DNA of 64,000 nucleotides from assembly GCF_020037015.1 (NCBI RefSeq), contig NZ_JAIQDE010000036.1:1-64000 (forward strand), read 5' to 3'. The stretch's first letter is position 1. The number at the start of each line of letters is the position of its first letter. Positions 1-64,000 of the stretch are shown here, piece after piece. Source of the stretch: Corallococcus sp. AS-1-6. Its GTDB lineage: Bacteria > Myxococcota > Myxococcia > Myxococcales > Myxococcaceae. Both the position numbers and the translations under genes were made by a program. A model generated the notes under the pieces. The model saw only the letters and a program-made list of their open reading frames with translations. It made no database searches and was not told the DNA's origin.

Positions 1-63
1 AGCTCCTGTCCCCCTTGTCGCTTGGCAGCCGGCCAACTGGCCTCGCTATTCCGCGCAGACCTC

Positions 64-350
64 CAGTCGGACAAGTTTGGAGGACCACGGCCCAGCGGCT
101 CCCTCGCCACCCGGGCGGAGGAAACCAGTCCGACAGTCGGACAGGTTTGAAGGACCACGGCCCAGCGGCTCCCGCGCCACCGGGGCGGAGGGAACCAGTC
201 CGACAGTCGGACACGTTTGGAGAACCACGGCCCCGGCGGCACCTGCCCCATCTGGGCGGAGGAAACCTGTCGGACAGGTTTGGAGGTCCGTGGCATGGGG
301 GCTCCCGTTCCACCCGGGCGCTGGAAACCTGTCCGACAGTCGGACAGGTT
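64..350. repeat. Degenerate 70-bp tandem repeat array with palindromic core
   Basis: About four and a half copies of a unit with a 70-bp period. The block AGGACCACGG occurs at 81 and 151 and, with one change, at 221. Each junction carries the near-palindrome CAGTCCGACAGTCGGACAGG or a variant. The cleanest copy, at 328-348, has 10-base arms CCTGTCCGAC and GTCGGACAGG around a single A. The copy near 267-280 has lost about 8 bases from the centre. No convincing gene is seen in 1-455. The upstream limit of the array is unknown because the window starts here. Confidence 0.85.
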
Positions 351-455
351 TTGCGGTCCCGCCGGGCGGGGGGCAGGCTGGGGGCTTTGCTTCACCTGGC
401 ATCGTGACGCCTCGGAGTGGCGCAGGGATTGCTGGAACGTGAGGGCTTGAACCGG

Positions 456-1415
456 ATGGATTCACAGGCGCGAGGCGCATTGGGGCAGGCCGCACGCGAG
501 CACGAGCGCTTCCTGTGGGGGCTCTGCTACCGGATGACCGGCGTGGCGGCGGACGCGGATGACCTGGTGCAGGACGTCTATGCTCGCGCGCTCGCGACGC
601 CTCCGGAGCACCTGGACATGCTGCGCCCCTGGTTGACCCGCGTGGCGGTGAACCTGTCCCGAGACCTCCTGCGACGGCGCCGCCGCGAGGGCTATGTCGG
701 CCCCTGGCTGCCTTCACCGGTGGAGACCGGCGACGAGGAGGTCCCCCCCTCGGTGGAGGCGAGGCTCCCGGACGGCGGCTCGACGGAGGAGCGCTATGAA
801 TTGCTGGAGAGCGTCTCCTTCGCCTTCCTCCTGGCGCTGGAGGCCCTGTCTCCCAAACAGCGGGCGGTGCTGCTGCTGCGCGATGTCTTCGATTACTCGG
901 TGCTGGAGGTGGCCGAGGCGCTGCGCATGAGCGAGGCGAACGTGAAGGTCGTGCACCACCGCGCTCGGGCGGCCATGGCCGCGTATGACCAGGCACGTTG
1001 CGTGCCCACTCGCGACGTGCAGGCTCGCACTCGGGCCGCGCTGGAGGCCTTCCTGGGCGCCCTGGTGGCGGGAGACGTGGCCACCGCGGAGGCGCTGCTG
1101 GCCTCGGATGTCCGTGCGCTGACGGACGGAGGCGGCAAGGTGCGCGCGGCCCTGGTGCCCATCGTGGGCCCCCAGCGCGTCGTCCTCTTCATGAGACGGC
1201 TGATGGAGATGCGGGGCCCGCCCGTGGCGTGGGAGGCGCGGATGCTCAATGGCCTGCCCGCCGTGGTGGCGGTGTTCCATCCAGGAAGGGATCCGCTCCT
1301 GTCCCTGCGCACCGTGCTTCGCGCGGAGGTGGACGCCAGCGGGCGCATCCTTGCGCTGCATTCCGTGGTGGTGGACCGGAAGCTCACGGGCGTGCGCATG
1401 CCCGTGCCTGAATGA
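456..1415 (+). CDS. ECF41-type RNA polymerase sigma factor with SnoaL-like C-terminal domain
   Basis: A 319-residue extracytoplasmic-function sigma factor. Region 2 lies at about residues 15-75 (MTGVAADADDLVQDVY) and region 4 at about 115-175 (LSPKQRAVLLLRDVFDYS, then a helix-turn-helix). The linker has WLPSP at 84-88, close to the WLPEP of the ECF41 family. The C-terminal 130 residues form a SnoaL-like domain with DGGGK at 224-228, also an ECF41 hallmark. In that family the fused domain replaces a separate anti-sigma factor and modulates activity. The terminal NPDK motif of the family is not evident here. The ATG at 456 is preferred over an upstream GTG at 417 because GTGAGGG lies 11-16 bases before it and homology begins just after. 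The ligand and target promoters are unknown. Confidence 0.88.
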   Translation: MDSQARGALGQAAREHERFLWGLCYRMTGVAADADDLVQDVYARALATPPEHLDMLRPWLTRVAVNLSRDLLRRRRREGYVGPWLPSPVETGDEEVPPSVEARLPDGGSTEERYELLESVSFAFLLALEALSPKQRAVLLLRDVFDYSVLEVAEALRMSEANVKVVHHRARAAMAAYDQARCVPTRDVQARTRAALEAFLGALVAGDVATAEALLASDVRALTDGGGKVRAALVPIVGPQRVVLFMRRLMEMRGPPVAWEARMLNGLPAVVAVFHPGRDPLLSLRTVLRAEVDASGRILALHSVVVDRKLTGVRMPVPE

Positions 1416-1451
1416 CCCGGAACTCTTGGCGCCGCGCGGGCCCGTACCCGT

Positions 1452-1565
1452 GTCACCAGCGGGACGGCGAGGTGACCTTCCCGTAGGCCGGTCCACTCCC
1501 GGATTGCCCCAGGGGATGAAGCCCCTGCCCAAGCGCTCCCTCCGTCACCAGTTCCCTGGTGACGG
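1452..1565. promoter_or_regulatory. Two related inverted repeats upstream of the MMPL gene
   Basis: GTCACC at 1452-1457 pairs with GGTGAC at 1471-1476. A second, perfect repeat has arms CCGTCACCAG (1542-1551) and CTGGTGACGG (1556-1565) around TTCC. The same half-site appears four times in the 175-bp gap before the exporter gene, which suggests a regulator operator. The distal one could instead act as a hairpin in the leader. Confidence 0.5.
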
Positions 1566-1590
1566 GCGGGACGTGCGAACGGGGGCGTGC

Positions 1591-3864
1591 ATGGCGGGGC
1601 AGGGGGACGACTCACCGGCGGGGGGCGGGCCGTCCCTGTTCGCCCGGCTGGCGGTGGGCGTGTTCCGGCACCGGGGGCCGGTGCTGGTGGGCGCGCTGCT
1701 CCTCCTCGCCGCGGCGGTGTGGGCGCTGCTCCGGGGCGGGAACCTCACCACCGGCACCATCGAGGGCATCGAATCCGCGAGGGCCGAAGCGCTCGCGCGC
1801 GGCGCCGCCGCCGGGTCGAACGACCAGACCCTGGCCGTCATCTTCCACCACGACGACTGGCGCACGGACGAGCCGCGCTTCGCCCAGGCCGTGACGTCCG
1901 CGCTGGCCCGCGTGGAGCGGCTGCCGGAGGTCGCCTCCGTGGTGTCACCCATCGGTGCGCCCGAGGCCTTCCGGGCCCGCTTCGTGGCACGGACGGGCCA
2001 CGACCTGCTGGCGCTGGTGCGGCTCAAGGGGGGAGAGAGCGAGGCCACCGCCGCGTTCCCCGCCGTGCGCGCGGCGCTGGAGGACCCGGACCTCCGGACG
2101 ACGCTCACCGGCAAGGTGGCCTTCCTGGCCGCGCTCAATGAGTTGCTGGCGCACGACCTGCTGCGCGCGGAGCTGCTGTCCTTCCCGCTGGCGCTGGTGG
2201 TCCTGCTGTGGGTCTTCCGCACCGTGGTGGCGGCCATGCTGCCCCTGGTGGTGGGCGGGCTGGCGGTGCTCTGCGGCGTGGCGGGCGTGATGCTGCTGTC
2301 CCACGTCACGAACATGGCCCAGTACACGCTCAACGTGGTGTCGCTCATCGGGCTGGGCGTGGCCATCGACTACTCGCTCTTCATCGTGAGCCGCTTCCGC
2401 TCCGAGCTCGCCCTGGGCCTCTCCACGGAGCACGCGCTGACGCGCACGCTGGACACCGCCGGGCGGGCGGTGGCGTTCTCGGGGCTGGCCGTCACGGTGG
2501 GGCTGGGAGGTCTGCTCTTCTTCCGCGGCTCATACCTGAGCGCCATGGGGCTGGGCGGCGCCCTGGTGGTGGCCTTCGCAGTCCTCTTCGCGCTCACCGT
2601 GCTGCCCGCGCTGCTCGCGTGGCTGGGGCCGCGCGTGGACCGGGGACGTCTGCCCTTCGCCCGCAAGGAGGGGCGCGGCGGCGCATGGCATGCGCTGGCC
2701 ACCTGGGTGATGCGGCATCCCTGGTGGGTGCTGCTGCCCACGCTGGCGCTGCTCCTGGCCATGGGCCTGCCGTTCCGGCGGCTGCAACTGGCGGCCACGG
2801 ACATCACCGCGCTGCCCGAGGGCACCGAGGCGCGCCAGGGCGCGGAGACCCTGGCCCGCCTGTTCCCCCGCGAGGCCGCCACCCGCGTCCTGGTGGCGGT
2901 GGAGTTCCCAGGCGGCAGTCCCCTCACCCCGGAGCGCGCGGGCGCCCTCTACGACGCCAGCCGCCGGGTGGCGTCGATGCCCGGCGTGGTCGGCGTGGAG
3001 AGCGCGGTGGACCTGGGCCCCGGCATGGACCGGGCGACCGTCCAGCGGATGGCCGCCGCGCCCCCCCAGCTCCTCCCGCCGGAGCTCCAGGCCGCGCGGG
3101 CCGCGTACGTCACCGGCAACGTGGCGGTGATGCAGGTGCTGACGTCCTCGGCGCCCAGCAGCGTGGAGGCGCGCGACCTGGTCCGCGCGCTGCGCGAGGA
3201 CCGCGCGGTGGGCGACGGCCGGTGGTGGGTGGGCGGGCAGACCGCGACGGACGTGGACGCGGCGGCCTTCGTGAAGCACCACACGCCCGCGGCGGTGGGG
3301 TTCGTGATGGGGATGACGTGCATCGTCCTCTTCGTGCTCCTGCGCTCCGTGGTGCTGCCCTTGAAGGCGCTCCTGATGAACCTGCTGTCCCTGGCCGGCT
3401 CGTTCGGCGCCCTGGTGTGGATCTTCCAGGAGGGGCACCTGCACCGGCTGCTGCGCTTCGAACCCGGGCCCATCGAACCGTCGCTGCCCATCCTGTTGTT
3501 CTGCGCGCTGTTCGGCCTGTCCATGGACTACGAGGTGCTGCTGCTCAGCCGCATCCGCGAGGAGTACCTGCGCACGGGCGACAACACCCACGCGGTGGCC
3601 GAGGGGCTGGAGCGGACCGGCGGCCTCATCACCAGCGCGGCGGCCATCATGGTGGCCGTGTTCGCGGCCTTCACGCTGGCGTCGGTGGTGGTGGTGAAGG
3701 CCATGGGCCTGGGCATGGCCATCGCGGTCGCGCTGGATGCGACGCTCGTCCGGGTGCTCATCGTGCCCGCGATGATGCGCCTGATGGGGGACTTCAACTG
3801 GTGGGGCCCCGGCCACTGGAGGCGCTCGCACGCGCGGGCGCAGGGGACGGAGGTGCGGCCATGA
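1591..3864 (+). CDS. MMPL-family RND lipid exporter
   Basis: A 757-residue inner-membrane transporter of the MMPL/HpnN type of RND proteins. It has the internal duplication typical of the family: a first membrane helix at about residues 25-45, a periplasmic loop, a block of five to six helices, a second large periplasmic loop, and a final helix block ending near residue 745. The segment around VSLIGLGVAIDYSLFIVSRF and its counterpart FGLSMDYEVLLLSRI carry the paired Asp-Tyr signatures of MMPL proton relays. Family members move lipids such as mycolates and hopanoids. Its stop overlaps the next gene by four bases (ATGA), so it is co-translated with the glycosyltransferase. The ATG at 1591 gives a short cytoplasmic leader before the first helix; an ATG at 1516 is possible. 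A role in moving sterol or glycolipid is inferred from the neighbours. Confidence 0.85.
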   Translation: MAGQGDDSPAGGGPSLFARLAVGVFRHRGPVLVGALLLLAAAVWALLRGGNLTTGTIEGIESARAEALARGAAAGSNDQTLAVIFHHDDWRTDEPRFAQAVTSALARVERLPEVASVVSPIGAPEAFRARFVARTGHDLLALVRLKGGESEATAAFPAVRAALEDPDLRTTLTGKVAFLAALNELLAHDLLRAELLSFPLALVVLLWVFRTVVAAMLPLVVGGLAVLCGVAGVMLLSHVTNMAQYTLNVVSLIGLGVAIDYSLFIVSRFRSELALGLSTEHALTRTLDTAGRAVAFSGLAVTVGLGGLLFFRGSYLSAMGLGGALVVAFAVLFALTVLPALLAWLGPRVDRGRLPFARKEGRGGAWHALATWVMRHPWWVLLPTLALLLAMGLPFRRLQLAATDITALPEGTEARQGAETLARLFPREAATRVLVAVEFPGGSPLTPERAGALYDASRRVASMPGVVGVESAVDLGPGMDRATVQRMAAAPPQLLPPELQAARAAYVTGNVAVMQVLTSSAPSSVEARDLVRALREDRAVGDGRWWVGGQTATDVDAAAFVKHHTPAAVGFVMGMTCIVLFVLLRSVVLPLKALLMNLLSLAGSFGALVWIFQEGHLHRLLRFEPGPIEPSLPILLFCALFGLSMDYEVLLLSRIREEYLRTGDNTHAVAEGLERTGGLITSAAAIMVAVFAAFTLASVVVVKAMGLGMAIAVALDATLVRVLIVPAMMRLMGDFNWWGPGHWRRSHARAQGTEVRP

Positions 3865-5060
3865 ACGCGCGGGAGCTCGCCTGGACGGCGGCGGGAGCGG
3901 CGGCGCTCGGCGTGCTCGCGCACGGGCACCGCGAGCTGATGTCCGGCCTGCGGCGGCGCGCGGCGCCACCCCCAAGGCGCTTCGAGCCCCCTTCCGTGAC
4001 GGTCATCCGGCCCATCCGGGGCCTGGACATGGACGCGCGCGAGAACGTGCGCGCGCTGCTGGACCTGGACTATCCCGGCGAGTGGGAGGTGCTCTTCGTC
4101 TTCGACAGCGAGGACGACCCGGCGTTCCTCCCCACCCGCGAGGAGGTGGCCGCTCGCCCGACGCGCGCGAAGCGGGTGGAGCTGCTCATCGCGGGCGAGC
4201 CCCCGGTGGGGATGACGGGCAAGCTCAACGCGATGCAGGTGGGCGTGGCCCACGCACGGGGAGCGCTGCTGGCCTTCAGTGATTCGGACACGCGGCCCTC
4301 GCCCGGAGTGCTCACGGCGCTGGTGGGCGCGCTGCTGGAGGACGGCGCGACAGGCGCCACGTTCGCGCCCATCTACGCGGCGGCGGACGCGCCCCTGGCG
4401 GGCGACGTGGCCTACGGGCTGCTGGTGAACGCGTGGTACGGCGCGTCCGTGGCGAGCACCGCGGAGCCGGATGGCGCGCTGCCCTTTATCATGGGGCAGT
4501 TGATGGTGTTCCGGCGCCGGGCGCTGGAGGCCATCGGGGGCGTGGGCTGCGCCGCCGGGCAGTTCGTGGATGACATGTACCTGGGGCGCCGCCTGCACCA
4601 GGCCGGGTGGAAGAACCGCGTCGTCCACGTGCCCCTGCGCGTCGTCACGGGACACCTGGGGCTGGGCGCCTTCCTGCGCATCTTCCGGCGGTGGATCCTC
4701 TTCTCGGAGGCGGGCATCCCCGGGACCTTCGCGCGGCCCCACTGGGTGCGGGGCGCGGTGAGCTGGCTGGCGTGGGGTTCACTGGCGGCGGCGGTGGCGC
4801 GAAGGGCCTGGGGCCCGGCGCTCCTGTCGGCCGCGCCCATCGGCTTCTCCGTGTGGAGCCAGTTGCGGCTCCAGCGGGCCGGCCACGGTCCGGGAATCGC
4901 GCCCCGGCACTACTGGGTGCCGGCGGTATTGCCGCTCCTGGGTGCCGGCGTGGCGCTGTCCGCGCGGCTGTCTCGCGACGTGGACTGGCGCGGCCGGGGC
5001 TACCGCTTGGACGCGAAGGCGCGCCTGGGTGAAGCCCAACCGGCCCGGGCCAGCGTGTAG
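3861..5060 (+). CDS. Family 2/21 glycosyltransferase, ceramide-glucosyltransferase/HpnI-like
   Basis: A 399-residue membrane glycosyltransferase with an N-terminal anchor helix (residues about 7-22), a GT-A catalytic domain and three or so C-terminal hydrophobic segments. The visible catalytic pattern is that of processive and lipid GT2/GT21 enzymes: D82 in FVFDSEDD, the metal-binding SDSD at 140-143, the acceptor-side DD at 237-238 (QFVDDMYLGRRL) and FRRW at 275-278. Relatives include ceramide glucosyltransferase and HpnI, which glycosylates a lipid in hopanoid clusters. It overlaps the exporter by four bases. Its 3' end overlaps the convergent squalene monooxygenase gene by 61 bp. The acceptor is unknown; a membrane lipid, possibly a sterol, is the reasonable inference. 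Confidence 0.82.
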   Translation: MNARELAWTAAGAAALGVLAHGHRELMSGLRRRAAPPPRRFEPPSVTVIRPIRGLDMDARENVRALLDLDYPGEWEVLFVFDSEDDPAFLPTREEVAARPTRAKRVELLIAGEPPVGMTGKLNAMQVGVAHARGALLAFSDSDTRPSPGVLTALVGALLEDGATGATFAPIYAAADAPLAGDVAYGLLVNAWYGASVASTAEPDGALPFIMGQLMVFRRRALEAIGGVGCAAGQFVDDMYLGRRLHQAGWKNRVVHVPLRVVTGHLGLGAFLRIFRRWILFSEAGIPGTFARPHWVRGAVSWLAWGSLAAAVARRAWGPALLSAAPIGFSVWSQLRLQRAGHGPGIAPRHYWVPAVLPLLGAGVALSARLSRDVDWRGRGYRLDAKARLGEAQPARASV

Positions 5061-6409
5061 ACGGGACGGCGGACGCGACGATGGAGCCAGCTCCCCACCT
5101 GTTCCACCGCGCTCGCCACGGTGCCTCGCAAGGGCGGCCCGGCGGAGCGCAGCAGCGGCGCGGCGGAGCGCAGGCTGCCCCCGGGGCCGTTCGGGGACAG
5201 CATCGCGGCGAAGGCATGGACGACGACGCGCAGGTACTCGCGGGCCATCACCCGCATGCGGGGCTCCTCGGAGGACAGCAGGGCCATGGAGGCGCGCGCG
5301 CCGCCGGGGCTGTGCTCCCAGTAGTGCAACAGGCCCATGCGCAGCGCGCGCATGCCCTCGTCCTGCCTGGCGAAGGCGCTGTAGAGCGCGGTGGCGAGCG
5401 CGACGCGGGTGCGCTGCGCGGGCCTCCGCGCGTGCGCGTACTGCTCCAGCGCGCGGGCGACGTGGCCCGGGTGGCGGTCCAGCGACTCCTGGAGGGCGCG
5501 GGCGTCGTGGAAGCACGACGCCATGCCGCTGGCCGTGAGCGGGTGGCAGCACGCGGCGGCGTCGCCCACGAGCACGGCGCTCCCCATCCAGACGGTCTCC
5601 GCCAGCCAGTCGTCGTTGGAGGCCATGCGCACCGCGGGCCGCTGCTCCAGCGCCCGCCAGACGGCCTCCCTCAGCCGCGAGGGCAGGGCGAGCAGCAGCT
5701 CCGGTTGCTCCTTCAGCGTCTGGGCCGTGCTGCCCAGGGGCAGGTCCACCATCACGCGCGCCACGCCGGGCTGGATGGTGTACGCCAGCGCGTGCACGGC
5801 GCCGCCCACGAACTGGTGGCCGTGCTCCGGGTGGGTGAGGCAGTCGCTGTCCACCGTCACGCCCAGCATGGTGGAGAGGCGCTGGTGGTGCTCGGCGATG
5901 CCCAGCATCCGCCGCACGGGGGACGCGCGCCCGTCCGCGGCCACCAGCAGCCGGGCGTGCACGGTGTGCTCGGCGCCCGCGTGCGAATAGCGCAGGCGCA
6001 CGCCGCGCTCGCAGTTGTGCTCCACGGCCGTCACGCGGGCCCGGGTGAGCACGGTGACGCCGCGCCGCCGCGACACCGACTCCTGCAGGGGCACGGTGAG
6101 GGCGGCGTGTTCGAGCGACAGCCCCGTGACGCCGCGACCGTAGGGCAGGACGAGCGTGCGGGCGGGGGCATGGAAGCGCACCGCGAAGCCCCTCACGGGA
6201 TGGGCCGCCCAGCCATCCACGACGTCCCCGAAGCCCAGCGCGCGCAAATCCCTCACCCCGGGCGGGTGGAGCAGCTCGCCCGCGAGCTGCTTGTGCCGGT
6301 CCACGCCCGCGTCCAGCAGCAGGACGGACCACCCCAGGTCGGAGAGCGCCGCCGCCACCGCGCAGCCCGCGGGTCCGCCCCCGGCTATCACCACCTCGGT
6401 GTCCCCCAC
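5000..6409 (-). CDS. Squalene monooxygenase-like FAD-dependent oxygenase
   Basis: A 469-residue flavoprotein predicted to convert squalene to 2,3-oxidosqualene. It has the FAD dinucleotide-binding GGGPAG at 10-15, a DG motif at 159-160 (LLVAADGRASPVRRMLG) and the second FAD motif GD at 282-283. This is followed by HPLTASGM at 289-296, which matches the HPLTGGGM block of squalene epoxidases and sets it apart from geranylgeranyl reductases and phenol hydroxylases. It is transcribed divergently from squalene synthase across an 86-bp gap, and the cyclase next door is of the oxidosqualene type, so the context agrees. It starts with GTG; no ATG fits the homology better. The C-terminus overlaps the convergent glycosyltransferase gene. 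Confidence 0.85.
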   Translation of the reverse strand: MGDTEVVIAGGGPAGCAVAAALSDLGWSVLLLDAGVDRHKQLAGELLHPPGVRDLRALGFGDVVDGWAAHPVRGFAVRFHAPARTLVLPYGRGVTGLSLEHAALTVPLQESVSRRRGVTVLTRARVTAVEHNCERGVRLRYSHAGAEHTVHARLLVAADGRASPVRRMLGIAEHHQRLSTMLGVTVDSDCLTHPEHGHQFVGGAVHALAYTIQPGVARVMVDLPLGSTAQTLKEQPELLLALPSRLREAVWRALEQRPAVRMASNDDWLAETVWMGSAVLVGDAAACCHPLTASGMASCFHDARALQESLDRHPGHVARALEQYAHARRPAQRTRVALATALYSAFARQDEGMRALRMGLLHYWEHSPGGARASMALLSSEEPRMRVMAREYLRVVVHAFAAMLSPNGPGGSLRSAAPLLRSAGPPLRGTVASAVEQVGSWLHRRVRRPVYTLARAGWASPRRAFASKR

Positions 6410-6495
6410 GTGGCCCCCGCTCGGTTCGCAGACACCATGTCTGGCATTGACGACTTATCCATTGATGCGCGGCGCCGCACGCGGAGGAGGCAGGC
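6410..6495. promoter_or_regulatory. Divergent promoter region for squalene monooxygenase and squalene synthase
   Basis: This 86-bp gap must hold both promoters. It contains the inverted repeat CAGAC-ACCAT-GTCTG at 6429-6443 and a direct repeat CATTGA at 6445 and 6460, 15 bases apart. A strong ribosome binding site GCGGAGGAGG (6481-6490) precedes the squalene synthase ATG. No confident -35/-10 pair can be assigned. Sharing of an operator by both genes is an inference. Confidence 0.45.
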
Positions 6496-7542
6496 ATGAA
6501 AGTGCAGGGTGCATCATTCTGTCGCACGCAATTGCCCCGGGTCTCCCGGACCTTCGCGCTCAACATCCCGCTCTTGCCAGAGCCCCTGGACCTGGCGGTG
6601 ACGGCGGCCTACCTGCTGTGCCGCATCGCGGACACGCTGGAGGACGAGGCCCCCGGGGCGCTCCCCGGTGCGTTGCTCGACGAACTGGGGGAGCTCGTGT
6701 CGCTGGAGCCGGGCTGGGAGGCCCGTGCCCGCTCCTTCGCGCGAAGGGCGCGGCTCGCCCTGCGGGACGAGGCGCCCCCCGCGGAGGCCGAGCTGGTTTC
6801 CGGGACACCGACCGTGCTCGAGACCCTGGCCTCGCTCCCCTCCTGGGTCCACCCGCCCATCGCGCGCTGCGTACGCACGATGACCGGCGGCATGAAACAG
6901 ATACAGCGGATGCATGGAGGGAGCGGGCAGGTCATGGGGCTGCCCGACCTCCAGGCGACGTTCATGTATTGCTATTACGTGGCGGGCGTCGTGGGTGAGA
7001 TGCTGACCGGCCTCTTCGTCGCCAGCTCCCCCCGGGTCTCCTGGCGCGAGCAGCGGCTGATGACGCGGGCGCCTGCCTTTGGCCGGGCCCTGCAGCTCAC
7101 CAACATCCTCAAGGACGTGCGCGAGGACCTGGACCGGGGAACCTGCTGGCTGCCCAGGGACCGCATGGCCGCGCATGGCCTCACGCCCGCCACGCTGGCC
7201 CTGCCTTCGCTCCGCGCGAGCGCCGTGGCGCTGATGGAGGAGCTGGTGGCGGTGGCCCGGCGCGAGCTGGACGTCGCGCTCGAATACTCGCTGGCGCTGC
7301 CCGTGGAGGAGCCCGGCCTGCGGCTGTTCTGCCTCTATCCGCTCTTCTTCGCCGCCGCGACGCTCGACGCGGTGGAGGGCAACCCCGCGGTGTTCGAACC
7401 CGAGCCGGTGAAGATTCCCCGGGAGACGGTGGCGGCGCTGATGCGGCTGACGCAGGAGCGGGTGGGCTCGGATGAAGCGCTGCGGGAGCTCTACGCCCGT
7501 TCCTCGCGGGCGTCCCGGGACGTCGTGGAGGCCTGGAGCTGA
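6496..7542 (+). CDS. Squalene synthase (farnesyl-diphosphate farnesyltransferase)
   Basis: A 348-residue isoprenoid synthase of the squalene/phytoene synthase fold. It is predicted to join two farnesyl diphosphates through presqualene diphosphate to squalene. The first acidic motif DTLED at 46-50 sits in YLLCRIADTLEDE, like the DTxED of squalene synthases. The second acidic motif is in NILKDVREDLDRG (D207, E210, D211). YCYYVAGVVGEMLTGLF at about 158-174 matches the conserved YCHYVAG block of eukaryote-type squalene synthase. A one-step enzyme would remove the need for the HpnCDE trio, none of which is present. The start has an excellent GGAGGAGG site. It overlaps the cyclase gene by one base (TGATG), which indicates coupled translation. 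Confidence 0.88.
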   Translation: MKVQGASFCRTQLPRVSRTFALNIPLLPEPLDLAVTAAYLLCRIADTLEDEAPGALPGALLDELGELVSLEPGWEARARSFARRARLALRDEAPPAEAELVSGTPTVLETLASLPSWVHPPIARCVRTMTGGMKQIQRMHGGSGQVMGLPDLQATFMYCYYVAGVVGEMLTGLFVASSPRVSWREQRLMTRAPAFGRALQLTNILKDVREDLDRGTCWLPRDRMAAHGLTPATLALPSLRASAVALMEELVAVARRELDVALEYSLALPVEEPGLRLFCLYPLFFAAATLDAVEGNPAVFEPEPVKIPRETVAALMRLTQERVGSDEALRELYARSSRASRDVVEAWS

Positions 7543-9503
7543 TGCGGCGGGCCCGAGACCTGCTGGCGGGGACCCAGGCGGCGGATGGCTCCTGGAAGGG
7601 GGACTACAGCGGCCCGTTGTTCCTGGGCCCGGTGTACGTGGCCGGGCTGTACGTGATGGGCCGCGCGCCGGAGGCGTCCGCCCGCGAAGGGATGGTCGCC
7701 CACATGCGCGCGCACCAGAACCCGGATGGAGGCTGGGGGCTGGACGTGGAGTCGCCCAGCCTCGTCTTCACCTCGGTGCTCAACTACGTCGCGCAGCGGC
7801 TGCTGGGCGTTGGCGCGGAGGACCCGGGGCTCGTCCGCGCGAGGGCGTGGTTCCTTCCCCGAGGCGGCCCCCTGGGCAGCGCGTCCTGGGGGAAGTTCGT
7901 CCTCGCCCTGCTGGGGCTCTACGAGTACCAGGGCCTGGCGCCCGTGCCTCCCGAGCTCTGGCTTTTGCCGCGAGCCCTGCCGTTCCACCCCTCCCGGCTC
8001 TGGTGCCACTGCCGCATGGTGTACCTGCCCATGGGCTGGCTCTACGGCCGCCGGGTCCGCGCCATGGAGTCACCGCTGCTGGCCGAGCTGCGGCGCGAGC
8101 TGTACCCCCGACCTTACGCGGACGTGGACTGGGAGGCGGCGCGCGGACGCGTGGCGGGCACGGACGCCTACAGCCCCCACGGCCTGGGACTGCGCGCCGT
8201 GCACCGCGCGCTGGGCCTGTACGAGCGGTTTCATTCGAGGCGGCTGCGGGAGCGCGCGCTGGAGGAAGCCCTGGCGTTGATTCGCGGCGAGGACGCGGCG
8301 ACGCACTTCGTCTGCATCGGGCCCATCAACAAGGTGCTCGACATGGTGGTGTGGCACGTGGCGCGGCCGGACGGCCCGGAGGTGCGGGCCCACCTGGAGC
8401 GCCTGCCGGACTACCTCCAGCGGACGCGGCAGGGCGTCACGGTCAACGGCTACAACTCCTCGCAGCTCTGGGACACCGCCTTCGCGGTGCAGGCGCTGGT
8501 GGCCTCCGGAGAGTCCGCCTGGGCGCGGGACACGCTGGCGCGCGCGGGCCGCTTCCTGGAGGCGCAGCAGGTGCTGGAGGATTCGCCAGACGCCGCCAGA
8601 CACCACCGGCATCCCAGCCGGGGAGGGTGGCCCTTCAGCACGCGCGCGCACGGCTGGCCCATCAGCGATTGCACGGCGGAGGCGCTGAAGGCGTGTCTGT
8701 TGTTGGAGCCGCTCGGGCTCAACCGCGTGCCGCGCCAGCGCCTGGAGCAGGCCGTGGCGTTCATCCTGTCCCTGCAGAACCGGGACGGCGGCTGGGCCAC
8801 CTATGAGCGGCAGCGGGGGCCGCGCTGGCTGGAGCGCTTCAATCCCTCGGACGTCTTCGCCGGCATCATGGTGGACCCCAGCTACGTGGAGTGCACGTCG
8901 GCCTGCATCCAGGCGCTGGCCGCGTGGCGCGCCGCGTCCCCGGAGGCGCCGGTGGGCCGGGCCATTGCGCGGGGCGCGGACTTCCTGCGCCGCCAGCAGC
9001 GCCCGGACGGCGGCTGGGAGGGCTCCTGGGGCGTGTGCTTCAGCTACGGCACGTGGTTCGGCGTCACCGGCCTGGTGGCCTCGGGCGCGGGGCCCGCGGA
9101 CCCCGCGCTGCGCCGGGCCGTCACTTTCCTGAAGGCCCACCAGCGCGAGGACGGCGCCTGGAGCGAGACCCTCCAGTCCTGCCGCGAGCGCCGATGGGTG
9201 GAGGGGCGCACGGGCCACGCGGTGACGACGTCCTGGGCCGTGATGGCATTGGTCGCGGCGGGAGAGGCGCACGCCGAGGCCACGCGACGGGGCGTGGCGT
9301 GGCTCCGCGAGAGGCAGGAGGCGCGGGGCCAGTGGCCACCCGAGCCCCTGGCCGGCGTGTTCAGCCGCACCTGCGGCATCCACTACGACGCGTACCTGCG
9401 CATCTTCCCGCTGTGGGCGCTGGCGCTCGCGGAGCGGCAGGCCCTGGACTTCAAGGCGCGCGAAGGCTCTGCGACCCCAGGTAGTCCGCCTTGCCCAGGT
9501 TGA
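7542..9503 (+). CDS. Oxidosqualene cyclase, predicted cycloartenol synthase
   Basis: A 653-residue triterpene cyclase. The catalytic acid lies in DCTAE at 376-380 (HGWPISDCTAE), the oxidosqualene cyclase signature, not the DXDD of squalene-hopene cyclase. Other matching blocks are GPINKVLDMVVW, YNSSQLWDTAFAVQAL, SYVECTSACIQAL and WGVCFSYGTWFG, and several QW repeats such as QNPDGGWG. Three product-determining positions carry the plant cycloartenol synthase residues: Tyr304 (Arabidopsis Y410; human Thr381), His370 (H477) and Ile374 (I481; Val in lanosterol synthase). Cycloartenol as product is therefore an inference from these residues. It lacks about 75 N-terminal residues relative to the human enzyme. 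The last 53 bp overlap the convergent DUF1993 gene. Confidence 0.92.
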   Translation: MRRARDLLAGTQAADGSWKGDYSGPLFLGPVYVAGLYVMGRAPEASAREGMVAHMRAHQNPDGGWGLDVESPSLVFTSVLNYVAQRLLGVGAEDPGLVRARAWFLPRGGPLGSASWGKFVLALLGLYEYQGLAPVPPELWLLPRALPFHPSRLWCHCRMVYLPMGWLYGRRVRAMESPLLAELRRELYPRPYADVDWEAARGRVAGTDAYSPHGLGLRAVHRALGLYERFHSRRLRERALEEALALIRGEDAATHFVCIGPINKVLDMVVWHVARPDGPEVRAHLERLPDYLQRTRQGVTVNGYNSSQLWDTAFAVQALVASGESAWARDTLARAGRFLEAQQVLEDSPDAARHHRHPSRGGWPFSTRAHGWPISDCTAEALKACLLLEPLGLNRVPRQRLEQAVAFILSLQNRDGGWATYERQRGPRWLERFNPSDVFAGIMVDPSYVECTSACIQALAAWRAASPEAPVGRAIARGADFLRRQQRPDGGWEGSWGVCFSYGTWFGVTGLVASGAGPADPALRRAVTFLKAHQREDGAWSETLQSCRERRWVEGRTGHAVTTSWAVMALVAAGEAHAEATRRGVAWLRERQEARGQWPPEPLAGVFSRTCGIHYDAYLRIFPLWALALAERQALDFKAREGSATPGSPPCPG

Positions 9504-9957
9504 CGCCGTTGTGACGCAGCAGCGCGTACGCGTGGGTGACGTGGAAGTAGAAGTTGGGGAGCGCGTTCTCCTGGAAGTAGTCCGCGCCGTTCATCACCTT
9601 GCCCTCCCACCGGGGGTGGGTGACGACGCGTGCGGCGGCGCCCTCGAAGTCCTTCGCGGTGAACGTGTCCAGGTACGCGATGGTGGACTGGACGCGGGCG
9701 CTGAGCTCCTCCAGCGTCTGCTCCGTGTCCGGGTGCGACGGCGCGGCCTTGCCCGACAAGCGCGAGGCCGCCAGCTTCGCGGCGTCACAGGCAATCTGCA
9801 CCTGCCGTACGAACGGGAGCTGGTCCGGCGCCAGCCGGAAGTTCAGGTAGAGGTTCGGGTCGAAGGGCTTCGCCTTGGCGTGGGCCGCGGCCGTGTCCAA
9901 CCACTTGCCCAACTGCCCCAACTGCTTCTTCATCTGCGAAAAGGTCTCGAAGTACAT
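9451..9957 (-). CDS. DUF1993 family protein
   Basis: A 168-residue soluble protein that reads along its whole length like the DUF1993 family: start MYFETFSQMKKQLGQL, middle LAPDQLPFVRQVQIACDAAK, end FYFHVTHAYALLRHNGV. The family is predicted to be all-helical and related to DinB-type four-helix bundles; no activity is established. The ATG at 9957 is preferred because homology begins exactly there; in-frame upstream codons to 10005 add only low-complexity residues. It converges on the oxidosqualene cyclase gene with a 53-bp overlap. No link to sterol synthesis can be claimed. Confidence 0.8.
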   Translation of the reverse strand: MYFETFSQMKKQLGQLGKWLDTAAAHAKAKPFDPNLYLNFRLAPDQLPFVRQVQIACDAAKLAASRLSGKAAPSHPDTEQTLEELSARVQSTIAYLDTFTAKDFEGAAARVVTHPRWEGKVMNGADYFQENALPNFYFHVTHAYALLRHNGVNLGKADYLGSQSLRAP

Positions 9958-10088
9958 GGGCGCGCAAGCTAACGGGCTGGCCATGGGCGCGCGAGCCAAT
10001 CGCAAAGGGCGTCTGGACTCGCGAAAAGGCCCGCGCCGTTCGAGGATGGGCCCATGGACGTGTCGATGCAGGGGATTGGAGCGGTGTC

Positions 10089-10520
10089 ATGACGGTGGCG
10101 GTCCTACGGGCCCAGGCCCCGGAGTTCGATGTGGCGTCCGTCCTGGATCGCTTCCCGGACTGCCACCCGGACGCCGTCTGGCTCCAGGGCGAGCCGCACC
10201 AGCGCCAGGGGCGGCACTCGACCTCTGGCTTCAACCTCACCCTGGTGGAGGACGGCGAGGGCACGCTGCACGGCCCCGTCGCCGCCGCCCGCAGGCAACT
10301 GGAGGTGCTGGCCCCGCTGCTCCTGGAGCTGCGCCAGCAGGCCGTCCCCTGCGTCGTGGACTTCGGCCTGTTCGTCGGCTCCTCGCGGCACTTCACCAGC
10401 TCCATCCACTTCCCACCGGAGGACGTCCGGTGGTTCGCGGACCAGGGCATCGCCCTGGCCGTCTCCGCCTACCCGACCGCCGAGGAGGAGTCGGAGGACT
10501 CCTCGGGCAACCTCCAATGA
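10089..10520 (+). CDS. Conserved hypothetical protein, possibly DUF4279-like
   Basis: A 143-residue acidic, soluble protein with no signal peptide or membrane segment. It has alternating short strands and helices, and the order of features (FDVASVLDRFPDCHPDAVWLQGE, a central SGFNLTLVED strand, a LEVLAPLLLELRQQ helix, then FVGSSRHF) resembles the DUF4279 fold found among immunity-type proteins. The resemblance is weak and no function is asserted. Its stop overlaps the start of the MarR gene by four bases (ATGA), so the two form one transcription unit. Confidence 0.6.
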   Translation: MTVAVLRAQAPEFDVASVLDRFPDCHPDAVWLQGEPHQRQGRHSTSGFNLTLVEDGEGTLHGPVAAARRQLEVLAPLLLELRQQAVPCVVDFGLFVGSSRHFTSSIHFPPEDVRWFADQGIALAVSAYPTAEEESEDSSGNLQ

Positions 10521-10975
10521 GCGCGAAGACGCCTCCCCGCTGGGACCCCGAGACCGTCCCGACCTTCTGGATCAACCACGCGTCCCGCTTGCTGATGCGC
10601 CACTTCGAGCAGCGGCTGCGGCCGCTCGAGTTCGGGATGGCCTACCTGCCGGTGGTCCTCGCGCTGGAGGAGCACGGGCCGCTCCTCCAGAAGCAGCTCG
10701 CGGAGTACGCCCACGTCGAACAGCCCACCATGGCCGCGCTCCTCACGCGCATGGAGCGCGACGGCCTCATCCAGCGTCACCCGCACCCGGACGACAGGCG
10801 CGCGAGCCGGATTTCCCTCTCGCCCAAGGCCCGGGAGCGCCTGCCGGAAGCGAAGGCGCGGTTGGAGGAGGTCGCGGAGCAGGCGACCTCCGGCTTCAGC
10901 GAGAAGGAGCGCGCCGCGTTCATGGCGCTCCTGCGCCGCGTGGTGGCCAACCTGGAGCCGGCGTCCGGGGAGTGA
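10517..10975 (+). CDS. MarR-family transcriptional regulator
   Basis: A 152-residue winged-helix repressor. The recognition helix and wing are clear at about residues 50-95: LQKQLAEYAHVEQPTMAAL followed by MERDGLIQRHPHPDDRRASR, with the DDRR wing typical of MarR proteins. The flanking helices (about 10-45 and 105-145) form the dimer interface. It is translationally coupled to the hypothetical gene before it. It probably controls its own operon and perhaps the nucleotidase gene downstream. No ligand can be proposed. Confidence 0.88.
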   Translation: MSAKTPPRWDPETVPTFWINHASRLLMRHFEQRLRPLEFGMAYLPVVLALEEHGPLLQKQLAEYAHVEQPTMAALLTRMERDGLIQRHPHPDDRRASRISLSPKARERLPEAKARLEEVAEQATSGFSEKERAAFMALLRRVVANLEPASGE

Positions 10976-11025
10976 GGGGGAATCCAGACAGGACGTCAGA
11001 GCGTTCCTGTAGGGTGCGCGCCCCT

Positions 11026-11044
11026 CCGGAAGATTGCCTTCCGG
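11026..11044 (+). promoter_or_regulatory. Hairpin directly before the 5'-nucleotidase start
   Basis: CCGGAAG (11026-11032), loop ATTGC, CTTCCGG (11038-11044) ends one base before the ATG at 11046. It contains the only plausible ribosome binding site (GGAAG). It could hold translation in check, or indicate that translation really begins at 11088. Confidence 0.4.
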
Positions 11045-11045
11045 C

Positions 11046-12917
11046 ATGGCACAAGGTCGAGGCCTCTTGAACCGCTCCTCCTTCCTGATGCGCGCGCTGC
11101 GCACCGGCACGTTCTGTCTCGTGGGCGCCAGCTCGCTGATGACCGCCTGTGATTCCAATGACGATCCCCCCGTTGACCCGGCACCGGTGGACCGGTCTCC
11201 GCGCACGCTGACGGTGCTGCAGACCAGCGACCTGCACACCAACATCTTCCCGTGGGACTACTTCTCCGGGAAGCCGGACGCGAAGCGCGGCCTGGCCAAG
11301 GTGGCCACGCTCATCAAGCAGGAGCGCGCGAAGAACCCGGACTGCACGCTGCTCGTCGACACGGGGGACACCATCCAGGGCTCGCCGCTCGGCACCTACT
11401 ACGCCCAGGTGGACAACGCGTCCAAGCACCCCATGGCCACCGCCATGAACGAGCTGGGCTACGCCGCCATGGCCATGGGCAACCACGAGTTCAACTACGG
11501 CCAGGACGTCCTCAACAAGTTCAAGGGCGAGGCGAACTTCCCCCTCCTGGGCGCCAACGTGCGCAAGGCGTCGGACGGCTCCGAGGCCTTCACCCCGTAC
11601 GTGATGGTGACGGTGTGCGACGTGAAGGTCGGCATCCTCGGCCTGGTGACGCCGGGCGTGGCGACTTGGGAGCGCAAGGACAACATCACCGGCCTGCGCT
11701 TCGACGAGCCGCTGGAGACCGCGAAGACGTACGTGCCGCTGATGAAGCAGGCCGGCGCGGACGTGGTGCTGGTGGCCATCCACGGGGGCCCGGACAAGCA
11801 GCCGACGGGCAGCGCGAGCAGCCCCGAGTCGTGGCTCGCGGACTACGCGGACGCCACCAAGTGGACCGACCGCGGCAACCTCACCGCTGAGAACCAGGCC
11901 GTGCAGATCGCCCAGCAGGTGCCGGACGTGGACGTGCTGCTCACCGGCCACACCCACCAGCCCATCCCGAAGATGCTGCTGAAGCAGCAGGATGGCCGTG
12001 AGGTCCTCCTCACGCAGCCCAACCGCTGGGGCAGCCACCTGGCCGACGTGCAGCTCAACGTCACCTGGAACGGCGAGCGCTGGGGCGTGGACGCGCACGA
12101 CTCGCGGCTCCTCGCGGTGGACGACACGGTGGCGGTGGACGCCACCGTCACCCAGCTCACCCAGGCCGCCCACGACACCACGGTGGCCTACGTGAACCAG
12201 AAGATTGGCAGCACCACGGCGGCCTTCGTGGGCGGCTTCCCCGGCCGCTACGTGGACAGCGCCCTGGCGGACCTGCTCAACATCGTGCAGGAGGAGGCCG
12301 CGGCGGAGGCCGGCTTCCCCGTGGACCTGTCCGCGACGGCCCTGTTCTCCAACGACGTCGCGCTGCCCTCGGGGGACGTCACCCTGCGGGACGCCTACAG
12401 CGTCTACATCTACGACAACACGCTGTACGTGATGGAGATCAACGGCTCCATCCTCCGGCGCGCGCTGGAGATGAACACGCTGTACTTCAAGCAGTTGGAC
12501 GCGGCGAACCTGCCCGCGAAGCCCGAGGACGCGAAGGCCACCACGCCCGTCGTCGCGGACTACAACTGGGACCTCTACTCGCGCATCGAGTACGGCTACG
12601 ACCTGACGAAGCCCGCGGGCTCGCGGCTCACGCACCTGCGCTTCCAGGGCCAGGACGTGAAGGACGACCAGGTCTTCCGCATCGCCGTCAACAACTACCG
12701 CGGCGGTGGCGGCGGCGGGTACAGCATGTTCAAGGAAGGCCGCCTGCTGTGGTCCTCCGCGGACGGGGTGCGGGACTACGTCGCGCGCTACATGCAGGAG
12801 CACCAGGACCTGTCCCCGGACGCGGTGAACACCTGCAACTTCACGCTCGCGCCGGACCTCTACACGCCTTACTTCCAGGCCAAATTCGGCCCGGCGAAGT
12901 GCGCGCCGGTGCGGTGA
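11046..12917 (+). CDS. 5'-nucleotidase/UshA-like metallophosphatase lipoprotein
   Basis: A 623-residue exported phosphatase. The lipobox LMTAC places the lipidated cysteine at residue 35. The N-terminal metallophosphatase domain has the dimetal motifs SDLHTN, DTGDTIQGS, GNHEFNYG and LTGHTHQPI. The C-terminal half (from about residue 380) matches the 5'-nucleotidase substrate-specificity domain, including DAYSVYIYDNTLYVMEINGS-like and FRIAVNNYRGGGGGGY stretches. It should hydrolyse extracellular nucleotides or nucleotide sugars for phosphate and nucleoside salvage. The start is uncertain. ATG 11046 gives a long leader; ATG 11088 gives a classical short lipoprotein signal but has no good ribosome binding site. 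A hairpin at 11026-11044 abuts the first. Confidence 0.85.
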   Translation: MAQGRGLLNRSSFLMRALRTGTFCLVGASSLMTACDSNDDPPVDPAPVDRSPRTLTVLQTSDLHTNIFPWDYFSGKPDAKRGLAKVATLIKQERAKNPDCTLLVDTGDTIQGSPLGTYYAQVDNASKHPMATAMNELGYAAMAMGNHEFNYGQDVLNKFKGEANFPLLGANVRKASDGSEAFTPYVMVTVCDVKVGILGLVTPGVATWERKDNITGLRFDEPLETAKTYVPLMKQAGADVVLVAIHGGPDKQPTGSASSPESWLADYADATKWTDRGNLTAENQAVQIAQQVPDVDVLLTGHTHQPIPKMLLKQQDGREVLLTQPNRWGSHLADVQLNVTWNGERWGVDAHDSRLLAVDDTVAVDATVTQLTQAAHDTTVAYVNQKIGSTTAAFVGGFPGRYVDSALADLLNIVQEEAAAEAGFPVDLSATALFSNDVALPSGDVTLRDAYSVYIYDNTLYVMEINGSILRRALEMNTLYFKQLDAANLPAKPEDAKATTPVVADYNWDLYSRIEYGYDLTKPAGSRLTHLRFQGQDVKDDQVFRIAVNNYRGGGGGGYSMFKEGRLLWSSADGVRDYVARYMQEHQDLSPDAVNTCNFTLAPDLYTPYFQAKFGPAKCAPVR

Positions 12918-12933
12918 CGCAGGGCCCCCAGGG

Positions 12934-12980
12934 ACGCCCGGTGGACAGCCCCCTCTTCCTTGGGGGGCAGGTCCCACCGG
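12934..12980. terminator. Two-tier hairpin between convergent genes
   Basis: The outer stem is GCCCGGTGG (12934-12942) with CCACCGGGC (12972-12980). The inner stem is CCCCC (12947-12951) with GGGGG (12960-12964). It lies in the 90-bp gap between the 5'-nucleotidase and the aminopeptidase, and probably ends transcription from both sides. No T tract is present. Confidence 0.55.
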
Positions 12981-13007
12981 GCCTCCTTCCGGGGCGAGCG
13001 CCGGCTT

Positions 13008-14564
13008 TCAGTGGCGGGTTTCGCGGGGGGGCTTGAAGCCCATGAGGAAGTCGATGAGCAGGCGCGTGCCGTAGCCCGTCGCGCCCTTGCTGCGCCACGC
13101 GTTGTCGCGCTCGGCCCTCGCGGTCCCCGCCATGTCGATGTGCGCCCAGGGGAGCCCGTCCACGAACTCCTCCAGGAAGAGGCCCGCGGTGATGGCCCCG
13201 GCGTTGTCGCCGCCGACGTTCTTCAGGTCCGCCACCTCCGACTCCAGCTCCTGCCGCAGGCGCCGGTCCAGCGGGAGCTGCCACACGGTGTCGCCGGTGC
13301 GCTCCCCCGAGTCCCTCACCTGGTCCACCAGCGACTGCTCATTGCCCAGGACCCCCGCGCTCAGCACGCCCAGCGCGCGCTGACACGCCCCGGTGAGCGT
13401 GGCGATGTCCACGATGGCGTCGGGGCGGGGCGACTGCTCGGTGGCCAGGACGAGCGCGTCCGACATCACCAGGCGGCCCTCCGCGTCGGTGTTGATGACC
13501 TCCACCGTCTTGCCGCCGCGCACCGTCAGCACGTCTCCCAGCTTCATGGCGGTGCCAGAGGGCATGTTGTCCGTGCACATCAGGTACGCTGTCACCGCCG
13601 TCCTGCAGCCCAGCGGCTTCAGCGCCGTCATCGCCGCGAGGATGGCGCCCGCGCCGGCCATGTCCCCCTTCATGGTGGCGTGGACCAGGTCGTTCGGCTT
13701 CAGGCCCAGGCCGCCCGAGTCGAACATGATGCCCTTGCCGACCAGCGAGACGCGGCCCAGGGGCTGGACGGGCTCTCCGCGGCTGCCCCGGGGCGTGTAC
13801 GTCAGCTTGATCATCCGCGGCGGCTCCGCGCTGCCGGCGTTGACGCCCAGCAGGCCGCCGCAGCCGAGCCCGGCCAGGGCCTCGCCGTCGAAGACCTCGA
13901 CCTCCAGGCCGCAGCGCTCGGCCAGGGACTCGGCCACCTCCGCCATGCGGGCGGCGGTCAGCAGGGTGGCGGGGGCGTTGGCCAGGTCTCGCGCGAACGC
14001 CGTGGCGCGGGAGTGGATGCCTCCACGCATCATCCCCTGCTCCACCTCCCCGGTGTTGCCCGGGCCCGAGACGAGCGTCAGGGCTTCGAGCGGCGGCTCC
14101 TGTTCGGACCGCCGCTTGTAGGGCCGGTAGCGGTAGCGGGCGAGCAGGACGCCCTCGGTCAGGGCCTGCGCGGCGAGGTCCGCCGGGATGCTGCCCGTGT
14201 CCGGGACCTGGAGCGCGACGCGCTTCTGCTGGCCCGCGGTCCGCGCGAACGCGGCGGCGGCGTCCCGGAGCCTGCCCGCGTCCAGCCGTGCCCGCTCACC
14301 CACGCCCACGGCGACCAGGGGCGGGCCGTCCGTGCGGGGAATGAGCAGCGTCTGCCCGGCCTTGCCCTCGAAGCCCGCCGCCTTCAGGAACGCGCGGTCG
14401 ATGCCAGGGGCCTTCACCGCTTCGTCCACTCCCACGAACGTGCCGACGCAGCCGGCATCGGCGGGGACGGTGGCCGCCACGGCGAGCTTCGTCTCCTCCG
14501 GGGGTTCAATGGAAGGAGCGGGGTGGAACTCGGCCTGCGCGCGCGAATGGAACGAAGTCAACAT
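13008..14564 (-). CDS. Leucyl aminopeptidase family protein (M17)
   Basis: A 518-residue cytosolic metallo-aminopeptidase. The C-terminal catalytic domain begins near residue 190 and shows the two-metal signature: VGKGIMFDSGGLGLKP (Lys and Asp ligands), MKGDMAGAG and NTDAEGRLVMSD, the strict M17 motif. The N-terminal domain is the usual macro-like regulatory part. The family removes N-terminal residues from peptides in a hexamer. An AGGAGG site lies just before ATG 14564, which fixes the start; the reading frame extends upstream without homology. The gene stands alone between two convergent or divergent neighbours. Confidence 0.9.
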   Translation of the reverse strand: MLTSFHSRAQAEFHPAPSIEPPEETKLAVAATVPADAGCVGTFVGVDEAVKAPGIDRAFLKAAGFEGKAGQTLLIPRTDGPPLVAVGVGERARLDAGRLRDAAAAFARTAGQQKRVALQVPDTGSIPADLAAQALTEGVLLARYRYRPYKRRSEQEPPLEALTLVSGPGNTGEVEQGMMRGGIHSRATAFARDLANAPATLLTAARMAEVAESLAERCGLEVEVFDGEALAGLGCGGLLGVNAGSAEPPRMIKLTYTPRGSRGEPVQPLGRVSLVGKGIMFDSGGLGLKPNDLVHATMKGDMAGAGAILAAMTALKPLGCRTAVTAYLMCTDNMPSGTAMKLGDVLTVRGGKTVEVINTDAEGRLVMSDALVLATEQSPRPDAIVDIATLTGACQRALGVLSAGVLGNEQSLVDQVRDSGERTGDTVWQLPLDRRLRQELESEVADLKNVGGDNAGAITAGLFLEEFVDGLPWAHIDMAGTARAERDNAWRSKGATGYGTRLLIDFLMGFKPPRETRH

Positions 14565-14707
14565 GGAAGCCTCCTGATGGAGGAACTGGGCACGGCGCCG
14601 GGACGGTGCAACGTCCAGAAGGTCACCTGCCCCTGCCTCCGGGAGCGGTTTGCCGGCGGATGCGAGGTGTGGATGTTCCGCGACGCAATCCCATGAGGGG
14701 GAAGCCC

Positions 14708-15214
14708 ATGCGCACACTGCCGTCGAAGCGGATGTCCTTGCTCACCGAGCGCGAAGCCCAGCTCGTCCTGTCCAGCGCCCCACGCAACCTGGCCGGGCTC
14801 ACGCCACGCGAGCTGCGCGGACGCATCCTGCGAGCGCGCCGCCTGATGGAGAAGTACCAGGACGAGGCGCAGCGGCAGCGCAGGGAGGCGCTCCGCAAGG
14901 AGGTGCCCTCCCGCTCCCGCCGCGCCGAGGGCAACCGCAACACCCTCCGCAAGGCCGAGTACTTCGCCCTCACCTTGGAGCGCTTCGAGAAGCGGCTCGC
15001 CCTGCTCGAGCGCAAGGCGCGGACCCCGGCCCGCGCCGCGAGCCGTCCCTCCACCCGGCGGGCGACGCGCACGGCCACGGGTGGACGCAAGCCCGCGCGC
15101 CGGACACGCGCCGCCGGCCGCACCGCGAAGGCCCCCGCCTCCGGGAAGCGGGCGACCCGCCAGAAGCGGGGCGGGGCCCTGAAGCAGGAGCGCTTCGCCT
15201 CCCTCAAGCGGTAG
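14708..15214 (+). CDS. Highly basic hypothetical protein with histone H1-like tail
   Basis: A 168-residue protein in two parts. Residues 1-105 are rich in Arg/Lys/Glu and predicted helical (LTPRELRGRILRARRLMEKY), possibly a short coiled coil. Residues 106-168 are an Ala/Arg/Lys/Pro/Thr tail with repeated TRRAT, KPARRT and GKRATR-like steps, like histone H1 or bacterial nucleoid proteins. Binding to DNA or RNA is inferred from composition only. A GAGGGGG stretch precedes the chosen ATG; an in-frame ATG at 14693 would add five residues. It is divergent from the aminopeptidase. Confidence 0.7.
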   Translation: MRTLPSKRMSLLTEREAQLVLSSAPRNLAGLTPRELRGRILRARRLMEKYQDEAQRQRREALRKEVPSRSRRAEGNRNTLRKAEYFALTLERFEKRLALLERKARTPARAASRPSTRRATRTATGGRKPARRTRAAGRTAKAPASGKRATRQKRGGALKQERFASLKR

Positions 15215-15293
15215 GCCCACGCCTCCGCCCGGGGCCGCCGGACCCAGGGCCGGCGCGACTCGCGGCGCTGAGGGAAGCGCCCGGGTGGGGGGC

Positions 15294-16883
15294 CTACCCG
15301 AGCCCCCAGGGCAGCCCCAGCACCTGCCACGCGACCAGGAGGGCAATCCACACGGCGAAGACCACGATGACGTACGGCAGCATCAAGGCCACCACCGTGC
15401 CCACGCCCGCGTCCTTCTGGTACTTCTGGGCGAAGGTGACGATGAGCGCGAAGTAGGCGTTCAGCGGGGAGATGGCGTTGAACGGACCGTCGCCCACGCG
15501 GTACGCGGCGAGCACGGCCTCCGGGTCCACGTTCAGCCGCATCAGCAGCGGCACGAACACCGGCGCGAAGATGGCCCACTTCGGAATGGCCCCCGTCATG
15601 ATGAGGTCCAGGACGGCCACCACCAGCACGAACCCCACGAGCAGCGGGAGCGCGCCCAGGCCCGCGTGCTCCAGGGCATCCCCCACCTTCACGGCCGCGA
15701 TCGTCGCCATGTTCGTGTAGGTGAAGAGGGCGATGAACTGGCTGATGATGAACAGCAGGAAGATGAGGCCGCCCAGCCCGGCGACCGCCTTCTCCATGGC
15801 CTTGATGACGTCCACGCTGTTCTTGAGCGTCCCGGCGCCGACGCCGTAGGCGGCCCCCGTCACCAGGAACAGCACGGTGATGGCGACGATGAGGCCGTTC
15901 ATGAACGGCGAGTCCCCGACGAGCGCGCCCGTCTCCGGATTGCGCAGCGGCGCCCCCGGGGGCAGCGCCAGCAGGCCGAAGAACACCAGCACGCCCACGA
16001 GCCCCCAGAACGCGAACTTCAGCCCCCGCGACTCCTCCGGGGACAGCTTCGCGCCCACCGTGGCCGGCTTCTCTCCCTTGTATTCACCCAGCCGGGGTTC
16101 GATGAGCCGGTCGCTGATGAGCGACACCACGATGGTCAGCATCAACACCGACGCGGCGGAGAACCAGAAGTTCGCCGTCAGGTCGATGGAGCGGTCCGGC
16201 GCCAGGATGTGGATGGCGTCGTTGGTGATCTCCGTCAGGATGCCGTCCAGCGGTTTGATCAGGATGTTGACGGTGAAGACCGCGGCGACACCGGCGAACG
16301 AGGCCGCCAGGCCCGCGAGGGGATGCCTGCCCACGGTGAGGTACGCGGCCGCCGCCAGGGGAATCAGCACCAGGTAGCCGGCATCCGCCGCGATGCTGGA
16401 CAGGATGCCCACGAACACCAGGATGTACGTGAGGAGCCGGGCCGGAGCGACCGCCACCAGCTTGCGGATGAGCGCGCCCACCAGGCCCGCCGCGTCCGCG
16501 ACGCCCACGCCCAGCATGGCGACGATGATGACGCCCACCGCGTTGAAGTCCATGAAGTGCTGGACGACGCCCGCGAACATGAAGCGCAGGCCCTCGCCCG
16601 TCAGCAGGCTCTTCGCGGCGGTGGTCGTCTGCTCCAGTTGGTGGGTGTCCGGGTTGATGGTCTCGTAGGTGACGCTGGCTCCCAGCCAGTAGAAGAGGTG
16701 GGAGAGCACCATCACGAGCGCGATGAGGGCGACGAAGATGATGGCGGGATGGGGGACCTTGTTGCCCACCCGCTCGATGGCGTCGAGCACCCGCTCCATG
16801 CCCTTCTTCTTCGGCGGCGTGCGCTGCTTCTTCTTCGTCTCGCCTGGGACCTGGATGTCGTCGAAATGAGCCGCTTTGGCCAT
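15294..16883 (-). CDS. AbgT-family transporter
   Basis: A 529-residue inner-membrane protein of the AbgT family (p-aminobenzoyl-glutamate importers, also proposed as antifolate exporters). A Lys-rich cytoplasmic head (KKKQRTPPKKK) precedes about a dozen helices. Conserved blocks such as SIAADAGYLVLIPLAAAAY, FVNILIKPLDG-type and MTGAIPKWAIFAPVFVPLLM are present, with the re-entrant NAISPLNAYFALIV near the C-terminus. A GGAG site precedes ATG 16883. The DUF481 outer-membrane gene lies immediately upstream on the same strand with a 25-bp gap, so the two are probably one operon. The transported solute is not determinable. Confidence 0.88.
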   Translation of the reverse strand: MAKAAHFDDIQVPGETKKKQRTPPKKKGMERVLDAIERVGNKVPHPAIIFVALIALVMVLSHLFYWLGASVTYETINPDTHQLEQTTTAAKSLLTGEGLRFMFAGVVQHFMDFNAVGVIIVAMLGVGVADAAGLVGALIRKLVAVAPARLLTYILVFVGILSSIAADAGYLVLIPLAAAAYLTVGRHPLAGLAASFAGVAAVFTVNILIKPLDGILTEITNDAIHILAPDRSIDLTANFWFSAASVLMLTIVVSLISDRLIEPRLGEYKGEKPATVGAKLSPEESRGLKFAFWGLVGVLVFFGLLALPPGAPLRNPETGALVGDSPFMNGLIVAITVLFLVTGAAYGVGAGTLKNSVDVIKAMEKAVAGLGGLIFLLFIISQFIALFTYTNMATIAAVKVGDALEHAGLGALPLLVGFVLVVAVLDLIMTGAIPKWAIFAPVFVPLLMRLNVDPEAVLAAYRVGDGPFNAISPLNAYFALIVTFAQKYQKDAGVGTVVALMLPYVIVVFAVWIALLVAWQVLGLPWGLG

Positions 16884-16908
16884 GGGAGTGCTGCTCCTTT
16901 CCAATCCC

Positions 16909-17727
16909 TCAGAGCTCCAGCTCGGCCCCCACCGAAAGCGAGGTATCCGTCCGGACCTTGCCCGCCGCGGGTGCGCTGTCGTGTTGCAGTTCGAAGTACG
17001 TGGTGAGCGCGAAGCGGTCCGTCATGTCCACGGACAGCTTCGTGGTGGAGTCCAGCAGGACGCGGGGGTCGCCGAAGATGTCCGGCAGCAGCACGGCGTC
17101 CTCGCGCACGTACACGTGCTCGTTGATGTCATAGCGGAACGCCAGGCCCACCGCGGGCGACCACTGCGTCACGTCCGGCAGGTTCTCGCGCGTGGGGGTG
17201 TACTGGAACCGGCGGTCCTTCGCGTAGCCCGCGCCCAGGTACGTGCGCAGCAGGAGCTCCTTCGACTTCTTCGTCCGCTCCAGGAGCGTGAAGCCGGCGC
17301 CCAGCTCCACCTCGGTGCGCAGCTCCAGGCTGGCGGGGTGGTCCGTCTGCACGCCCAGGAAGGTGTAGGCGCTCAGCAGGCGCGTGAAGCGGTAGTCGCC
17401 GCGCGCCCAGCCGCCGAGCGTCAGGGCCGTGACCTCCCGCTCCTCCTCGTCCTCGGTGGCCGCGTTGCCGTAGGCGCCATCCGCCTCCAGGGTGAGCGCC
17501 CACACCGGGGACTCGTACTCCGCCAGGGCATCGCCGGTGATGGTGAAGGTGCGGGCGTTGCCGGTGAAGAAGGAGGCGCCGAGCCCCGCCGACCCCGTCC
17601 AGGGCCCTTCCTCCTCGTCCTCGTCGGCTGCCGCCGCGACGGAAGCCGGTGAGGAGTCCTCCGCCGCGTCGGGAGGCGGCGTGGGTGTCTGGGCCATGGC
17701 CGCGAAGAGGAGGAAGAGTGGACTCAT
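16909..17727 (-). CDS. DUF481 (YdiY-like) outer-membrane beta-barrel protein
   Basis: A 272-residue exported protein. A short hydrophobic start (MSPLFLLFAAMAQ) and a Pro/Ala/Asp/Glu linker to about residue 40 lead into alternating amphipathic strands. FFTGNARTFTITGDALAEY and the closing TDTSLSVGAELEL are typical of DUF481, the salt-induced outer-membrane family. The final Leu after an alternating pattern is a usual barrel ending. The signal peptide is unusually short; no alternative start exists upstream in frame. It lies just before the AbgT transporter and may supply the outer-membrane passage for the same solute, which is an inference. Confidence 0.8.
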   Translation of the reverse strand: MSPLFLLFAAMAQTPTPPPDAAEDSSPASVAAAADEDEEEGPWTGSAGLGASFFTGNARTFTITGDALAEYESPVWALTLEADGAYGNAATEDEEEREVTALTLGGWARGDYRFTRLLSAYTFLGVQTDHPASLELRTEVELGAGFTLLERTKKSKELLLRTYLGAGYAKDRRFQYTPTRENLPDVTQWSPAVGLAFRYDINEHVYVREDAVLLPDIFGDPRVLLDSTTKLSVDMTDRFALTTYFELQHDSAPAAGKVRTDTSLSVGAELEL

Positions 17728-17931
17728 ACGTGCCCTGGGGAAGGAGGAGCCTGCCTGTCCCGGTGAAGGGGGAGGGGCGGCCCCGGTGGTGCTCGAAGGC
17801 CCTCTCGCGCTCCACGCAACCTTTGACACGCACCGCGCGTACGGCAATCACAGGCGGGCATGCCAGGGAGTGGCCCCTTCGTGTCCTTGCCCGTCAGAAC
17901 GTGACGCGGGATTTGTTTCGCGCGCCCTGGC

Positions 17932-19140
17932 TCAGGGGCGCACGACGTCCTGGATGAACCGGCTCAGCGACTCCGCCATCTTCTGGTGCGTGGCGGCGGA
18001 GGGGTGCCAGTCCTCGCCGACGCCGTCAGCGAACGGGTTCTGCACGGCCATCACGTGGCGGTGGATCCGGGCGTCGCCCAGCCGCTGGCGCTCCGCCACG
18101 AGCTGGGAAATCCAATCGCCGACGTGCACGGACGTCACCACGCCCTGCTGCTCCTTGCGCTTGAAGCCGTCCGTCATGCTGCCCAGCGTGCAGACGAGGT
18201 GCGCGCGGGGATGCAGCGCGCGGAGCCGCTCGAGGAAGGTCCCGTAGGCGGCCTTGAAGGCCGCTTCGTCCGGGAGGAACGCGGCGGTGCCCGCGCCCGC
18301 GAACGCGTCGTTGGTGCCGGCGTTGATGACAATCACGTCCGGTGAGCCCTGGGAGAAGTCCCAGGCGGCGGGGTGGTCCGGGACGGCGCGCTCGTAGACG
18401 GCGGGCAGCAACCCGGACGTGGACAGGTCCAGGTTGCGGTACACGCCGTGGCCCGAATAGCAGACGAACACGGCCTCCGCGCCCAGGCGCTGGGCCGTGA
18501 GCCAGCCATGGCCGCGTCTGGGATTCTGGTGCTTCGACGTGAAGGTGGGCACCCGGGAGGAGGCTGTCTCGGGATGGAAGGTGACGTCGGTGCCGTAGGC
18601 GCAGGTGATGGAGTCCCCGACGAACTCCAGCTTGAGCCCCGTGTGCGGCGGGGGCGGCTCGCGGAGCTCGCCATGGACCTCCAGCGCCAGGAGCGTGCTG
18701 GCGCCCACCAGGGACTCGGTGCGCTTGAGGAGCTCCACCGTGTGCAACCCCACGGGGAGGCCGCTGGCGAGCAGGTAGCTGCCCTGGCCGGGCTCCACCG
18801 CGAGCAGCCGGGGAGGGGCCCCGTCCACCACGACGTCGAAGTGGTTGGTCCCCATGTCGCCGCCCGCGCCCGCGTCATCCAGCCGCATCCGTACGGCGTC
18901 CCCCCAGAAGCTCGCGCGCACCGTCACGCCCGGATGGGAGAAGACGACGCCTGCATCGGAGCGGTACGTGCGGCCCACGTACCGCACGCGCGCGTCAGCG
19001 GCGGGAATGCTCACCCAGGCCATGGAGGGGTTTTCCGGTGGAGGGGAGGGGCTCCTGCACGCGGCCAGTGACAGGCCCACGCCAAGGCAGACGCCTTGGA
19101 GGCCCCGGGCGAACCTGGCGATGCGAGAGCGGTCGGGCAC
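17932..19140 (-). CDS. SGNH/GDSL hydrolase lipoprotein, CE2 esterase-like
   Basis: A 402-residue exported esterase. The lipobox LSLAAC puts the modified cysteine at residue 28. Residues about 45-160 form a jelly-roll domain (YVGRTYRSDAGVVFSHPG). The SGNH domain starts at FVGDSITCAYG (nucleophile Ser), continues through VINAGTNDAF, and ends with the catalytic Asp-His pair in EDWHPSAATH. Jelly roll plus SGNH is the arrangement of carbohydrate esterase family 2, which removes acetyl groups from plant or microbial polysaccharides. GTG 19140 is chosen because GGGAG lies six bases upstream; GTG 19158 lacks such a site. The 204-bp gap before the DUF481 gene shows nothing else. Confidence 0.82.
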   Translation of the reverse strand: MPDRSRIARFARGLQGVCLGVGLSLAACRSPSPPPENPSMAWVSIPAADARVRYVGRTYRSDAGVVFSHPGVTVRASFWGDAVRMRLDDAGAGGDMGTNHFDVVVDGAPPRLLAVEPGQGSYLLASGLPVGLHTVELLKRTESLVGASTLLALEVHGELREPPPPHTGLKLEFVGDSITCAYGTDVTFHPETASSRVPTFTSKHQNPRRGHGWLTAQRLGAEAVFVCYSGHGVYRNLDLSTSGLLPAVYERAVPDHPAAWDFSQGSPDVIVINAGTNDAFAGAGTAAFLPDEAAFKAAYGTFLERLRALHPRAHLVCTLGSMTDGFKRKEQQGVVTSVHVGDWISQLVAERQRLGDARIHRHVMAVQNPFADGVGEDWHPSAATHQKMAESLSRFIQDVVRP

Positions 19141-19229
19141 GAAGCTCCCAGCGTACACGGGAAGGCGCCGCTCGCGATGCGCGGGGCCGACCGTGCGGTA
19201 TCGTCGTGAGCAGGAGAGACTCCAGCCAG

Positions 19230-21335
19230 ATGCCAGGACCCTTCGCGAACCCCTCCCTGCTGATGGACTGCTCCGACGCGGAGCTCGAAGCGCTGCTGGA
19301 ACAGGCCGACTTCGGCAACTTCGAGCCCGGCCGGGACCTCCCGCCGCTGCGCGAGCGGCTGCTCCGGCTGGAACGGGAGCGCGGCCTCACGGAGCTCCAC
19401 CGGCGCGTCTCCGACAAGGTCCTGGCCGCGGGGGCACGGCTCGTGGAGACCCCGCGCTACATCGGCATGCAGCGCTGCTTCGCGCTCAGCCCGGATGGAC
19501 GCCATCTCGCCATCGCGAGCAACCGCCTGGACGAGTCGCACGGGGGCGACGTGCGCATCTGGGAGCTGGCCACGGGGCGCGTGGTCGACGCCGTCGGGTT
19601 CGAGACGGCGCTGGTCGGCTCGACGCGGGAGCCCTCCTGCCTCCAGTGGTCTCCGTCGGGGCAGTGGCTCGGCGTCATCCTGGGCCAGGTCGTCATCGGC
19701 GTGATGCGGGCCTTCTCCGGAGCGCTGCCCTGCTTCACCGCCGACGTCACCCGTCGCTGGGGCTCGCCGCCGGGGGGGACCGTCATCAATCCCAAGCACA
19801 TGGAGAACTCGGGACACCTGCCCGCGTGGTGCTGGTCTCCGGATGAGACCCACCTGTTCGTCTCCACGCCCGGGCCGGACGGCGCGCTGGGCTGCATCGT
19901 CCCGTTCCGGGAGGGCACCCGGATCCATGAGGACAGCGAAGGCCTTCGCTGGTGCCCGGCCCGGTTGAACGGACAGCCTTCGAAGTCGCGCCCGCACACC
20001 TGGGTGCGGTGGAGTCCGGATGGCTCACGCATCCATGGCTACTGCAAGGACGAGTTCGTGCTCGAACCGAACACCAGCCCGGAGCAGGAGCCCCATCCGT
20101 CCGCCTCCGCCATCGACGTGCGGAGCGGCGACCTGGGGTACCGCTTCGATGAGCTGACGCTGCCGGTGGCGTTCTCCCCGGATGGCACCCGCCTGGCCTA
20201 CGGGGAGGACTCGCCCCGGCTCGCCCATGGACACACCGGCCAGACAGTGTCCGTCCTGAACAGGGACGCCGAGCTGCGCGTTCACGCGGTCGAGGAATAC
20301 GTCTGGTCCCGCGACGGCCGGCGTCTGGCCGTGCTCATCAACAACTACGAGTTCCCCCAGGTCCTCATCTTCGAGGGGGGCAAGCGCCTGTGTCAGGTGG
20401 ACCTGAAGCGCCGTTCGTTCGGGCCGGCGTCCAGGAGCGGCGACCTGGGCCGCTGGGCCTGGTCCCCGGATGGCACCATGGGCGCCTGCCTGCTGGGGGA
20501 GGGAGGCAAGGTCGAGCTGTGGAAGGTGGGGTCCTCGGCCCGGATGCTCCGGCGGCTCGAGGGCGCCAGCGGCATCGACGGACTGGCCTGGGGCGCGGAC
20601 GACACGCTCGTGGGGACAGGGCCCCACGACATCGCCTTCTGGGACGTGAACACCGGCGCGCTGCGCTTCCGCACCTCGTTGGAGCTGGAGCCGGGCCGCG
20701 TGCCACCTCCGAGCGACTGGAACCCCTGGCCGGACGAGGTCGCGCGGTTCATCCCGTCCGAGCGTGGCTGGGACTTCACGCGCGCGCAGCCGGACGGCGC
20801 CGTGGTGTGTCCCCCGGGCTCGCGGGAGAGGCTCGAGCCCCGGCTGATGTTCTCGGTGGGGGGACGCCATGCCTGGCCCTGGCGCTGGGCCGAGGGGACC
20901 CGGAATGCGCGCTGGGAGGACACAGCCTCCGCGCCCGTCGCGCCCCCCGAGGAGGACGCGTTCGAGGAGCGGCACGTCCCGGTGCCCGAAGGCGAGACGC
21001 TGGAGGCAAGAGACGCCCGGCACGCGAAGTGGGGGTTCCTGAAGCAATACCAGGCCCCCACGCGGCCCCTGGATCATTACAGGGCCGAACCCGTGTTCAC
21101 GCACGGCCCCGCCATCAGCCGCGCCAACCTGGCGCCGTATCTCGGCAAGGGGGTGCTGCTGCGCCAGACGCACTCCGGGACGTGGTACGCGCTCGGGGCC
21201 CTGCTCGAGGTCTCCGACGAGGGAATCCTCCTCCACCCGCGCGCTCCCATCGGCTCGTACCGCGAGCGGCTCCTGTCCTTCCGGGACATCCTCTGGATTG
21301 GACCGGCGGTGCCGCTCGAAACGCCGGAGGGCTAG
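19230..21335 (+). CDS. WD40/TolB-like beta-propeller protein, hypothetical
   Basis: A 701-residue protein without a signal peptide. After a helical acidic head (residues about 10-75) come at least six propeller-type repeats of the kind SPDGRHLAIAS, SPDGTRLAYGE, SRDGRRLAVLI and SPDGTMGACLL, each with a WS or W turn. The final 120 residues differ: an Arg/Glu linker, then a small module with a conserved-looking LGKGVLLRQTHSGTWYALG and SYRERLLSFRDILWIGP. Such proteins usually bind other proteins or peptides; no partner is indicated. It is divergent from the esterase gene. An alternative ATG exists at 19263. Confidence 0.7.
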   Translation: MPGPFANPSLLMDCSDAELEALLEQADFGNFEPGRDLPPLRERLLRLERERGLTELHRRVSDKVLAAGARLVETPRYIGMQRCFALSPDGRHLAIASNRLDESHGGDVRIWELATGRVVDAVGFETALVGSTREPSCLQWSPSGQWLGVILGQVVIGVMRAFSGALPCFTADVTRRWGSPPGGTVINPKHMENSGHLPAWCWSPDETHLFVSTPGPDGALGCIVPFREGTRIHEDSEGLRWCPARLNGQPSKSRPHTWVRWSPDGSRIHGYCKDEFVLEPNTSPEQEPHPSASAIDVRSGDLGYRFDELTLPVAFSPDGTRLAYGEDSPRLAHGHTGQTVSVLNRDAELRVHAVEEYVWSRDGRRLAVLINNYEFPQVLIFEGGKRLCQVDLKRRSFGPASRSGDLGRWAWSPDGTMGACLLGEGGKVELWKVGSSARMLRRLEGASGIDGLAWGADDTLVGTGPHDIAFWDVNTGALRFRTSLELEPGRVPPPSDWNPWPDEVARFIPSERGWDFTRAQPDGAVVCPPGSRERLEPRLMFSVGGRHAWPWRWAEGTRNARWEDTASAPVAPPEEDAFEERHVPVPEGETLEARDARHAKWGFLKQYQAPTRPLDHYRAEPVFTHGPAISRANLAPYLGKGVLLRQTHSGTWYALGALLEVSDEGILLHPRAPIGSYRERLLSFRDILWIGPAVPLETPEG

Positions 21336-21383
21336 TCATTGGCGCCAGGGCGGTGCGAGGCCGGGAGGTGCGCCCGGCCGCCG

Positions 21384-22211
21384 TCAGCCCGGACGGAGCC
21401 TCCGGGCGAAGAACGTCACAATCTCATCGCGCGCCGCGAGCGTCGGCTCTCCCGCCGCGTCGATGAGGTGCGCCGTCACGACGCTGTGGGCCCCGCCGAC
21501 CACCCGCTCGAAGAAGGACGGAGGCCTGGGGTTCGCGGCTGAATCGGGCAGCACCTTGGGGACGAAGCGCGGTCCCAGCGTGGCGGCGTAGGCCGCGAAG
21601 CGCTGCGCCGTGCAGTAGCGGTCCCCTTCGAAGCGGTAGGCGAGCACCGTCAGGTCTTCACGCTCGAGCCGCTCCTTGACGGCCGCGGCCTCCTCCGGGG
21701 CGATCTGGATCGCGCCTGGGGCATCGAGTGGCAGCGAGGGCTGGCACAGGACCGGCGCCAGCACCGCGGGCTCGAGCATCATGCTGAGCGCGAAGTTGCC
21801 GGTGAAGCACATGCCGATGGCGCCGACGCCAGGGCCTCCGCACTCCTGGTGGGCCAGACGCGCGAGCGCACGCAGCCACTGCGTCACGGGGCTGGACTCG
21901 TTCGCCGCGAACGCGCGGAACTCGGCGCTCACGCAGGCGCGCTTCATCACGGCGAGCCCCGCCTCCGCGTGCGGGTACGCCCCGTCCCTGCCGAACAACG
22001 ACGGCAGGTACACCGTGAAGCCGGCGTCCCGGACCCAGCGCGCGAAGCGCGCGACGTGAGGGCTGATGCCCGGCATCTCGGCCATGACGATGACCGCGGG
22101 GCCGCGGCCGGCGACGTAGACCGTCCGCGTGGCGGAATCGAGGGTGATGGACCGCCGCTCGAAGTCGTCGAGCGGATCATCGGCGGTGGAGTCAGGCTCG
22201 GAGGTTCGCAT
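21384..22211 (-). CDS. Dienelactone hydrolase family protein
   Basis: A 275-residue alpha/beta hydrolase of the dienelactone hydrolase type. The nucleophile is Cys135 in AIGMCFTGNFAL, as in true dienelactone hydrolases, which use cysteine. The acid is probably the Asp in RFEGDRYC and the base the His in VGGAHSVV. The early segment IVMAEMPGIS holds the oxyanion region. The family opens lactone rings in aromatic degradation, but the substrate here is unknown. It is divergent from a GlxA-type activator over a 73-bp gap, so it is likely regulated by it. The reading frame extends far upstream of ATG 22211 but shows no homology there. Confidence 0.85.
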   Translation of the reverse strand: MRTSEPDSTADDPLDDFERRSITLDSATRTVYVAGRGPAVIVMAEMPGISPHVARFARWVRDAGFTVYLPSLFGRDGAYPHAEAGLAVMKRACVSAEFRAFAANESSPVTQWLRALARLAHQECGGPGVGAIGMCFTGNFALSMMLEPAVLAPVLCQPSLPLDAPGAIQIAPEEAAAVKERLEREDLTVLAYRFEGDRYCTAQRFAAYAATLGPRFVPKVLPDSAANPRPPSFFERVVGGAHSVVTAHLIDAAGEPTLAARDEIVTFFARRLRPG

Positions 22212-22284
22212 GCCCGGACGATGCGGAAGAACCGCCGTCCCGGCCAGTGGCGGAATCGACAAGCTTCGGTCTACTCTTGCCAAT

Positions 22285-23274
22285 GTGATTTCCCATGTCG
22301 TCCTGGATGGCGTGGCCGAAGGCCCGCTGGGCGTCGGCCTCGACGGGTTCGCCGCGGCGGCGCGGCTGGTGGAGGCGGGCCTTGCCCCGGTCCCCCGGCG
22401 AGCGGATTCGCTGCGCCAGCGCGTGGTGTCGCTCGACGGAAATCCCGTGCGCTCGGGGACGGGGCGCCCGGTCTCCGTGGACGGCGCGCTCAGCCTTCGC
22501 GGCGTGAAGGCGGGAGACGTGCTGCTGGTGCCCGGGCTCTCCGCGGTCAGCGAGCGCGCCATCGAACGCCTGCTGTCCCGCGCCGACACCGCGCGCGTCC
22601 TCGACCTCCTTGTCCGAGCGGCGGCGAAGGGGGCGGTGGTCGCGGCCTCGTGTTCAGCGACCTTCGTCCTCGCCGCGTCGGGGCTCCTGACGGGGCGGAG
22701 CGCGACGACGACCTGGTGGCTCGTGCCCGCGTTCGCGCGCCGGTTCCCCCAGGTCACCGTCCGCTCGGACCGGATGGTCGTCGAAAGCGGAGGTGTCCTC
22801 ACCGCGGGCTCCGCCTTCGCGCATGCGGACCTGATGCTGGCGCTCGTGGCGCGCGTCGCGAGCCCGTCGCTCGCGCACCTGGTGGCCCGCTACCTCGTGC
22901 TCGACGAGCGCGTCTCGCAGTCGCGGTACATGGTGATGGAGCACCTGCGCGTCTCGGACCCGGCGCTGGGCGCGGTCGAGCGCTTCGTGGCCGCGAACCT
23001 CGGCCGGCAGTTGACGCTGGACGAACTCGCCCGGGCCGCCGCCACCTCCACGCGGACGCTCGCGAGGCGCGTCCAGGCCGGCCTGGGGATGACGCCGCTC
23101 GAGTTCGTGCAGCGCGTCCGCGTGGCGCACGCCTCCCACCTCCTGGAGACGACGCACGAGTCGGTCGAGGCGATCTCCGCCCGGGTGGGCTACGCCGACG
23201 CGGCCGCGTTCCGCCGCGTATACCGGCGGTACGCGGGCGAGACCCCACGGGGCAGGGCCTCCCGGAAGCGCTGA
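22285..23274 (+). CDS. GlxA-family (DJ-1/AraC) transcriptional regulator
   Basis: A 329-residue activator. The N-terminal half (about 1-190) is a DJ-1/PfpI-type sensor domain: DVLLVPGLSAVSE, VVAASCSATFVLAASGLLTG with the elbow Cys, and a TTTWWLVPAFARRFP segment. The C-terminal 100 residues are a double helix-turn-helix AraC domain with LTLDELARAAATSTRTLARR and a second helix pair ending in SARVGYADAAAFRRVYRR. The GTG at 22285 is the earliest start in line with family homology; no clear ribosome binding site precedes it. It is divergent from the dienelactone hydrolase, its probable target. Confidence 0.85.
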   Translation: MISHVVLDGVAEGPLGVGLDGFAAAARLVEAGLAPVPRRADSLRQRVVSLDGNPVRSGTGRPVSVDGALSLRGVKAGDVLLVPGLSAVSERAIERLLSRADTARVLDLLVRAAAKGAVVAASCSATFVLAASGLLTGRSATTTWWLVPAFARRFPQVTVRSDRMVVESGGVLTAGSAFAHADLMLALVARVASPSLAHLVARYLVLDERVSQSRYMVMEHLRVSDPALGAVERFVAANLGRQLTLDELARAAATSTRTLARRVQAGLGMTPLEFVQRVRVAHASHLLETTHESVEAISARVGYADAAAFRRVYRRYAGETPRGRASRKR

Positions 23275-23403
23275 GCCCGCGGTTCAGCGGCTTCGAGGTA
23301 CTCGCCCGATTGGCCTCTGGCGAAGTGCGCGCGGTCATCGCAGGTCCGCATGGCGCGGGTGTCCGGCCCCGGCCAGCGGTCGAGGCCCGCGCCCCAACGC
23401 GCC

Positions 23404-24297
23404 TCACCTCCGCTTCCGGCCACGGGCCTTCGGCGGCGTGGGCGCGGCCAGCGTGGCCACGGCATCCACGAAGAGCCGGACCTTGGGCGGAAGGTTCGTC
23501 CGGCTGGGATAGACGACGTGGATGGGCCGCAGCATCGCGGGCTTGGGGCCGAAGAGGACCTTCAGCCGGCCGTCACGGAGGGCGTCGCGGCAGAGGATGT
23601 CCGGGACGAGCGCGATGCCCACCCCGGCGATGGCCGCCTCGCACGCGAGCTCCAGGTCGTTCACGGTCAGGACCGGGTCGATGCGGGTCTTCACTCCCTC
23701 CGCCATCCACGTCTCGAACGCACTGAAGCCGATGCAGCGGGCGGAGCGCAGGTCGCGAGCGTCCGGCACGCCGTACCGCGACAGGTAGCGGGGGCTCGCG
23801 ACGAAGTGGACCGAGCTCTCTCCCAGCTTTCGCGCCACGAGCGACGAGTCGAGCAGGGGGCCGATGTGGATGGCGACGTCCAGCCCCTCTTCGATGAGGT
23901 GGGGCCGGCGGTCCGCCAGCACCAGCTCCACCTGCGCCTGGGGATAACGGTCGAGGTACTTCGAGATGACAGGCGTCAGGAACCGCCGGCCGTAGAGCAC
24001 CGGCGAGGACACCCGGATCAGCCCCGTGGGATCCGCCATGCCCTGCTGCACCTCGCTGTTCGCCTCGTCGATGAGCGCGGCGATGGCGGCGCAGCGCTCG
24101 GAGTAGGTGACGCCGGCCCCCGTCACCCGCAGGCGCCGCGTGGTGCGCTCCAGGAGCCGGACCCCGAGCCGCTCCTCCAACTGGCGGATGCGCTCGCTGA
24201 CGGTCTGCTTGGTGATGCCGAGCTTGAGCGCCGCGCGGGTGAAGCTCTCCTCGCGGACGACGGTGGCGAAGAGGAGCATGTCGGCCGGTGGGATCAT
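23404..24297 (-). CDS. LysR-family transcriptional regulator (CrgA-like)
   Basis: A 297-residue LysR protein. The N-terminal winged helix-turn-helix is clear (FATVVREESFTRAALKLGI, then KQTVSERIRQLEERLGVRLL). The effector domain begins near residue 90 with TGLIRVSSPVLYGRRFLTP, typical of the CrgA/AaeR branch. A 10-residue Lys/Arg tail ends the protein. It is divergent from a glutathione S-transferase gene over 103 bp that contains an inverted repeat, the usual layout for autoregulation and activation of the neighbour. Confidence 0.88.
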   Translation of the reverse strand: MIPPADMLLFATVVREESFTRAALKLGITKQTVSERIRQLEERLGVRLLERTTRRLRVTGAGVTYSERCAAIAALIDEANSEVQQGMADPTGLIRVSSPVLYGRRFLTPVISKYLDRYPQAQVELVLADRRPHLIEEGLDVAIHIGPLLDSSLVARKLGESSVHFVASPRYLSRYGVPDARDLRSARCIGFSAFETWMAEGVKTRIDPVLTVNDLELACEAAIAGVGIALVPDILCRDALRDGRLKVLFGPKPAMLRPIHVVYPSRTNLPPKVRLFVDAVATLAAPTPPKARGRKRR

Positions 24298-24301
24298 GAC
24301 C

Positions 24302-24318
24302 GTCAAGATTAACCTGAC
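24302..24318. promoter_or_regulatory. LysR-type operator candidate
   Basis: GTCAAGATTAACCTGAC is an imperfect 17-bp palindrome (five of six arm bases pair). It contains a T-N11-A LysR box and sits four bases upstream of the LysR start within the divergent gap. It is AT-richer than its surroundings. Confidence 0.5.
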
Positions 24319-24400
24319 AATGAGTTCGTCCGGGGCCGCATTGTCCGGGCCCTCCGGCCGCCGCATCTTGAGGCCTCACCCGGCCCCAGGAGTGCCACCC

Positions 24401-24985
24401 ATGAAGCTCTCTTTCGCCCCCAGGACCCGAGCGGTCCGTCCCCGCTGGCTGCTGGAGGAGCTTGGCGTGCCCTACGAGCTGGTCAGGCTCGACCTCGACC
24501 GGCGGGAGAACACCACCCCTGAGTACCTGGCGATGCATCCGCTGGGAGACGTCCCCGCCCTGGTGGATGGGGACGTCACGCTGCTGGACTCGTTGTCCAT
24601 CTGCCTGCACCTGGCGGACCGGTATCCGGAGAAGCATCTGGCGCCGCCCGTGGGGAGCGCGGAGCGCGGTCCCTATTACGGATGGATGGCCTTCGCGGAG
24701 CTCCAGTTGGATCCCGCGGTGCTGGCGTTCCACGGGCGCACGCAGCCGGACGCGGACGACGCGAAGCACAGGGCCCGGCTCACGGCCGTGCTCGACGTCA
24801 TCGACAGAGGGCTCGGCGGCCGGGAGTTCCTCGTGGGAGGCGCGTTCACCGCCGCCGATATCCTGATGGCCTCCATCCTCCATCTGGCGCACACGCTGAG
24901 GCTGCTCGACGGGCATCCGCGGTTGTTCGAGTACGTCAGGCTCCACACCCAGCGCCCGGCGGTGCGCAGGGCCGTCGCCGGGTGA
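24401..24985 (+). CDS. Glutathione S-transferase family protein
   Basis: A 194-residue GST. The thioredoxin-like N-terminal domain (1-80) has WLLEELGVPYELVRLDL, the cis-Pro in GDVPALVDG and the glutathione gamma-glutamyl contact in LLDSLSICLHLADRY. The helical C-terminal domain carries the N-capping and hydrophobic staple region FTAADILMASIL. The usual catalytic Ser/Tyr position near residue 8-10 reads APRTRAV, so the activating residue is not obvious. An AGGAG site precedes ATG 24401. It is divergent from, and presumably controlled by, the LysR gene. Confidence 0.87.
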   Translation: MKLSFAPRTRAVRPRWLLEELGVPYELVRLDLDRRENTTPEYLAMHPLGDVPALVDGDVTLLDSLSICLHLADRYPEKHLAPPVGSAERGPYYGWMAFAELQLDPAVLAFHGRTQPDADDAKHRARLTAVLDVIDRGLGGREFLVGGAFTAADILMASILHLAHTLRLLDGHPRLFEYVRLHTQRPAVRRAVAG

Positions 24986-24998
24986 GCCGCGGCGGCTG

Positions 24999-25100
24999 AT
25001 GTTCGCGCCGTTCGTGTGGCTGCCGGCGGTCCTGGTGGGCTCGGCGCTGTTCGGCCACGCGCTCCTCTTCCGCCGGCTCTGGATGGCCCGCGCCCCTTGA
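24999..25100 (+). CDS. Possible 33-residue single-helix membrane peptide
   Basis: A short frame starting 13 bases after the GST stop: MFAPFVWLPAVLVGSALFG, then a short basic end (FRRLWMARAP). It reads as one membrane helix followed by a positive tail, a typical small inner-membrane protein layout. There is only a weak GCGGCGG site before the ATG. Not recognised; it may be a chance frame or the remnant of a larger gene. Confidence 0.35.
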   Translation: MFAPFVWLPAVLVGSALFGHALLFRRLWMARAP

Positions 25101-25152
25101 GGGCCCGCCCGCCCGGATGCCCACCCGGGCCTCGCCAGGGCTCTTATATGAC

Positions 25153-25188
25153 TTGACGGGCATATGAAGCCGTGGGCATATATGGGGC
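25153..25188 (+). promoter_or_regulatory. Promoter and candidate ArsR operator
   Basis: TTGACG at 25153-25158 and CATATA at 25177-25182 (spacing 18) form a plausible sigma-70 promoter. The -10 ends six bases before the ATG at 25189, so the transcript would be leaderless or nearly so. The half-sites CATATG (25161) and CATATATG (25177) in an AT-rich island could bind the ArsR product. Confidence 0.5.
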
Positions 25189-25527
25189 ATGGAATCATCG
25201 TTCGCGATCATCGCGGAGCCGAACCGCCGGGCCATCCTCAGCCTGCTGGCGGCGTCGGAGCACTCCGTGGGCGAAATCGAGCACCAACTGCGGATGCCCC
25301 AGACGTCGGTGTCCAAGCACCTGCGCGTGCTGCGCGACGCCGGCTTCGTGGAGTCGCGCGTCGACGCGCAACGGCGCGTCTATCGCATCCGGCCCGAGCC
25401 GCTCATGGAGGTCGATGAATGGCTCGCGCCATTCCGGCGCTTCTGGACGCTCCACGTGGACGCGCTCGAACGCCATCTCGACCGGATGGACCAGGAACCC
25501 GAACCCAGGAAGGGAAAGAAGCGATGA
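25189..25527 (+). CDS. ArsR-family (SdpR-like) transcriptional regulator
   Basis: A 112-residue winged helix protein: AEPNRRAILSLLAASEHSV, recognition helix MPQTSVSKHLRVLRDAGFV, then wing VDAQRRVYRI. It lacks the CxC metal site of metal-sensing ArsR proteins, placing it with the SdpR/metabolite type that is commonly paired with SRPBCC genes. The ATG is only six bases from a -10-like element, so leaderless translation is likely. Its stop overlaps the SRPBCC gene by four bases. It is probably the repressor of this four-gene operon. Confidence 0.88.
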   Translation: MESSFAIIAEPNRRAILSLLAASEHSVGEIEHQLRMPQTSVSKHLRVLRDAGFVESRVDAQRRVYRIRPEPLMEVDEWLAPFRRFWTLHVDALERHLDRMDQEPEPRKGKKR

Positions 25528-26090
25528 GCCACCGTGCGAAGTACACCCCCGGCCCCGCGGCCGGAGCCAGGGTCCAGAAGGAAGGCGACAAGTGGACGCT
25601 CGTCCTCGTCCGGGACCTGCGTCATCCCCCGGCGAAGGTGTGGCAGGCGTTGACCGACCCCGCGCACCTGGCCGAGTGGGCGCCGTTCGACGCGGACCGG
25701 AGCATGGCCAGCGTGGGGCCGGTGAAGCTCTCGACGGTCGGAGCGCCGACGCCGCAGGTCTCGGAGACCGCCGTGAAGCGGGCGGAGGCGCCGAAGCTGC
25801 TCGAGTACAGTTGGGGGCCGCAGGACCTGCGCTGGGAGCTGGAGCCGACGGGCGCTGGCGGCACGCGGCTCACGCTCTGGCACAACATCGACCGCAACTT
25901 CATCTCGTGGGGCGCCGCGGGCTGGCACATCTGCTTCGACGTCCTGGACCACCACCTCGCGAGCGACCCGGTGGGCCGCATCGTGGGGCCCGCCGCGATG
26001 CAGTACGACTGGCAGCGCCTGACCACCGAGTACGCGGAGCAGTTCGGGGTCCAGAGTCCCGCCTGGAAGGCCAGCAACCCGAAGCAGTGA
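25524..26090 (+). CDS. SRPBCC (AHSA1-like) domain protein
   Basis: A 188-residue START/Bet v1-fold protein. The typical opening RDLRHPPAKVWQALTDPAHLAEWAP is followed by curved strands and a closing helix with a WQRLTTEYAEQFG segment. The WHICFDVLDHHL segment is usual for the AHSA1-like branch paired with ArsR genes. The fold binds hydrophobic ligands in a cavity; no enzyme activity can be deduced. It is translationally coupled to the ArsR gene (ATGA) and followed after 11 bp by a DoxX gene. Confidence 0.85.
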   Translation: MSHRAKYTPGPAAGARVQKEGDKWTLVLVRDLRHPPAKVWQALTDPAHLAEWAPFDADRSMASVGPVKLSTVGAPTPQVSETAVKRAEAPKLLEYSWGPQDLRWELEPTGAGGTRLTLWHNIDRNFISWGAAGWHICFDVLDHHLASDPVGRIVGPAAMQYDWQRLTTEYAEQFGVQSPAWKASNPKQ

Positions 26091-26101
26091 AGGAGCCCAC
26101 C

Positions 26102-26539
26102 ATGGAATCGACCCTGCCGAAGCCGGCGCTCGTCGCCGCCAGACCGTCCCCCAAAGCCGTGACCGTCGTCTTCTGGATCGCCACCGTGCTCTTCTGCCTG
26201 CAGATGGGATTCACCGCCTACGCGCAGTTGAGCCTGAAGGACGCGGCGGATGGGTTCGTGCACCTTGGCTTCCCCAGCTACTTCCGGGTGGAGCTGGCGT
26301 GGGCCAAGGTCCTCGGGGTGCTGGTGCTGCTCGCGCCGGTGCCGTGGCGCCTCAAGGAGTGGGCCTACGCCGGCTTCGCCATCAACCTCGTCTCGGCGCT
26401 CATCGCCCACTTCGCGGTGGGGGATGGCCCGCAGGCATGGGCCTTCGCGGCGGGCACCAGCGTGCTCTGGGGGCTCTCCTACGTCTCCTGGCGCGGCCTC
26501 CAGGCCGCCGCCCGTCCGCCGGAGGCTGTCCATGGGTAG
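26102..26539 (+). CDS. DoxX-like membrane protein
   Basis: A 145-residue inner-membrane protein with four helices (about 20-38, 65-80, 88-108, 112-128). GFVHLGFPSYFRVELAWAKVLGVLVLL is cut here as the family signature region: residues around HLGFPSYF and AKVLGV match DoxX-like proteins of the DoxX_2 group. Some relatives take part in quinone-linked redox defence, but function is generally unassigned. It is the third gene of the ArsR operon; an AGGAG-type site lies in the 11-bp gap before it. Confidence 0.82.
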   Translation: MESTLPKPALVAARPSPKAVTVVFWIATVLFCLQMGFTAYAQLSLKDAADGFVHLGFPSYFRVELAWAKVLGVLVLLAPVPWRLKEWAYAGFAINLVSALIAHFAVGDGPQAWAFAAGTSVLWGLSYVSWRGLQAAARPPEAVHG

Positions 26540-26972
26540 CCGCGGCAGTGAGCCCGTCTCTGGAGAGGCCGCCTCCCGGCTCATCGAACAGCGGCTCGTT
26601 GATTTGGGGGACTGGAGGGCGGAGACCCTGGCCCGCATGCGGACGCTCCTCCGGGAAGCGGACTCGGAGCTGACCGAGGAGTGGAAGTGGAGCAACCCGG
26701 TCTGGTCGCACCACGGAATCATCTGCACCGGGGAGTCGTACAAGAAGGCCGTGAAGCTCACGTTCCCGAAGGGGGCCAGCCTCCCGGACCCGAAGGGCCT
26801 CTTCAACTCCAGCCTGGAGGGCAACGTGCGACGGGCCATCGACATCCATGAAGGGGAGACCGTCGACGCGCGCGCGTTCAAGGCGCTCGTGAAGGCCGCG
26901 GTGGCGCTCAACCTCGACAGCAAGAGCAAGCCGAAGGCCTCGGTGGCCAAGCGCAAGCAGGCTCCCCGGTAG
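26532..26972 (+). CDS. DUF1801 (YdhG-like) domain protein
   Basis: A 146-residue soluble protein. The DUF1801 core runs from about residue 20 to 115: ELTEEWKWSNPVWSHHGIIC, then YKKAVKLTFPKGASLPDP and FNSSLEGNVRRAIDIHEGE. This is the YdhG/YjbR-like ferredoxin-type fold with no confirmed activity. A Lys-rich tail (SKSKPKASVAKRKQ) follows. It overlaps the DoxX gene by eight bases and closes the operon. Confidence 0.85.
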   Translation: MGSRGSEPVSGEAASRLIEQRLVDLGDWRAETLARMRTLLREADSELTEEWKWSNPVWSHHGIICTGESYKKAVKLTFPKGASLPDPKGLFNSSLEGNVRRAIDIHEGETVDARAFKALVKAAVALNLDSKSKPKASVAKRKQAPR

Positions 26973-27046
26973 CGAAGCGCTGCCCGGAAAGGCTCGCTCT
27001 TGTGAGAGGCTTGGCGGGCAGCCGCATCCTCTCGCAGGAGAACCTG

Positions 27047-27541
27047 ATGCTTCGTCCCGCTCTCCCGAAGCCCTTCATGGCGTGGCCCCTGGTTACCGTG
27101 CTGGTGGCGCTGGGGGCCCTGTTGCTCGCGCCGCCCGCCTGGGCGGAGAAGCCTGACAGGCCCACGTCCCGGCCCGCGGACCGGCACTACATCCGGAAGG
27201 TCGACCAGTCCTCCGTCGCCAAGGACAAGAACACGGTCGTTGAATCACGGGTCGACGTCAGCCGGGACGTGAAGGAGATCAACGACGGCAAGGCGAAGAA
27301 GGGCAAGGAGTCCGGGACCGTGACCTGGACGCTCAACGGCCGGACCTACGGGGCCCATGACAATGGTACGCTCTATCCCATCCGAGGCGCCGGGTTCCAT
27401 GAGTTGAACCGCTCGGCCTTCAAGGCCCTGGGGGTCTACAACAAGTTCGACGACACCCCGCGCGCCAGGGAGATCCTGGACAAGATGGGGACGTCGCAGA
27501 GCGACAGGAAAGACGCGCTCAAGGCCTACAAAGCGGGCTGA
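27047..27541 (+). CDS. Secreted hypothetical protein, possible effector
   Basis: A 164-residue exported protein. The signal peptide is clear: a hydrophobic stretch at 12-30 with cleavage after AWA (residue 33). The mature part is basic and hydrophilic, with a Lys/Asp/Val-rich middle and a compact C-terminal domain (NGRTYGAHDNGTLYPIRGAG, then SAFKALGVYNKFDDTPRA). I do not recognise the family with certainty; the C-terminal pattern recalls the ends of polymorphic toxins. An AGGAG site precedes the ATG. An acidic 142-residue gene follows after 11 bp, which fits an effector/immunity pair but does not prove it. Confidence 0.65.
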   Translation: MLRPALPKPFMAWPLVTVLVALGALLLAPPAWAEKPDRPTSRPADRHYIRKVDQSSVAKDKNTVVESRVDVSRDVKEINDGKAKKGKESGTVTWTLNGRTYGAHDNGTLYPIRGAGFHELNRSAFKALGVYNKFDDTPRAREILDKMGTSQSDRKDALKAYKAG

Positions 27542-27552
27542 GGGGAAGAGAC

Positions 27553-27981
27553 ATGCCGCCGGAAAGACAGGTTGTCGGATTCATCGCGCGGGGGGCCGTG
27601 GGTGAAGGACGCCTCTTCGAGAGCATCGGCCGCGCGCTCGGTCTTCCTCCCGAGGCCGTGGCGCGCTTCGACGTGGACGGCCCCGCGGAGGCCGCGGTGC
27701 TCGTGGAGACCGCGCTCCGGGCCTCCGGGTTCCGCACGGATGTGACGCTCTACATCGATGCCTCGCGCGCTCGCGCGCTCACCTCGGTGGAGGTGGCCAC
27801 CCGGGTCGCGCCCCTGCTCGGGGAAGAGGTCCTGGTCTCGCCTCCCGCGGACGACCCGGCGGTCGCCACCTCCTGGTTCCTCATCACCCCCGGAGGCGAG
27901 CGCTTCCGGGCCCGTGAAGCCTCGCCGGGGAATGACAGCGATTGCGTGGAGATCGACCGGGCTTCCCTTCGCCCCGGGTAG
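27553..27981 (+). CDS. Acidic hypothetical protein, possible cognate immunity protein
   Basis: A 142-residue cytosolic protein with no signal peptide, rich in Asp/Glu. It has alternating strands and helices (VVGFIARGAVGEGRLFESIGR at the start, then FRTDVTLYIDASRARALTSV and ATSWFLITPGGERFRARE). Not recognised. A strong GAGGGGAAGAG site lies in the 11-bp gap after the secreted gene, so the two are one operon. Small, acidic and paired with a basic secreted protein, it has the usual profile of an immunity factor; this is inference only. Confidence 0.6.
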   Translation: MPPERQVVGFIARGAVGEGRLFESIGRALGLPPEAVARFDVDGPAEAAVLVETALRASGFRTDVTLYIDASRARALTSVEVATRVAPLLGEEVLVSPPADDPAVATSWFLITPGGERFRAREASPGNDSDCVEIDRASLRPG

Positions 27982-27989
27982 CGGACCCG

Positions 27990-29456
27990 CTACGGCCGGG
28001 TGACGTGGACGAGGCTGGTCATCGCGTCCACGTAAAGGGTCGTGTCATCGGCGTACAGCGGCAGCAGCGGGGTGACCGACACCTGGTTCAGCTTCGTCTT
28101 GCGGAGCTGCCGCGTGGCCGGGTCCTTGAACACGGCGAACGGGACATCCTGGATGACATAGGGCTCGCCATCCACGTGTCCGATGATCATCAGCACATGG
28201 CCGGGGACGACGACGAGGTCACCCACCTCCGCCTGCCTCAGTGCGCGCACCCGCTCGGCGTGTGAGTCCCGCGCGGTGAAGAGGCGGTGGTTCAGCGCCG
28301 CGCTCCTCCCCTGCAGCCCGGAGTTGGGCGCCAGGAGCAGCCCCATGCTGCGGTACACCTCGCTGGTCAGACCGCTGCAGTCCCGCGCGTTGAACTGGTG
28401 CCCCCAGCCGTAGCGCTCGCCGAGGAACTTGAAGGACTGGCGGAGGATGTTGGCGCGCGTCAGTGGCAGATGGCCCGGCGCGGTGTCGGCGGTCCGGCGG
28501 AGCAGGGCGCTCTGGAAGGCCAGCGAGCCGTCCTGCGCGCGCACCGGCAGCAGCACCGGCCACGATGCATAGCTGCTGGCGCCGTTGACGGGCTCGCCGG
28601 GCGCCACGTCGGCCCGCGGCAGCGCGACCCCCATGTCGAGCTCGAGCTCCGACACCTCCGGCGCCTCCGGCGTGAAGACCGTGCGCACCTGGTCACCCGT
28701 GACGACGCGCCCGGGCTCCTTCGCGACGTAGGAGAACACCGCGTCCGCCGTGCCTTCCGCGATGTCGCCGCGCTTGACCCACGCCGGCCCCTGCGTCGTC
28801 TGGACGAACAGCCATTGCTGGTCCGCGCTGGTGTGCGCGATGACGACCGGCTCCCCCGGGAACAGGACGCCGGCCTGCAGGCTCTCGTAGTCGCGCAGGT
28901 CCTCCGAAGCGAAGAGGCGCAGGTCGGACGGCAGCGACCGCAGGTGCGTGCGCCGCACGCTGAGGCCGTAACGCGCGGCGGAGGTTTCGGGGATCTGCCC
29001 GGTCGCGGTGTTCTGACGGAGCTCATCGAGCATCGCCGCCGTCACCGGCCGGCCTTGCTCGTCGATGACCGCCTGGATGGGCGTCCGCTGCGCATCCCCG
29101 ACCCAACCGGCGACCTGCGCCCGCGTCAGCGTGGCCGGCAAGGCCTTCAGGTCGAGCAGGCCGCCCTCCGGAGCGAACGCGCGCATGCGCTTCGCCGCCA
29201 CCTGATCGGCATCGAGCAGCACCGCATCGGGAGACGGCGCGCGGCGGATCCAGAACTCGGGCGTCAGCATGTCCTCGCTGAACGCCGGCACCCCGGACGG
29301 AGACACGGCGAGCGCGGACGGCGCGGCACAGGCGGTGAGGTTGGCGGAGGCCCCCATCACCGCGAGGAGGAGCGCCCGCGTGCGCCACGTCCGGGCGGCG
29401 GTCCGGCGCGCTGTCGCACGGGGCGGGGGAGGAGCGGGGAAGGTCAGGCGGCTCAT
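27990..29456 (-). CDS. SH3-domain NlpC/P60 (C40) peptidase lipoprotein
   Basis: A 488-residue exported cell-wall peptidase. A long basic n-region leads to the lipobox NLTAC with Cys43. Residues about 150-330 form SH3-like modules (YGLSVRRTHLRSLPSD, then VFPGEPVVIAHTS-type strands and WVKRGDI). The catalytic NlpC/P60 domain holds Cys360 in FNARDCSGLTSEVYRSMG and the His in VVPGHVLMIIGHVDG. The order SH3, SH3, NlpC/P60 is that of YkfC-type enzymes cutting between D-glutamate and diaminopimelate in peptidoglycan peptides. It converges with the 142-residue gene with only an 8-bp gap. A frame running upstream past the ATG has no homology. Confidence 0.87.
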   Translation of the reverse strand: MSRLTFPAPPPPRATARRTAARTWRTRALLLAVMGASANLTACAAPSALAVSPSGVPAFSEDMLTPEFWIRRAPSPDAVLLDADQVAAKRMRAFAPEGGLLDLKALPATLTRAQVAGWVGDAQRTPIQAVIDEQGRPVTAAMLDELRQNTATGQIPETSAARYGLSVRRTHLRSLPSDLRLFASEDLRDYESLQAGVLFPGEPVVIAHTSADQQWLFVQTTQGPAWVKRGDIAEGTADAVFSYVAKEPGRVVTGDQVRTVFTPEAPEVSELELDMGVALPRADVAPGEPVNGASSYASWPVLLPVRAQDGSLAFQSALLRRTADTAPGHLPLTRANILRQSFKFLGERYGWGHQFNARDCSGLTSEVYRSMGLLLAPNSGLQGRSAALNHRLFTARDSHAERVRALRQAEVGDLVVVPGHVLMIIGHVDGEPYVIQDVPFAVFKDPATRQLRKTKLNQVSVTPLLPLYADDTTLYVDAMTSLVHVTRP

Positions 29457-29735
29457 GGGGTCTGCTCGAGGAACGAACTCCCGGTGGGGGCTATTTCGTA
29501 CCCGCGCCGCGTCCTCTCCGGGCGTCAGGCGCGAGCCCCTGGTGACTGGCGCCAGCCTCCTGGTGACCGCGGTCATCAGGGCGCGGGCCCATCCCGAGAG
29601 GCCCCTCCCGCCAACTCCTTGAATCCACAGGCGGGCATGGGCCGCACCGGGCGGCCTGAGCCCGGCATGCCGGGTGCAGTAGGGGAGGGAATCGCTGTAC
29701 TGCTCCCCCTTCGCCGTACTCCAGAGGTTCCCGCC

Positions 29736-30902
29736 ATGGCCCGTCGCATCGGTTCGTCCCTGCCCCGCTCCGCCACCTTCCCGAGCCCCACGGTGTCCCA
29801 GCCGAAGCCGCCGGCGCGCGCGTCGACGCTCCCCGCCTCGACGACGGCCACGAAGCCCACGGCCACGAAGCCCACGGCGACGACGACGCCCGCGACGACG
29901 GCCACGAAGCCCACGGCGACGACGCCCGCGACGAACACGGCGACGCCGCCGAAGCACGCGGCGGCTCCCGAGGGCCAGCCCTCCTACAGCCCCTGGGAGC
30001 TGAGCTCGGGCGCCTCGGACGTGGCGGTGAGCGGCGGTGACAACAAGCTCACGGCGCCCGCGGGCGCGAAGCAGAACATGTTCCTCGACAAGCCGGGCCG
30101 GCCCTTCGAGAAGGACACCTTCGGCGGCGGCCGGCTGAGCGGCAACGTGGGCTCGATGCAGGCCTCCACCACCAGCCACAGCGGCGGTGGCGTGCACCAC
30201 TACTCGGCCGAGGCCGAGCTGCAGGGCCCCAACGCCTCCTACGCGTGGCAGAAGTCGCACGCGGGCCGGATGGGCGTGTCGAGCGCGCAGGTCACCGGCG
30301 AGGCCAACATGTTCAAGGCGCAGGCCCAGGCCGGCGTGTCGGCGGACACGAACGCGCACGCCTACACCGCCGCGCTGACGGCGAAGGCGGAGACGGGCGT
30401 GGGCGTCACGGCGAGCGCGAACCACGACTTCAACCGGCACGTGGGCGGCTACGTGAAGGGTGAGGCGAAGGCCGGCGCCTCCGCCTACGCCGAGGGCGTG
30501 GCCACGCTCGACCCGAGGACGGCCACGGCGATGGTCTCCGGCCAGGTGGGCGCGGGCGCCACGGCGGGCGCGTACGCCACGGCGGGCGGGCACGTGGGCC
30601 GGGTGCACGGCTCGGTCACCGCGGGCGCGGTGGCGGGCGCGTCCGCCCAGGCCGGCGGCACGTTCGGCCTGGAGAATGGCTTCCTCAAGCAGTCGGCGGA
30701 CGTGAACACCGCCCTGGGCCTGGGCACCCACGTGAAGTCGGACGTGGCGGTCGACCTGCGTCACCACCTCAAGCCGGGCATCGCGTCGGGCCTGCGCCCC
30801 GCCCTCGGCACCGCCATGGGCGCGCCCGCCCCCGCGATCGCCATCGAGCCCGAGAAGTCGGGCATCGAGAAGCTCTTCGCCAAGGCCTTCGGCCGGGAGT
30901 GA
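29736..30902 (+). CDS. Ala/Gly/Thr-rich repetitive hypothetical protein
   Basis: A 388-residue protein in three parts. Residues 1-75 are low complexity with TKPTAT and TPATT repeats. Residues 80-150 have SYSPWELSSGASDVAVSGGD. Residues 150-370 are Ala/Gly-rich with short repeating blocks such as AQAGVSADTNAHAYTAAL and GQVGAGATAGAYATAGGHVG, suggestive of long amphipathic stacking. There is no Sec signal peptide. Not recognised. The C-terminal 25 residues (EPEKSGIEKLFAKAFG) form an amphipathic helix. It may be a non-classically secreted matrix or effector-type protein; evidence is composition alone. It stands alone, divergent from the NlpC/P60 gene across 279 bp in which nothing else is seen. 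Confidence 0.65.
   Translation: MARRIGSSLPRSATFPSPTVSQPKPPARASTLPASTTATKPTATKPTATTTPATTATKPTATTPATNTATPPKHAAAPEGQPSYSPWELSSGASDVAVSGGDNKLTAPAGAKQNMFLDKPGRPFEKDTFGGGRLSGNVGSMQASTTSHSGGGVHHYSAEAELQGPNASYAWQKSHAGRMGVSSAQVTGEANMFKAQAQAGVSADTNAHAYTAALTAKAETGVGVTASANHDFNRHVGGYVKGEAKAGASAYAEGVATLDPRTATAMVSGQVGAGATAGAYATAGGHVGRVHGSVTAGAVAGASAQAGGTFGLENGFLKQSADVNTALGLGTHVKSDVAVDLRHHLKPGIASGLRPALGTAMGAPAPAIAIEPEKSGIEKLFAKAFGRE
29841..29945 (+). repeat. Short imperfect repeats coding for TKPTAT
   Basis: ACGAAGCCCACGGC recurs three times, interspersed with GACGACGCC units, inside the gene at 29736-30902. The stretch is prone to slippage and probably varies in copy number among strains. Confidence 0.75.
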
Positions 30903-30920
30903 CCTGCCCAAGGCCGAGGG

Positions 30921-31187
30921 CTAGTTACAGGGCGCGCCGCAGGTGCCAGCCCCGCGCGCCTGACATGCCGCCGTGTTGATGCAGAACTGGCCATCACCCG
31001 TGCAGCACCCGAGCAACCGCGACGACTCGTCCGTGGTCTGGTCCGGAACCGCGCTGCTGGGGCCGGTCGACACAAGCACGGCCTCTTCGTTCGCCACGGC
31101 CTCGCCCGGGGCAAACTGAGAGGAGACAGCCATTCCCACCACGAAGGCAAAACTCAGGGCAACTCCGGAAAAAAGCGTCCGCAGCAT
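30921..31187 (-). CDS. Secreted cysteine-rich small protein
   Basis: An 88-residue precursor. The signal peptide is clear (hydrophobic 7-23, cleavage probably after GEAVA near residue 33). The mature C-terminus is a 30-residue six-cysteine module: GCCTGDGQFCINTAACQ, then GTCGAPCN, with spacing CC-x6-C-x5-C-x7-C-x3-C. That suggests three disulphides or a metal knot. Not recognised; bacteriocin, signalling or structural roles are all open. AGGAG lies eight bases before the ATG. A well-formed promoter with an overlapping 9-bp-arm palindrome precedes it, so the gene is probably tightly repressed. The surrounding DNA is less GC-rich than the rest. Confidence 0.72.
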   Translation of the reverse strand: MLRTLFSGVALSFAFVVGMAVSSQFAPGEAVANEEAVLVSTGPSSAVPDQTTDESSRLLGCCTGDGQFCINTAACQARGAGTCGAPCN

Positions 31188-31218
31188 CTGATGCTCCTTG
31201 GGTTGAGAGGCGTGTGGG

Positions 31219-31254
31219 ATGATACTCCCAGTGCGTCTTGCAATCCAAGACGCA
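31219..31254 (-). promoter_or_regulatory. Promoter with overlapping palindromic operator for the Cys-rich gene
   Basis: On the minus strand, -35 TTGGAT (31248-31243) and -10 TATCAT (31224-31219) are 18 bases apart. This places the transcript start about 25 bases before the ATG. A perfect palindrome TGCGTCTTG-CAATC-CAAGACGCA (31232-31254) covers the -35 and most of the spacer, the classic position of a repressor site. Confidence 0.6.
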
Positions 31255-31321
31255 AACGTCTGGTTTGAGTGGTCGAATGTGGATGTATTTTGGTGGTGGG
31301 CGCGAATGACACGCTGCGAAG

Positions 31322-32074
31322 TCAGGTCTTGCCGTAGCGGCGGAGGGCCTCGTTGAAGTCGATCCGGCGCGCGCGCAGCAGTCCACCCGCCAGGGGCTCT
31401 GCTGCGTCGACGTCCACGTAGTCGAGCTTCCACGCGAAGCCGAGTGCCGGGTCGAGCCGGTCGACGATGAGGTCGAAGGTGTATGCGGGGCCCTTCGTGG
31501 CCACCAACCAATGCACATTGTCGTGTGCGTCCGAGATGCTTGAGAGATCCCCAGGCTTGGACACACGGTCGATGCTCGGGCGCAGCACCAGGTGCTGGGG
31601 CTGACTCTCGACGCGTTCGAAGTGACGCAGGTGGAACTCTCCGCCGAGCACCACGTGCATGGACACCATGTTTTGATGTCCGTGCGGCACGATGGCCCGG
31701 CCTTGAGCCAGCCCGAAGAGCTTCGTGCCAAAGACGCGCGGCAGCCCTTCGATCCTGGGCAATGGCGCGGACGTCACACCGGCCCGGTCATCGGGCAGTT
31801 CGAGGCCCGGCTTCAGGCGGTCCGCGTCGATGGCCCGAACAAGCTCGGAGAGGGGAACCCTGGCAAAGAGCGCCTCGACCTGCTGCTGCCATTCCCGAGG
31901 CTCGAGCCGCCGGTCATGGACATCCGAACAGAGTTGATGGACGCGGGAGAGCCAGGCCTGGACCTCCTTGCGTACCGGCTCTGCGAGCGCGTCCTGCCGC
32001 AGGAGCAGTGGCAGCAGGGCATAGCCCGTCAGTGCTTGTAGCAGGACCTCTCGTCGTGTCGCGGGCTGAGACAT
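31322..32074 (-). CDS. Tat-exported cupin-domain protein
   Basis: A 250-residue protein with a twin-arginine leader: TRREVLLQALTG, hydrophobic stretch, cleavage after ALA near residue 32. After a helical segment (residues 33-95) comes a cupin barrel. The first motif is PHGHQNMVSMHVVLGGEF, with two histidines and a downstream Glu. The second is ISDAHDNVHWLVA, a layout like cysteine-dioxygenase-type cupins. Tat export fits a protein that must bind its metal before secretion. The reaction is unknown. It lies upstream of the Cys-rich peptide gene on the same strand with its own gap of 134 bp, so a functional link is possible but unproved. Confidence 0.68.
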   Translation of the reverse strand: MSQPATRREVLLQALTGYALLPLLLRQDALAEPVRKEVQAWLSRVHQLCSDVHDRRLEPREWQQQVEALFARVPLSELVRAIDADRLKPGLELPDDRAGVTSAPLPRIEGLPRVFGTKLFGLAQGRAIVPHGHQNMVSMHVVLGGEFHLRHFERVESQPQHLVLRPSIDRVSKPGDLSSISDAHDNVHWLVATKGPAYTFDLIVDRLDPALGFAWKLDYVDVDAAEPLAGGLLRARRIDFNEALRRYGKT

Positions 32075-32509
32075 GTCCGGGCAGGGAAGCAGGGGGCATG
32101 CCAGCCTTACGGCCGATATTTTCGAAGTAGGGGGCCGACTCCAGGCGCTCTCCTGCTGGCGAGCAGCCACAGGCGCGGGCCGCCGCCCGCGCATTCGCTG
32201 CTCGGGCAAGGCACGCCGCCTGCCGGACCGAGTACTCGGTGCCCGAGCGGAAGGGAACGGTCATCGACGCGAAGCCGTTGAGCGGGTCGCGCACCCAGGT
32301 GACGCAGTCGCGAGCGTCGGCCTTGGCGAACCGCCTGGCCGCGCCCGCGCCGAAGCCGTAGCCGCGAGCCCCCCGCCGTGCTACCCCTGCGCCAGCCACT
32401 TGACGCTCCGATGGCGGTGCGACGCTTCGTCGCGACCGTAGGGTGTCCTCGGGTGGCATCCGCCGGCTGGCGCCTCCCGGGTCACGACCCCGTTGTTGCT
32501 GGAGGCCCC
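32075..32509. other. 435-bp stretch without a convincing gene
   Basis: On the minus strand a frame from about 32459 runs through this stretch and into the cupin gene. It encodes DCVTWVRDPLNGFASMTV, FRSGTEYSVRQAACLARA and a Cys pair, which looks like protein but lacks a clean start and ends inside another gene. It may be a decayed small secreted protein gene. Apart from a GGAGG ribosome binding site for the next gene at 32501-32505, nothing else is seen. Confidence 0.35.
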
Positions 32510-33532
32510 ATGTCCCCGTCCGAACTGCCCGTCCTCGAGTTCATCCTCACGAACTACAAGAACTTCAATGCCCGCGCGACGCGCGACGCGCTCCTGTCCT
32601 ACTGGGAGCATGTGTCGAGCGGTGGCCGCATGTTCTGGAGCGTCGCGGGCGCCATGTCGTCCGCGCAGCTCGGCATCACGCTCGCGCCCGCCATCCGCGC
32701 GGGCCTGATTCACGGCCTGTCGGTGACGGGCGCCAACCTGGAGGAGTCGCTCTTCCGGCTCGTCGCGCACACGGCGTACAAGGACTTCCCCGAGTACCGC
32801 TACTTCACCAAGCAGGACGACACGCGCATCCTCGAGCAGCGGATGCGCCGGGTCACCGACACGAGCATCCCGGAGGACGAGGCGTTCCGGGCGGTGGAGA
32901 AGATCGTCGTCCCCATGTGGAAGAACGCCTCCGCGAAGGGCGAGCGCCGCTTCTGGCACGAGTACTTCTACGAGCTCATCCAGGTGCTGGAGCCCTCGGC
33001 GTACGAAGGGGACCCGGAGGCCTGCTGGCTGATGGAGGCGGCGCGGCGCAAGCTGCCCATCGTCGTCCCCGGCTACGAGGACTCGACGTTCGGGAACATC
33101 TTCGCGTCCTACGTGAAGACGGGGGGCTGCAGCGCGAGCATCGTCAAGTCCGGCATCGAGTACATGGCCGACTTCTACGACCGCTACGAGGAGCTGTCCG
33201 AGGGCCGGGGCGTGGGCTTCTTCCAGATTGGCGGCGGCATCGCCGGGGACTTCCCCATCTGCGTCGTGCCGTCGACGAAGTACGACCTGCAGAAGCCCGT
33301 GAAGCCGTGGGCCTACTTCTGCCAGATCAGCGACTCCACGACGTCCTACGGCTCGTACTCGGGCGCGACCCCCAATGAGAAGATCACCTGGGACAAGCTG
33401 ACGGAGACGACGCCCATGTTCGTCATCGAGTCGGACGCCACCATCGTCGTCCCGCTGATGCTCCGCGCGCTGCTGGAGTGCCAGGCCCGGCCGGAGGCGG
33501 CGAACGCGCTCATCGCCCGGCACCGGCGCTAG
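32510..33532 (+). CDS. Deoxyhypusine synthase family protein
   Basis: A 340-residue NAD-dependent enzyme of the deoxyhypusine/homospermidine synthase fold. Conserved blocks include GLIHGLSVTGANLEESLF, VVPGYEDSTFGNIFAS, the IGGGIAGDFPI strand and a C-terminal GSYSGATPNEKITWDKL. The last contains Lys296 at the position of the lysine that carries the aminobutyl intermediate in human deoxyhypusine synthase (SWGKI). The KHHI segment that follows GGG in the eukaryotic enzyme is replaced by AGDFPI, so the acceptor probably differs. Bacteria lack eIF5A; relatives are thought to make homospermidine or modify other substrates. GGAGG precedes ATG 32510. No polyamine gene is adjacent. Confidence 0.85.
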   Translation: MSPSELPVLEFILTNYKNFNARATRDALLSYWEHVSSGGRMFWSVAGAMSSAQLGITLAPAIRAGLIHGLSVTGANLEESLFRLVAHTAYKDFPEYRYFTKQDDTRILEQRMRRVTDTSIPEDEAFRAVEKIVVPMWKNASAKGERRFWHEYFYELIQVLEPSAYEGDPEACWLMEAARRKLPIVVPGYEDSTFGNIFASYVKTGGCSASIVKSGIEYMADFYDRYEELSEGRGVGFFQIGGGIAGDFPICVVPSTKYDLQKPVKPWAYFCQISDSTTSYGSYSGATPNEKITWDKLTETTPMFVIESDATIVVPLMLRALLECQARPEAANALIARHRR

Positions 33533-33546
33533 TCACGCGCGACCTG

Positions 33547-33578
33547 CGGCAGGGCCCGGAGACGCGTGGGCCCTGCCG
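33547..33578. terminator. Perfect hairpin between convergent genes
   Basis: CGGCAGGGCCC (33547-33557) and GGGCCCTGCCG (33568-33578) form an 11-bp stem with a 10-base loop. It lies in the 67-bp gap between the deoxyhypusine synthase and SBBP genes. There is no T tract; probably bidirectional. Confidence 0.65.
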
Positions 33579-33599
33579 GGGTCTCGTCAGCGGCCCTGC

Positions 33600-34871
33600 T
33601 CAGAAGCGCGCGAGGAAGGCGTCGTTGCCGCCAGCGTTGGGATTGCCGCCGAGGCTCCCGCCCGTCTGCCCGGCGACGTAGGCATTGCCGGACGCGTCCA
33701 CGGCCACGCCGCGGGCGATGTCCTGGCGCACGCTGCCCAGGAGCTGGGTGCCCAGCTTCGCGCCGAGCGCGTCGTAGCGGGTGAGGAAGGCATCGGCGCT
33801 GCCCGAGGACGGGATGCCGTCGAGCCCGGCGGTGTAGCCGGCGACCTGCACCACGTTGTCGGCGGTGACGGCGACGCCGAACGCGTAGTCGGGCTGCCCG
33901 CCTCCGAGCAGGCGGCTCCAGGCGCGGTTGCCGGCGCTGTCGTAGCGCGCGAGCAGCACGTCGATGGTGCCGTTGTTGGTGTTGCCGTCCAGGCCGCCGA
34001 ACGTCTCGCCAGCGATGTAGACGCCGCCGTCAGGGCCCACGGCGACGCTCCTGGCGTCATCCAGGTCGCCCGCGTCGATCTGCCGGACCCACTGCTGGAC
34101 GCCGAGGATGTTCAGCTTGAGCAGGAACATGTCGCCGCTCAGCGCCGGGGGCGTGGTGCCGTCGAGGCTGCCGGTGGTGCTCCCGACGACGTAGACCTCG
34201 TGGCTGGACGTGACGGCGATGCCGCGCGCCATGTCGCTCGCGGGGCTGCCGTACTGCTGGAGCCAGTACGGATTGCCCGCCGTGTCATAGAGCCCGGCGA
34301 GGATGTCGTAGTGGCCGGGATTGCCGCCGTTGGCGAAGCTGCCGCCGGTGTAGCCCGTGAAGTAGAGCGTGTCGTCCGCGCCAATGGCGATGCCGGTGAC
34401 GAAGTCATCCATCTGCGTGCCGTTCTGGCGCAACCACAGGCGGTTGCCGGCGGTGTCGTACTTGGCGATGAAGAAGTCGAAGCCGCCCGCATTGGCATAG
34501 AAGTCAAAGCCGCCGAAGGTGATGCCCGCGACGTAGGCATTGCCGTCCGCGTCCGTGGCCACGGCGGTGGCGCGGTCCGCACCCGCGGTGCCGAGCTGGT
34601 GGACCCACTGGAGGTTGCCGGCGGTGTCGTACCGGGCAATGAACGCGTCCTGACCGCCAGCCTTCGGGTCGACGCCGAGCTGGCTGGTCGTCTGGCCTAC
34701 GACATAGACGCTCGCGCCCGACACGGCCACGGCGTTGGCCTGCTCATCCAGGTTGGCGCCGAGCTGCGCCACCCAGGACGGGGGAGGAACCTGGGCCGCG
34801 GCGACGGAGGGGAGGCCCGCGGCGCCGACGACGCCCGCGAACCCGAACATGCTCAAGAGGAGGTGTTTCAT
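33600..34871 (-). CDS. Secreted SBBP-repeat beta-propeller protein
   Basis: A 423-residue exported protein. The signal peptide ends at SVAAA-Q near residue 26. The rest is about seven SBBP-type repeats of roughly 55 residues, each of the form ARGIAV...YVVGST.G...D.FLLKL...G...W. Examples are NAYVAGITFGGFDFYANAGG and GVYIAGETFGGLDGNTNNG. The family is a seven-bladed propeller found on bacterial surfaces, usually for binding. ATG 34871 is chosen for the GGAG six bases upstream; ATG 34883 is also possible. It probably has its own promoter in the 100-bp gap upstream. Confidence 0.85.
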   Translation of the reverse strand: MKHLLLSMFGFAGVVGAAGLPSVAAAQVPPPSWVAQLGANLDEQANAVAVSGASVYVVGQTTSQLGVDPKAGGQDAFIARYDTAGNLQWVHQLGTAGADRATAVATDADGNAYVAGITFGGFDFYANAGGFDFFIAKYDTAGNRLWLRQNGTQMDDFVTGIAIGADDTLYFTGYTGGSFANGGNPGHYDILAGLYDTAGNPYWLQQYGSPASDMARGIAVTSSHEVYVVGSTTGSLDGTTPPALSGDMFLLKLNILGVQQWVRQIDAGDLDDARSVAVGPDGGVYIAGETFGGLDGNTNNGTIDVLLARYDSAGNRAWSRLLGGGQPDYAFGVAVTADNVVQVAGYTAGLDGIPSSGSADAFLTRYDALGAKLGTQLLGSVRQDIARGVAVDASGNAYVAGQTGGSLGGNPNAGGNDAFLARF

Positions 34872-34971
34872 CACGAGCTCCATTTCTCAGGGGGGAGCAC
34901 TGCAAGACCACGAGAAACGGGCGCTCGGGAAGATGGGTAGTGAAAGACACGCATGCGGGCGGGAGCCCGGG

Positions 34972-35886
34972 TCAGGGTGTTTCGCGACGCCGCCGTGCCC
35001 AGGCCTCGAAGCTCATGGGTGAAAGGCCATGGGCGCGAGCGATTTCGGGCCGGGCCAGCACCGGGGCGACGTTCATGTATGTCATGCCTTGCGCCACGCC
35101 CGGATGCAGGCCGGCCGCGACGGCCTCTTCCACCGTGGCGGACTGGACGACGTACTCCTTGCCGTCGATGCGTGAGAGGACTTCGGCGATCTGGGGGAGC
35201 GTGAGCAGGTCACCCGCGAGCTGCAGCGTCACGCCGTTGAACCTCGCGGGGTCGTTGATCGCCGCCGCGGCCGCCTTGCCGATGTCCTCGGGCGCGATCA
35301 ACCCCATGGGCAGGTCGGTCCTGACCACCGTGAGCAACCGGCGCCCATCGACGAAGCCGGCGGGATCCAGCATCGGGTGGTCCATGAAGGTGGCGGGCAG
35401 GATGAGGGTCCAGTGCTTGAAGCCCGCGGCGCGGACCCGGTCGCACGTGGCCAGCTTGTTCTCCCAGTACTCCTCATGCGCCTTCCAGCGCCCCTCCGCC
35501 CAGCCCTCGACCTGGCGGTGGTCGCCGACGCCAGACGTCGCGGTGTGCACGAACGTCTCCACGCCCTCCGCGAGCGCGGCCTCCACGAGGTTCCTGCCTT
35601 GCTGGCGCTCCTTGCTGAAGTCGATGCCGGTCGCGGAGGCGATGGGGGACTGCATCGAGAAGACGGCCCGCGTCCCGGCGCAGGCCGCGCGCAACGACGC
35701 TGGATCGTCCAGGTCCCCGACGACGACCTCCGCGCCCGCCGCCGCGAGCGCCCTGGCGTTCGCCGCCTCCGGATTGCGCACCAGGACGCGCACCTTCGTG
35801 CGGCCCTCGGCCAGCAAGGCCCGGGCGGTGGCGCCCCCCTGGCGTCCCGTGGCGGCGGTGACGAGAACGACGTCGTTGTGGCGCAT
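34972..35886 (-). CDS. NmrA-like NAD(P)-binding protein
   Basis: A 304-residue atypical short-chain dehydrogenase/NmrA-like protein. The Rossmann motif is LVTAATGRQGGATARALL at 8-25. VLVRNPEAANARAL gives the cofactor-phosphate region and VVVGDLDDPASLRAA the adenine pocket. A conventional YxxxK is not clear (AHEEYWENK is the nearest), as in NmrA-type sensors and quinone-reducing relatives. AGGAG precedes the ATG. It is divergent from a TetR repressor over 105 bp containing a palindrome, a common pairing in which the repressor controls the reductase. Confidence 0.86.
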   Translation of the reverse strand: MRHNDVVLVTAATGRQGGATARALLAEGRTKVRVLVRNPEAANARALAAAGAEVVVGDLDDPASLRAACAGTRAVFSMQSPIASATGIDFSKERQQGRNLVEAALAEGVETFVHTATSGVGDHRQVEGWAEGRWKAHEEYWENKLATCDRVRAAGFKHWTLILPATFMDHPMLDPAGFVDGRRLLTVVRTDLPMGLIAPEDIGKAAAAAINDPARFNGVTLQLAGDLLTLPQIAEVLSRIDGKEYVVQSATVEEAVAAGLHPGVAQGMTYMNVAPVLARPEIARAHGLSPMSFEAWARRRRETP

Positions 35887-35925
35887 CGGCGGCTCCTTCT
35901 CAAGTGGTGGACCCCACCGTTTATT

Positions 35926-35942
35926 TCCGTGTTAAATACGGA
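35926..35942. promoter_or_regulatory. TetR operator candidate
   Basis: TCCGTGTTAAATACGGA is a 17-bp sequence with 5-base perfect arms and an AT-rich centre. It sits midway between the NmrA-like and TetR start codons, where a dimeric repressor would cover both promoters. Confidence 0.55.
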
Positions 35943-35991
35943 GGGGTCCCCCGTTTGTCAAAGAGAAGGGACTCGTGAAGAGGAGGGCGCC

Positions 35992-36543
35992 GTGGAGCAG
36001 GTGAAGCGGTTGCGCGCGGACGGGCGACGCAACCGGGAGCGGATTGTCGAGGTCGCGGCGGAGCTGGTCGCCAGGGAAGGCGCGCAGGTGTCGCTGGAGG
36101 AGATCGCCCGGCGGGCGGGGGTCGGCTCGGCGACCCTGCACCGGCACTTCCCGTCGCGGCAGGCGCTGCTGGAGGTGGTCTTCCGGGATGGCGTCGCGCA
36201 GCTCTGTGCGAAAGCAGCCGCGCAACCTGGCAAGGCGCCTGCCGCCGAGCTGGCGGACTGGCTGGAGGAGGCGACGGTCTACACCGCGACCCACCGCGGG
36301 CTCGCCGCCGCGCTGCTGGCCGGCCCGGAGGGGCTCTCCGCCGAAGAGCTCTGCTGCACCGACATGGTGCTCAACGTGCTGAAGGTCCTGGTCGAGCGGG
36401 CGTCCGCCGTGGGTGCGCTTCAAGCGGGCGCCACGGCGGAGGACCTGATGATGCTGGCGAACGCGATCGCCGTCGCGAACGAGAATGATCCGCACACCGC
36501 GCGCCGGGTGCTGCGGCTCGCGCTCACGGGCATCCGTCGCTGA
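35992..36543 (+). CDS. TetR-family transcriptional regulator
   Basis: A 183-residue repressor. The N-terminal helix-turn-helix reads RIVEVAAELVAREGAQVSLEEI, then ARRAGVGSATLHRHFPSRQALL, a textbook TetR signature. The C-terminal helical domain (about 75-180) resembles the SbtR-like group. It starts at GTG 35992 preceded by GAGGAGGG. It is divergent from the NmrA-like gene and likely represses both. Confidence 0.9.
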   Translation: MEQVKRLRADGRRNRERIVEVAAELVAREGAQVSLEEIARRAGVGSATLHRHFPSRQALLEVVFRDGVAQLCAKAAAQPGKAPAAELADWLEEATVYTATHRGLAAALLAGPEGLSAEELCCTDMVLNVLKVLVERASAVGALQAGATAEDLMMLANAIAVANENDPHTARRVLRLALTGIRR

Positions 36544-36545
36544 GG

Positions 36546-36579
36546 GAATCGCCAGGGCTGGTACTGGCCCTGGCGATTC
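36546..36579. terminator. 13-bp perfect hairpin after tetR
   Basis: GAATCGCCAGGGC (36546-36558), loop of eight, GCCCTGGCGATTC (36567-36579). It starts three bases after the TetR stop and faces the convergent sugar dehydrogenase gene. Confidence 0.7.
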
Positions 36580-36597
36580 ACGCCCCCTGACGCCCGC

Positions 36598-39537
36598 TCA
36601 TGGGCAGGTCGCGGGCTCCAGGTAGAAGGCCTCCCACGCGCCCGTGTCCGTGGGATTGCAGACGCCCACGTTGCCGCCGTTGCCGCTCTGGATGGGCGCG
36701 CCGGGGGTGTTCTCCTTCCAGTGGCGCGCGGTGCCTGTCGTCGATTCAAAGCCATATCGATTGCGCCCGCCGAAGACGCCGCAGTCATGGCGGGTGAACG
36801 CCTCCGCCGAGCCGAGCGAGGCATTCACGGTGAGCTGATCCGTCACCACCGCCAGGTACGCGCCGCCCGATCCCTTGAGCTTGTACTTCGCGCTGCTGGT
36901 GACGAGCTCGAACACCTCGCCACCGGCCTGCGTCGTGCCGAGGGCGGCCACCTTGCCCGCGCCGTCGACGGTGAGCCACTTGTCGGTGCGCTCGCTCTGG
37001 ATGCGGAAGCAGCCCGCGCTGCCGCTGGTCTCGGTGTGGCAGGTCGCATCGCAGCCATCACCCGGCTGGGTGTTGCCGTCGTCGCACTGCTCGCCGCTCT
37101 CGACCGTGCCGTTGCCGCACACGGGGCCGGTGCCGCCGCCCGGGCAGCTCACCGGCTCCAGGTAGAAGCCCTCCCAGGCGCCGCCATCGTCCGGGTTGCA
37201 GGCGCCGCCATTGCCGCCGTCACCGCTCTGGATGGGCGCACCCGTCGTGGTCTCCTTCCAATGGGGCGCGCTCCCTGACGAAGCCTGGAAGCCGACGCGC
37301 GTGCGCCCTCCGTAGCCGCAGGCAATCCGGGTGAACGACTCCCCGCTGCTGAAGTTGGCGCCCATCGTGAGCTGGTTCGCCACCACCGTCAGGAACGCGT
37401 CACCCGAGCCCTTGAGCTTGTACCGGGTGCCGTTCGGAACGAGCTGGAAGATCTGCCCGCCGGCCTGCGTCGTGCTGCCGGCGATGACCTTGCCCGCGCC
37501 GTCGACGGTGAGCCACTTGTCGCTGCGCTCGCTTTGAATCTGATAGCAGCTCCCGCCCGAGGTCTCGACGAACTGGGCGGTGTAGGTGGCCGCGCTGCCA
37601 GGCGTGACGAAGGTATGGGATTGCGCGCCGCCGTCCGACCACGACGTGAACGCCCAGAACTTCCCGTTCGCGTACTGCGGCGACTCGACGCCCACGGAGC
37701 GGACCACCCCGACCACGCCGGTCGTGTCATGCGGCGCCGGGAACGGCCGCCCGTCCATCAGCACCTGGAGTCCGCTCGGCACGCTGGTCACCGTGAGCGG
37801 GACCGTGACGGGGTGGACGTCGCGGTACGTCGTGTGGGTGAGGCCAATCGAGTCGCGCACGGTGAGCCGCACGCGATACCAGACGTTGGCCGAGCTCTCG
37901 CCGATGTTCGGGATGGGCCAGCTCCCGCTCGCGATGCCGGTGATGTCGGCCATGGCCGGGTGCGTGTGGGTATCGTGATGGAAGGTGATGTTCCAGGTCA
38001 TCGCGCCCGGCGGCAGCGCGCCATCCTCCTGGTCGCTGGCCGAGCCGGAGAACGTCAGGTTGGTGGCCGCGATGTAGGTCGCGCCCGAGGCCGGCGTCAC
38101 GATCGTGGCCACCGGCGGCTTGTTGGACGTCACCGTCAGCACGGCCTCGGCGCTGGTGGCCGAGCCGAGCCCGTTGGTCACGACCACGCGGAAGCGCGCG
38201 CCGCTGTCAGTGAGCTGCGCGGCGCCCAGCTCGTAGCCCGGCGAGGTCGCGCCGGGGATGTCCACGCCGTCCCGCTGCCACCGGTAGGTGAGCGGCGGCT
38301 CACCGCTCGCGGACACCGTGAAGGCCGCCGGATGGCCGACCGAGACCAGCGTGCTCGCCGGTTGCTGGGAGATGCTCGGCGGCAGCGAAGCGGTGTAGGC
38401 GATGCGGCCCACCTGGCCCGCGCCGCGCGCAAGGTAGTAGAGCGCGCCATCGGGCCCGACATCGAGGTCCACGGGCCCCGCGGCGGCGGTCGCGAACAGC
38501 GAACGCACGCCCGTGTTCGGGTCGATGCGCGCAATCCAGTTGTTGGTGTAGTCCGCGAAGAAGTACTGACCGACATACGCGCTGGGAAACGCCGGGACGG
38601 GGGGATTGTAGAAGGCACCGCCAGCGATGCAGTTGCCGGCGGCCGTGCCCGCGCCGTGCGGGTACGCGAAGAACGGCTGCGTGAGCTCCGGGCGGTTCGT
38701 GAAATAACCCTCCGTCATCGGCCAGCCGTAGTTGGCTCCGGCCTGCCCGCGGTTGATCTCCTCCCAGCCGCCTTCGCCCACGTCGTTGATGAACAGGACT
38801 CCCGTGCCGGGCTGAACGTCGAAGGTGAAGGGATTGCGCAGCCCCATCGCCCAGGTCGCCTTCGCGAGCCCGGTGGCGGCCGCGTAGAACGGATTGTCCG
38901 TGGGGATGCTGCCGTCCGGGTTGAAGCGCAGCAGCTTGCCGAGCGGCGTGTTCAGGCTCTGCGAATTGGAGGAGACCGCGTTCTCTCCGACCGAGACATA
39001 GAGCTTGCCGTCGAGTCCGAAGCGAACCGCGCCGCCGTTGTGGTTGGCGGCGTCGAGCGTCGGGAAGTCGGCGAGCACCAGCTCGCTGCCGGGGACCACG
39101 ACATTGCCGTTGGCGGTGAAGCGGCTGACCCGGTTGTGGATGCTGCCGGCGACCGACGTGTAATAGACGTAGAGATAGTGATTGCTGTCGAAGTTGGGGT
39201 CGAACGCCACGCCCATCAGCCCACGCTCGTTGTCGGTGTCCACGGCGAGCGTCATGAACGGAGTCGCCAGGAGCTGGCCGTTCACGACGACCCGCAGCGA
39301 GCCATTCTTCTCGGAGATGAACAGGCGCCCGTCAGGCGCGAAGGTCATGGTGGTGGGGCCCTGGAGCCCGCTGACGAAGACCGAGTCCGCGAAGTTGGCG
39401 TCCTGCACGACCGCGCCCGCTCGCGCGACCGCCAGCTCCGGCGGCGGCTCCGCCGAGCAGCCCACGAGGAGGGAGAAGACCGCGCAAACGACGAAGCACG
39501 GCAGGGGAGACCGCGCTCGGACATTCGTTCCTGGCAT
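36598..39537 (-). CDS. PQQ-type sugar dehydrogenase lipoprotein with Ig-like and duplicated fascin-like modules
   Basis: A 979-residue exported protein. The lipobox LLVGC puts the lipidated cysteine at residue 27. Residues about 45-390 are a soluble-glucose-dehydrogenase/HHIP-like propeller (FAPDGRLFISEKNGSLRVV, GLMGVAFDPNFDSNHYLYVY, ANHNGGAVRFGLDGKLYVS, NYGWPMTEG). An Ig-like domain (about 395-490) and two further beta modules follow. At about 662-782 and 842-979 are two copies of a fascin/actin-crosslinking-like trefoil (CYQIQSERSDKWLTVDGAG and CFRIQSERTDKWLTVDGAG). They are separated by the myxobacterial Cys-rich CGNGTVESGEQCDDGN repeat. It may oxidise or bind extracellular sugars. An AGGAG site precedes ATG 39537. 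Confidence 0.85.
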   Translation of the reverse strand: MPGTNVRARSPLPCFVVCAVFSLLVGCSAEPPPELAVARAGAVVQDANFADSVFVSGLQGPTTMTFAPDGRLFISEKNGSLRVVVNGQLLATPFMTLAVDTDNERGLMGVAFDPNFDSNHYLYVYYTSVAGSIHNRVSRFTANGNVVVPGSELVLADFPTLDAANHNGGAVRFGLDGKLYVSVGENAVSSNSQSLNTPLGKLLRFNPDGSIPTDNPFYAAATGLAKATWAMGLRNPFTFDVQPGTGVLFINDVGEGGWEEINRGQAGANYGWPMTEGYFTNRPELTQPFFAYPHGAGTAAGNCIAGGAFYNPPVPAFPSAYVGQYFFADYTNNWIARIDPNTGVRSLFATAAAGPVDLDVGPDGALYYLARGAGQVGRIAYTASLPPSISQQPASTLVSVGHPAAFTVSASGEPPLTYRWQRDGVDIPGATSPGYELGAAQLTDSGARFRVVVTNGLGSATSAEAVLTVTSNKPPVATIVTPASGATYIAATNLTFSGSASDQEDGALPPGAMTWNITFHHDTHTHPAMADITGIASGSWPIPNIGESSANVWYRVRLTVRDSIGLTHTTYRDVHPVTVPLTVTSVPSGLQVLMDGRPFPAPHDTTGVVGVVRSVGVESPQYANGKFWAFTSWSDGGAQSHTFVTPGSAATYTAQFVETSGGSCYQIQSERSDKWLTVDGAGKVIAGSTTQAGGQIFQLVPNGTRYKLKGSGDAFLTVVANQLTMGANFSSGESFTRIACGYGGRTRVGFQASSGSAPHWKETTTGAPIQSGDGGNGGACNPDDGGAWEGFYLEPVSCPGGGTGPVCGNGTVESGEQCDDGNTQPGDGCDATCHTETSGSAGCFRIQSERTDKWLTVDGAGKVAALGTTQAGGEVFELVTSSAKYKLKGSGGAYLAVVTDQLTVNASLGSAEAFTRHDCGVFGGRNRYGFESTTGTARHWKENTPGAPIQSGNGGNVGVCNPTDTGAWEAFYLEPATCP
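36601..37562 (-). repeat. Intragenic duplication of a fascin-like module
   Basis: Two DNA segments of roughly 410 bp, about 36601-37022 and 37141-37562, repeat at an offset of about 540 bp. Long shared runs lie at 36961-36984 and 37501-37524 and at the matching ends of both copies (GGCTCCAGGTAGAAG). The Cys-rich linker lies between them. The nucleotide similarity points to a recent duplication or gene conversion. Confidence 0.75.
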
Positions 39538-39692
39538 CGCTGCTGCTCCTGGTCGAACGTGGGTGGTTATTCCTGTTTTTACAATGAAAGCCTGTTCGGC
39601 TGGAGCTGATTCAGCAATCCGGCAATGGATTCGCCCGTCGTACGTCATAGGTGCAGCGAATCGCGTGGCACGCCTCAGGGGGAAGGTTCCGC

Positions 39693-41477
39693 ATGGACAG
39701 CATTTCTCGTTTCTCATCGGGTCTGAATGGCATCCGGGTCTCCTCGGGCGTGGACACGGCCTCGCAGCCAACGACGTCCCAGGAGTCCAACGCCGGGCAC
39801 CTGCTCCGCGAGCTGTTCTCCCGCAGCAGCTTCGAGTCGCAGTCCCGCCCCCCGGCGCCCGCGTCCTCCCGGGCCCTGGCCGAGACCGCGCCTCCTCCGG
39901 ACGTGTCCAACCCGTCCGTCAGCGACTGGCAGGCCTGGTGCGAGCAGTTCAGGGACAATGCCGACGCCGAGCTCACCCGCAAGCGCGGCACGACCCTTCC
40001 GGACAGCGCCGCCGACCAGGTCATGCATGGCTCCCGCTCGCCCATGTATCCGGCGGGCCGCTCCACCGTGCCCGGCAACGAGAACGTCCCCGCCTTCTTC
40101 CAGGACTTCCCCGCCACCGGGGAGCGGCAGATGCAGCTCTACACCTTCTGCCGCCCGCCTCCGGGCCAGCGCCTGGACCCCTCGGACCGCAACCAGTGGG
40201 TGTCCTTCGAGGTGCACGGCGACATCTGCAAGGCCTACTCGGACGACACCTTCACCCACGGCCGGCAGGGCACCAACTCCCTCTTGGGCTACCCCAACTC
40301 CGGCCTCGAGGACGCCGTGCGCACCCGCCCGCCCTTCCTCGATGACCCGATGGTGAAGGCGTTCCGCGACGCCCAGGCCGCCGCCGGCAAGGGCGACCGG
40401 GTGCCCTTCCAGGAGTTCCAGAACGGCTACCTCGCCGACCTTGGCGGCAAGGTGCAGGCCTTCACCCGGGATGGGCAGCGCCTGGGCACCGCGTGGCCCG
40501 GCGGGGACATGACGGCGGCGCCCACGCAGGGCCCAGGGGGCGTCCAGCCGCCCACGGGCCCCTACGGCACCACGGGCCCCAAGGACGGGGACACCTCCTT
40601 CGGCAACGCGACGGTGCAGATGGGCACCTCCGCGAGCCACGGCGGCGCTGTCACCAGCCTCGTCTACGACGGCGTGGAGTACATCAACAACAAGGACCAT
40701 GGCCGGCAGATGCAGGTGGCCTTCTCACTGGACGGCTACGACGAGGCCCTGATGCCCACCGAGGCGGGGAGCAGCCGCAACGGCACGGAGCCCACGTCCA
40801 CGACGAAGGTGGTGGGCTACGGCGCGCAGCCCGGCGCCATGACCAGCACCGTGCACCCCGCCTACTGGCTGGAGCCGGGAGAGGAGGCGGGCCCGTACAA
40901 CAGCGTCCCCACGGCCAGGAACACGACCCTGGTCTCCGAGGACCTCATCACCAAGGACATCACCGTCGGCGTGGGCGGTCACGACAACGTCATCCAGTAC
41001 GACAGCCACATCCACCTCGCCGCCCCCCACGACAAGATCTACGTCGAGGCCCCCACCACCTACGTCAACGGCAGCTTCGAGAAGCACTACCGCTTCGACC
41101 CTGCGACGGGCGAGTCGCGCGAGTACCCCCGCGTGCACTCGGAGGATCCGGACAAGGGAGGCTTCGTGGACGAGGCGGGGAACGTGCCGCTCATCGTCGC
41201 CACGGAGGACGGCAAGCAGGCCATGGCCATCTGGTCGCCGGACGAGGCGCGGCCGGACCTCCAGTACCGCCTGCACCAGTTCGACTTCAACGACCCCCAG
41301 GAGGACTGCTCCAAGCTCGGCGTCACCTTCGGCATGTCGGAGGGCGTGCCTGACGACCTCCAGACGCGGACCTACGTCATCGTCGGCTCCGTGGAGGAGG
41401 TGAAGGCCCGGCTCGCGGAGCTGTACAACCAGAACCCCACCGGCGTGGAGCGCAAGTGGCCGGAGGACCTGCGCTGA
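39693..41477 (+). CDS. Large hypothetical protein with disordered N-terminus
   Basis: A 594-residue protein without a Sec signal. Residues 1-75 are Ser/Ala/Pro-rich and probably disordered. Residues 80-250 form a first domain (QWVSFEVHGDICKAYSDDTF, then GRQGTNSLLGYPNSG, which faintly recalls LGFP repeats). After a Gly/Pro/Thr linker (about 275-310), residues 315-594 make a beta-rich domain with GGAVTSLVYDGVEYINNKDH and DEALMPTEAGSSRNGTEP. That pattern resembles galactose-mutarotase-like sugar-binding folds. No catalytic role is claimed. A purine-rich site (AGGGGGAAGG) precedes ATG 39693. It converges with the LuxR gene, leaving only three bases between them. Confidence 0.65.
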   Translation: MDSISRFSSGLNGIRVSSGVDTASQPTTSQESNAGHLLRELFSRSSFESQSRPPAPASSRALAETAPPPDVSNPSVSDWQAWCEQFRDNADAELTRKRGTTLPDSAADQVMHGSRSPMYPAGRSTVPGNENVPAFFQDFPATGERQMQLYTFCRPPPGQRLDPSDRNQWVSFEVHGDICKAYSDDTFTHGRQGTNSLLGYPNSGLEDAVRTRPPFLDDPMVKAFRDAQAAAGKGDRVPFQEFQNGYLADLGGKVQAFTRDGQRLGTAWPGGDMTAAPTQGPGGVQPPTGPYGTTGPKDGDTSFGNATVQMGTSASHGGAVTSLVYDGVEYINNKDHGRQMQVAFSLDGYDEALMPTEAGSSRNGTEPTSTTKVVGYGAQPGAMTSTVHPAYWLEPGEEAGPYNSVPTARNTTLVSEDLITKDITVGVGGHDNVIQYDSHIHLAAPHDKIYVEAPTTYVNGSFEKHYRFDPATGESREYPRVHSEDPDKGGFVDEAGNVPLIVATEDGKQAMAIWSPDEARPDLQYRLHQFDFNDPQEDCSKLGVTFGMSEGVPDDLQTRTYVIVGSVEEVKARLAELYNQNPTGVERKWPEDLR

Positions 41478-41480
41478 CCG

Positions 41481-42560
41481 TCACCCCGCCGCCTCGGCGC
41501 TCCGCTCCTGTGCGAGGAGGATCAGCTTGGACCGGCTGGGCACGGCCAGCTTGACGAAGATCCGCTTCAGGTGCGTCTTCAACGTGTTCAGCGAGCTGCC
41601 CATGTCCTCGGCGATGGTCCGGTTGTCCCAACCATTCAGGACACGCTCCACCACGTCCAGCTCGCGCGGGGTGAGCCGCTTGCGCCACTCGGTGGGCACC
41701 TGGACGCTGTGGGACACCTCCTGGAACAGCAGCGCCCAGGGCGCCCTCCCGGGATGGAGCGGCAACGGGAGGAACGTCACCTTCAAGCTTCGCGCTGGCC
41801 GCCGGAACGTCAGGACGTCCTGTCCGGAGTGCATCGGCTGTCCGGCGCGGCGGAGCCGCTCCAGCGCGTCCAGGAGCACGTGCGGCAGACCGAAGCGGCC
41901 ACACGGCGCCTCGGAGAACCAGCGATGGAGCAGCGCCGTGGCGCGGGGCGTGCGCATCAGCTCGGCGTGGGGCGGGCTCAGCACGATGCTCTCAAGCCCT
42001 GTGTGCCGGAAGAGCTGGTCCAGGAGGTCTCCCTGGCGGACCAGGTCTCCCAGCATGAGGCAGTTGCGAACCGTCCTGGCCAGGATGGGCGTCAGGCGCT
42101 GGAGGAGGTCCCGCTGCTGCTCGGAGAAGGCCTTCGGGTTGTCCCGGTACAGGGTGAAGCCGCTGTGCCAGCCAAGCCCCATGTCCAGCGCCACGGACAT
42201 GACGCGCTCCACCGGCATGTTCATCTCCCGGCAGTGCGCATACATGGCGCTGTTCCGCATCTCCCGGAGCGACAGCATCTCGGTGTCCCGCAGCACGGTG
42301 TTGGGCCGCCGGATGACCGAGGCGCTCACGAAACACTCGTCTGAAATCTCCGGGTAGCGGTCGAAGAAGACCTGGGGCATGTCCTGGACCACGGGCCAGT
42401 CGTATTGGCCGGGCTCCCCGGGCCTGGACACGCAAAGCGCTCCAAAGTCCGCGGCCAGCTCGCGCGACAAGATCCCATGGGCCTCCGAGAAGACCTCCCT
42501 CAGGTCGAGCGAGCGGGTCAGCGCGGTCATCACCTCCAGGAGCACCTGTTCGCGTTGCAT
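41481..42560 (-). CDS. LuxR-type response regulator with GAF-like sensor domain
   Basis: A 359-residue transcription factor. The N-terminal 280 residues are an unassigned sensor region, GAF-like in its helix and strand order at the start (LLEVMTALTRSLDLREVFSE). The C-terminal 65 residues are a LuxR helix-turn-helix: LTPRELDVVERVLNGWDNRT, IAEDMGSSLNTLKTHLKRIF. There is no receiver domain, so activation is not by phosphotransfer. An excellent GGGAGGTC precedes the ATG. It is divergent from a small exported-protein gene; a TCACCC/GGGTGA palindrome lies between them and may be its binding site. Confidence 0.83.
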   Translation of the reverse strand: MQREQVLLEVMTALTRSLDLREVFSEAHGILSRELAADFGALCVSRPGEPGQYDWPVVQDMPQVFFDRYPEISDECFVSASVIRRPNTVLRDTEMLSLREMRNSAMYAHCREMNMPVERVMSVALDMGLGWHSGFTLYRDNPKAFSEQQRDLLQRLTPILARTVRNCLMLGDLVRQGDLLDQLFRHTGLESIVLSPPHAELMRTPRATALLHRWFSEAPCGRFGLPHVLLDALERLRRAGQPMHSGQDVLTFRRPARSLKVTFLPLPLHPGRAPWALLFQEVSHSVQVPTEWRKRLTPRELDVVERVLNGWDNRTIAEDMGSSLNTLKTHLKRIFVKLAVPSRSKLILLAQERSAEAAG

Positions 42561-42603
42561 GACCTCCCTCCTCGTCTGGAATGACTTTATCACACGCGGA
42601 GTG

Positions 42604-42619
42604 TCACCCCTATGGGTGA
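42604..42619. promoter_or_regulatory. Palindrome between luxR-type gene and exported-protein gene
   Basis: TCACCC-CTAT-GGGTGA is a perfect 16-bp inverted repeat 44 bases before the LuxR-type start and 83 bases before the small exported-protein gene. Its location suits an autoregulatory LuxR-family site. Confidence 0.5.
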
Positions 42620-42701
42620 TGCCCGCCCCCAACGGGCTCCCGTACGTTTCGCCAGCCGGGACTCACGGTGATGGCCTCGCTGGATGCCAAGGAGAGAGAC
42701 A

Positions 42702-43202
42702 ATGCGGAATCAATTGTTTGTATGTGTTCTGGCGGTGGGGGTGTTGCTGGCCGGAGGCAGGGCCGAAGCCCTTCCTGGCGGCTGGTACACGAAAGAGACG
42801 GGCGACCGGGTCACCCTCTACGACCAGGCCCACGAGGCCGTCTGGGCTGGCTACTTCGACGAGGAGGGCAACTGGCATGAGACGACCTTCTCGCCCAGGG
42901 GCAGCGGCTCGGGGGACCAGGGCCAGACGATGGGCGGCATCAAGACCACGGCGGACGCCGTGCTGGTGGAGATCACGAAGCCGGTGGAGGGGATCGTCGT
43001 CATCGACGCGTCGAAGCAAGACGTCGTCTTCGAGCTCCGGGGCCATCTGGATGCCGGGATGACCGTCAAGATTCCCGTGAGCAAGCTCGGTGACACCGTG
43101 CAACTGGTGGCCACCGTCGACGACAAGGGGGCGACGCTCGACCTTGCGTTCTTCAAGCGGGCGGACGTCTGCGCCAGCAAGTCCTTCTGGATCAGCCGCT
43201 GA
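42702..43202 (+). CDS. Secreted hypothetical protein
   Basis: A 166-residue exported protein with a signal peptide ending at GRAEA (residue 23). The mature part begins LPGGWYTKETGDRVTLYDQA and is mainly beta: a GWY/GYF opening resembling an avidin- or lipocalin-like sheet, then IKTTADAVLVEITKPVEG and VSKLGDTVQLVATVDDKG. A single cysteine sits near the end. Not recognised. AAGGAGAG precedes the ATG. It is divergent from the LuxR-type gene and followed by a strong terminator, so it is a single-gene unit. Confidence 0.65.
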   Translation: MRNQLFVCVLAVGVLLAGGRAEALPGGWYTKETGDRVTLYDQAHEAVWAGYFDEEGNWHETTFSPRGSGSGDQGQTMGGIKTTADAVLVEITKPVEGIVVIDASKQDVVFELRGHLDAGMTVKIPVSKLGDTVQLVATVDDKGATLDLAFFKRADVCASKSFWISR

Positions 43203-43217
43203 ACGCACGGTGGCCCA

Positions 43218-43248
43218 CGGCACAGGCCCCTTGACCGGGCCTGTGCCG
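43218..43248 (+). terminator. 12-bp perfect hairpin terminator
   Basis: CGGCACAGGCCC (43218-43229), loop CTTGACC, GGGCCTGTGCCG (43237-43248), followed by TTGCTT. It lies 15 bases after the stop of the exported-protein gene. Confidence 0.72.
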
Positions 43249-43483
43249 TTGCTTCCGTCCGCTCCACAGGACGCCGGTCACGGCCTTCCGTTCGACCAAC
43301 CCGAGCGGTTGGGAGAGGAGATGGCGTCGTTCCTACGAGAGGCACTGCCGACGTCAGCTCATACCCTGGGTCCGGGTTGACGAAGCGCTAAATGTTTCAA
43401 GACTCAACGTTTCATGCGTCTCTCCAGGAGGGTGCGCCCGGCGCCGATGCTCCTCGACAGCCCGGCCCCAGGAGAGCCTCCGC

Positions 43484-45637
43484 ATGAAACTTTTCGCCGG
43501 CAGACTTCCCCGCGTCGCCACCGTCTCGCTCCACGCCACCACGGTCCGTGTCCTCACTTCGGCGGCGGGCGGCCACGCCAGCTCGCTCGCCCTCCGAGCC
43601 GCCGCGAGCGCACGCTCCGGACGAACCGCGGTCCGGAAGGTGGCGGCCACGCCCGTGGCCAGCGCCGCGACGTCCACGCCCTCCCTTTCGGCGGCGGCGG
43701 CGGCGGCGGCGGCGCCCAACCCGATGAGTGCGGCCGGCGCGGGGGGCGGCCAGGGCACCGGGCCGCTCCCGGCCACCAGCGGCATCCTCGTGCCGAACCA
43801 CACCTATCCGCCCCTGGGCCCGCCTCTCTCGGCGGGCGGCATGGTGCCGTTCTTCATCGCGGGGCACCCCATCTTCATCCCCGGCCGCCAGCTCGCGGCG
43901 CCGACCCAGGCCGTGGCCAGCACCTCCAGCTCCAGCTCCGCCGCCGTGTCGTCCTCCTCGGGTGGCACCAGCGTCCAGGCCCTGGTCGGGACCCCCATGC
44001 GGGGCGCGAGGAGCACGACCGCGCTCACCCGTCGAGCCTCGCTCCCCGCACAGGCGCACGTCCGGAGGATCCACACGAGCCGGGACACGGTGAACGAGCC
44101 CCTCTTCACGGCCCTGCTCCGAAAGGCCAACACCCTCCCGGAGGGGGTCCGCCTGGGCCCGGCGCCGGAGCACGCCACGGTCGACAACCCGACCTGGCTC
44201 GTCCCGCTCCGGCAGATCACCCACCACGGCCTCTCCGTGCTCCAGGGCCTCGACTCGTACTCCCGACAGGCCTGGGGCGATGGGCGGATGGCCACCCTGA
44301 TCGCGCATGCCATCCGCGACCAGGGCTCCGCGCTGGCGGACATGCTCCCGCCGGAGACTCCGGTCGTGGATGTCCCCATCCAGGAGCTGCTGCGCCTGTA
44401 CGCCGCGGAGGTCAACAGCCCGAAGCCCGATGTGGACCGGCTGCTCGTCTGGGCCAAGACGGCGTGCATGGAGGCGCGGCGGGTCGCGGGAGATGCTCCG
44501 CTCTTCGCCACTGACGAGGAGGGCGTCCGGGACTACCGCCTCGCGCTGCGCATGCTGGACGAGGCGAGGAAGAGCCCCCTGTCGAGCGTCAAGAAGAACT
44601 ACTTCCAGGAACTCGGCGCGCGGGTACTGCCCCGGTGCGAGACGGACATCGCCTACCTCCAGGCCATGTCCATGCTGGCGGGCTACGTCCACATTGATTT
44701 CGAGTGCGTCCTCCCCCTCACCATGAAGACCTCGCTGCTGCTCTCCGTCGAGCACCAGGCCAAGGTCGCCAGGACGCGCTCCGTGCGCCTTGCTCGCACC
44801 CTGCTCCAGACGGGAGGGCCGCACGCGGGGGTCCGGCAGTACTTCTGGGAGGGCATCGACAGCAAGAGCAAGCCCACCGGCCTGCTGATCATCAACTCGA
44901 TGGGGACGAACTCGGATGGCGCCAACCGCGACGTCGTCCTGAAGGCCAAGCAGGTGGCGACCGGCTCCCTGGCGAACATCGACCCGAAGGGCGTCGGCTA
45001 CACCGCGTCCCAGGCCGCGGCGCCGAGGCAGCGGGAGATCTTCGAGGGCTACTCCAAGGACACGGTCATCATCTGCACGGGGCACAGCCTGGGGGCGTCC
45101 ATCGCGGCGGAGACGTTCATCCTCCTCCACACGTTGGGGTTCGACGACACCTACCTGGCGACCTTCAACGGCGGCGCCTTCAATCACGACGCCCCCGAGC
45201 ACGTGCTGCGGGCCGCTCGCACCAGGGCCATGCTCGTGCAGAACCAGGGGGACCCGGTGCCCTACGGCGGACGGCACGTCCTCCCGGGCCTGGAGAAGAT
45301 CCACACCGCCCAGCACGTGGGGACCATCGCGCGAGCCGAGCCCCACTGGCTGTTCCCCAACTGGCCGGACATCATCAACCACGGCATCCCCAACGAGGTC
45401 GCCCAGTTCATGTACGGCGTCCCGGGCACCGCCAGCGTCCACCTCAACGACCAACTGGTACGCGGCTACCGCCGGCAGCTCTTCATGGCGCTGAGCACGT
45501 ACCTGCCCTGGCTGCCGAACAAGGCACTCACCACCGTGCTGAAGCCAGACCCCATCGAGGCGGGCAAGACCGAGAACTCCTTCATCGAGTACATCCCCGA
45601 CAAGGACAAGGACGGCGACGCGCCGGCGAAGCTCTAG
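43484..45637 (+). CDS. Lipase-like alpha/beta hydrolase with long low-complexity head
   Basis: A 717-residue protein. Residues 1-195 are Ala/Ser/Thr-rich with an eight-alanine run, a Ser cluster and no typical Sec signal. Residues 200-470 are helical and unassigned. The hydrolase part begins near 480. The nucleophile elbow is ICTGHSLGASIAAETFILL (GxSxG), with a candidate Asp in QNQGDPVPYGG and several His candidates near the end (PHWLFPNW, NHGIPNEV). The pattern resembles class 3 lipases and phospholipase effectors of predatory bacteria. Export by a non-classical route is an inference. AGGAGAG precedes the ATG. The end is 30 bp from the convergent LysR gene. Confidence 0.72.
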   Translation: MKLFAGRLPRVATVSLHATTVRVLTSAAGGHASSLALRAAASARSGRTAVRKVAATPVASAATSTPSLSAAAAAAAAPNPMSAAGAGGGQGTGPLPATSGILVPNHTYPPLGPPLSAGGMVPFFIAGHPIFIPGRQLAAPTQAVASTSSSSSAAVSSSSGGTSVQALVGTPMRGARSTTALTRRASLPAQAHVRRIHTSRDTVNEPLFTALLRKANTLPEGVRLGPAPEHATVDNPTWLVPLRQITHHGLSVLQGLDSYSRQAWGDGRMATLIAHAIRDQGSALADMLPPETPVVDVPIQELLRLYAAEVNSPKPDVDRLLVWAKTACMEARRVAGDAPLFATDEEGVRDYRLALRMLDEARKSPLSSVKKNYFQELGARVLPRCETDIAYLQAMSMLAGYVHIDFECVLPLTMKTSLLLSVEHQAKVARTRSVRLARTLLQTGGPHAGVRQYFWEGIDSKSKPTGLLIINSMGTNSDGANRDVVLKAKQVATGSLANIDPKGVGYTASQAAAPRQREIFEGYSKDTVIICTGHSLGASIAAETFILLHTLGFDDTYLATFNGGAFNHDAPEHVLRAARTRAMLVQNQGDPVPYGGRHVLPGLEKIHTAQHVGTIARAEPHWLFPNWPDIINHGIPNEVAQFMYGVPGTASVHLNDQLVRGYRRQLFMALSTYLPWLPNKALTTVLKPDPIEAGKTENSFIEYIPDKDKDGDAPAKL

Positions 45638-45667
45638 GCGCAATGCCCATCAGGAGCGCGGGGCCGC

Positions 45668-46567
45668 TCACGCGCTGACGGTCGTGCGCAACGCCGCGAG
45701 GAACCGCCGCACGACCGGCGAGTCCGCCTGGCCGTCGTAGACGAACTCGACGTCGAAGCGGCTGGCGAGCTCGTCGAGCGCGACCAGCCGCACCGTGCGC
45801 GGGCACATGGGTGAGGTGCTCTCCGGCACGAAGGCGTAACCCATTCCGGCCGCGACGAGCCCGATGAGCGTCGGGATGTCGCTGCCCACCTGCGCGATCC
45901 GCGGCGTGAAGCCTGCCCGCCGGCACTGCTCGAGCAGGAACCGGTGCTGCGCGGAGGAGCGCAGCGGGTCGAACCAGATGAACGGCGCGCCCGCGAGCTC
46001 AGCCAGTCGGCGGGGCGCGCGGACGCGCTGGCCCGGCGTGGACAGCATCGCGAGCACGAACCGATCGCGCAGGAGCCGCAGGCCCGACAGATGCGGCGCC
46101 ACGTCCTGCCGCCACGCCATGATGCCGCCGTCGAGCTCGCCGCGTGCGATCGCGGCCGCCTGCTCGGACGACAGCCTGGGCGCGATGGACAGCATGACGT
46201 CCGGGCAGGTGTCCCGGAAGGCCTTGAGCACGTCCGACACCACCGGCAGCGGGAAGTAGTTCGGCAGCACGCCCAGCCGCAGCTCGCCAAGCTGGCCGGC
46301 CGCGCTGCGCAGCGCACGGTCGCGGCTGGCCTGCAGCTCGGTGAGGATGCGCGTCGCGTCCCGCAGGAAGCTCGCGCCGGCCGCGGTGAGCGCGACGCCC
46401 GTCGAGCGGCGGACCAACAGCGGGGTGCCGATCGCCTCCTCGAGCTCGCGGATCTGCCGGGAGAGCGCGGGCTGTACGATCCCGACCGCGCGGGCGCCGG
46501 CCATCATGCTGCCGGCCTCGGCGACCGCCACGAAGTAGCGCAGATGGCGCAGTTCGACCTGTCTCAT
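45668..46567 (-). CDS. LysR-family transcriptional regulator
   Basis: A 299-residue LysR protein with a clear DNA-binding head (LRYFVAVAEAGSMMAGARAV, QPALSRQIRELEEAIGTPLL) and a two-lobed effector domain (LGVLPNYFPLPVVSDVLKAF onwards). It is divergent from the serine dehydratase gene over 127 bp, so that gene, together with the methyltransferase, is its likely target. The frame continues upstream of ATG 46567 but homology starts at MRQVELRHLR. Confidence 0.88.
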   Translation of the reverse strand: MRQVELRHLRYFVAVAEAGSMMAGARAVGIVQPALSRQIRELEEAIGTPLLVRRSTGVALTAAGASFLRDATRILTELQASRDRALRSAAGQLGELRLGVLPNYFPLPVVSDVLKAFRDTCPDVMLSIAPRLSSEQAAAIARGELDGGIMAWRQDVAPHLSGLRLLRDRFVLAMLSTPGQRVRAPRRLAELAGAPFIWFDPLRSSAQHRFLLEQCRRAGFTPRIAQVGSDIPTLIGLVAAGMGYAFVPESTSPMCPRTVRLVALDELASRFDVEFVYDGQADSPVVRRFLAALRTTVSA

Positions 46568-46694
46568 GGGTATACCTGGAAGGCATGGCCTGATGCCTCG
46601 AAGGGTATTGGGAAGTATGGGCGGATGGCCGTAGGTTGGCCAGCGATGTGACAACGGTTCGCGCGCCGCGGACGTCTTCCCTCGACTCCTCCAC

Positions 46695-47630
46695 ATGCCA
46701 CTCCATCTCCAGACTCCCTATGTCCGTTCACGAGCAGCGTCCCGCCGGCTCGGCAAGGACGTCCTGCTCAAGCTCGAGGCGATGCAGCCGTCCGGCTCGT
46801 TCAAGCTGCGCGGCGTCGGTGCGGTCTGCGAGGCGCGGCGCGCGGCGGGCGCCCGTCGTTTCGTGTCGTCGTCGGGCGGCAACGCGGGCATCGCGGTCGC
46901 CTATTCGGGGCGCGAGCTCGGCGTGCCCGTGCTCGTCGTCGTCCCGGAGAGCACGTCCACGCGCGCCCGCGACCTCATCCGCCTCGAAGGCGCGGAGCTG
47001 ATCGTCCACGGCGCGTCGTGGGCGGAGGCGAACACGTTTGCTCAATCCGTCATCGGCGCTCACGACGCGTTCGTGCACCCGTTCGACGAACCCCTGTTGT
47101 GGCAGGGCCACTCGACGATGGTCGACGAGATGGCGGCGGCCGGACCGAAGCCTGACGCGGTCGTGCTGGCGGTGGGCGGCGGCGGGCTGCTGTGCGGTGT
47201 GCTGGAGGGCATGGCGCGCAATGGCTGGGGCGACGTGCCGGTCGTCGCGGTCGAGACCCGGGGCGCGGACTGCTATGCGCGCTCGGTCGCGCAGGGGAGG
47301 CCCATCGAACTGCCAGCGATTGAGAGCGTCGCCACGTCGCTCGGCGCGAAGCGGCCCTGCGACGCGGCGATGGAGTGGTCAACGCGCCATGAAATCGAGA
47401 ACCTCGTCGTGTCCGATGCTGCGGCCGTGGCGGCCTCCCTGCGGTTCCTCGACGAACACCGCATCCTGGTGGAGCCCGCGTGCGGGGCCTCGCTGGCGGC
47501 GCTCGACGCGGCGTCTTCGGTGCTCGCCGCCGCGTCACGCATCGCGGTGATTGTCTGTGGTGGCGTCACGGCGCCGGTGGAGTATCTGCAAGCCTTGAGC
47601 AGCCGGGACCGGGTGCCTGGAGGAAGCTGA
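46695..47630 (+). CDS. L-serine/L-threonine dehydratase, animal SDS-like PLP enzyme
   Basis: A 311-residue fold-type II PLP enzyme. The cofactor lysine is Lys37 in PSGSFKLRG. The phosphate/substrate loop is SSGGNAGIAVAY (59-70). VGGGGLLCGVLEGMARNGWGD is broken here: the VGGGGLL glycine loop and the NGWGDVPV segment both match mammalian serine dehydratase closely, as does VEPACGASLAAL near the end. It should deaminate serine or threonine to the 2-oxoacid. The usual C-terminal regulatory ACT domain is absent. It is followed after three bases by a methyltransferase gene and is divergent from LysR. No strong ribosome binding site is seen. Confidence 0.85.
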   Translation: MPLHLQTPYVRSRAASRRLGKDVLLKLEAMQPSGSFKLRGVGAVCEARRAAGARRFVSSSGGNAGIAVAYSGRELGVPVLVVVPESTSTRARDLIRLEGAELIVHGASWAEANTFAQSVIGAHDAFVHPFDEPLLWQGHSTMVDEMAAAGPKPDAVVLAVGGGGLLCGVLEGMARNGWGDVPVVAVETRGADCYARSVAQGRPIELPAIESVATSLGAKRPCDAAMEWSTRHEIENLVVSDAAAVAASLRFLDEHRILVEPACGASLAALDAASSVLAAASRIAVIVCGGVTAPVEYLQALSSRDRVPGGS

Positions 47631-47633
47631 CGC

Positions 47634-48209
47634 GTGCACGAGTACGATTTGATCGCGGACTGGTATGCGGCCCACCGCGCGGGCCCCATGGGCGTCCCGG
47701 AGGTGACAGCGCTCGCGGCCTCACTGCCCCCCGGTGCCCGGGTGCTGGACGTTGGCTGCGGCACCGGACTGCCGCTGACGCGGGTGCTGCTGGAGCACGG
47801 CTGTCACGTGGTGGGCGTGGACAGCTCGCGCGAGCTGCTGGCGCGATTCCAGGCGAACTTCCCCCACGTACCGGTGGTGTGTGCGCCCATCCAGTCGACC
47901 GCGCTTCAGGAGCGGGCGTTCGACGCCGCGATCTCCTGGGGTGTCCTGTTCCACCTGCGCCACGAGGAGCAGGAGCAGGCGATCGCCCATATCGCGAGGG
48001 CCCTGAGACCCGGCGCCCCGTTCCTCTTCACCTCGGGCGACGCCCACGGCTCCACGGAGGGCGCGCCGATGAACGGCGTGCCGTTCCGTTATCACTCGTA
48101 CAGCGCCGACGGGTATCGCGACCTGCTGCGCGCGCACGGGCTCACGCTGGAAGCGACGCACCAGGACCCGGGCGGGAACGTCTACTACCTGTCGCGCAAG
48201 ACGGGCTGA
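47634..48209 (+). CDS. Class I SAM-dependent methyltransferase
   Basis: A 191-residue methyltransferase. The SAM motif I is RVLDVGCGTGLPLTRVL, motif II VVGVDSSRELL, and the post-motif ISWGVLFHLRHEEQEQ is that of the Methyltransf_11/25 group. It starts at GTG 47634, with GAGGAAG inside the end of the dehydratase gene acting as ribosome binding site, so the two are co-translated. The acceptor is unknown. Confidence 0.85.
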   Translation: MHEYDLIADWYAAHRAGPMGVPEVTALAASLPPGARVLDVGCGTGLPLTRVLLEHGCHVVGVDSSRELLARFQANFPHVPVVCAPIQSTALQERAFDAAISWGVLFHLRHEEQEQAIAHIARALRPGAPFLFTSGDAHGSTEGAPMNGVPFRYHSYSADGYRDLLRAHGLTLEATHQDPGGNVYYLSRKTG

Positions 48210-48339
48210 GGACGGGGGAAGGGCCTGTTTCACGGGAGGGACTCCTCTTCTTGCAAGTCCCGGGGTGACCTGCGGATGCTCGCTCGACGGGAGGCGCGGC
48301 GGAGCGGACCTGGACGGTCCGCTCCCGCGTGTCGAGCGC

Positions 48340-49224
48340 ATGGACCTGGAAGAGTTGCGTGCCTTTGTCGGCGTGGCGGAGACAGGCTCGTTCCTGGCCG
48401 CGGCGGACACGCTGGGGGTGTCGAGGACGACGCTGCGGCGTCGCGTCGAAGCGCTGGAGGCTCGCGCGGGAGTGCCGCTGCTCAAGAGCACCCGGACGGG
48501 CGTGGTGTTGACGGAGGCGGGGGAGGTGCTCGCCCGCCGTGGCCGGCTGATGATGCAGGAGACGAGCGCCCTGGTGGCCTCACTGCGCGAGGTCGGGCAG
48601 GCCCCCGCGGGGCTGTTGCACGTGGTGTTGCCGGTGGGCCTGCCGCCACACCTGCTGTCGCCGCTGTTCGGCCTGCTGCGCGGCACCTATCCGCTCCTGC
48701 GGGTCCACGCGAGCTTCAGCGACCACCCGCTGGCGGAGCCGCTCGACAACGTGGACCTCGCGGTGCACTTCGGGGAGGACATGCCCCGGGGCCCCTGGAT
48801 CTCCCAGGTGGTGCTGCGCGTCCGCGAGCGCCTCTGGGCCAGCGCGGACTACCTGCGGCAGCGCGGCCTGCCGGACTCCGTGGAGGCCCTGCGCGGCCAC
48901 GAGCTGTTCTCCTGGCAGGGCCCCGGCGGCGAGCCCTGCCTGTGGCCCCAGCTTCGAGGCCCCGCGTTCCAGGTGGAGCCCGCCCTCATCTCCACGGACA
49001 TCCATCTCATCCGGACGTGCTGTCTGGCGGGGCAGGGCATCGGGCTGATCCCCAGCGTGGACCTGGCGGACCCGGGCGAGGCGGAGGGGACGCTGGTCCC
49101 CGTGCTCGCGGACGTCGTGGGGCGTGAGCAGCCGCTGCGCGTGAGCGTCCCGGAGGCGCTCAGCGAGCTGCCGAAGATCCGGCAGGTGCTCGAAGACATC
49201 CGGCGGGCCATCGCGCCGCTGTGA
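48340..49224 (+). CDS. LysR-family transcriptional regulator
   Basis: A 294-residue LysR protein. The DNA-binding head reads LRAFVGVAETGSFLAAADTL and SRTTLRRRVEALEARAGVPL, followed by a CrgA-type effector domain (LHVVLPVGLPPHLLSPLFGL, VDLAVHFGED). It follows the methyltransferase on the same strand after 130 bp and precedes the CHRD gene by 108 bp. Neither is an obvious target. ATG 48340 matches the family start; the upstream extension is low quality. Confidence 0.86.
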   Translation: MDLEELRAFVGVAETGSFLAAADTLGVSRTTLRRRVEALEARAGVPLLKSTRTGVVLTEAGEVLARRGRLMMQETSALVASLREVGQAPAGLLHVVLPVGLPPHLLSPLFGLLRGTYPLLRVHASFSDHPLAEPLDNVDLAVHFGEDMPRGPWISQVVLRVRERLWASADYLRQRGLPDSVEALRGHELFSWQGPGGEPCLWPQLRGPAFQVEPALISTDIHLIRTCCLAGQGIGLIPSVDLADPGEAEGTLVPVLADVVGREQPLRVSVPEALSELPKIRQVLEDIRRAIAPL

Positions 49225-49332
49225 GGCGCGCCCGTGGGCGGGAACGGGTCATCGGGTGGCCACCTTTGGCCATCCCCGGCGCCGGGCGTCCACGCTACGC
49301 CATGGGGCCTTCCCGCCGTGTTGGAGCCCGCC

Positions 49333-49965
49333 ATGCGCATCCCGCTGCCCCTGACCCTCGTCCTGACCCTCGGCGCGCTGTCGTCCCATGCCAAGGACCC
49401 CGCGCTCGGCGCGACGACCTTCACCGTCTACGAAGCCTTCCTGAGCCCCGCCCAGGAGCCCGGCGAGGAGTCCGAGACCCCCAAGCCCCTGCAGAAGAGC
49501 CTGGGGGCCACCGCGCCCTCCACGCCGCGCGAGCAGCGCCTGTCCCGGGGCCACGGGGTGCTGCGCTTCTCCAAGGACCTGACCCGGGCCTACGTGGAGG
49601 TGGAGATGACGGGCGTCAACTCCGCCGACATCCTCATGTTCCACATCCACTGCGGCCCGCCGGGCGTCCTGGGCCCGGTGGTGGTGGACTTCGGGGAGGT
49701 GGGCAACCTGGCGAAGACGCTCGCCAACGGGCGCTGGTCCGTGGAGCTGACCAACGCGAACGTCACCTTCATCAAGGACATGAAGGGCATGAAGTCCGGG
49801 CTGCCGGAGAGCTGCCCGGCGGAGCTGGGCTTCCTGGCCCAGACGCGGACCCTGGCTGGACTGGAGTCGCTCGCGCGCAAGGGCGTGCTCTATTTCAACC
49901 TGCACACCAAGGCCCATACCTACTACGGCGAGATGCGCGGGCAGCTCTACGCCGCCCAGCCCTGA
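49333..49965 (+). CDS. Secreted CHRD-domain protein
   Basis: A 210-residue exported protein with a signal peptide to SSHA (residue 20). The CHRD domain runs from about residue 75: HGVLRFSKDLTRAYVEVEMT, the His pair FHIHCGPPG, and YFNLHTKAHTYYGEMRGQL at the end. The last is the signature of this chordin-derived fold, widespread in secreted bacterial proteins of unknown role. GGAG lies seven bases before the ATG. A strong hairpin follows before the convergent sugar dehydrogenase. Confidence 0.86.
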   Translation: MRIPLPLTLVLTLGALSSHAKDPALGATTFTVYEAFLSPAQEPGEESETPKPLQKSLGATAPSTPREQRLSRGHGVLRFSKDLTRAYVEVEMTGVNSADILMFHIHCGPPGVLGPVVVDFGEVGNLAKTLANGRWSVELTNANVTFIKDMKGMKSGLPESCPAELGFLAQTRTLAGLESLARKGVLYFNLHTKAHTYYGEMRGQLYAAQP

Positions 49966-50030
49966 CACGACCCCGGCCGACGCCGCTGCGTGCGTTCATC
50001 GACTTCATCAAATCGACGCGGCCTTGAGGC

Positions 50031-50061
50031 GGCCAGGGCGCGCGTGGAGCGCGCCCTGGCC
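50031..50061. terminator. 13-bp perfect hairpin between convergent genes
   Basis: GGCCAGGGCGCGC (50031-50043), loop GTGGA, GCGCGCCCTGGCC (50049-50061). It lies in the 106-bp gap between the CHRD and sugar dehydrogenase genes and serves either direction. Confidence 0.68.
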
Positions 50062-50071
50062 TACGGATGCA

Positions 50072-51340
50072 TCACTTCGGCGTGACCTTGAGCAGCTTGC
50101 CGTTGGTGGCGTCGGTGAGCAGGTAGAGGGCGCCCTCGGGGCCCTGGACCACCTCGCGGATGCGCGCGTCCAGGTCCTTGAGGAGGTGCTCCTCGCCCAC
50201 CACGCGGTCGTTGCGCACCATGAGCCGCACCAGCGCCTTGGCGGCCAGACCGCCGATGAACATGTCGTTCTTCCACTCGGGGAACAGGGTGCCGGAGTAG
50301 AGGGTCATCCCCGAGGGGGCAATCACCGGGTCCCAGTAGTACACGGGCTGCTCCATGCCCGGAGCCTGGGTGCTCTGGTGGATGGGCGCGCCGGAGTACT
50401 CCTCGCCATACCCGATGGTGGGCCAGCCGTAGTCCTTGCCTGCCTCGGGGCGGTTGACCTCGTCACCTCCCTGCGGCCCCATCTCCACCGTCCACAGTCG
50501 GTTCTGGCTGTCGAGCGCCGCGGACAGGACGTTGCGGTGACCGATGGACCAGATCTCCGGCTTCGCCTCCGGGTTGCCCAGGTAGGGGTTGTCCTGGGGC
50601 ACGGAGCCGTCGGGGTTGATGCGGACCACCTTGCCGAAGTGGCTCTTCACGTCCTGGGCCTGGACACGGCCCGCGAGGATGGAGCGCTCGCCGAGCGTGA
50701 CGAACAGCTTGCCGTCCGGGGTGAACACCATCCGTCCCCCGGAGTGCTGCGTCGACTCGAGCGTGGGCATCATGCGGAAGATGACCTGGACGTTCTCCAC
50801 GCGAGGCTGCGCTTCATCCACGAGCCGCGCGCGCGCCACCGCCAGCCCGTTGCCGCCCTGGCGGGGCTCGGAGTAGGTCCAGTAGATGAGCTGGCTCTGG
50901 GCGTAGTCCGGGCCCACCTCCACGTCGAGCAGGCCGCCCTGACCGCGTGCGTCCACGGCGGGCAGGCCGCTGACGGCGCGCGACTTCGCGCCCTGCTGCG
51001 TGACGATGTAGAGCGAGCCGGTGGCCTTCTCCGTCACCAGCATGCGCTGGTCGGGCAGGAAGGCGATGGCCCAGGGGTTCCTGAAGCCAGAGGCAAGCTC
51101 GGTGACCTGGAGGGGCGTCTTCGTCTGGATGGCGGGGACGCGCGTCTGCCCTGGGAAGGCAGGCGTGAACTCGGGCACGTTGGGCGGGCCCTGCGGAACC
51201 GGCGGACCGCTGGGGAGCGGCTCCTCCGGGACGCCTGAGTCCTGCTGCGAGGCGCCCGAGTCCGGCGACGTGGGTTCTGGATCCTCACTGCAACCGACGA
51301 GGAGGGTAGCGACGATGAGAGGCATTGAGAGCAGGCGCAT
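50072..51340 (-). CDS. PQQ-dependent aldose sugar dehydrogenase (YliI-like) lipoprotein
   Basis: A 422-residue exported propeller enzyme. The lipobox LLVGC gives Cys17, followed by a Ser/Pro/Glu linker to residue 75. The propeller shows the family order: GFRNPWAIAFLPDQRMLVTE, a GGLLDVEVGPDY strand, ESTQHSGGRMVFTPDGKLFV with the catalytic-type His, WSIGHRNVLSAALD, and NYGWPT-like KDYGWPTIGYG. It should oxidise aldoses at the outer face using PQQ; no PQQ synthesis genes are in the window. AGGAG precedes the ATG. The monooxygenase gene lies upstream on the same strand, 38 bp away, so an operon is possible. Confidence 0.87.
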   Translation of the reverse strand: MRLLSMPLIVATLLVGCSEDPEPTSPDSGASQQDSGVPEEPLPSGPPVPQGPPNVPEFTPAFPGQTRVPAIQTKTPLQVTELASGFRNPWAIAFLPDQRMLVTEKATGSLYIVTQQGAKSRAVSGLPAVDARGQGGLLDVEVGPDYAQSQLIYWTYSEPRQGGNGLAVARARLVDEAQPRVENVQVIFRMMPTLESTQHSGGRMVFTPDGKLFVTLGERSILAGRVQAQDVKSHFGKVVRINPDGSVPQDNPYLGNPEAKPEIWSIGHRNVLSAALDSQNRLWTVEMGPQGGDEVNRPEAGKDYGWPTIGYGEEYSGAPIHQSTQAPGMEQPVYYWDPVIAPSGMTLYSGTLFPEWKNDMFIGGLAAKALVRLMVRNDRVVGEEHLLKDLDARIREVVQGPEGALYLLTDATNGKLLKVTPK

Positions 51341-51378
51341 GCGACTCACTCCTGGGGGAAGAGGGGTAATCATGAATA

Positions 51379-52851
51379 TCAGGCTTTAGGGCCGAACCAT
51401 CGGGTCAGGGCCTCGGGCAGCCCCTGGTCCGTGCCCTCGCCCACCCACGCGACGTGTCCGTCCGGCCGGATCAGCACCGCGACGGGCGCCGCGACCGCGC
51501 CGAGAACGGGCAGCTCCCACGCCCCCGTGTAGCGCGCCGTCACGCTCCGAACCCGGTCCGCCCAGGGCGTGATGTCGAGCGTGGCGGGCCCGCCCAGGTC
51601 GAGCAGCACGGGCCGCGCGTCGTGCAGCAGGTGGAACACGCGCCGGGGGCCGTCGTCGGTGATCAGGTCGAGGTCCGGCATGCGGCGCCCGAGCAGCGGG
51701 TGTCCGCTTCCCAGGTCGTAGTGGACGTCCAACCCAGACATCATCGCCGCGTACTGCTTGCGGGGTTCGTCCATCCGCAGCAGTTCGGTCAGCGTCTCGC
51801 GCACGGCGTCCATCCGCGCGTCACCGCGGCTCAGCGCGGTCTGCGCCATGGTCTTGCGCAGCGCACGGGCCGCGACGGGGTGGCGCTCGGCCTGGTACGT
51901 GTCGAGCAGTGTTTCCGGCGAGACGCCGCGCACGACCTGGGCCAGCTTCCACCCCAGGTTCACGGCATCCTGCACGCCGAGGTTGAGCCCCTGTCCGCCC
52001 ATCGGCGAGTGGATGTGGGCCGCGTCGCCGGCCAGGAGCACCCGCCGGTCCCGGTAGGACGCCGCCTGCCGTGTCATGTCGGTGAACCTCGAGAGGTACG
52101 TGGCGCCGCGCAGGCCGTAGTCCGTCCCGTAGAGCGCGATGAGCGCCTCGCGAAGGACCTGGAGGGTCGGCGCGTCACCCGTGACGACCTGCTCCTCTCT
52201 CAGCACGACGCCCACGCGGCCGTCCTCCATCTTGCCCATGGCGTAGGTGCCCTTCTCATCCCGGCGGATGCCGAACGCCGGAGTTCCGGTCATCTCGACC
52301 TCGGCGATGAGGTAGCTGATGGACGCGTCCCACCCCGGGAACCCGATGCCCGCCGCCTTGCGCACGAGGCTGCGCCCTCCGTCGCACCCGACGAGGTACT
52401 TCGCCCGCAGCGCGCGGCCGTCGGACAGCTCGACGTCGACGCCCGTGTCGTCCTGCGCGAAGCCCGTCACCTCGCACCCCCGGTAGATGGGCACCGCCAG
52501 CTCACCCACCCACTCCGCGAGGATGCGCTCGAAGCGCTCCTGCAAGAGCGCGAGCCCATGGTTGTGGCGCGTCGGGAAGTCGCTGAGGTCCAGCGGCGCC
52601 TGCCCGAACGCGACGTTCTGGACCGCTTGCCCTTGCGAGGTGAAGCGCTCCACGACCCCGCGCTGGTCGAGCACCTCCAGGCTGCGAGCGTGCAGGCCGC
52701 GCGAGCGAGAGCCGGCGACCTCCTGACTGGCGCGACGCTCGACGATGGCCACGTCCACCCGCGCCAGAGCCAGCTCCGCCGCCAGCATCAGCCCGGTCGG
52801 GCCTCCTCCCGCGATCACCACTGCGTGCCGCGTCACCCCGTTCGTGTGCAT
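51379..52851 (-). CDS. Class A FAD-dependent aromatic monooxygenase
   Basis: A 490-residue flavin hydroxylase of the PHBH/RdmE type. Motifs are GGGPTGLMLAAELAL near residue 14, the DG motif in YLVGCDGGRSLVRKAAGI, and GDAAHIHSPMGGQGLNLG for the second FAD site. A C-terminal thioredoxin-like domain (from about 390) is typical of polyketide and tetracycline hydroxylases. Substrates of such enzymes are phenols or polyketides; none can be specified here. GGAGG precedes ATG 52851. The upstream glycosyltransferase gene is on the same strand, 139 bp away, as expected for a tailoring pair. Confidence 0.87.
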   Translation of the reverse strand: MHTNGVTRHAVVIAGGGPTGLMLAAELALARVDVAIVERRASQEVAGSRSRGLHARSLEVLDQRGVVERFTSQGQAVQNVAFGQAPLDLSDFPTRHNHGLALLQERFERILAEWVGELAVPIYRGCEVTGFAQDDTGVDVELSDGRALRAKYLVGCDGGRSLVRKAAGIGFPGWDASISYLIAEVEMTGTPAFGIRRDEKGTYAMGKMEDGRVGVVLREEQVVTGDAPTLQVLREALIALYGTDYGLRGATYLSRFTDMTRQAASYRDRRVLLAGDAAHIHSPMGGQGLNLGVQDAVNLGWKLAQVVRGVSPETLLDTYQAERHPVAARALRKTMAQTALSRGDARMDAVRETLTELLRMDEPRKQYAAMMSGLDVHYDLGSGHPLLGRRMPDLDLITDDGPRRVFHLLHDARPVLLDLGGPATLDITPWADRVRSVTARYTGAWELPVLGAVAAPVAVLIRPDGHVAWVGEGTDQGLPEALTRWFGPKA

Positions 52852-52990
52852 TCCAGCCTCCCGTTCCTGAAGCGAAACGGGCGATGGTGGAGCACGGCCG
52901 GGGGGGCTTGCGGCAACACCCGGGGTCTGGCATCTGCTTGCAGTGGAAAGAGACACGGGCGCCGCGAGGCCGGTTGCCCCGGGGCCTGCA

Positions 52991-54256
52991 TCAGGTCGAT
53001 GCCCGCCGGGTGTGCCGCTCCGAATGCGCCTGTTCGATGAGCTGGACTGCGCGCGCGGCTCCATCCTCCGCGCGGATGCGTTCACCCAGCGCCGCGGCCC
53101 GGGCCACGACCGCCGGGGACCTCGCCGAGCGGATGGCCTCCGCGAGCCGTTCGGCGGTCAGCGACTTCTGGGGGACGGGCTGGGGCCCTACGCCCGCCCG
53201 CTGGACGATGTGTCCCCAGAAGGGCTGGTCGCCAAGAAAGGGGCAGATGACGGTGGGCTTGCCCGCGCGCAATCCCGCCATCGTGGAGCCTGCCCCGCCG
53301 TGATGCACCACCGTGCTCATCCGAGGGAACAACCCGTCATGTGGCGCGGACTCCAGCATGAAGATGCTGGGTGGGAGCGCGTCCGCCTTCAGGCCGCCCC
53401 AGCCCGATGCCAGCACCGCGCGCTCGCCGGTCAACGCCACGGCCTTCAGGACGGTGGCGGCACGAGAGGCGGCGTGCGCCGCGCCCATGCTGCCGAAGCC
53501 CACGTAGACGGGAGGAGGCCCCGCTTCGAGGAACGCTTGGAGCCCGGCGGGCGGAGTCCACAGGTGCGCCTCGTCGAGGAACCAGCAGCCCGTCACCTGT
53601 GCCTGGGGAGGCCAGTCGGCGGGGCGCGGCAGCAGATGCTCGCTGTATGCGTACAGCGCGGGGACCGCGGAGCCATCGGCCTTCTTCATGGGGTCCGCGA
53701 AGCGTGAACGCGGCGCGAGTCCCAGCGTCTTCACGCGGAAGTCATTGGTCGCGCCGGCCCAGACCGCGTTGGCCAATGACAGGAGCTGGTAGCTGAGGGC
53801 GTTGAGCCAACCCCCGAGTCGAAACCCCGGCACCATCGGCACCGGGAACTCGCGCGTCCGGGTCAGCGGCAGCGGCATCGCCAGCAGCTCGACGGCCCCG
53901 AGCTTCTCCGCGATGTGGTGACTTCCAAGCGCCTTGGAGTGGTACACGAGCACGTCCGGCTCCAGCTCCCGCGCCGCTCGCCACTCGTCCTCCATGCCCG
54001 CCCGGACGATGGCGCCGAACCCCTTGAACAGCCGCCGCTGCTCGGTGCGTGTCGGGGCGCGCAGCACCGCCTCCGTCAGCTCCAGCACGGCATTGTCCAT
54101 GTGCGCGTATGGAATGCCGTGGCGCTCCACCATGCCTCGGAAACCGGTGGGCGTGCAGAGCGCCACGACATGGCCACGCGCCTTCAGGGCCTTGGCGAGC
54201 GCGACGAAAGGCTGAACGTCACCTCGGGTACCGTAGGTGGAGATGAGCACGCGCAT
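52991..54256 (-). CDS. UGT80/Atg26-like sterol glucosyltransferase family protein
   Basis: A 421-residue GT-B enzyme of family GT1 with a GT28-like N-terminal domain. The start RVLISTYGTRGDVQPFVAL and the donor-site block VHHGGAGSTMAGLRAGKPTV, PFLGDQPFWG are closest in form to plant UGT80 and fungal Atg26 sterol 3-beta-glucosyltransferases. Macrolide and glycopeptide transferases share the fold but usually lack the GDQPFWG segment. It would pass glucose from UDP-glucose to a hydroxylated lipid. Given the sterol genes at 5-9.5 kb, a sterol acceptor is plausible but not shown. The ATG at 54256 is fixed by the homology. Confidence 0.82.
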   Translation of the reverse strand: MRVLISTYGTRGDVQPFVALAKALKARGHVVALCTPTGFRGMVERHGIPYAHMDNAVLELTEAVLRAPTRTEQRRLFKGFGAIVRAGMEDEWRAARELEPDVLVYHSKALGSHHIAEKLGAVELLAMPLPLTRTREFPVPMVPGFRLGGWLNALSYQLLSLANAVWAGATNDFRVKTLGLAPRSRFADPMKKADGSAVPALYAYSEHLLPRPADWPPQAQVTGCWFLDEAHLWTPPAGLQAFLEAGPPPVYVGFGSMGAAHAASRAATVLKAVALTGERAVLASGWGGLKADALPPSIFMLESAPHDGLFPRMSTVVHHGGAGSTMAGLRAGKPTVICPFLGDQPFWGHIVQRAGVGPQPVPQKSLTAERLAEAIRSARSPAVVARAAALGERIRAEDGAARAVQLIEQAHSERHTRRAST

Positions 54257-54497
54257 GGAGACCCCACACCGGAGCTTGTCCGCTGCAAGGTGGCGGCCCG
54301 ACCACCGAGGAACCTGTGCGTGCCAGGAGCGCGACGCACACCCTTCGAGATGTGTCGCCAGTGTCTCATGGCGCTGATGCGGATGCGTGGCTTTTCGCCG
54401 CGCGGATGAGCGCGATGTCGATTCCCTGCAACGCCGCCTTCCGGCGTGTCTCCTCCCCATGGGGCCATTTCCCCCTGTGGATTTTCGTGAGGACGAC

Positions 54498-55088
54498 ATG
54501 AAGACGGCGACGTGTTTCCTGGTGATGCTCTCCCTGCTGGCGGTGGGGTGCGGCAGCTCCAACGAGGGTGACGGCGGTGGCGACGACGGCGGTGGTGGCG
54601 GCGGCGCCGCGCTCCAGTGCTCCGCCATCGGCTGGTGCACGACGTGGGAGTCGGACCACGAGGTCGTGACGAATGCGCCGCCCCTGACGGGTGGCGCGCT
54701 GACCGATGGCCTCTACCGCACGGAGCGGGGCTATGGCTTCAGGGAGGCCATGCTCATCCAGGGGAAGTCCGTCCTCCTCATCGGGGGGAGCTGGAGCAAC
54801 TTCGTGGGCACCTGGAAGACGGAGGGCGAGAAGCTCATCGTCTCCGTGAGCCGCAGTTGCAGCGACGCCTCCGACGAATCGATGACGGCGACGTTCACCT
54901 ACGCCTTCGCCGTCAAGGGCGAGGAGCTCTACACCCAGGAGCTGGACCGCACCAACATGCCCATCGTGGGCTGGCGCAAGGTGCGCTCGCTCTGCGAGGA
55001 GAGCGCCTCGTTCAACTGCAAGGTGCTCAACTGCGCCTGCGTCGTCACGACGGACAAGCCGCTCACGGGGCAGTCGAGCTGCTCCTGA
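54498..55088 (+). CDS. Hypothetical lipoprotein
   Basis: A 196-residue lipoprotein: lipobox LLAVGC with Cys18, then a Gly/Asp linker (residues 24-36), then a single compact domain with ten or so cysteines (QCSAIGWCTTW, SRSCSDAS, FNCKVLNCACVVTT). The middle contains TDGLYRTERGYGF and SNFVGTWKTEGEKLIVSV, suggestive of a small beta barrel. Not recognised outside myxobacterial-type surface proteins. GTGAGGA precedes the ATG. It is divergent from the glucosyltransferase; a GC-rich hairpin follows. Confidence 0.68.
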   Translation: MKTATCFLVMLSLLAVGCGSSNEGDGGGDDGGGGGGAALQCSAIGWCTTWESDHEVVTNAPPLTGGALTDGLYRTERGYGFREAMLIQGKSVLLIGGSWSNFVGTWKTEGEKLIVSVSRSCSDASDESMTATFTYAFAVKGEELYTQELDRTNMPIVGWRKVRSLCEESASFNCKVLNCACVVTTDKPLTGQSSCS

Positions 55089-55100
55089 GTCGTCATCCGG

Positions 55101-55139
55101 CGGGCCGGGGACGCGCCGGTACGGGCCTGCCCCGGCCCG
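55101..55139 (+). terminator. 10-bp hairpin after the lipoprotein gene
   Basis: CGGGCCGGGG (55101-55110) and CCCCGGCCCG (55130-55139) with a 19-base loop. It lies 12 bases after the lipoprotein stop and before the sigma factor gene. Confidence 0.5.
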
Positions 55140-55223
55140 TCGTGGCAGACTCGGTGCCGGGTGCGTGGAATAGGAGGGCCGCTGTTCCGTCACCTCGCGG
55201 GCGTGATGCAGGGAGGGACAGGA

Positions 55224-56120
55224 ATGCGCTCGGGTGTCTCGGAGGCCCTCGAGGCCATGTTGGAAGCGATGGGGGAGCCGCGGGCCTCCCGCCTTCGCGT
55301 GGCGCCAGGGGTGCGTGAGGCGGTGTCGCGCGCGCTGGAGGAAGCCGCGTCGCTGGGAGGCGCCGCGCCGGAGCCGCTCGACTTCGCGCGGCACCTGGGC
55401 GAGCACCTGGCGAAGGCGGAGGACCCGCCGCTCGCGCTGGAGCGGCTGCACGCCAGGGACCTGGCGCTGGCGCTCGCGTGTACGCAGGGGCTGCCCGGCG
55501 CCGATGCGCGGTTCGAGGTGGAGGTCCTCCAGCGGATGCGGGTGCCCCTGTCGCGGATCCACCCCTCACCGGCCTTCGCGGACGAGGTGCTGCAGACGCT
55601 CCGGGCCAACCTGCTGATGCCGCGCGCGGACGCGCCGCCGCGGCTGCGGGGGTACGCGGGCGTGGGCTCGCTGGCGCAGTGGGTGAACATGGTGGGCGTC
55701 CGGCTGGCGCTGCGGCTGAGGAAGGCGCAGGGGGACGCGTCACGGGTGGAGGCGGAGGTGCTGGCGGCGCACCCCGCGCCGGGCGGGCTGGAGCTGAGCT
55801 TCATCCGCGAGGACGCGAGGGCGCACGTGAGGGCGGCCTTCGTGAAGGCGGTGGCCTCGCTGGATGACGAGGACCGGGAGCTGCTGCGCCTGCACTACGT
55901 GGAGCGGCTGTCGCTGGAGAAGATGGGGGCGCTGTACGACCTGCACAAGTCGACGCTCTCCCGGCGGCTGGGCGGGGTGCAGGAGACGCTGGAGAAGCGG
56001 ACGCGGCGCCTGCTGTCGGAGCGGCTGGCGCTGCGGGACGCGGAGCTGGAGAGCCTGGTGCGCACCATCCACGGAGGGTTGGACTTGAGCCTGTCGGGAC
56101 TGCTGGGAGGGCGTGGGTGA
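55224..56120 (+). CDS. Myxococcales-type sigma-70 family factor
   Basis: A 298-residue sigma factor of the kind found almost only in myxobacteria. The N-terminal 120 residues are an Ala/Glu-rich helical extension. Region 2 lies at about 140-200 (LRGYAGVGSLAQWVNMVGVR). Region 4 is clear at about 225-285: AVASLDDEDRELLRLHYVER, LSLEKMGALYDLHKSTLSRR. GGGAGGGACAGG lies directly before ATG 55224, which decides the start over upstream in-frame codons. The stop overlaps the kinase start by four bases (GTGA). The kinase has an anti-sigma zinc motif, so it probably controls this factor. Confidence 0.83.
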   Translation: MRSGVSEALEAMLEAMGEPRASRLRVAPGVREAVSRALEEAASLGGAAPEPLDFARHLGEHLAKAEDPPLALERLHARDLALALACTQGLPGADARFEVEVLQRMRVPLSRIHPSPAFADEVLQTLRANLLMPRADAPPRLRGYAGVGSLAQWVNMVGVRLALRLRKAQGDASRVEAEVLAAHPAPGGLELSFIREDARAHVRAAFVKAVASLDDEDRELLRLHYVERLSLEKMGALYDLHKSTLSRRLGGVQETLEKRTRRLLSERLALRDAELESLVRTIHGGLDLSLSGLLGGRG

Positions 56121-59100
56121 GCTGTCCCGAGGAGAACACGCTCGCGCGGTACGTGAACGGGCTGCTGGGGGCGGAGGGGATGCGCGAGGTGCGCGCGCAT
56201 GTGGCGGGCTGCGCTGAATGCCGGAGCGTGCTCGCGGCGCTGAGCGCGATGGAGACCCCGGCGCCCGACACGGGACCGCTCGTCACGGGCACGCGGGTGG
56301 GGCGCTACGTGGTGCTGGGGTTGCTGGGCGAGGGCGGCATGGGCCGGGTCCATGCGGCGTATGACCCGGAGCTGGACCGGAAGGTGGCGCTGAAGCTGCT
56401 GAACCCGGAGCGCCTGAGGGAGGACTCGCTGACGGAGGCGCGGCAGCGGCTGGAGCGCGAGGCGCGGACGATGGCGCGGCTGTCGCATCCGCATGTGGCG
56501 CAGCTCCACGACGTGGGGGAGTACCAGGGCCAGCTCTTCCTGGTGATGGAGCTGGTGGAGGGCGGCACGCTGCGGCGGTGGCTGCTGGAGAAGCCGCGCA
56601 CGCGAAGGGAGACGGTCGCGCGCTTCGTGCAGGCGGCGGAGGGGCTGGCGGCGATGCACGCGCTGGGCATCGTCCACCGGGACTTCAAGCCGGACAACGT
56701 GCTGCTGACGCGCGACGGGCAGGTGCGCATCACCGACTTCGGCCTCGCCAACGCCACGGTGGCGCGGGACGCGAGGTCCGGGCACCTGCCTCCAAGCGCG
56801 GAGGTCCTCACGCTGACGGGGACGGTGCTGGGGACACCGGCCTACGCCGCACCCGAGCAACTGCGAGGCGAGCGGGGGGATGCGCGCTCGGACCAGTTCG
56901 CCTTCTGCGTGGCCCTCCACGAGGCCCTCAACGGGCAGCGCCCCTTCGAGGGCGCGACGCGCGAGGAGCTGCTGGCGTCGATGGAGCGGCAGGCGGTGCG
57001 GCCCGAGCAGCCGGGCGTGCCGGGCTGGCTCAAGGCGCTGGTGCGCCGGGGGCTGAGCGCGGACCCCGCCCGCCGCTTCGAATCGATGGAGGCCCTGCGG
57101 GCCCGCCTCACACGGGACGCGGGGGCCTGGAAGCGCAGCGCCGTCGCGGCGGTGGTCGCGGGAGGCCTGGTGGGCCTGGGGTTCCTCCTGCTGGGGCCGG
57201 CGGCGGCGGCGCCGGACGAGACGTGTCAGGGCAGCGAGCGGCACCTCGCGGGCATCTGGGATGCCACCGTGCGCGAGTCCACGCGCCGGGCCTTCCTGGC
57301 CACCCGGGCTCCGGACGCGGAGGCCTCCTTCCAGGCCGTGGCCTCCACGCTGGACCGGTGGACCCGGGACTGGGCCCACGCGCACCGCTCCGCCTGCGAG
57401 GCGGCGCACGTTTTTGGTGAGCAGTCGGAGGCGGTGCTCGGGCTGCGGATGACGTGCCTGGACCGGCGGCTGGGAGCGCTGTCCCGGCTGACCGTGGCGC
57501 TCCAGGGCGCGGACGCGCGGACGGTGGAGCGGGGCTTCGGGTTGGGCGGTTCGCTGGGCGGCGTGGGGCGGTGCGCGGACGTGCGGACGTTGCAGGAGGC
57601 GGTGTCGCCCCCGGACGACCCGAAGGTCCGCGCGGAGGTGGACGCCGTGCGCGCGGAGCTGGCCCGGGCGCACGCGCAGATGCTCGCGGGCCATACGCCG
57701 GAGGCCCTGCGGATCGCGCTCCCCGCCCGCGAGCGCGCGCTCGCCACCCGGCATCGCCCCCTGGAAGCAGAGGCGCACCAGCTCTGCGCGTTCCTGCAGG
57801 AGGACTCCGGCGCGTTCGAGGACGCGCGCGAGTCGCTGGCGCGGGGCTCGCTGGCGGCCGAGGCCGGGCGGGAGCCGGGCGTGCTCGCGCGGGTGCTGAG
57901 GGCCCAGGCCTGGCTGCACGGGTACGGCCTGGGGCGGCCTCAAGAGGCGTGGCCCTTCCTGCACCGGGCGCGCGCGGTGGCCGAGACGCTCCGGGACGCG
58001 GAGCTGGACACGCTGCTGGACAACGTGCAGGCGGAGCTCCTGGAGCAGGAGGGCCGCTTCGCGGAGGCGGAGCCGCTGCTGCGCGCCTCGCTGGAGGCCG
58101 TCAGCGCGCGGGGACAGACGCACTCGCACGCGGAGCTGAGCGGCCGGCTGGGGCTGCTGATCCGCCATCAGGGGCGGCTGCTGGAGGCGAAGCGCTGGCA
58201 GGAAGAGGCGCTGCGCCTGCACGAGGAGCACTTCGGCCCGGCGCACCGCGACACCGGACGGGCCCTGCTCAACCTGGGCGGGACGCTGGCGCTCCTGGGC
58301 GAACTGGAGCGCGCCGAGTCCGTCCTCCAGCGGGCGCTCGGAATCCTTCGCCAGACGCTGGGCGGGGACAACCTGTCGGTGGCCCGGGCGTTGTCCAACC
58401 TGGCCGTGGTGTATTTCGAGTGGGGACACGCCGCCCGGGCGCGACAGGCCGCGGAGGAGGGCTGGGCCGTGGCGCGCAAGAGCGTGGCCGCGGACAGCCC
58501 GGTGCTGCTGGGGACGGCGTCGAACCGGGTGGGCATCCTGGGAGAGCAGGGGGCGCGGCGCATGGAGCTGGCGCACGCGCGCGGTGTGCTGGCGCATCGC
58601 GAGAAGGTCTACGGCGCTTCCCACCCGGAGGTGGCCCTGGACGTCCACGAGGTGGGGCGGTTGCTGCGCCTGCTGGGGCGGACGGACGAGGCGCGCGGCT
58701 TCCATGCCCGGGGTGTCGCGCTCCAGGAGGCCCTGGCCGCCAGGGGCGAGCTGGACGGCGCGGGGCTGCGCTCGCTGGCGGACGCGCTCCTGTTCCTGGG
58801 GCGGGTGGACGAGGCGCGGCGCCACGTGGAGCAATCGCTGGTGGAGATGGAGAAGGACCTGGGGCCCCTGTCGTCCGAGCGCATCGAGGCGCTGCTCGTC
58901 CTGGGTGACGTCCAGCTCGCCCGGGGCCGGCCCGCCGAGGCCCTGGCGCCGCTGAGGACCGCGCTGGAGGCCCTCACGGGCCGCCAGGTGGTCTCGGCGC
59001 GCGTGCCCAGGGTGCGTCGCCGTCTGGCGCGGGCGCTGCGCCAGACGGGAGCGGTGAAGGAGTCCTGCGAGCAGGCTCGGCGGGCCTGGGAGGAGCTGGC

Positions 59101-59182
59101 TGTCTGGCGTGCGGCCTATGCCCAGGAGACGCGGGAGGCCCGGGCCGAGCTGGGCCACTGTCCGGGAGGGGCGGTGCCCTGA
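56117..59182 (+). CDS. Ser/Thr protein kinase with anti-sigma zinc-finger head and TPR tail
   Basis: A 1021-residue membrane kinase. Residues 1-45 carry H28-x3-C32-x2-C35, the zinc motif of anti-sigma factors. The kinase domain runs from about 62 to 330: glycine loop GEGGMGRVH, Lys93 in VALKLL, HRDFKPDN at 187-194, DFG at 207-209 and APEQL at 245-249, all intact. One membrane helix follows at 341-360. The outer part (about 365-1010) holds tetratricopeptide repeats (LNLGGTLALLGELERAESVL, LSNLAVVYFEWGHAARAR). It starts at GTG 56117, coupled to the sigma gene. A signal sensed outside could be passed by phosphorylation to the sigma factor held at the zinc head; this is inference. Confidence 0.9.
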   Translation: MSCPEENTLARYVNGLLGAEGMREVRAHVAGCAECRSVLAALSAMETPAPDTGPLVTGTRVGRYVVLGLLGEGGMGRVHAAYDPELDRKVALKLLNPERLREDSLTEARQRLEREARTMARLSHPHVAQLHDVGEYQGQLFLVMELVEGGTLRRWLLEKPRTRRETVARFVQAAEGLAAMHALGIVHRDFKPDNVLLTRDGQVRITDFGLANATVARDARSGHLPPSAEVLTLTGTVLGTPAYAAPEQLRGERGDARSDQFAFCVALHEALNGQRPFEGATREELLASMERQAVRPEQPGVPGWLKALVRRGLSADPARRFESMEALRARLTRDAGAWKRSAVAAVVAGGLVGLGFLLLGPAAAAPDETCQGSERHLAGIWDATVRESTRRAFLATRAPDAEASFQAVASTLDRWTRDWAHAHRSACEAAHVFGEQSEAVLGLRMTCLDRRLGALSRLTVALQGADARTVERGFGLGGSLGGVGRCADVRTLQEAVSPPDDPKVRAEVDAVRAELARAHAQMLAGHTPEALRIALPARERALATRHRPLEAEAHQLCAFLQEDSGAFEDARESLARGSLAAEAGREPGVLARVLRAQAWLHGYGLGRPQEAWPFLHRARAVAETLRDAELDTLLDNVQAELLEQEGRFAEAEPLLRASLEAVSARGQTHSHAELSGRLGLLIRHQGRLLEAKRWQEEALRLHEEHFGPAHRDTGRALLNLGGTLALLGELERAESVLQRALGILRQTLGGDNLSVARALSNLAVVYFEWGHAARARQAAEEGWAVARKSVAADSPVLLGTASNRVGILGEQGARRMELAHARGVLAHREKVYGASHPEVALDVHEVGRLLRLLGRTDEARGFHARGVALQEALAARGELDGAGLRSLADALLFLGRVDEARRHVEQSLVEMEKDLGPLSSERIEALLVLGDVQLARGRPAEALAPLRTALEALTGRQVVSARVPRVRRRLARALRQTGAVKESCEQARRAWEELAVWRAAYAQETREARAELGHCPGGAVP

Positions 59183-59216
59183 CCGGGTGCGGGGGCCCTG
59201 ACCCGGTCTCCCGCGC

Positions 59217-61799
59217 TCAGACGCCTCGCGCCAGTCTCGATTGGAGCGCCGGCGAGATGTAGGGGACGGTGAAGAGGATCCGCACCGGGCTGCTGTTGGT
59301 GAAGTCGATCTGCTCCGCCGTCGGGTTGCCTTGATTGAAGCCGAAGTACTTCATCTCGAGCGCCCAGAGCGGGCTCGGCTCCAGCAGGTACATGCGCACG
59401 GTGTAGGCCTCGCCGGGGGCGAGCGGGGTCAGGTACTCGCCCAGCTTGACTCCCCAGCTCTTGGTGCTGGTGGACGAGGCGACCAGGCTGGTGGCCCACT
59501 CCACTCCGACCATCAGGTAGCCAGACGAATTGAAGATCGGGATGGTGACCTCATACACCCCGAGCGCGCCGACCGAGTTCTCCACCTCTTCGTTCCAGGC
59601 CAACCCGGCATACGCCGAATGGTTGGCGTACGCCCCGCCCCCTGCCGTGAAGCGGGAGGTGCTCTGGAACTCGCTGCGTTGGATCCCGCTCTCGGAGAAC
59701 GAGAACTCGAGGTACGGAAGATTGCCTCCCGGCCCGAAGCAGTTGCGGCCGAACTTCTCCGCCACCCGCTCCACGTAGTCCGCCTGGTACAGGCTGCTGT
59801 AGTCCACCCCGTTGATCCTGAACCGCTGCTTGTCATCCGCGGACAGGTGACTGAAGCGATTGGCCATCGTGGAGCCGATGCTCGCCGGGTCGTAGGTCTG
59901 CAACTGCCCGGGGATGTAGCAGTAGCTCTGGAAGCCGCCGCTGCGCGCGGTGATGGTGCCATCCATGATGGGTTGCACGGTCACGGCGAGGAAGGACGAC
60001 GAGGCGCCCCCCCGCGGCTGCAACAAGGTCACGTTCGTCGCCATCCGCGCGGGCGGCGTGACGCCAAAGAAGGCGCCGCTGGGAGAAAGACGCAGGGTCT
60101 CGGTTTCGGGATCGCCCGCGACGGGCGGCAAGCCCCGGGTGGCCACCGAGAAGGAGCTGGCCTTGAGCGTGGCATCCGACTTCTGGACCAGCGCGCTGAT
60201 GCCCGCGACATCCTCCGCGTCAGCCTGAACCCCCACCACCGTGGTGACGATGGCCTCGGCCTTGAGGCCCACGCCCAACTGGAACGAGTAGTCCAGGTCG
60301 ACTTCCGTGTCGTCACCCGTCAGGTACTCGTAGTTGCACAACTGCCAGTTCACCATGCCCGACGGGCTGTCGGGGCCCCAGATCTCACGCGAGGGCACCG
60401 GGTAGGGGAAGCTGTCCGCCACCATCGAGACCAGCGTCGCCTGCTGGTAGTCATCCGTCGCGGTGTCGATCCGGTAGTTCTCGATGGAGAAGAACGCGCC
60501 CCAGTACGACGTACTCAGCCTCGGCTTGTAGTTCGAGTCGCTGCTGAGGATGAGGTGGATGAAGCGGACGGAGGGGCAGTCATCGAACACCTGCGCGCCG
60601 GAGCCGTCGGACCGCATGACCGCGCTGGGCGACGGCCCCCGGGTCGTCGCCAGCGGCAGGTACACGCCGCAGGGCGTATTGCGCGTGGTCAGGTGGCTGG
60701 TGCTGGAGGCGAGGTACACCGGCGACGTCTCCCACACCGGCAGGTACAGGCCCGGCTGCTGGTAATTCGCTTCGCCAGGCTGCGCCGAGTTCGGGATCAG
60801 CTTGCCGACCCGGACGTTGTCGCTGCCGTCCCGGAAGTGCACGGACAGCGAACCGTCCGGCGCCATGCCGACGTTCGCCCCGAAGGAGAGGCCGGAGTCG
60901 CCATGCTCGGCGTTGATCTTCGTGACGGTCAGGTTCCCGCCGTGTGTCGCCAGGAAATACGCGTCGAACGCAGACAGGAGATCCATCCCGAAGGACAGGC
61001 TCTTGATGCTCGAGGAGTTGCTGTTGCACACCACCACCAGGCTCATGTAGGGGCGCGGAGCACTGTCATGGGGACCCTTGACGATGCCCTGATCGATCCA
61101 GCCCGCGCTCACGGCCGGGTAGTCATCGACGACCGAGCGTCCGCTGGTGTCGCTGGCGAGCAACGACCCGAGCGAGGCTCTGTGGCCCCCATTCGGAATC
61201 TGCGCGGCCCACGTGCCGTTGGGCGTGAAGTCCGCGGGATCGAACAGCAGTGGCAACATCACGCCACGGACGGTTTGGTTCCCGGAGTCCACTTCCTCGG
61301 CGAGGACCACGGCGCCAATCTTCCCCGCGAGGGAGGGCAGGGTGCTCGGCAGCGCGAACGCCGCGACGTTGCTCTTGACGGTGTGGTTGTTGCCCCAGAC
61401 CGAAAAATCGATCTCGGCGACAGCGGCGGGTTCGAGCATGTCCGGGCGGGTGCGCAGCGCGTAGCGGTGGCCGTCCTGCGAGGTCCAGAACACGAAGGTG
61501 TAGTCCCCCACCGCGAAGATGGACATGAGCTGGTCCGTCTGGACCACGAACCGGCTTTGCAGGCTCGGCGGGAACTGATCCGAGATCTTCTTCGCGCTCC
61601 AGACGTTGAGGTCGCTGAACGTGTGGCTGCTCTGGTACTTGGAGGCGTCCGCCGACAGCAGCGTGAGCAGCGCGCCAGAAGCCGGGACGGCGTACTGCAC
61701 ACGTCCGCCGCTACAGCACAGAGCGCCCGCCCCCCCCTGCTGGCCGGACCAGGGGATGGCGACGTTGGAGATGTCGAATGCGTTTTCAGGGGTGTCCAT
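59217..61799 (-). CDS. Large hypothetical beta-rich protein
   Basis: An 860-residue protein with no signal peptide or membrane helix, not recognised. It is rich in Ser/Thr/Asn/Tyr and predicted mainly beta. A double Cys lies near the start (GALCCSGGRVQYAVP). The first 400 residues have propeller-like spacing (FAVGDYTFVFWTSQDGHRY). The C-terminus has aromatic strands (YTVRMYLLEPSPLWALEMKY). The composition resembles large cytosolic or toxin-like binding proteins. GAGGAC precedes ATG 61799, within one arm of a long inverted repeat, so translation may be controlled by leader structure. It converges with the kinase gene, leaving 34 bp. Confidence 0.65.
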   Translation of the reverse strand: MDTPENAFDISNVAIPWSGQQGGAGALCCSGGRVQYAVPASGALLTLLSADASKYQSSHTFSDLNVWSAKKISDQFPPSLQSRFVVQTDQLMSIFAVGDYTFVFWTSQDGHRYALRTRPDMLEPAAVAEIDFSVWGNNHTVKSNVAAFALPSTLPSLAGKIGAVVLAEEVDSGNQTVRGVMLPLLFDPADFTPNGTWAAQIPNGGHRASLGSLLASDTSGRSVVDDYPAVSAGWIDQGIVKGPHDSAPRPYMSLVVVCNSNSSSIKSLSFGMDLLSAFDAYFLATHGGNLTVTKINAEHGDSGLSFGANVGMAPDGSLSVHFRDGSDNVRVGKLIPNSAQPGEANYQQPGLYLPVWETSPVYLASSTSHLTTRNTPCGVYLPLATTRGPSPSAVMRSDGSGAQVFDDCPSVRFIHLILSSDSNYKPRLSTSYWGAFFSIENYRIDTATDDYQQATLVSMVADSFPYPVPSREIWGPDSPSGMVNWQLCNYEYLTGDDTEVDLDYSFQLGVGLKAEAIVTTVVGVQADAEDVAGISALVQKSDATLKASSFSVATRGLPPVAGDPETETLRLSPSGAFFGVTPPARMATNVTLLQPRGGASSSFLAVTVQPIMDGTITARSGGFQSYCYIPGQLQTYDPASIGSTMANRFSHLSADDKQRFRINGVDYSSLYQADYVERVAEKFGRNCFGPGGNLPYLEFSFSESGIQRSEFQSTSRFTAGGGAYANHSAYAGLAWNEEVENSVGALGVYEVTIPIFNSSGYLMVGVEWATSLVASSTSTKSWGVKLGEYLTPLAPGEAYTVRMYLLEPSPLWALEMKYFGFNQGNPTAEQIDFTNSSPVRILFTVPYISPALQSRLARGV

Positions 61800-61804
61800 T
61801 GCGT

Positions 61805-61882
61805 CCTCTTTCACGGGGGATGGGTTCGTCGACTGCGAAAGACAGTCATTGCAGGACGTGGACCAACACCCCGTGAAAGAGG
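61805..61882 (-). promoter_or_regulatory. Structured leader masking the ribosome binding site
   Basis: CCTCTTTCACGGGG (61805-61818) and CCCCGTGAAAGAGG (61869-61882) are perfect 14-base inverted repeats 50 bases apart. Between them a smaller hairpin GACTG-CGAAAGA-CAGTC lies at 61831-61847. On the minus strand the proximal arm contains the GAAAGAGG ribosome binding site, five bases before the ATG. Pairing would close translation; a trigger is not known. Confidence 0.6.
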
Positions 61883-62127
61883 CACTGCGATGGATTCCGG
61901 GCGCTTGAGACGAAGGCCCCCGACGCGCTGAAACATGCCGCGTCCGACCGGGAGGCAAGCGCGTCAACATGGAACGCGCGGTGAAACACGCTGACATGCG
62001 TCCGACCCGGTAGGCGAAGACTCAACCCCAGACGTCTTTTTTGGGCGCCTGGGGCCTACCTTGGATGGTTGTGGTTGCCACGGGTGCGCACGCCCTACAG
62101 CCGGTGGCGGGGTGGAGCCCTCGACTG
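61883..62127. other. Gene-free stretch upstream of the 860-residue gene
   Basis: No gene is seen. Together with the leader above it makes a 328-bp gap. GCGTCCGACC occurs twice (61940-61949 and 61998-62007), 58 bases apart in the same orientation. These could be activator half-sites for the minus-strand promoter. A TTTTTT run lies near 62037-62042. Confidence 0.4.
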
Positions 62128-62964
62128 TCAGAGCAGACCCTGGGCCTTCAATGCGTCGATGGCGGCGGCCAGCGCGGGATGGGGTGACGCAAGCGGACCC
62201 GGAGGGGAGCGCACGGTGCTGACAAAGACAAAGGCGCCCCCCTTCGTGGCCACGTGCCCCACGAACCACGTCAGATTCTCCTCTGGAAGCGTGAGCGCGC
62301 CCGTCTTCGCGCTGAGCACCGCGCCCTCCTTCCAGGGGCCACCCATGTCGATGCCATCCCGGACGTGCGCCACGGTCTGGGGGCCCTGCACCAGTGTGCG
62401 TTTCACGGTCTCCTGGGTGGCCGCGCTCACGGGGAGCTGCCCCCTGTAGAGCCGCGCCAGGAATTGGAGCTGCTCCTCGGGGGAGATGCGAAGCGGTCCG
62501 CCAAGCCAGAACAGGGTGATGTTCCCCGAGGCCTCCGCGTTTCCGTAATGGAGGCGCTTCATCCAGGCTTCCTCGCGTTCACGACCGAGCCGGGTCGCGA
62601 GTCCCTGGAAGACCCACAAGGCCGAGCGACGCATGGCCGTGTCCAGCGTCTGATCCTGGTTCCAGGCCTGGACGCCACGCGGGGTGCCGTCCCAGGGGAA
62701 CACCTCGTCTGGCTTCAACACGCCTTCCTCCAGCGCGATGAGCGCATGCGGAATCTTGAAGGTGGAGGCGGGGGACAGGCGCTGTTGGCAGAGGCTGCTG
62801 TCGTTGACGGCCACCTGGCCTGTCTCCAGGTTCATCAGCCCGAAGCAGCCGGGATGGCGGGAGACGATGCGGAGCGGGGCAGGGCGATGGCCCGTGCACG
62901 CGAGTGACGTGAGCAGCACGAGCCAACCGGCGAAACGGAACCTGCGAGAGGGGAGTCGGGACAT
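62128..62964 (-). CDS. Class D (OXA-like) beta-lactamase lipoprotein
   Basis: A 278-residue serine hydrolase. The lipobox TSLAC gives Cys23. The active-site motif STFK is at 67-70, followed by IPHALIALEEGV. WDGT is at 91-94, SALWVFQ at 114-120, YGN at 140-142 and KTG at 220-222, the full class D set. The conserved SxV is SAL here, so the hydrophobic side of the carbamate-lysine pocket differs from typical OXA enzymes. It should hydrolyse penicillin-type drugs or serve as a related sensor. A BlaR-type sensor would be larger with membrane helices, which are missing. No mobile element lies nearby, so it appears chromosomal and intrinsic. Confidence 0.87.
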   Translation of the reverse strand: MSRLPSRRFRFAGWLVLLTSLACTGHRPAPLRIVSRHPGCFGLMNLETGQVAVNDSSLCQQRLSPASTFKIPHALIALEEGVLKPDEVFPWDGTPRGVQAWNQDQTLDTAMRRSALWVFQGLATRLGREREEAWMKRLHYGNAEASGNITLFWLGGPLRISPEEQLQFLARLYRGQLPVSAATQETVKRTLVQGPQTVAHVRDGIDMGGPWKEGAVLSAKTGALTLPEENLTWFVGHVATKGGAFVFVSTVRSPPGPLASPHPALAAAIDALKAQGLL

Positions 62965-63193
62965 GGGCGTGGGGGCATAGCAAACCTCGCGCCAGCAGCC
63001 GTCTCCTCTGGAGCGCGGTCGGGGGGCCACAGGTGGGCTGGGAGTGACGCGGTTTGTTCGTCACGCTTGGGGTTCGAGCCGTGACGCCTGTTCCTTCGAG
63101 GGCTTCGCTTGACGTTTCAACATGGGCTGCCTCTGCCCAGGCTCGCGATAGGGATGCACATCCTCTGGAGGGAGGAGGCCGCCGCCTCTGGCT

Positions 63194-63547
63194 TCAAGCC
63201 GTGGAAGCTGACGGTTGCTTCTGGTGCCAGGCAGGACGCAGGGGCGCGGAGGCCGCGCGCAGCAACAACCACCACACTCCGCCGAGCAGCCAGCAGGCCA
63301 GGAACAACAGCAGCGCCTGGCCCCACAGGGGCAGTCGCCCCGAGCGCAGGTGGCGACAGGCGCGGTGCAGCCCCAGGCTCAACGCGAAGCCGAGCGCCAT
63401 GCGCATCACCTTGAAGACAAGCATGGCGTCACGTCGCTCCGCGGTCATCCCCGCCAGCACGGGCGCGTAGGTGACGTAGGTGGCCAGGCCGTAGCCGAGC
63501 CATCCGGCGGCGTTCAGCTTCCAGAAGAGGTGGCGCGAGGGCGTCAT
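63194..63547 (-). CDS. Truncated LytS-type sensor-kinase membrane domain
   Basis: A 117-residue membrane protein with three or four helices. The opening LFWKLNAAGWLGYGLATYV and the ACRHLRSGRLPLWGQALLLF segment match the N-terminal sensor part of histidine kinases that pair with LytTR regulators. The frame stops shortly after the last helix; no histidine-phosphotransfer or ATPase domain follows in the 229 bp to the beta-lactamase. It is therefore a remnant or a stand-alone membrane sensor. A CGTCACG/CGTGACG repeat at 63059-63086 might end its transcript. Confidence 0.6.
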   Translation of the reverse strand: MTPSRHLFWKLNAAGWLGYGLATYVTYAPVLAGMTAERRDAMLVFKVMRMALGFALSLGLHRACRHLRSGRLPLWGQALLLFLACWLLGGVWWLLLRAASAPLRPAWHQKQPSASTA

Positions 63548-63565
63548 GGCTCCGGGGACGTCGGC

Positions 63566-64000
63566 TCAGGGCGAGGCGGTGCGGGCGAAGCGCGCCACCA
63601 CCTGCCGGTTGAACGCGGGCAGGTCCGCTGGCCGGCGACTGGTGACGAGCAGGCCATCCACCACCACCTCCTCATCGACCCACGTGGCCCCTGCATTCTG
63701 CAGGTCGCGCCGCAGGGATGGGAAGGACGTCACCCGGCGGCCCTTCACGCCGCCCGCGTCGGCGAGCAGCCACAGCCCGTGACAGATGGCCGCCACCGGC
63801 TTCTTCGCCCGGAGGAAGCCCTGCACGAAGTCAGTCGCTCCGGAGGCGATGCGCAGGCTGTCCGCGCTGTGGGTCCCCCCGGGCAGATAGAGCGCGTGGT
63901 AGGCGCCGGGACGCGCTTCCGAGAGCGCGCGGTCCACCTGGAACTCGCTGACCTGACCCTCCGGTGCCTCCGCGCGCACGGTGCCCGCCTCCCGGGGCGC
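63566..64000 (-). CDS. DJ-1/PfpI family protein, partial
   Basis: The C-terminal 144 residues of a PfpI-type type-1 glutamine-amidotransferase-like protein; the start lies beyond the window. The nucleophile elbow is VAAICHGLWLLADAGGVKGR, with the Cys-His pair of PfpI proteases, and the preceding strand reads YHALYLPGGTHSADSLR. The end (VDGLLVTSRRPADLPAFNRQ) is the family's usual closing part. Relatives act as proteases, deglycases or stress proteins. It is upstream of the truncated kinase on the same strand with an 18-bp gap. Confidence 0.85.
   Translation of the reverse strand, partial: APREAGTVRAEAPEGQVSEFQVDRALSEARPGAYHALYLPGGTHSADSLRIASGATDFVQGFLRAKKPVAAICHGLWLLADAGGVKGRRVTSFPSLRRDLQNAGATWVDEEVVVDGLLVTSRRPADLPAFNRQVVARFARTASP

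Follow-up and report, generated by a model that had tools for sequence, protein, structure and literature searches.

To our knowledge, targets are known for few of the Ser/Thr kinases of the Myxococcaceae. A locus in Corallococcus sp. AS-1-6, where a kinase with an anti-sigma-like N-terminal head is encoded beside a sigma factor, raises the question of whether such a kinase could both sense a signal and hold the sigma factor on which it acts. Should the head read out its partner, a subset of these kinases, which number around 100 per genome in the account of PMC7694542, would gain a predicted direct output in the form of a named sigma factor. An outside signal would then reach a promoter in a single step, and anti-sigma sequestration and sigma phosphorylation, usually treated as separate modes, would be joined in one protein.

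The sigma factor and the headed kinase

In the window, the 64,000-nucleotide stretch of contig NZ_JAIQDE010000036.1 analysed here, ORF and Pfam/TIGRFAM scans confirmed the coordinates of the sigma and kinase genes, their four-base overlap and the zinc-motif head on the kinase, all as given in the initial annotation (Table 1).

Table 1. Features of the sigma factor–kinase locus, with coordinates as positions in the window.
Feature	Coordinates	Strand	Basis
Sigma factor gene, 298 aa, TIGR03001 Sig-70_gmx1	55224..56120	+	TIGR03001 match, 276 bits
Sigma N-terminal helical extension, residues 1–62	55224..55409	+	AF2 helices 2–16, 20–26, 30–42, 51–62; 10-residue blocks pLDDT 82–96
Sigma C-terminal tail, residues 263–298, candidate phosphosites S277 and S289	56010..56117	+	Conservation and AF2 helices 272–284, 286–294
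Overlap of sigma stop and kinase start, 4 bp (GTGA)	56117..56120	+	Same-place start codon in 14/14 named orthologues
Headed transmembrane Ser/Thr kinase gene, 1021 aa	56117..59182	+	ORF from GTG 56117 to 59182; Pfam domains
Anti-sigma-like head, residues 1–46, candidate zinc ligands C3, H28, C32, C35, three helices	56117..56254	+	PF13490, head profile, AF2
Pkinase domain, residues 64–328	56306..57100	+	153.4 bits; K93, E115, D189, N194, D207 present
Predicted single transmembrane helix, about residues 340–365	57134..57211	+	19-residue hydropathy windows up to 2.31, first residue 342
Main TPR region, about residues 663–909, predicted extracytoplasmic	58103..58843	+	PF13424 TPR_12, five stretches, and related TPR models; membrane side predicted

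The sigma ORF runs from an ATG at 55224 to a TGA at 56118–56120, and its TIGR03001 score of 276 bits lies above the curated cut-off of 154.6; the general ECF model gives 35.4 bits, under its cut-off of 42.9. All 24 members of a diverse TIGR03001 alignment match the TIGR03001 model, which is exceeded at cut-off in 74 of the 146 Myxococcota genomes examined. In the AF2 model of the sigma factor (mean pLDDT 79.5) a helical domain at the N-terminus precedes sigma2 and sigma4, and two helices form the tail; Foldseek ranks ECF sigma factors top for this model, with no match below E 1e-3. Among 120 TIGR03001 sigmas, the acidic residues of sigma2.2 are retained (D/E at position 120 in 101, at 121 in 119) and there is no conserved S/T at 118–119. 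ECF43 sigmas, as described in PMC8999054, have a sigma2.2 without acidic residues and require phosphate there; TIGR03001 sigmas do not show this replacement of the acidic motif by a phosphorylatable Thr/Ser, and activation by restoring sigma2.2 charge was rejected because the acidic residues are present. Since they are, the sigma factor looks competent and an inhibitor would be needed. In the tail, position 277 is S in 110/120 sigmas (S/T in 111) and position 289 is S/T in 107/120 (S in 99), and these two serines are probably the best candidate phosphosites.

The kinase is of the Hanks type, with a Pkinase match of 153.4 bits and intact catalytic residues (K93, E115, D189, N194 and D207) that are invariant across 24 diverse headed kinases. 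The GHKL (HATPase) fold of RsbW/SpoIIAB-type kinases gave no Pfam match at E up to 1 in the window's kinase. An AF2 model of head plus kinase from 15 sequences was poor (mean pLDDT 49.1), and the head helices alone were taken from it. The extracellular TPR sensor of the initial annotation is upheld as far as the TPRs and one hydrophobic stretch are concerned, and an outside location is predicted for the TPRs; it is not general, as 22 of 94 testable headed kinases have no transmembrane-like stretch (19-residue hydropathy above 1.6 within 160 residues, with five of the 22 narrowly below at 1.47–1.58). One scanned member of a non-transmembrane clade carries nSTAND1 and FGE-sulfatase domains in place of TPRs.

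The head matches zf-HC2 (PF13490) at 27.8 bits, where the cut-off is 22.2, and contains H28-x3-C32-x2-C35, with C3 as the expected fourth ligand. Its modelled helices span residues 6–13, 19–31 and 33–46, followed by coil (pLDDT 69–86 over residues 1–40, below 50 from 44), so that by motif and model it would have the N-terminal three-helix bundle of a class I (ASDI/ZAS) anti-sigma domain. A profile built from 52 heads gave six matches in the PDB: 3hug_B (1.2e-7), which we take to be RslA, two entries of ChrR (1.2e-4 and 1.3e-4), DdvA (1.5e-4), a CHAT-domain protein (0.0024) and RsiW (0.0045). The likeness to anti-sigma factors first noticed in the motif is thus borne out. The fourth, sigma2-blocking helix of the class was not found: residue 47 to the kinase domain is coil in a low-confidence region of the model, and in headed kinases the stretch beyond 12 residues after the last Cys averages 23.5 residues with 17% proline. 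According to PMC7406223, helices 1–3 of a class I domain are the part that binds sigma4 and helix 4 is the part that binds sigma2, and zinc binding is not universal in the class. The head therefore looks like one half of an anti-sigma factor, the other half perhaps being supplied by the kinase, and alone it may dock without full inhibition. A loose positional search of 99 headed kinases gives C as the first ligand in 83 and H in 16. Three kinases adjoining TIGR03001 sigmas (L134, L147 and L148) have head-like N-termini without ligands, all weak matches (best domain E at Z=100 of 2.2e-5, 0.0057 and 0.015 respectively). The zf-HC2 domain is also present at the N-terminus of non-kinase proteins (CHAT, FecR), and a zf-HC2 CHAT protein likewise adjoins an ECF sigma match.

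Pairing and co-inheritance in Myxococcota

In this genome an unbiased PF13490 search places the head on 5 of 107 kinase genes (matches over the Pfam cut-off, three split matches merged), and these five include every one of the four kinases lying no more than 5 kb from a TIGR03001 sigma (hypergeometric P = 9.7e-7). In contrast, any kinase lies within 5 kb of only 3/48 other sigma-70/ECF matches, a count that excludes ten weaker matches, one of which (with an internal stop) has a kinase about 2 kb away. Across Myxococcota, a kinase with an H-x3-C-x2-C head lies within 5 kb of 98 of 120 sampled TIGR03001 loci, in several gene arrangements. A chance neighbourhood was rejected on these two results. 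The remaining 22 loci have no motif-bearing kinase within 5 kb, and 12 of them have no kinase of at least 100 bits, the threshold for neighbour kinases against a purpose-built HMM, in a complete 5 kb neighbourhood.

We chose the 120 loci ourselves. Sixty-five came from listed matches: all five of this genome; all over cut-off in genomes G001, G003, G007, G010, G013 and G014; all of G091 and G097; two of G008 and one each of G009 and G015; and, among the matches listed, 7 of 10 in G145, 5 of 7 in G126 and 7 of 11 in G113. The other 55 comprise every over-cut-off match from a search of 26 further genomes, of which 25 contributed; 25 below-cut-off matches were excluded. Two loci (L070 and L071) were picked with their kinases already seen, and without both the count is 96/118.

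All 14 named orthologues have a kinase start codon overlapping the sigma stop by four bases and a complete C-H-C-C set, and in these and the window the sigma gene is next to an STPK gene, as is typical of ECF43. Myxococcus xanthus AM003 has two paralogous pairs of the window's subfamily, and the module is therefore testable in a tractable species. No sigma–kinase fusion was seen among the 120 loci, checked stop to stop, and no shared upstream element was clear by eye among 15 orthologues. The linked loci include 28 divergent and 7 convergent arrangements, and in these orientations the sigma and kinase can have no common transcript. Frequent separation of the genes had been named as evidence against the pair; proximity within 5 kb proved common, but the tight sigma-then-kinase layout of the window occurs in only 23 of the 98 linked loci and one clade is unlinked, with both genes kept in the four genomes searched for both.

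Headed kinases and TIGR03001 sigmas number 5:5, 5:5, 5:4 and 3:3 in four Corallococcus-group genomes, where a headed kinase is a match starting at profile position 1 or 2. Sigma-linked kinases were the source of this profile, which may therefore overlook heads that diverge strongly; in this genome the unbiased PF13490 search returns the same five. Unlinked kinases were sought in G000, G003, G013 and G014, and three other genomes also have the unlinked sigma. Quick trees were built for 63 sigmas and 62 kinases. They join the sigma of locus L089 as sister to the unlinked sigma clade (SH-aLRT 100) and the L089 kinase as sister to the unlinked kinase clade (97, with a program warning on that join). 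The latter grouping has support of 100/98 in a more careful mixture-model tree of 26 kinases, and the L089 kinase is the best BLAST match of the unlinked kinase (57.7%, 400 bits; next 289). The unlinked pair thus groups consistently in both trees. These observations support the sigma factor and headed kinase as a conserved, co-inherited unit, and suggest that the two evolved as matched partners.

Distance covariation and the proposed mechanism

Distance correlations were determined for 96 of the 98 linked loci (domain score at least 200 bits, and long enough) and for the 66 left after dropping sigmas at least 75% identical. In the full set sigma–head distances correlate at r = 0.744, versus 0.617 between the head and its own kinase domain, and the observed sigma–head value was not reached in any of 2000 shuffles within genomes, run on 79 pairs from 21 genomes. 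Controlled for the kinase, the partial sigma–head correlation is 0.546, where 300 kinase column sets of equal size drawn at random reach at most 0.443. Among the 66 non-redundant pairs the head correlates at 0.471 with the sigma and 0.372 with its own kinase, and the raw sigma–kinase correlation is higher, at 0.528. Within this set the head follows sigma4 (0.200) rather than sigma2 (-0.005) and the kinase follows sigma2 (0.351) rather than sigma4 (0.054), with an interaction of 0.50 (CI 0.28–0.72; 0/300 bootstraps at or below 0), although rates and saturation can distort a split of this kind. Kinase distances track the sigma tail as well as sigma2. The split fits the class I rule given in PMC7406223. 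Residue-level mutual information between head and sigma is not localised to any domain, sigma4 holding 26 of the top 100 pairs, about the expectation from its 67/236 columns.

The reading that we favour, and to which we give an even chance, is a dedicated module whose kinase senses the signal and also holds the sigma factor. Binding of the head to the sigma factor is a well-supported expectation, and it would probably occur on sigma4. The three-helix zinc head, as the N-terminal half of such a class I domain, would dock on sigma4 of its partner, so that the sigma stays at the membrane and off the -35 element, and the kinase domain would stand in for the missing helix 4 against sigma domain 2 and the C-terminal tail. 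We hypothesize that the extracytoplasmic TPRs read a signal that switches the kinase on, and that phosphorylation, either on the sigma tail (with S277 and S289 as the leading candidates) or within the kinase or its head, would then free the sigma. A direct signal-to-promoter switch in one polypeptide, possibly free of regulated proteolysis, as originally proposed, is partly supported: it agrees with the anti-sigma-like head and the conserved pair, but less well with a head that lacks helix 4. A more specific form of this module, possible but doubtful, is a split grip in which the head holds sigma4 and the inactive kinase domain replaces helix 4 against sigma2 and the tail, so that, as a lineage-wide architecture, the sensor kinase would be its own anti-sigma factor. 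Activation would then open the grip and phosphorylate the sigma in one step, and head and sigma would diversify together into many insulated channels.

An alternative explanation, which we consider unlikely, is that the head is a docking arm only and that the kinase is a positive regulator, activating the recruited sigma by phosphorylation as PknS does EcfK and PknT does EcfP, with no sequestration. The predicted absence of helix 4, the tracking of sigma2 and the tail by kinase distances and the prevalence of serine at sigma 277 are consistent with this, as is PknS itself, described in PMC13147305 as a sigma-phosphorylating transmembrane kinase with periplasmic TPRs and an 83-residue N-terminal segment to which no role has been assigned. 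However, ECF43 sigmas need phosphate in place of the acidic residues (PMC8999054) that TIGR03001 sigmas keep, and the solved members of the head's family are mostly anti-sigma factors. It is improbable that the head binds something else, whether itself or another protein, and that the genes travel together by co-transcription alone. The non-kinase zf-HC2 proteins and the unlocalised mutual information would accord with such a partner, but in divergent and convergent loci the two genes are neighbours although a shared transcript is impossible, the unlinked pair is co-retained, the head tracks the sigma better than its own kinase domain in both sets, and the zf-HC2 CHAT protein is itself beside an ECF sigma match. 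Very improbable is release of the sigma on zinc loss from a ZAS head with the kinase merely a membrane anchor or second input, for which the C/H-H-C-C ligand set and similarity to ChrR and 3hug_B speak, but not the weakly matching ligand-free N-termini or the invariant catalytic residues, needless in a mere anchor.

Comparison with known systems

Planctomycete kinases perhaps carry similar heads. We found no description in print of a kinase-plus-sigma-holder design, and for anti-sigma domains inside kinases the literature yielded only Rv1364c, with none in the available part of a planctomycete kinome account. The dedicated module shares head sequence and zinc motif with the class I (ZAS) anti-sigma factors RslA, ChrR, DdvA and RsiW, which are likewise encoded beside a sigma factor; unlike them, the window's head has no helix 4 and is fused to a Ser/Thr kinase domain and then TPRs. 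Partner-switching kinases of the RsbW/Rv1364c type have an anti-anti-sigma factor as substrate. They too combine kinase function with control of a sigma factor on a single chain (for Rv1364c, as described in PMC9138534), whereas the window's kinase has a Hanks fold and no GHKL ATPase match. In the actinobacterial RshA/RseA systems, PMC8999054 describes phosphorylation of a zinc anti-sigma factor by the Ser/Thr kinase PknB with release of the sigma, but kinase and anti-sigma factor are separate proteins there and one chain here. The closest studied system is PknS-EcfK of Xanthomonas citri, in which, as in PknT-EcfP of Vibrio parahaemolyticus (ECF43), a Hanks kinase encoded beside a sigma factor phosphorylates that sigma (PMC13147305, PMC8999054). 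PknS is a transmembrane kinase with TPRs, as is predicted for the window's kinase; the two differ in the zinc-motif anti-sigma-like head, which the available descriptions of PknS-EcfK and PknT-EcfP do not mention, and in the sigma factor, which here belongs to a family other than ECF43 and keeps the sigma2.2 acidic motif.

The sigma/headed-kinase pair and its distribution

The initial annotation had coupled a sigma factor to a kinase with an anti-sigma zinc motif. The sigma stop codon and the kinase GTG start of this pair overlap by 4 bases, and the sigma factor scores under the cut-off of the general ECF model. The N-terminal zf-HC2 segment of the kinase (the head) scores 27.8 bits (cut-off 22.2), the Pkinase domain scores 153.4 bits, and a single hydrophobic stretch at about residues 340-365 lies between the kinase domain and the TPRs. 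C3, H28, C32 and C35 are the predicted zinc ligands of the head, and all four are found together with the 4-bp overlap in 14 of 14 named orthologues of the pair, the nearest being that of Citreicoccus inhibens (90%). In the orthologous kinases of Myxococcus eversor and M. qinghaiensis (L158 and L164), units similar to the DFG region are repeated, and the activation segment seems to have been expanded in tandem. A typical myxobacterial pair, with a 66% identical sigma factor, also occurs in an entry under the name Comamonas sp. KCTC 72670 (L168), which may be a misnamed genome.

Coordinates of the window pair and of genes at other loci
Feature	Position	Strand	Description
Sigma factor gene	55224-56120	+	NCBIfam TIGR03001, 'Myxococcales family 1', 276 bits (cut-off 154.6)
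Kinase gene, 1021 aa	56117-59182	+	GTG start; zf-HC2 head, Pkinase, TPRs
L040, surroundings of an unlinked sigma factor	5827-6483		Sigma adjoins metallophosphoesterase-like (GDVHG) and alanine-racemase-like genes (functions read by eye)
L172 (G000:C76, about 333.8 kb)	6826-9981		zf-HC2 head fused to TPR and CHAT domain; adjoins ECF sigma match
L173 (G000:C11)	5520-7889		FecR domain fused to zf-HC2 head; adjoins ECF sigma match
L038	784-4728		Headed kinase with nSTAND1 NTPase and FGE-sulfatase domains

The host genome, of the Corallococcus group, has five TIGR03001 sigma factors over cut-off, and 5 of its 107 kinase genes encode the zf-HC2 head. Within 5 kb of such a sigma factor there are four kinases, every one of them headed (P = 9.7e-7); a kinase is within 5 kb of 3 of 48 other sigma-70/ECF matches, a count that omits ten weaker matches, one with a kinase nearby. 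Three near relatives of the headed kinases that have no such sigma factor beside them are headless, with low-complexity N-termini.

The pairing is general. TIGR03001 sigma factors over cut-off were found in 74 of 146 Myxococcota genomes examined, and at 98 of 120 sampled loci a kinase with an H-x3-C-x2-C head lies within 5 kb, either upstream in the same orientation (28), divergent (28), tightly downstream of the sigma gene (23), downstream at a distance (12) or convergent (7). The other 22 loci comprise 12 complete neighbourhoods without any kinase of at least 100 bits, four loci on cut contigs that likewise have none, and six with a motif-less kinase (five on cut contigs). Of the 109 kinases that reach 100 bits at the sampled loci, 99 have the motif, and three of the ten motif-less kinases (L134, L147, L148) have weak head-like N-termini with ligands missing. 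One locus (L049, in G013) has two tandem headed kinases for one sigma factor.

A physically separated pair

Seven of the 12 kinase-less sigma factors (L040, L044, L048, L053, L055, L061, L067) form one clade, whose sister is the sigma factor of L089 (genome G145), adjacent to a headed kinase. The fifth headed kinase of the host genome has no sigma neighbour in the surrounding 19 kb; in a quick tree it formed a clade with counterparts in G003, G013 and G014, sister to the L089 kinase. As this join was flagged as a possible long-branch artefact, the kinase tree was rebuilt with a mixture model and 26 rows, and the join was recovered with support of 100/98. In BLAST, too, the unlinked kinase is closest to L089 (57.7% identity, 400 bits, against 289 for the runner-up), and its head taken by itself again has L089 as top match (60.9%). 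Since the unlinked sigma and kinase clades are both sister to the L089 partners, we conclude that the pair was separated physically and both halves were retained. Headed kinases and over-cut-off sigma factors number 5:5 in the host genome (G000), 5:5 in G003, 5:4 in G013, where one sigma factor has two tandem kinases, and 3:3 in G014.

Nature of the head and its co-evolution with the sigma factor

A zf-HC2 match (E <=0.1) was obtained for 52 of 52 diverse heads scanned. The window head alone matched one solved structure, 3hug_B (E 1.2e-4), which we take to be RslA with its sigma factor; a profile of the 52 heads matched 3hug_B, ChrR (two entries), DdvA (presumably from M. xanthus; its record names it as an antisigma factor), a CHAT-domain protein and RsiW. 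The predicted model places head helices at 6-13, 19-31 and 33-46, followed by coil as far as the kinase domain, although confidence is mostly low from residue 44 on. In class I anti-sigma domains, according to the consulted part of PMC7406223, sigma4 is bound by a three-helix bundle and sigma2 by a fourth helix, which also blocks polymerase; on this predicted fold the head therefore seems to be only the sigma4-binding half. The L172 protein likewise combines an anti-sigma head with an effector, here a protease-like domain, and no TM-like stretch was seen in 13 of the 14 members of the kinase-tree clade containing L038.

Among 96 pairs, distance correlations are 0.744 for sigma-head, 0.728 for sigma-kinase domain and 0.617 for head-kinase domain; the sigma factor tracks the head about as well as it tracks the far longer kinase domain, and agreement is poorer between head and kinase domain although they share a chain. 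No partner shuffle within genomes attained the observed value (0/2000; 79 pairs, 21 genomes). The sigma-head partial correlation given the kinase is 0.546, against ceilings of 0.258 for equal-sized contiguous kinase windows and 0.443 for random kinase column sets. With 66 non-redundant pairs the raw values are lower (0.471, 0.528 and 0.372 respectively), and the partial correlation is 0.348 versus <=0.299 for random column sets. By region, the head tracks sigma4 and the kinase domain tracks sigma2 and the C-terminal tail (rank-based interaction 0.50, bootstrap 95% CI 0.28-0.72; 0/300 <= zero). Residue-level mutual information between head and sigma factor did not localise the contact, and we therefore regard this domain split as a strong hint rather than a demonstration.

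Proposed mechanism and comparison with known systems

An AF2 model of the window sigma factor predicts a helical domain at the N-terminus, then sigma2, sigma4 and a C-terminal tail of two helices; its best Foldseek matches are ECF sigma factors, many complexed with anti-sigmas, none below E 1e-3. The tail has S at 277 in 110 of 120 sequences and S/T at 289 in 107 of 120, and S277 and S289 are the best candidate kinase sites. We favour a model in which the head would grip sigma4, the kinase domain would sit on sigma2 and the sigma tail, and release of the sigma factor would depend on a signal.

The consulted parts of the open-licence literature (including PMC8999054, PMC7406223, PMC8103513, PMC13147305, PMC7694542, PMC11032199, PMC3696898 and PMC9138534) contain no description of the sigma/headed-kinase pairing; the sigma and kinase families and the zf-HC2 domain are already known. 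The strongest rival to signal-dependent release from a two-part grip is that the kinase would purely dock on and activate its sigma factor, by analogy with PknS-EcfK of Xanthomonas citri as described in the part of PMC13147305 consulted. The sigma2.2 acidic residues that are absent from ECF43 sigma factors, the group of EcfK, are retained here (position 121: 119/120).
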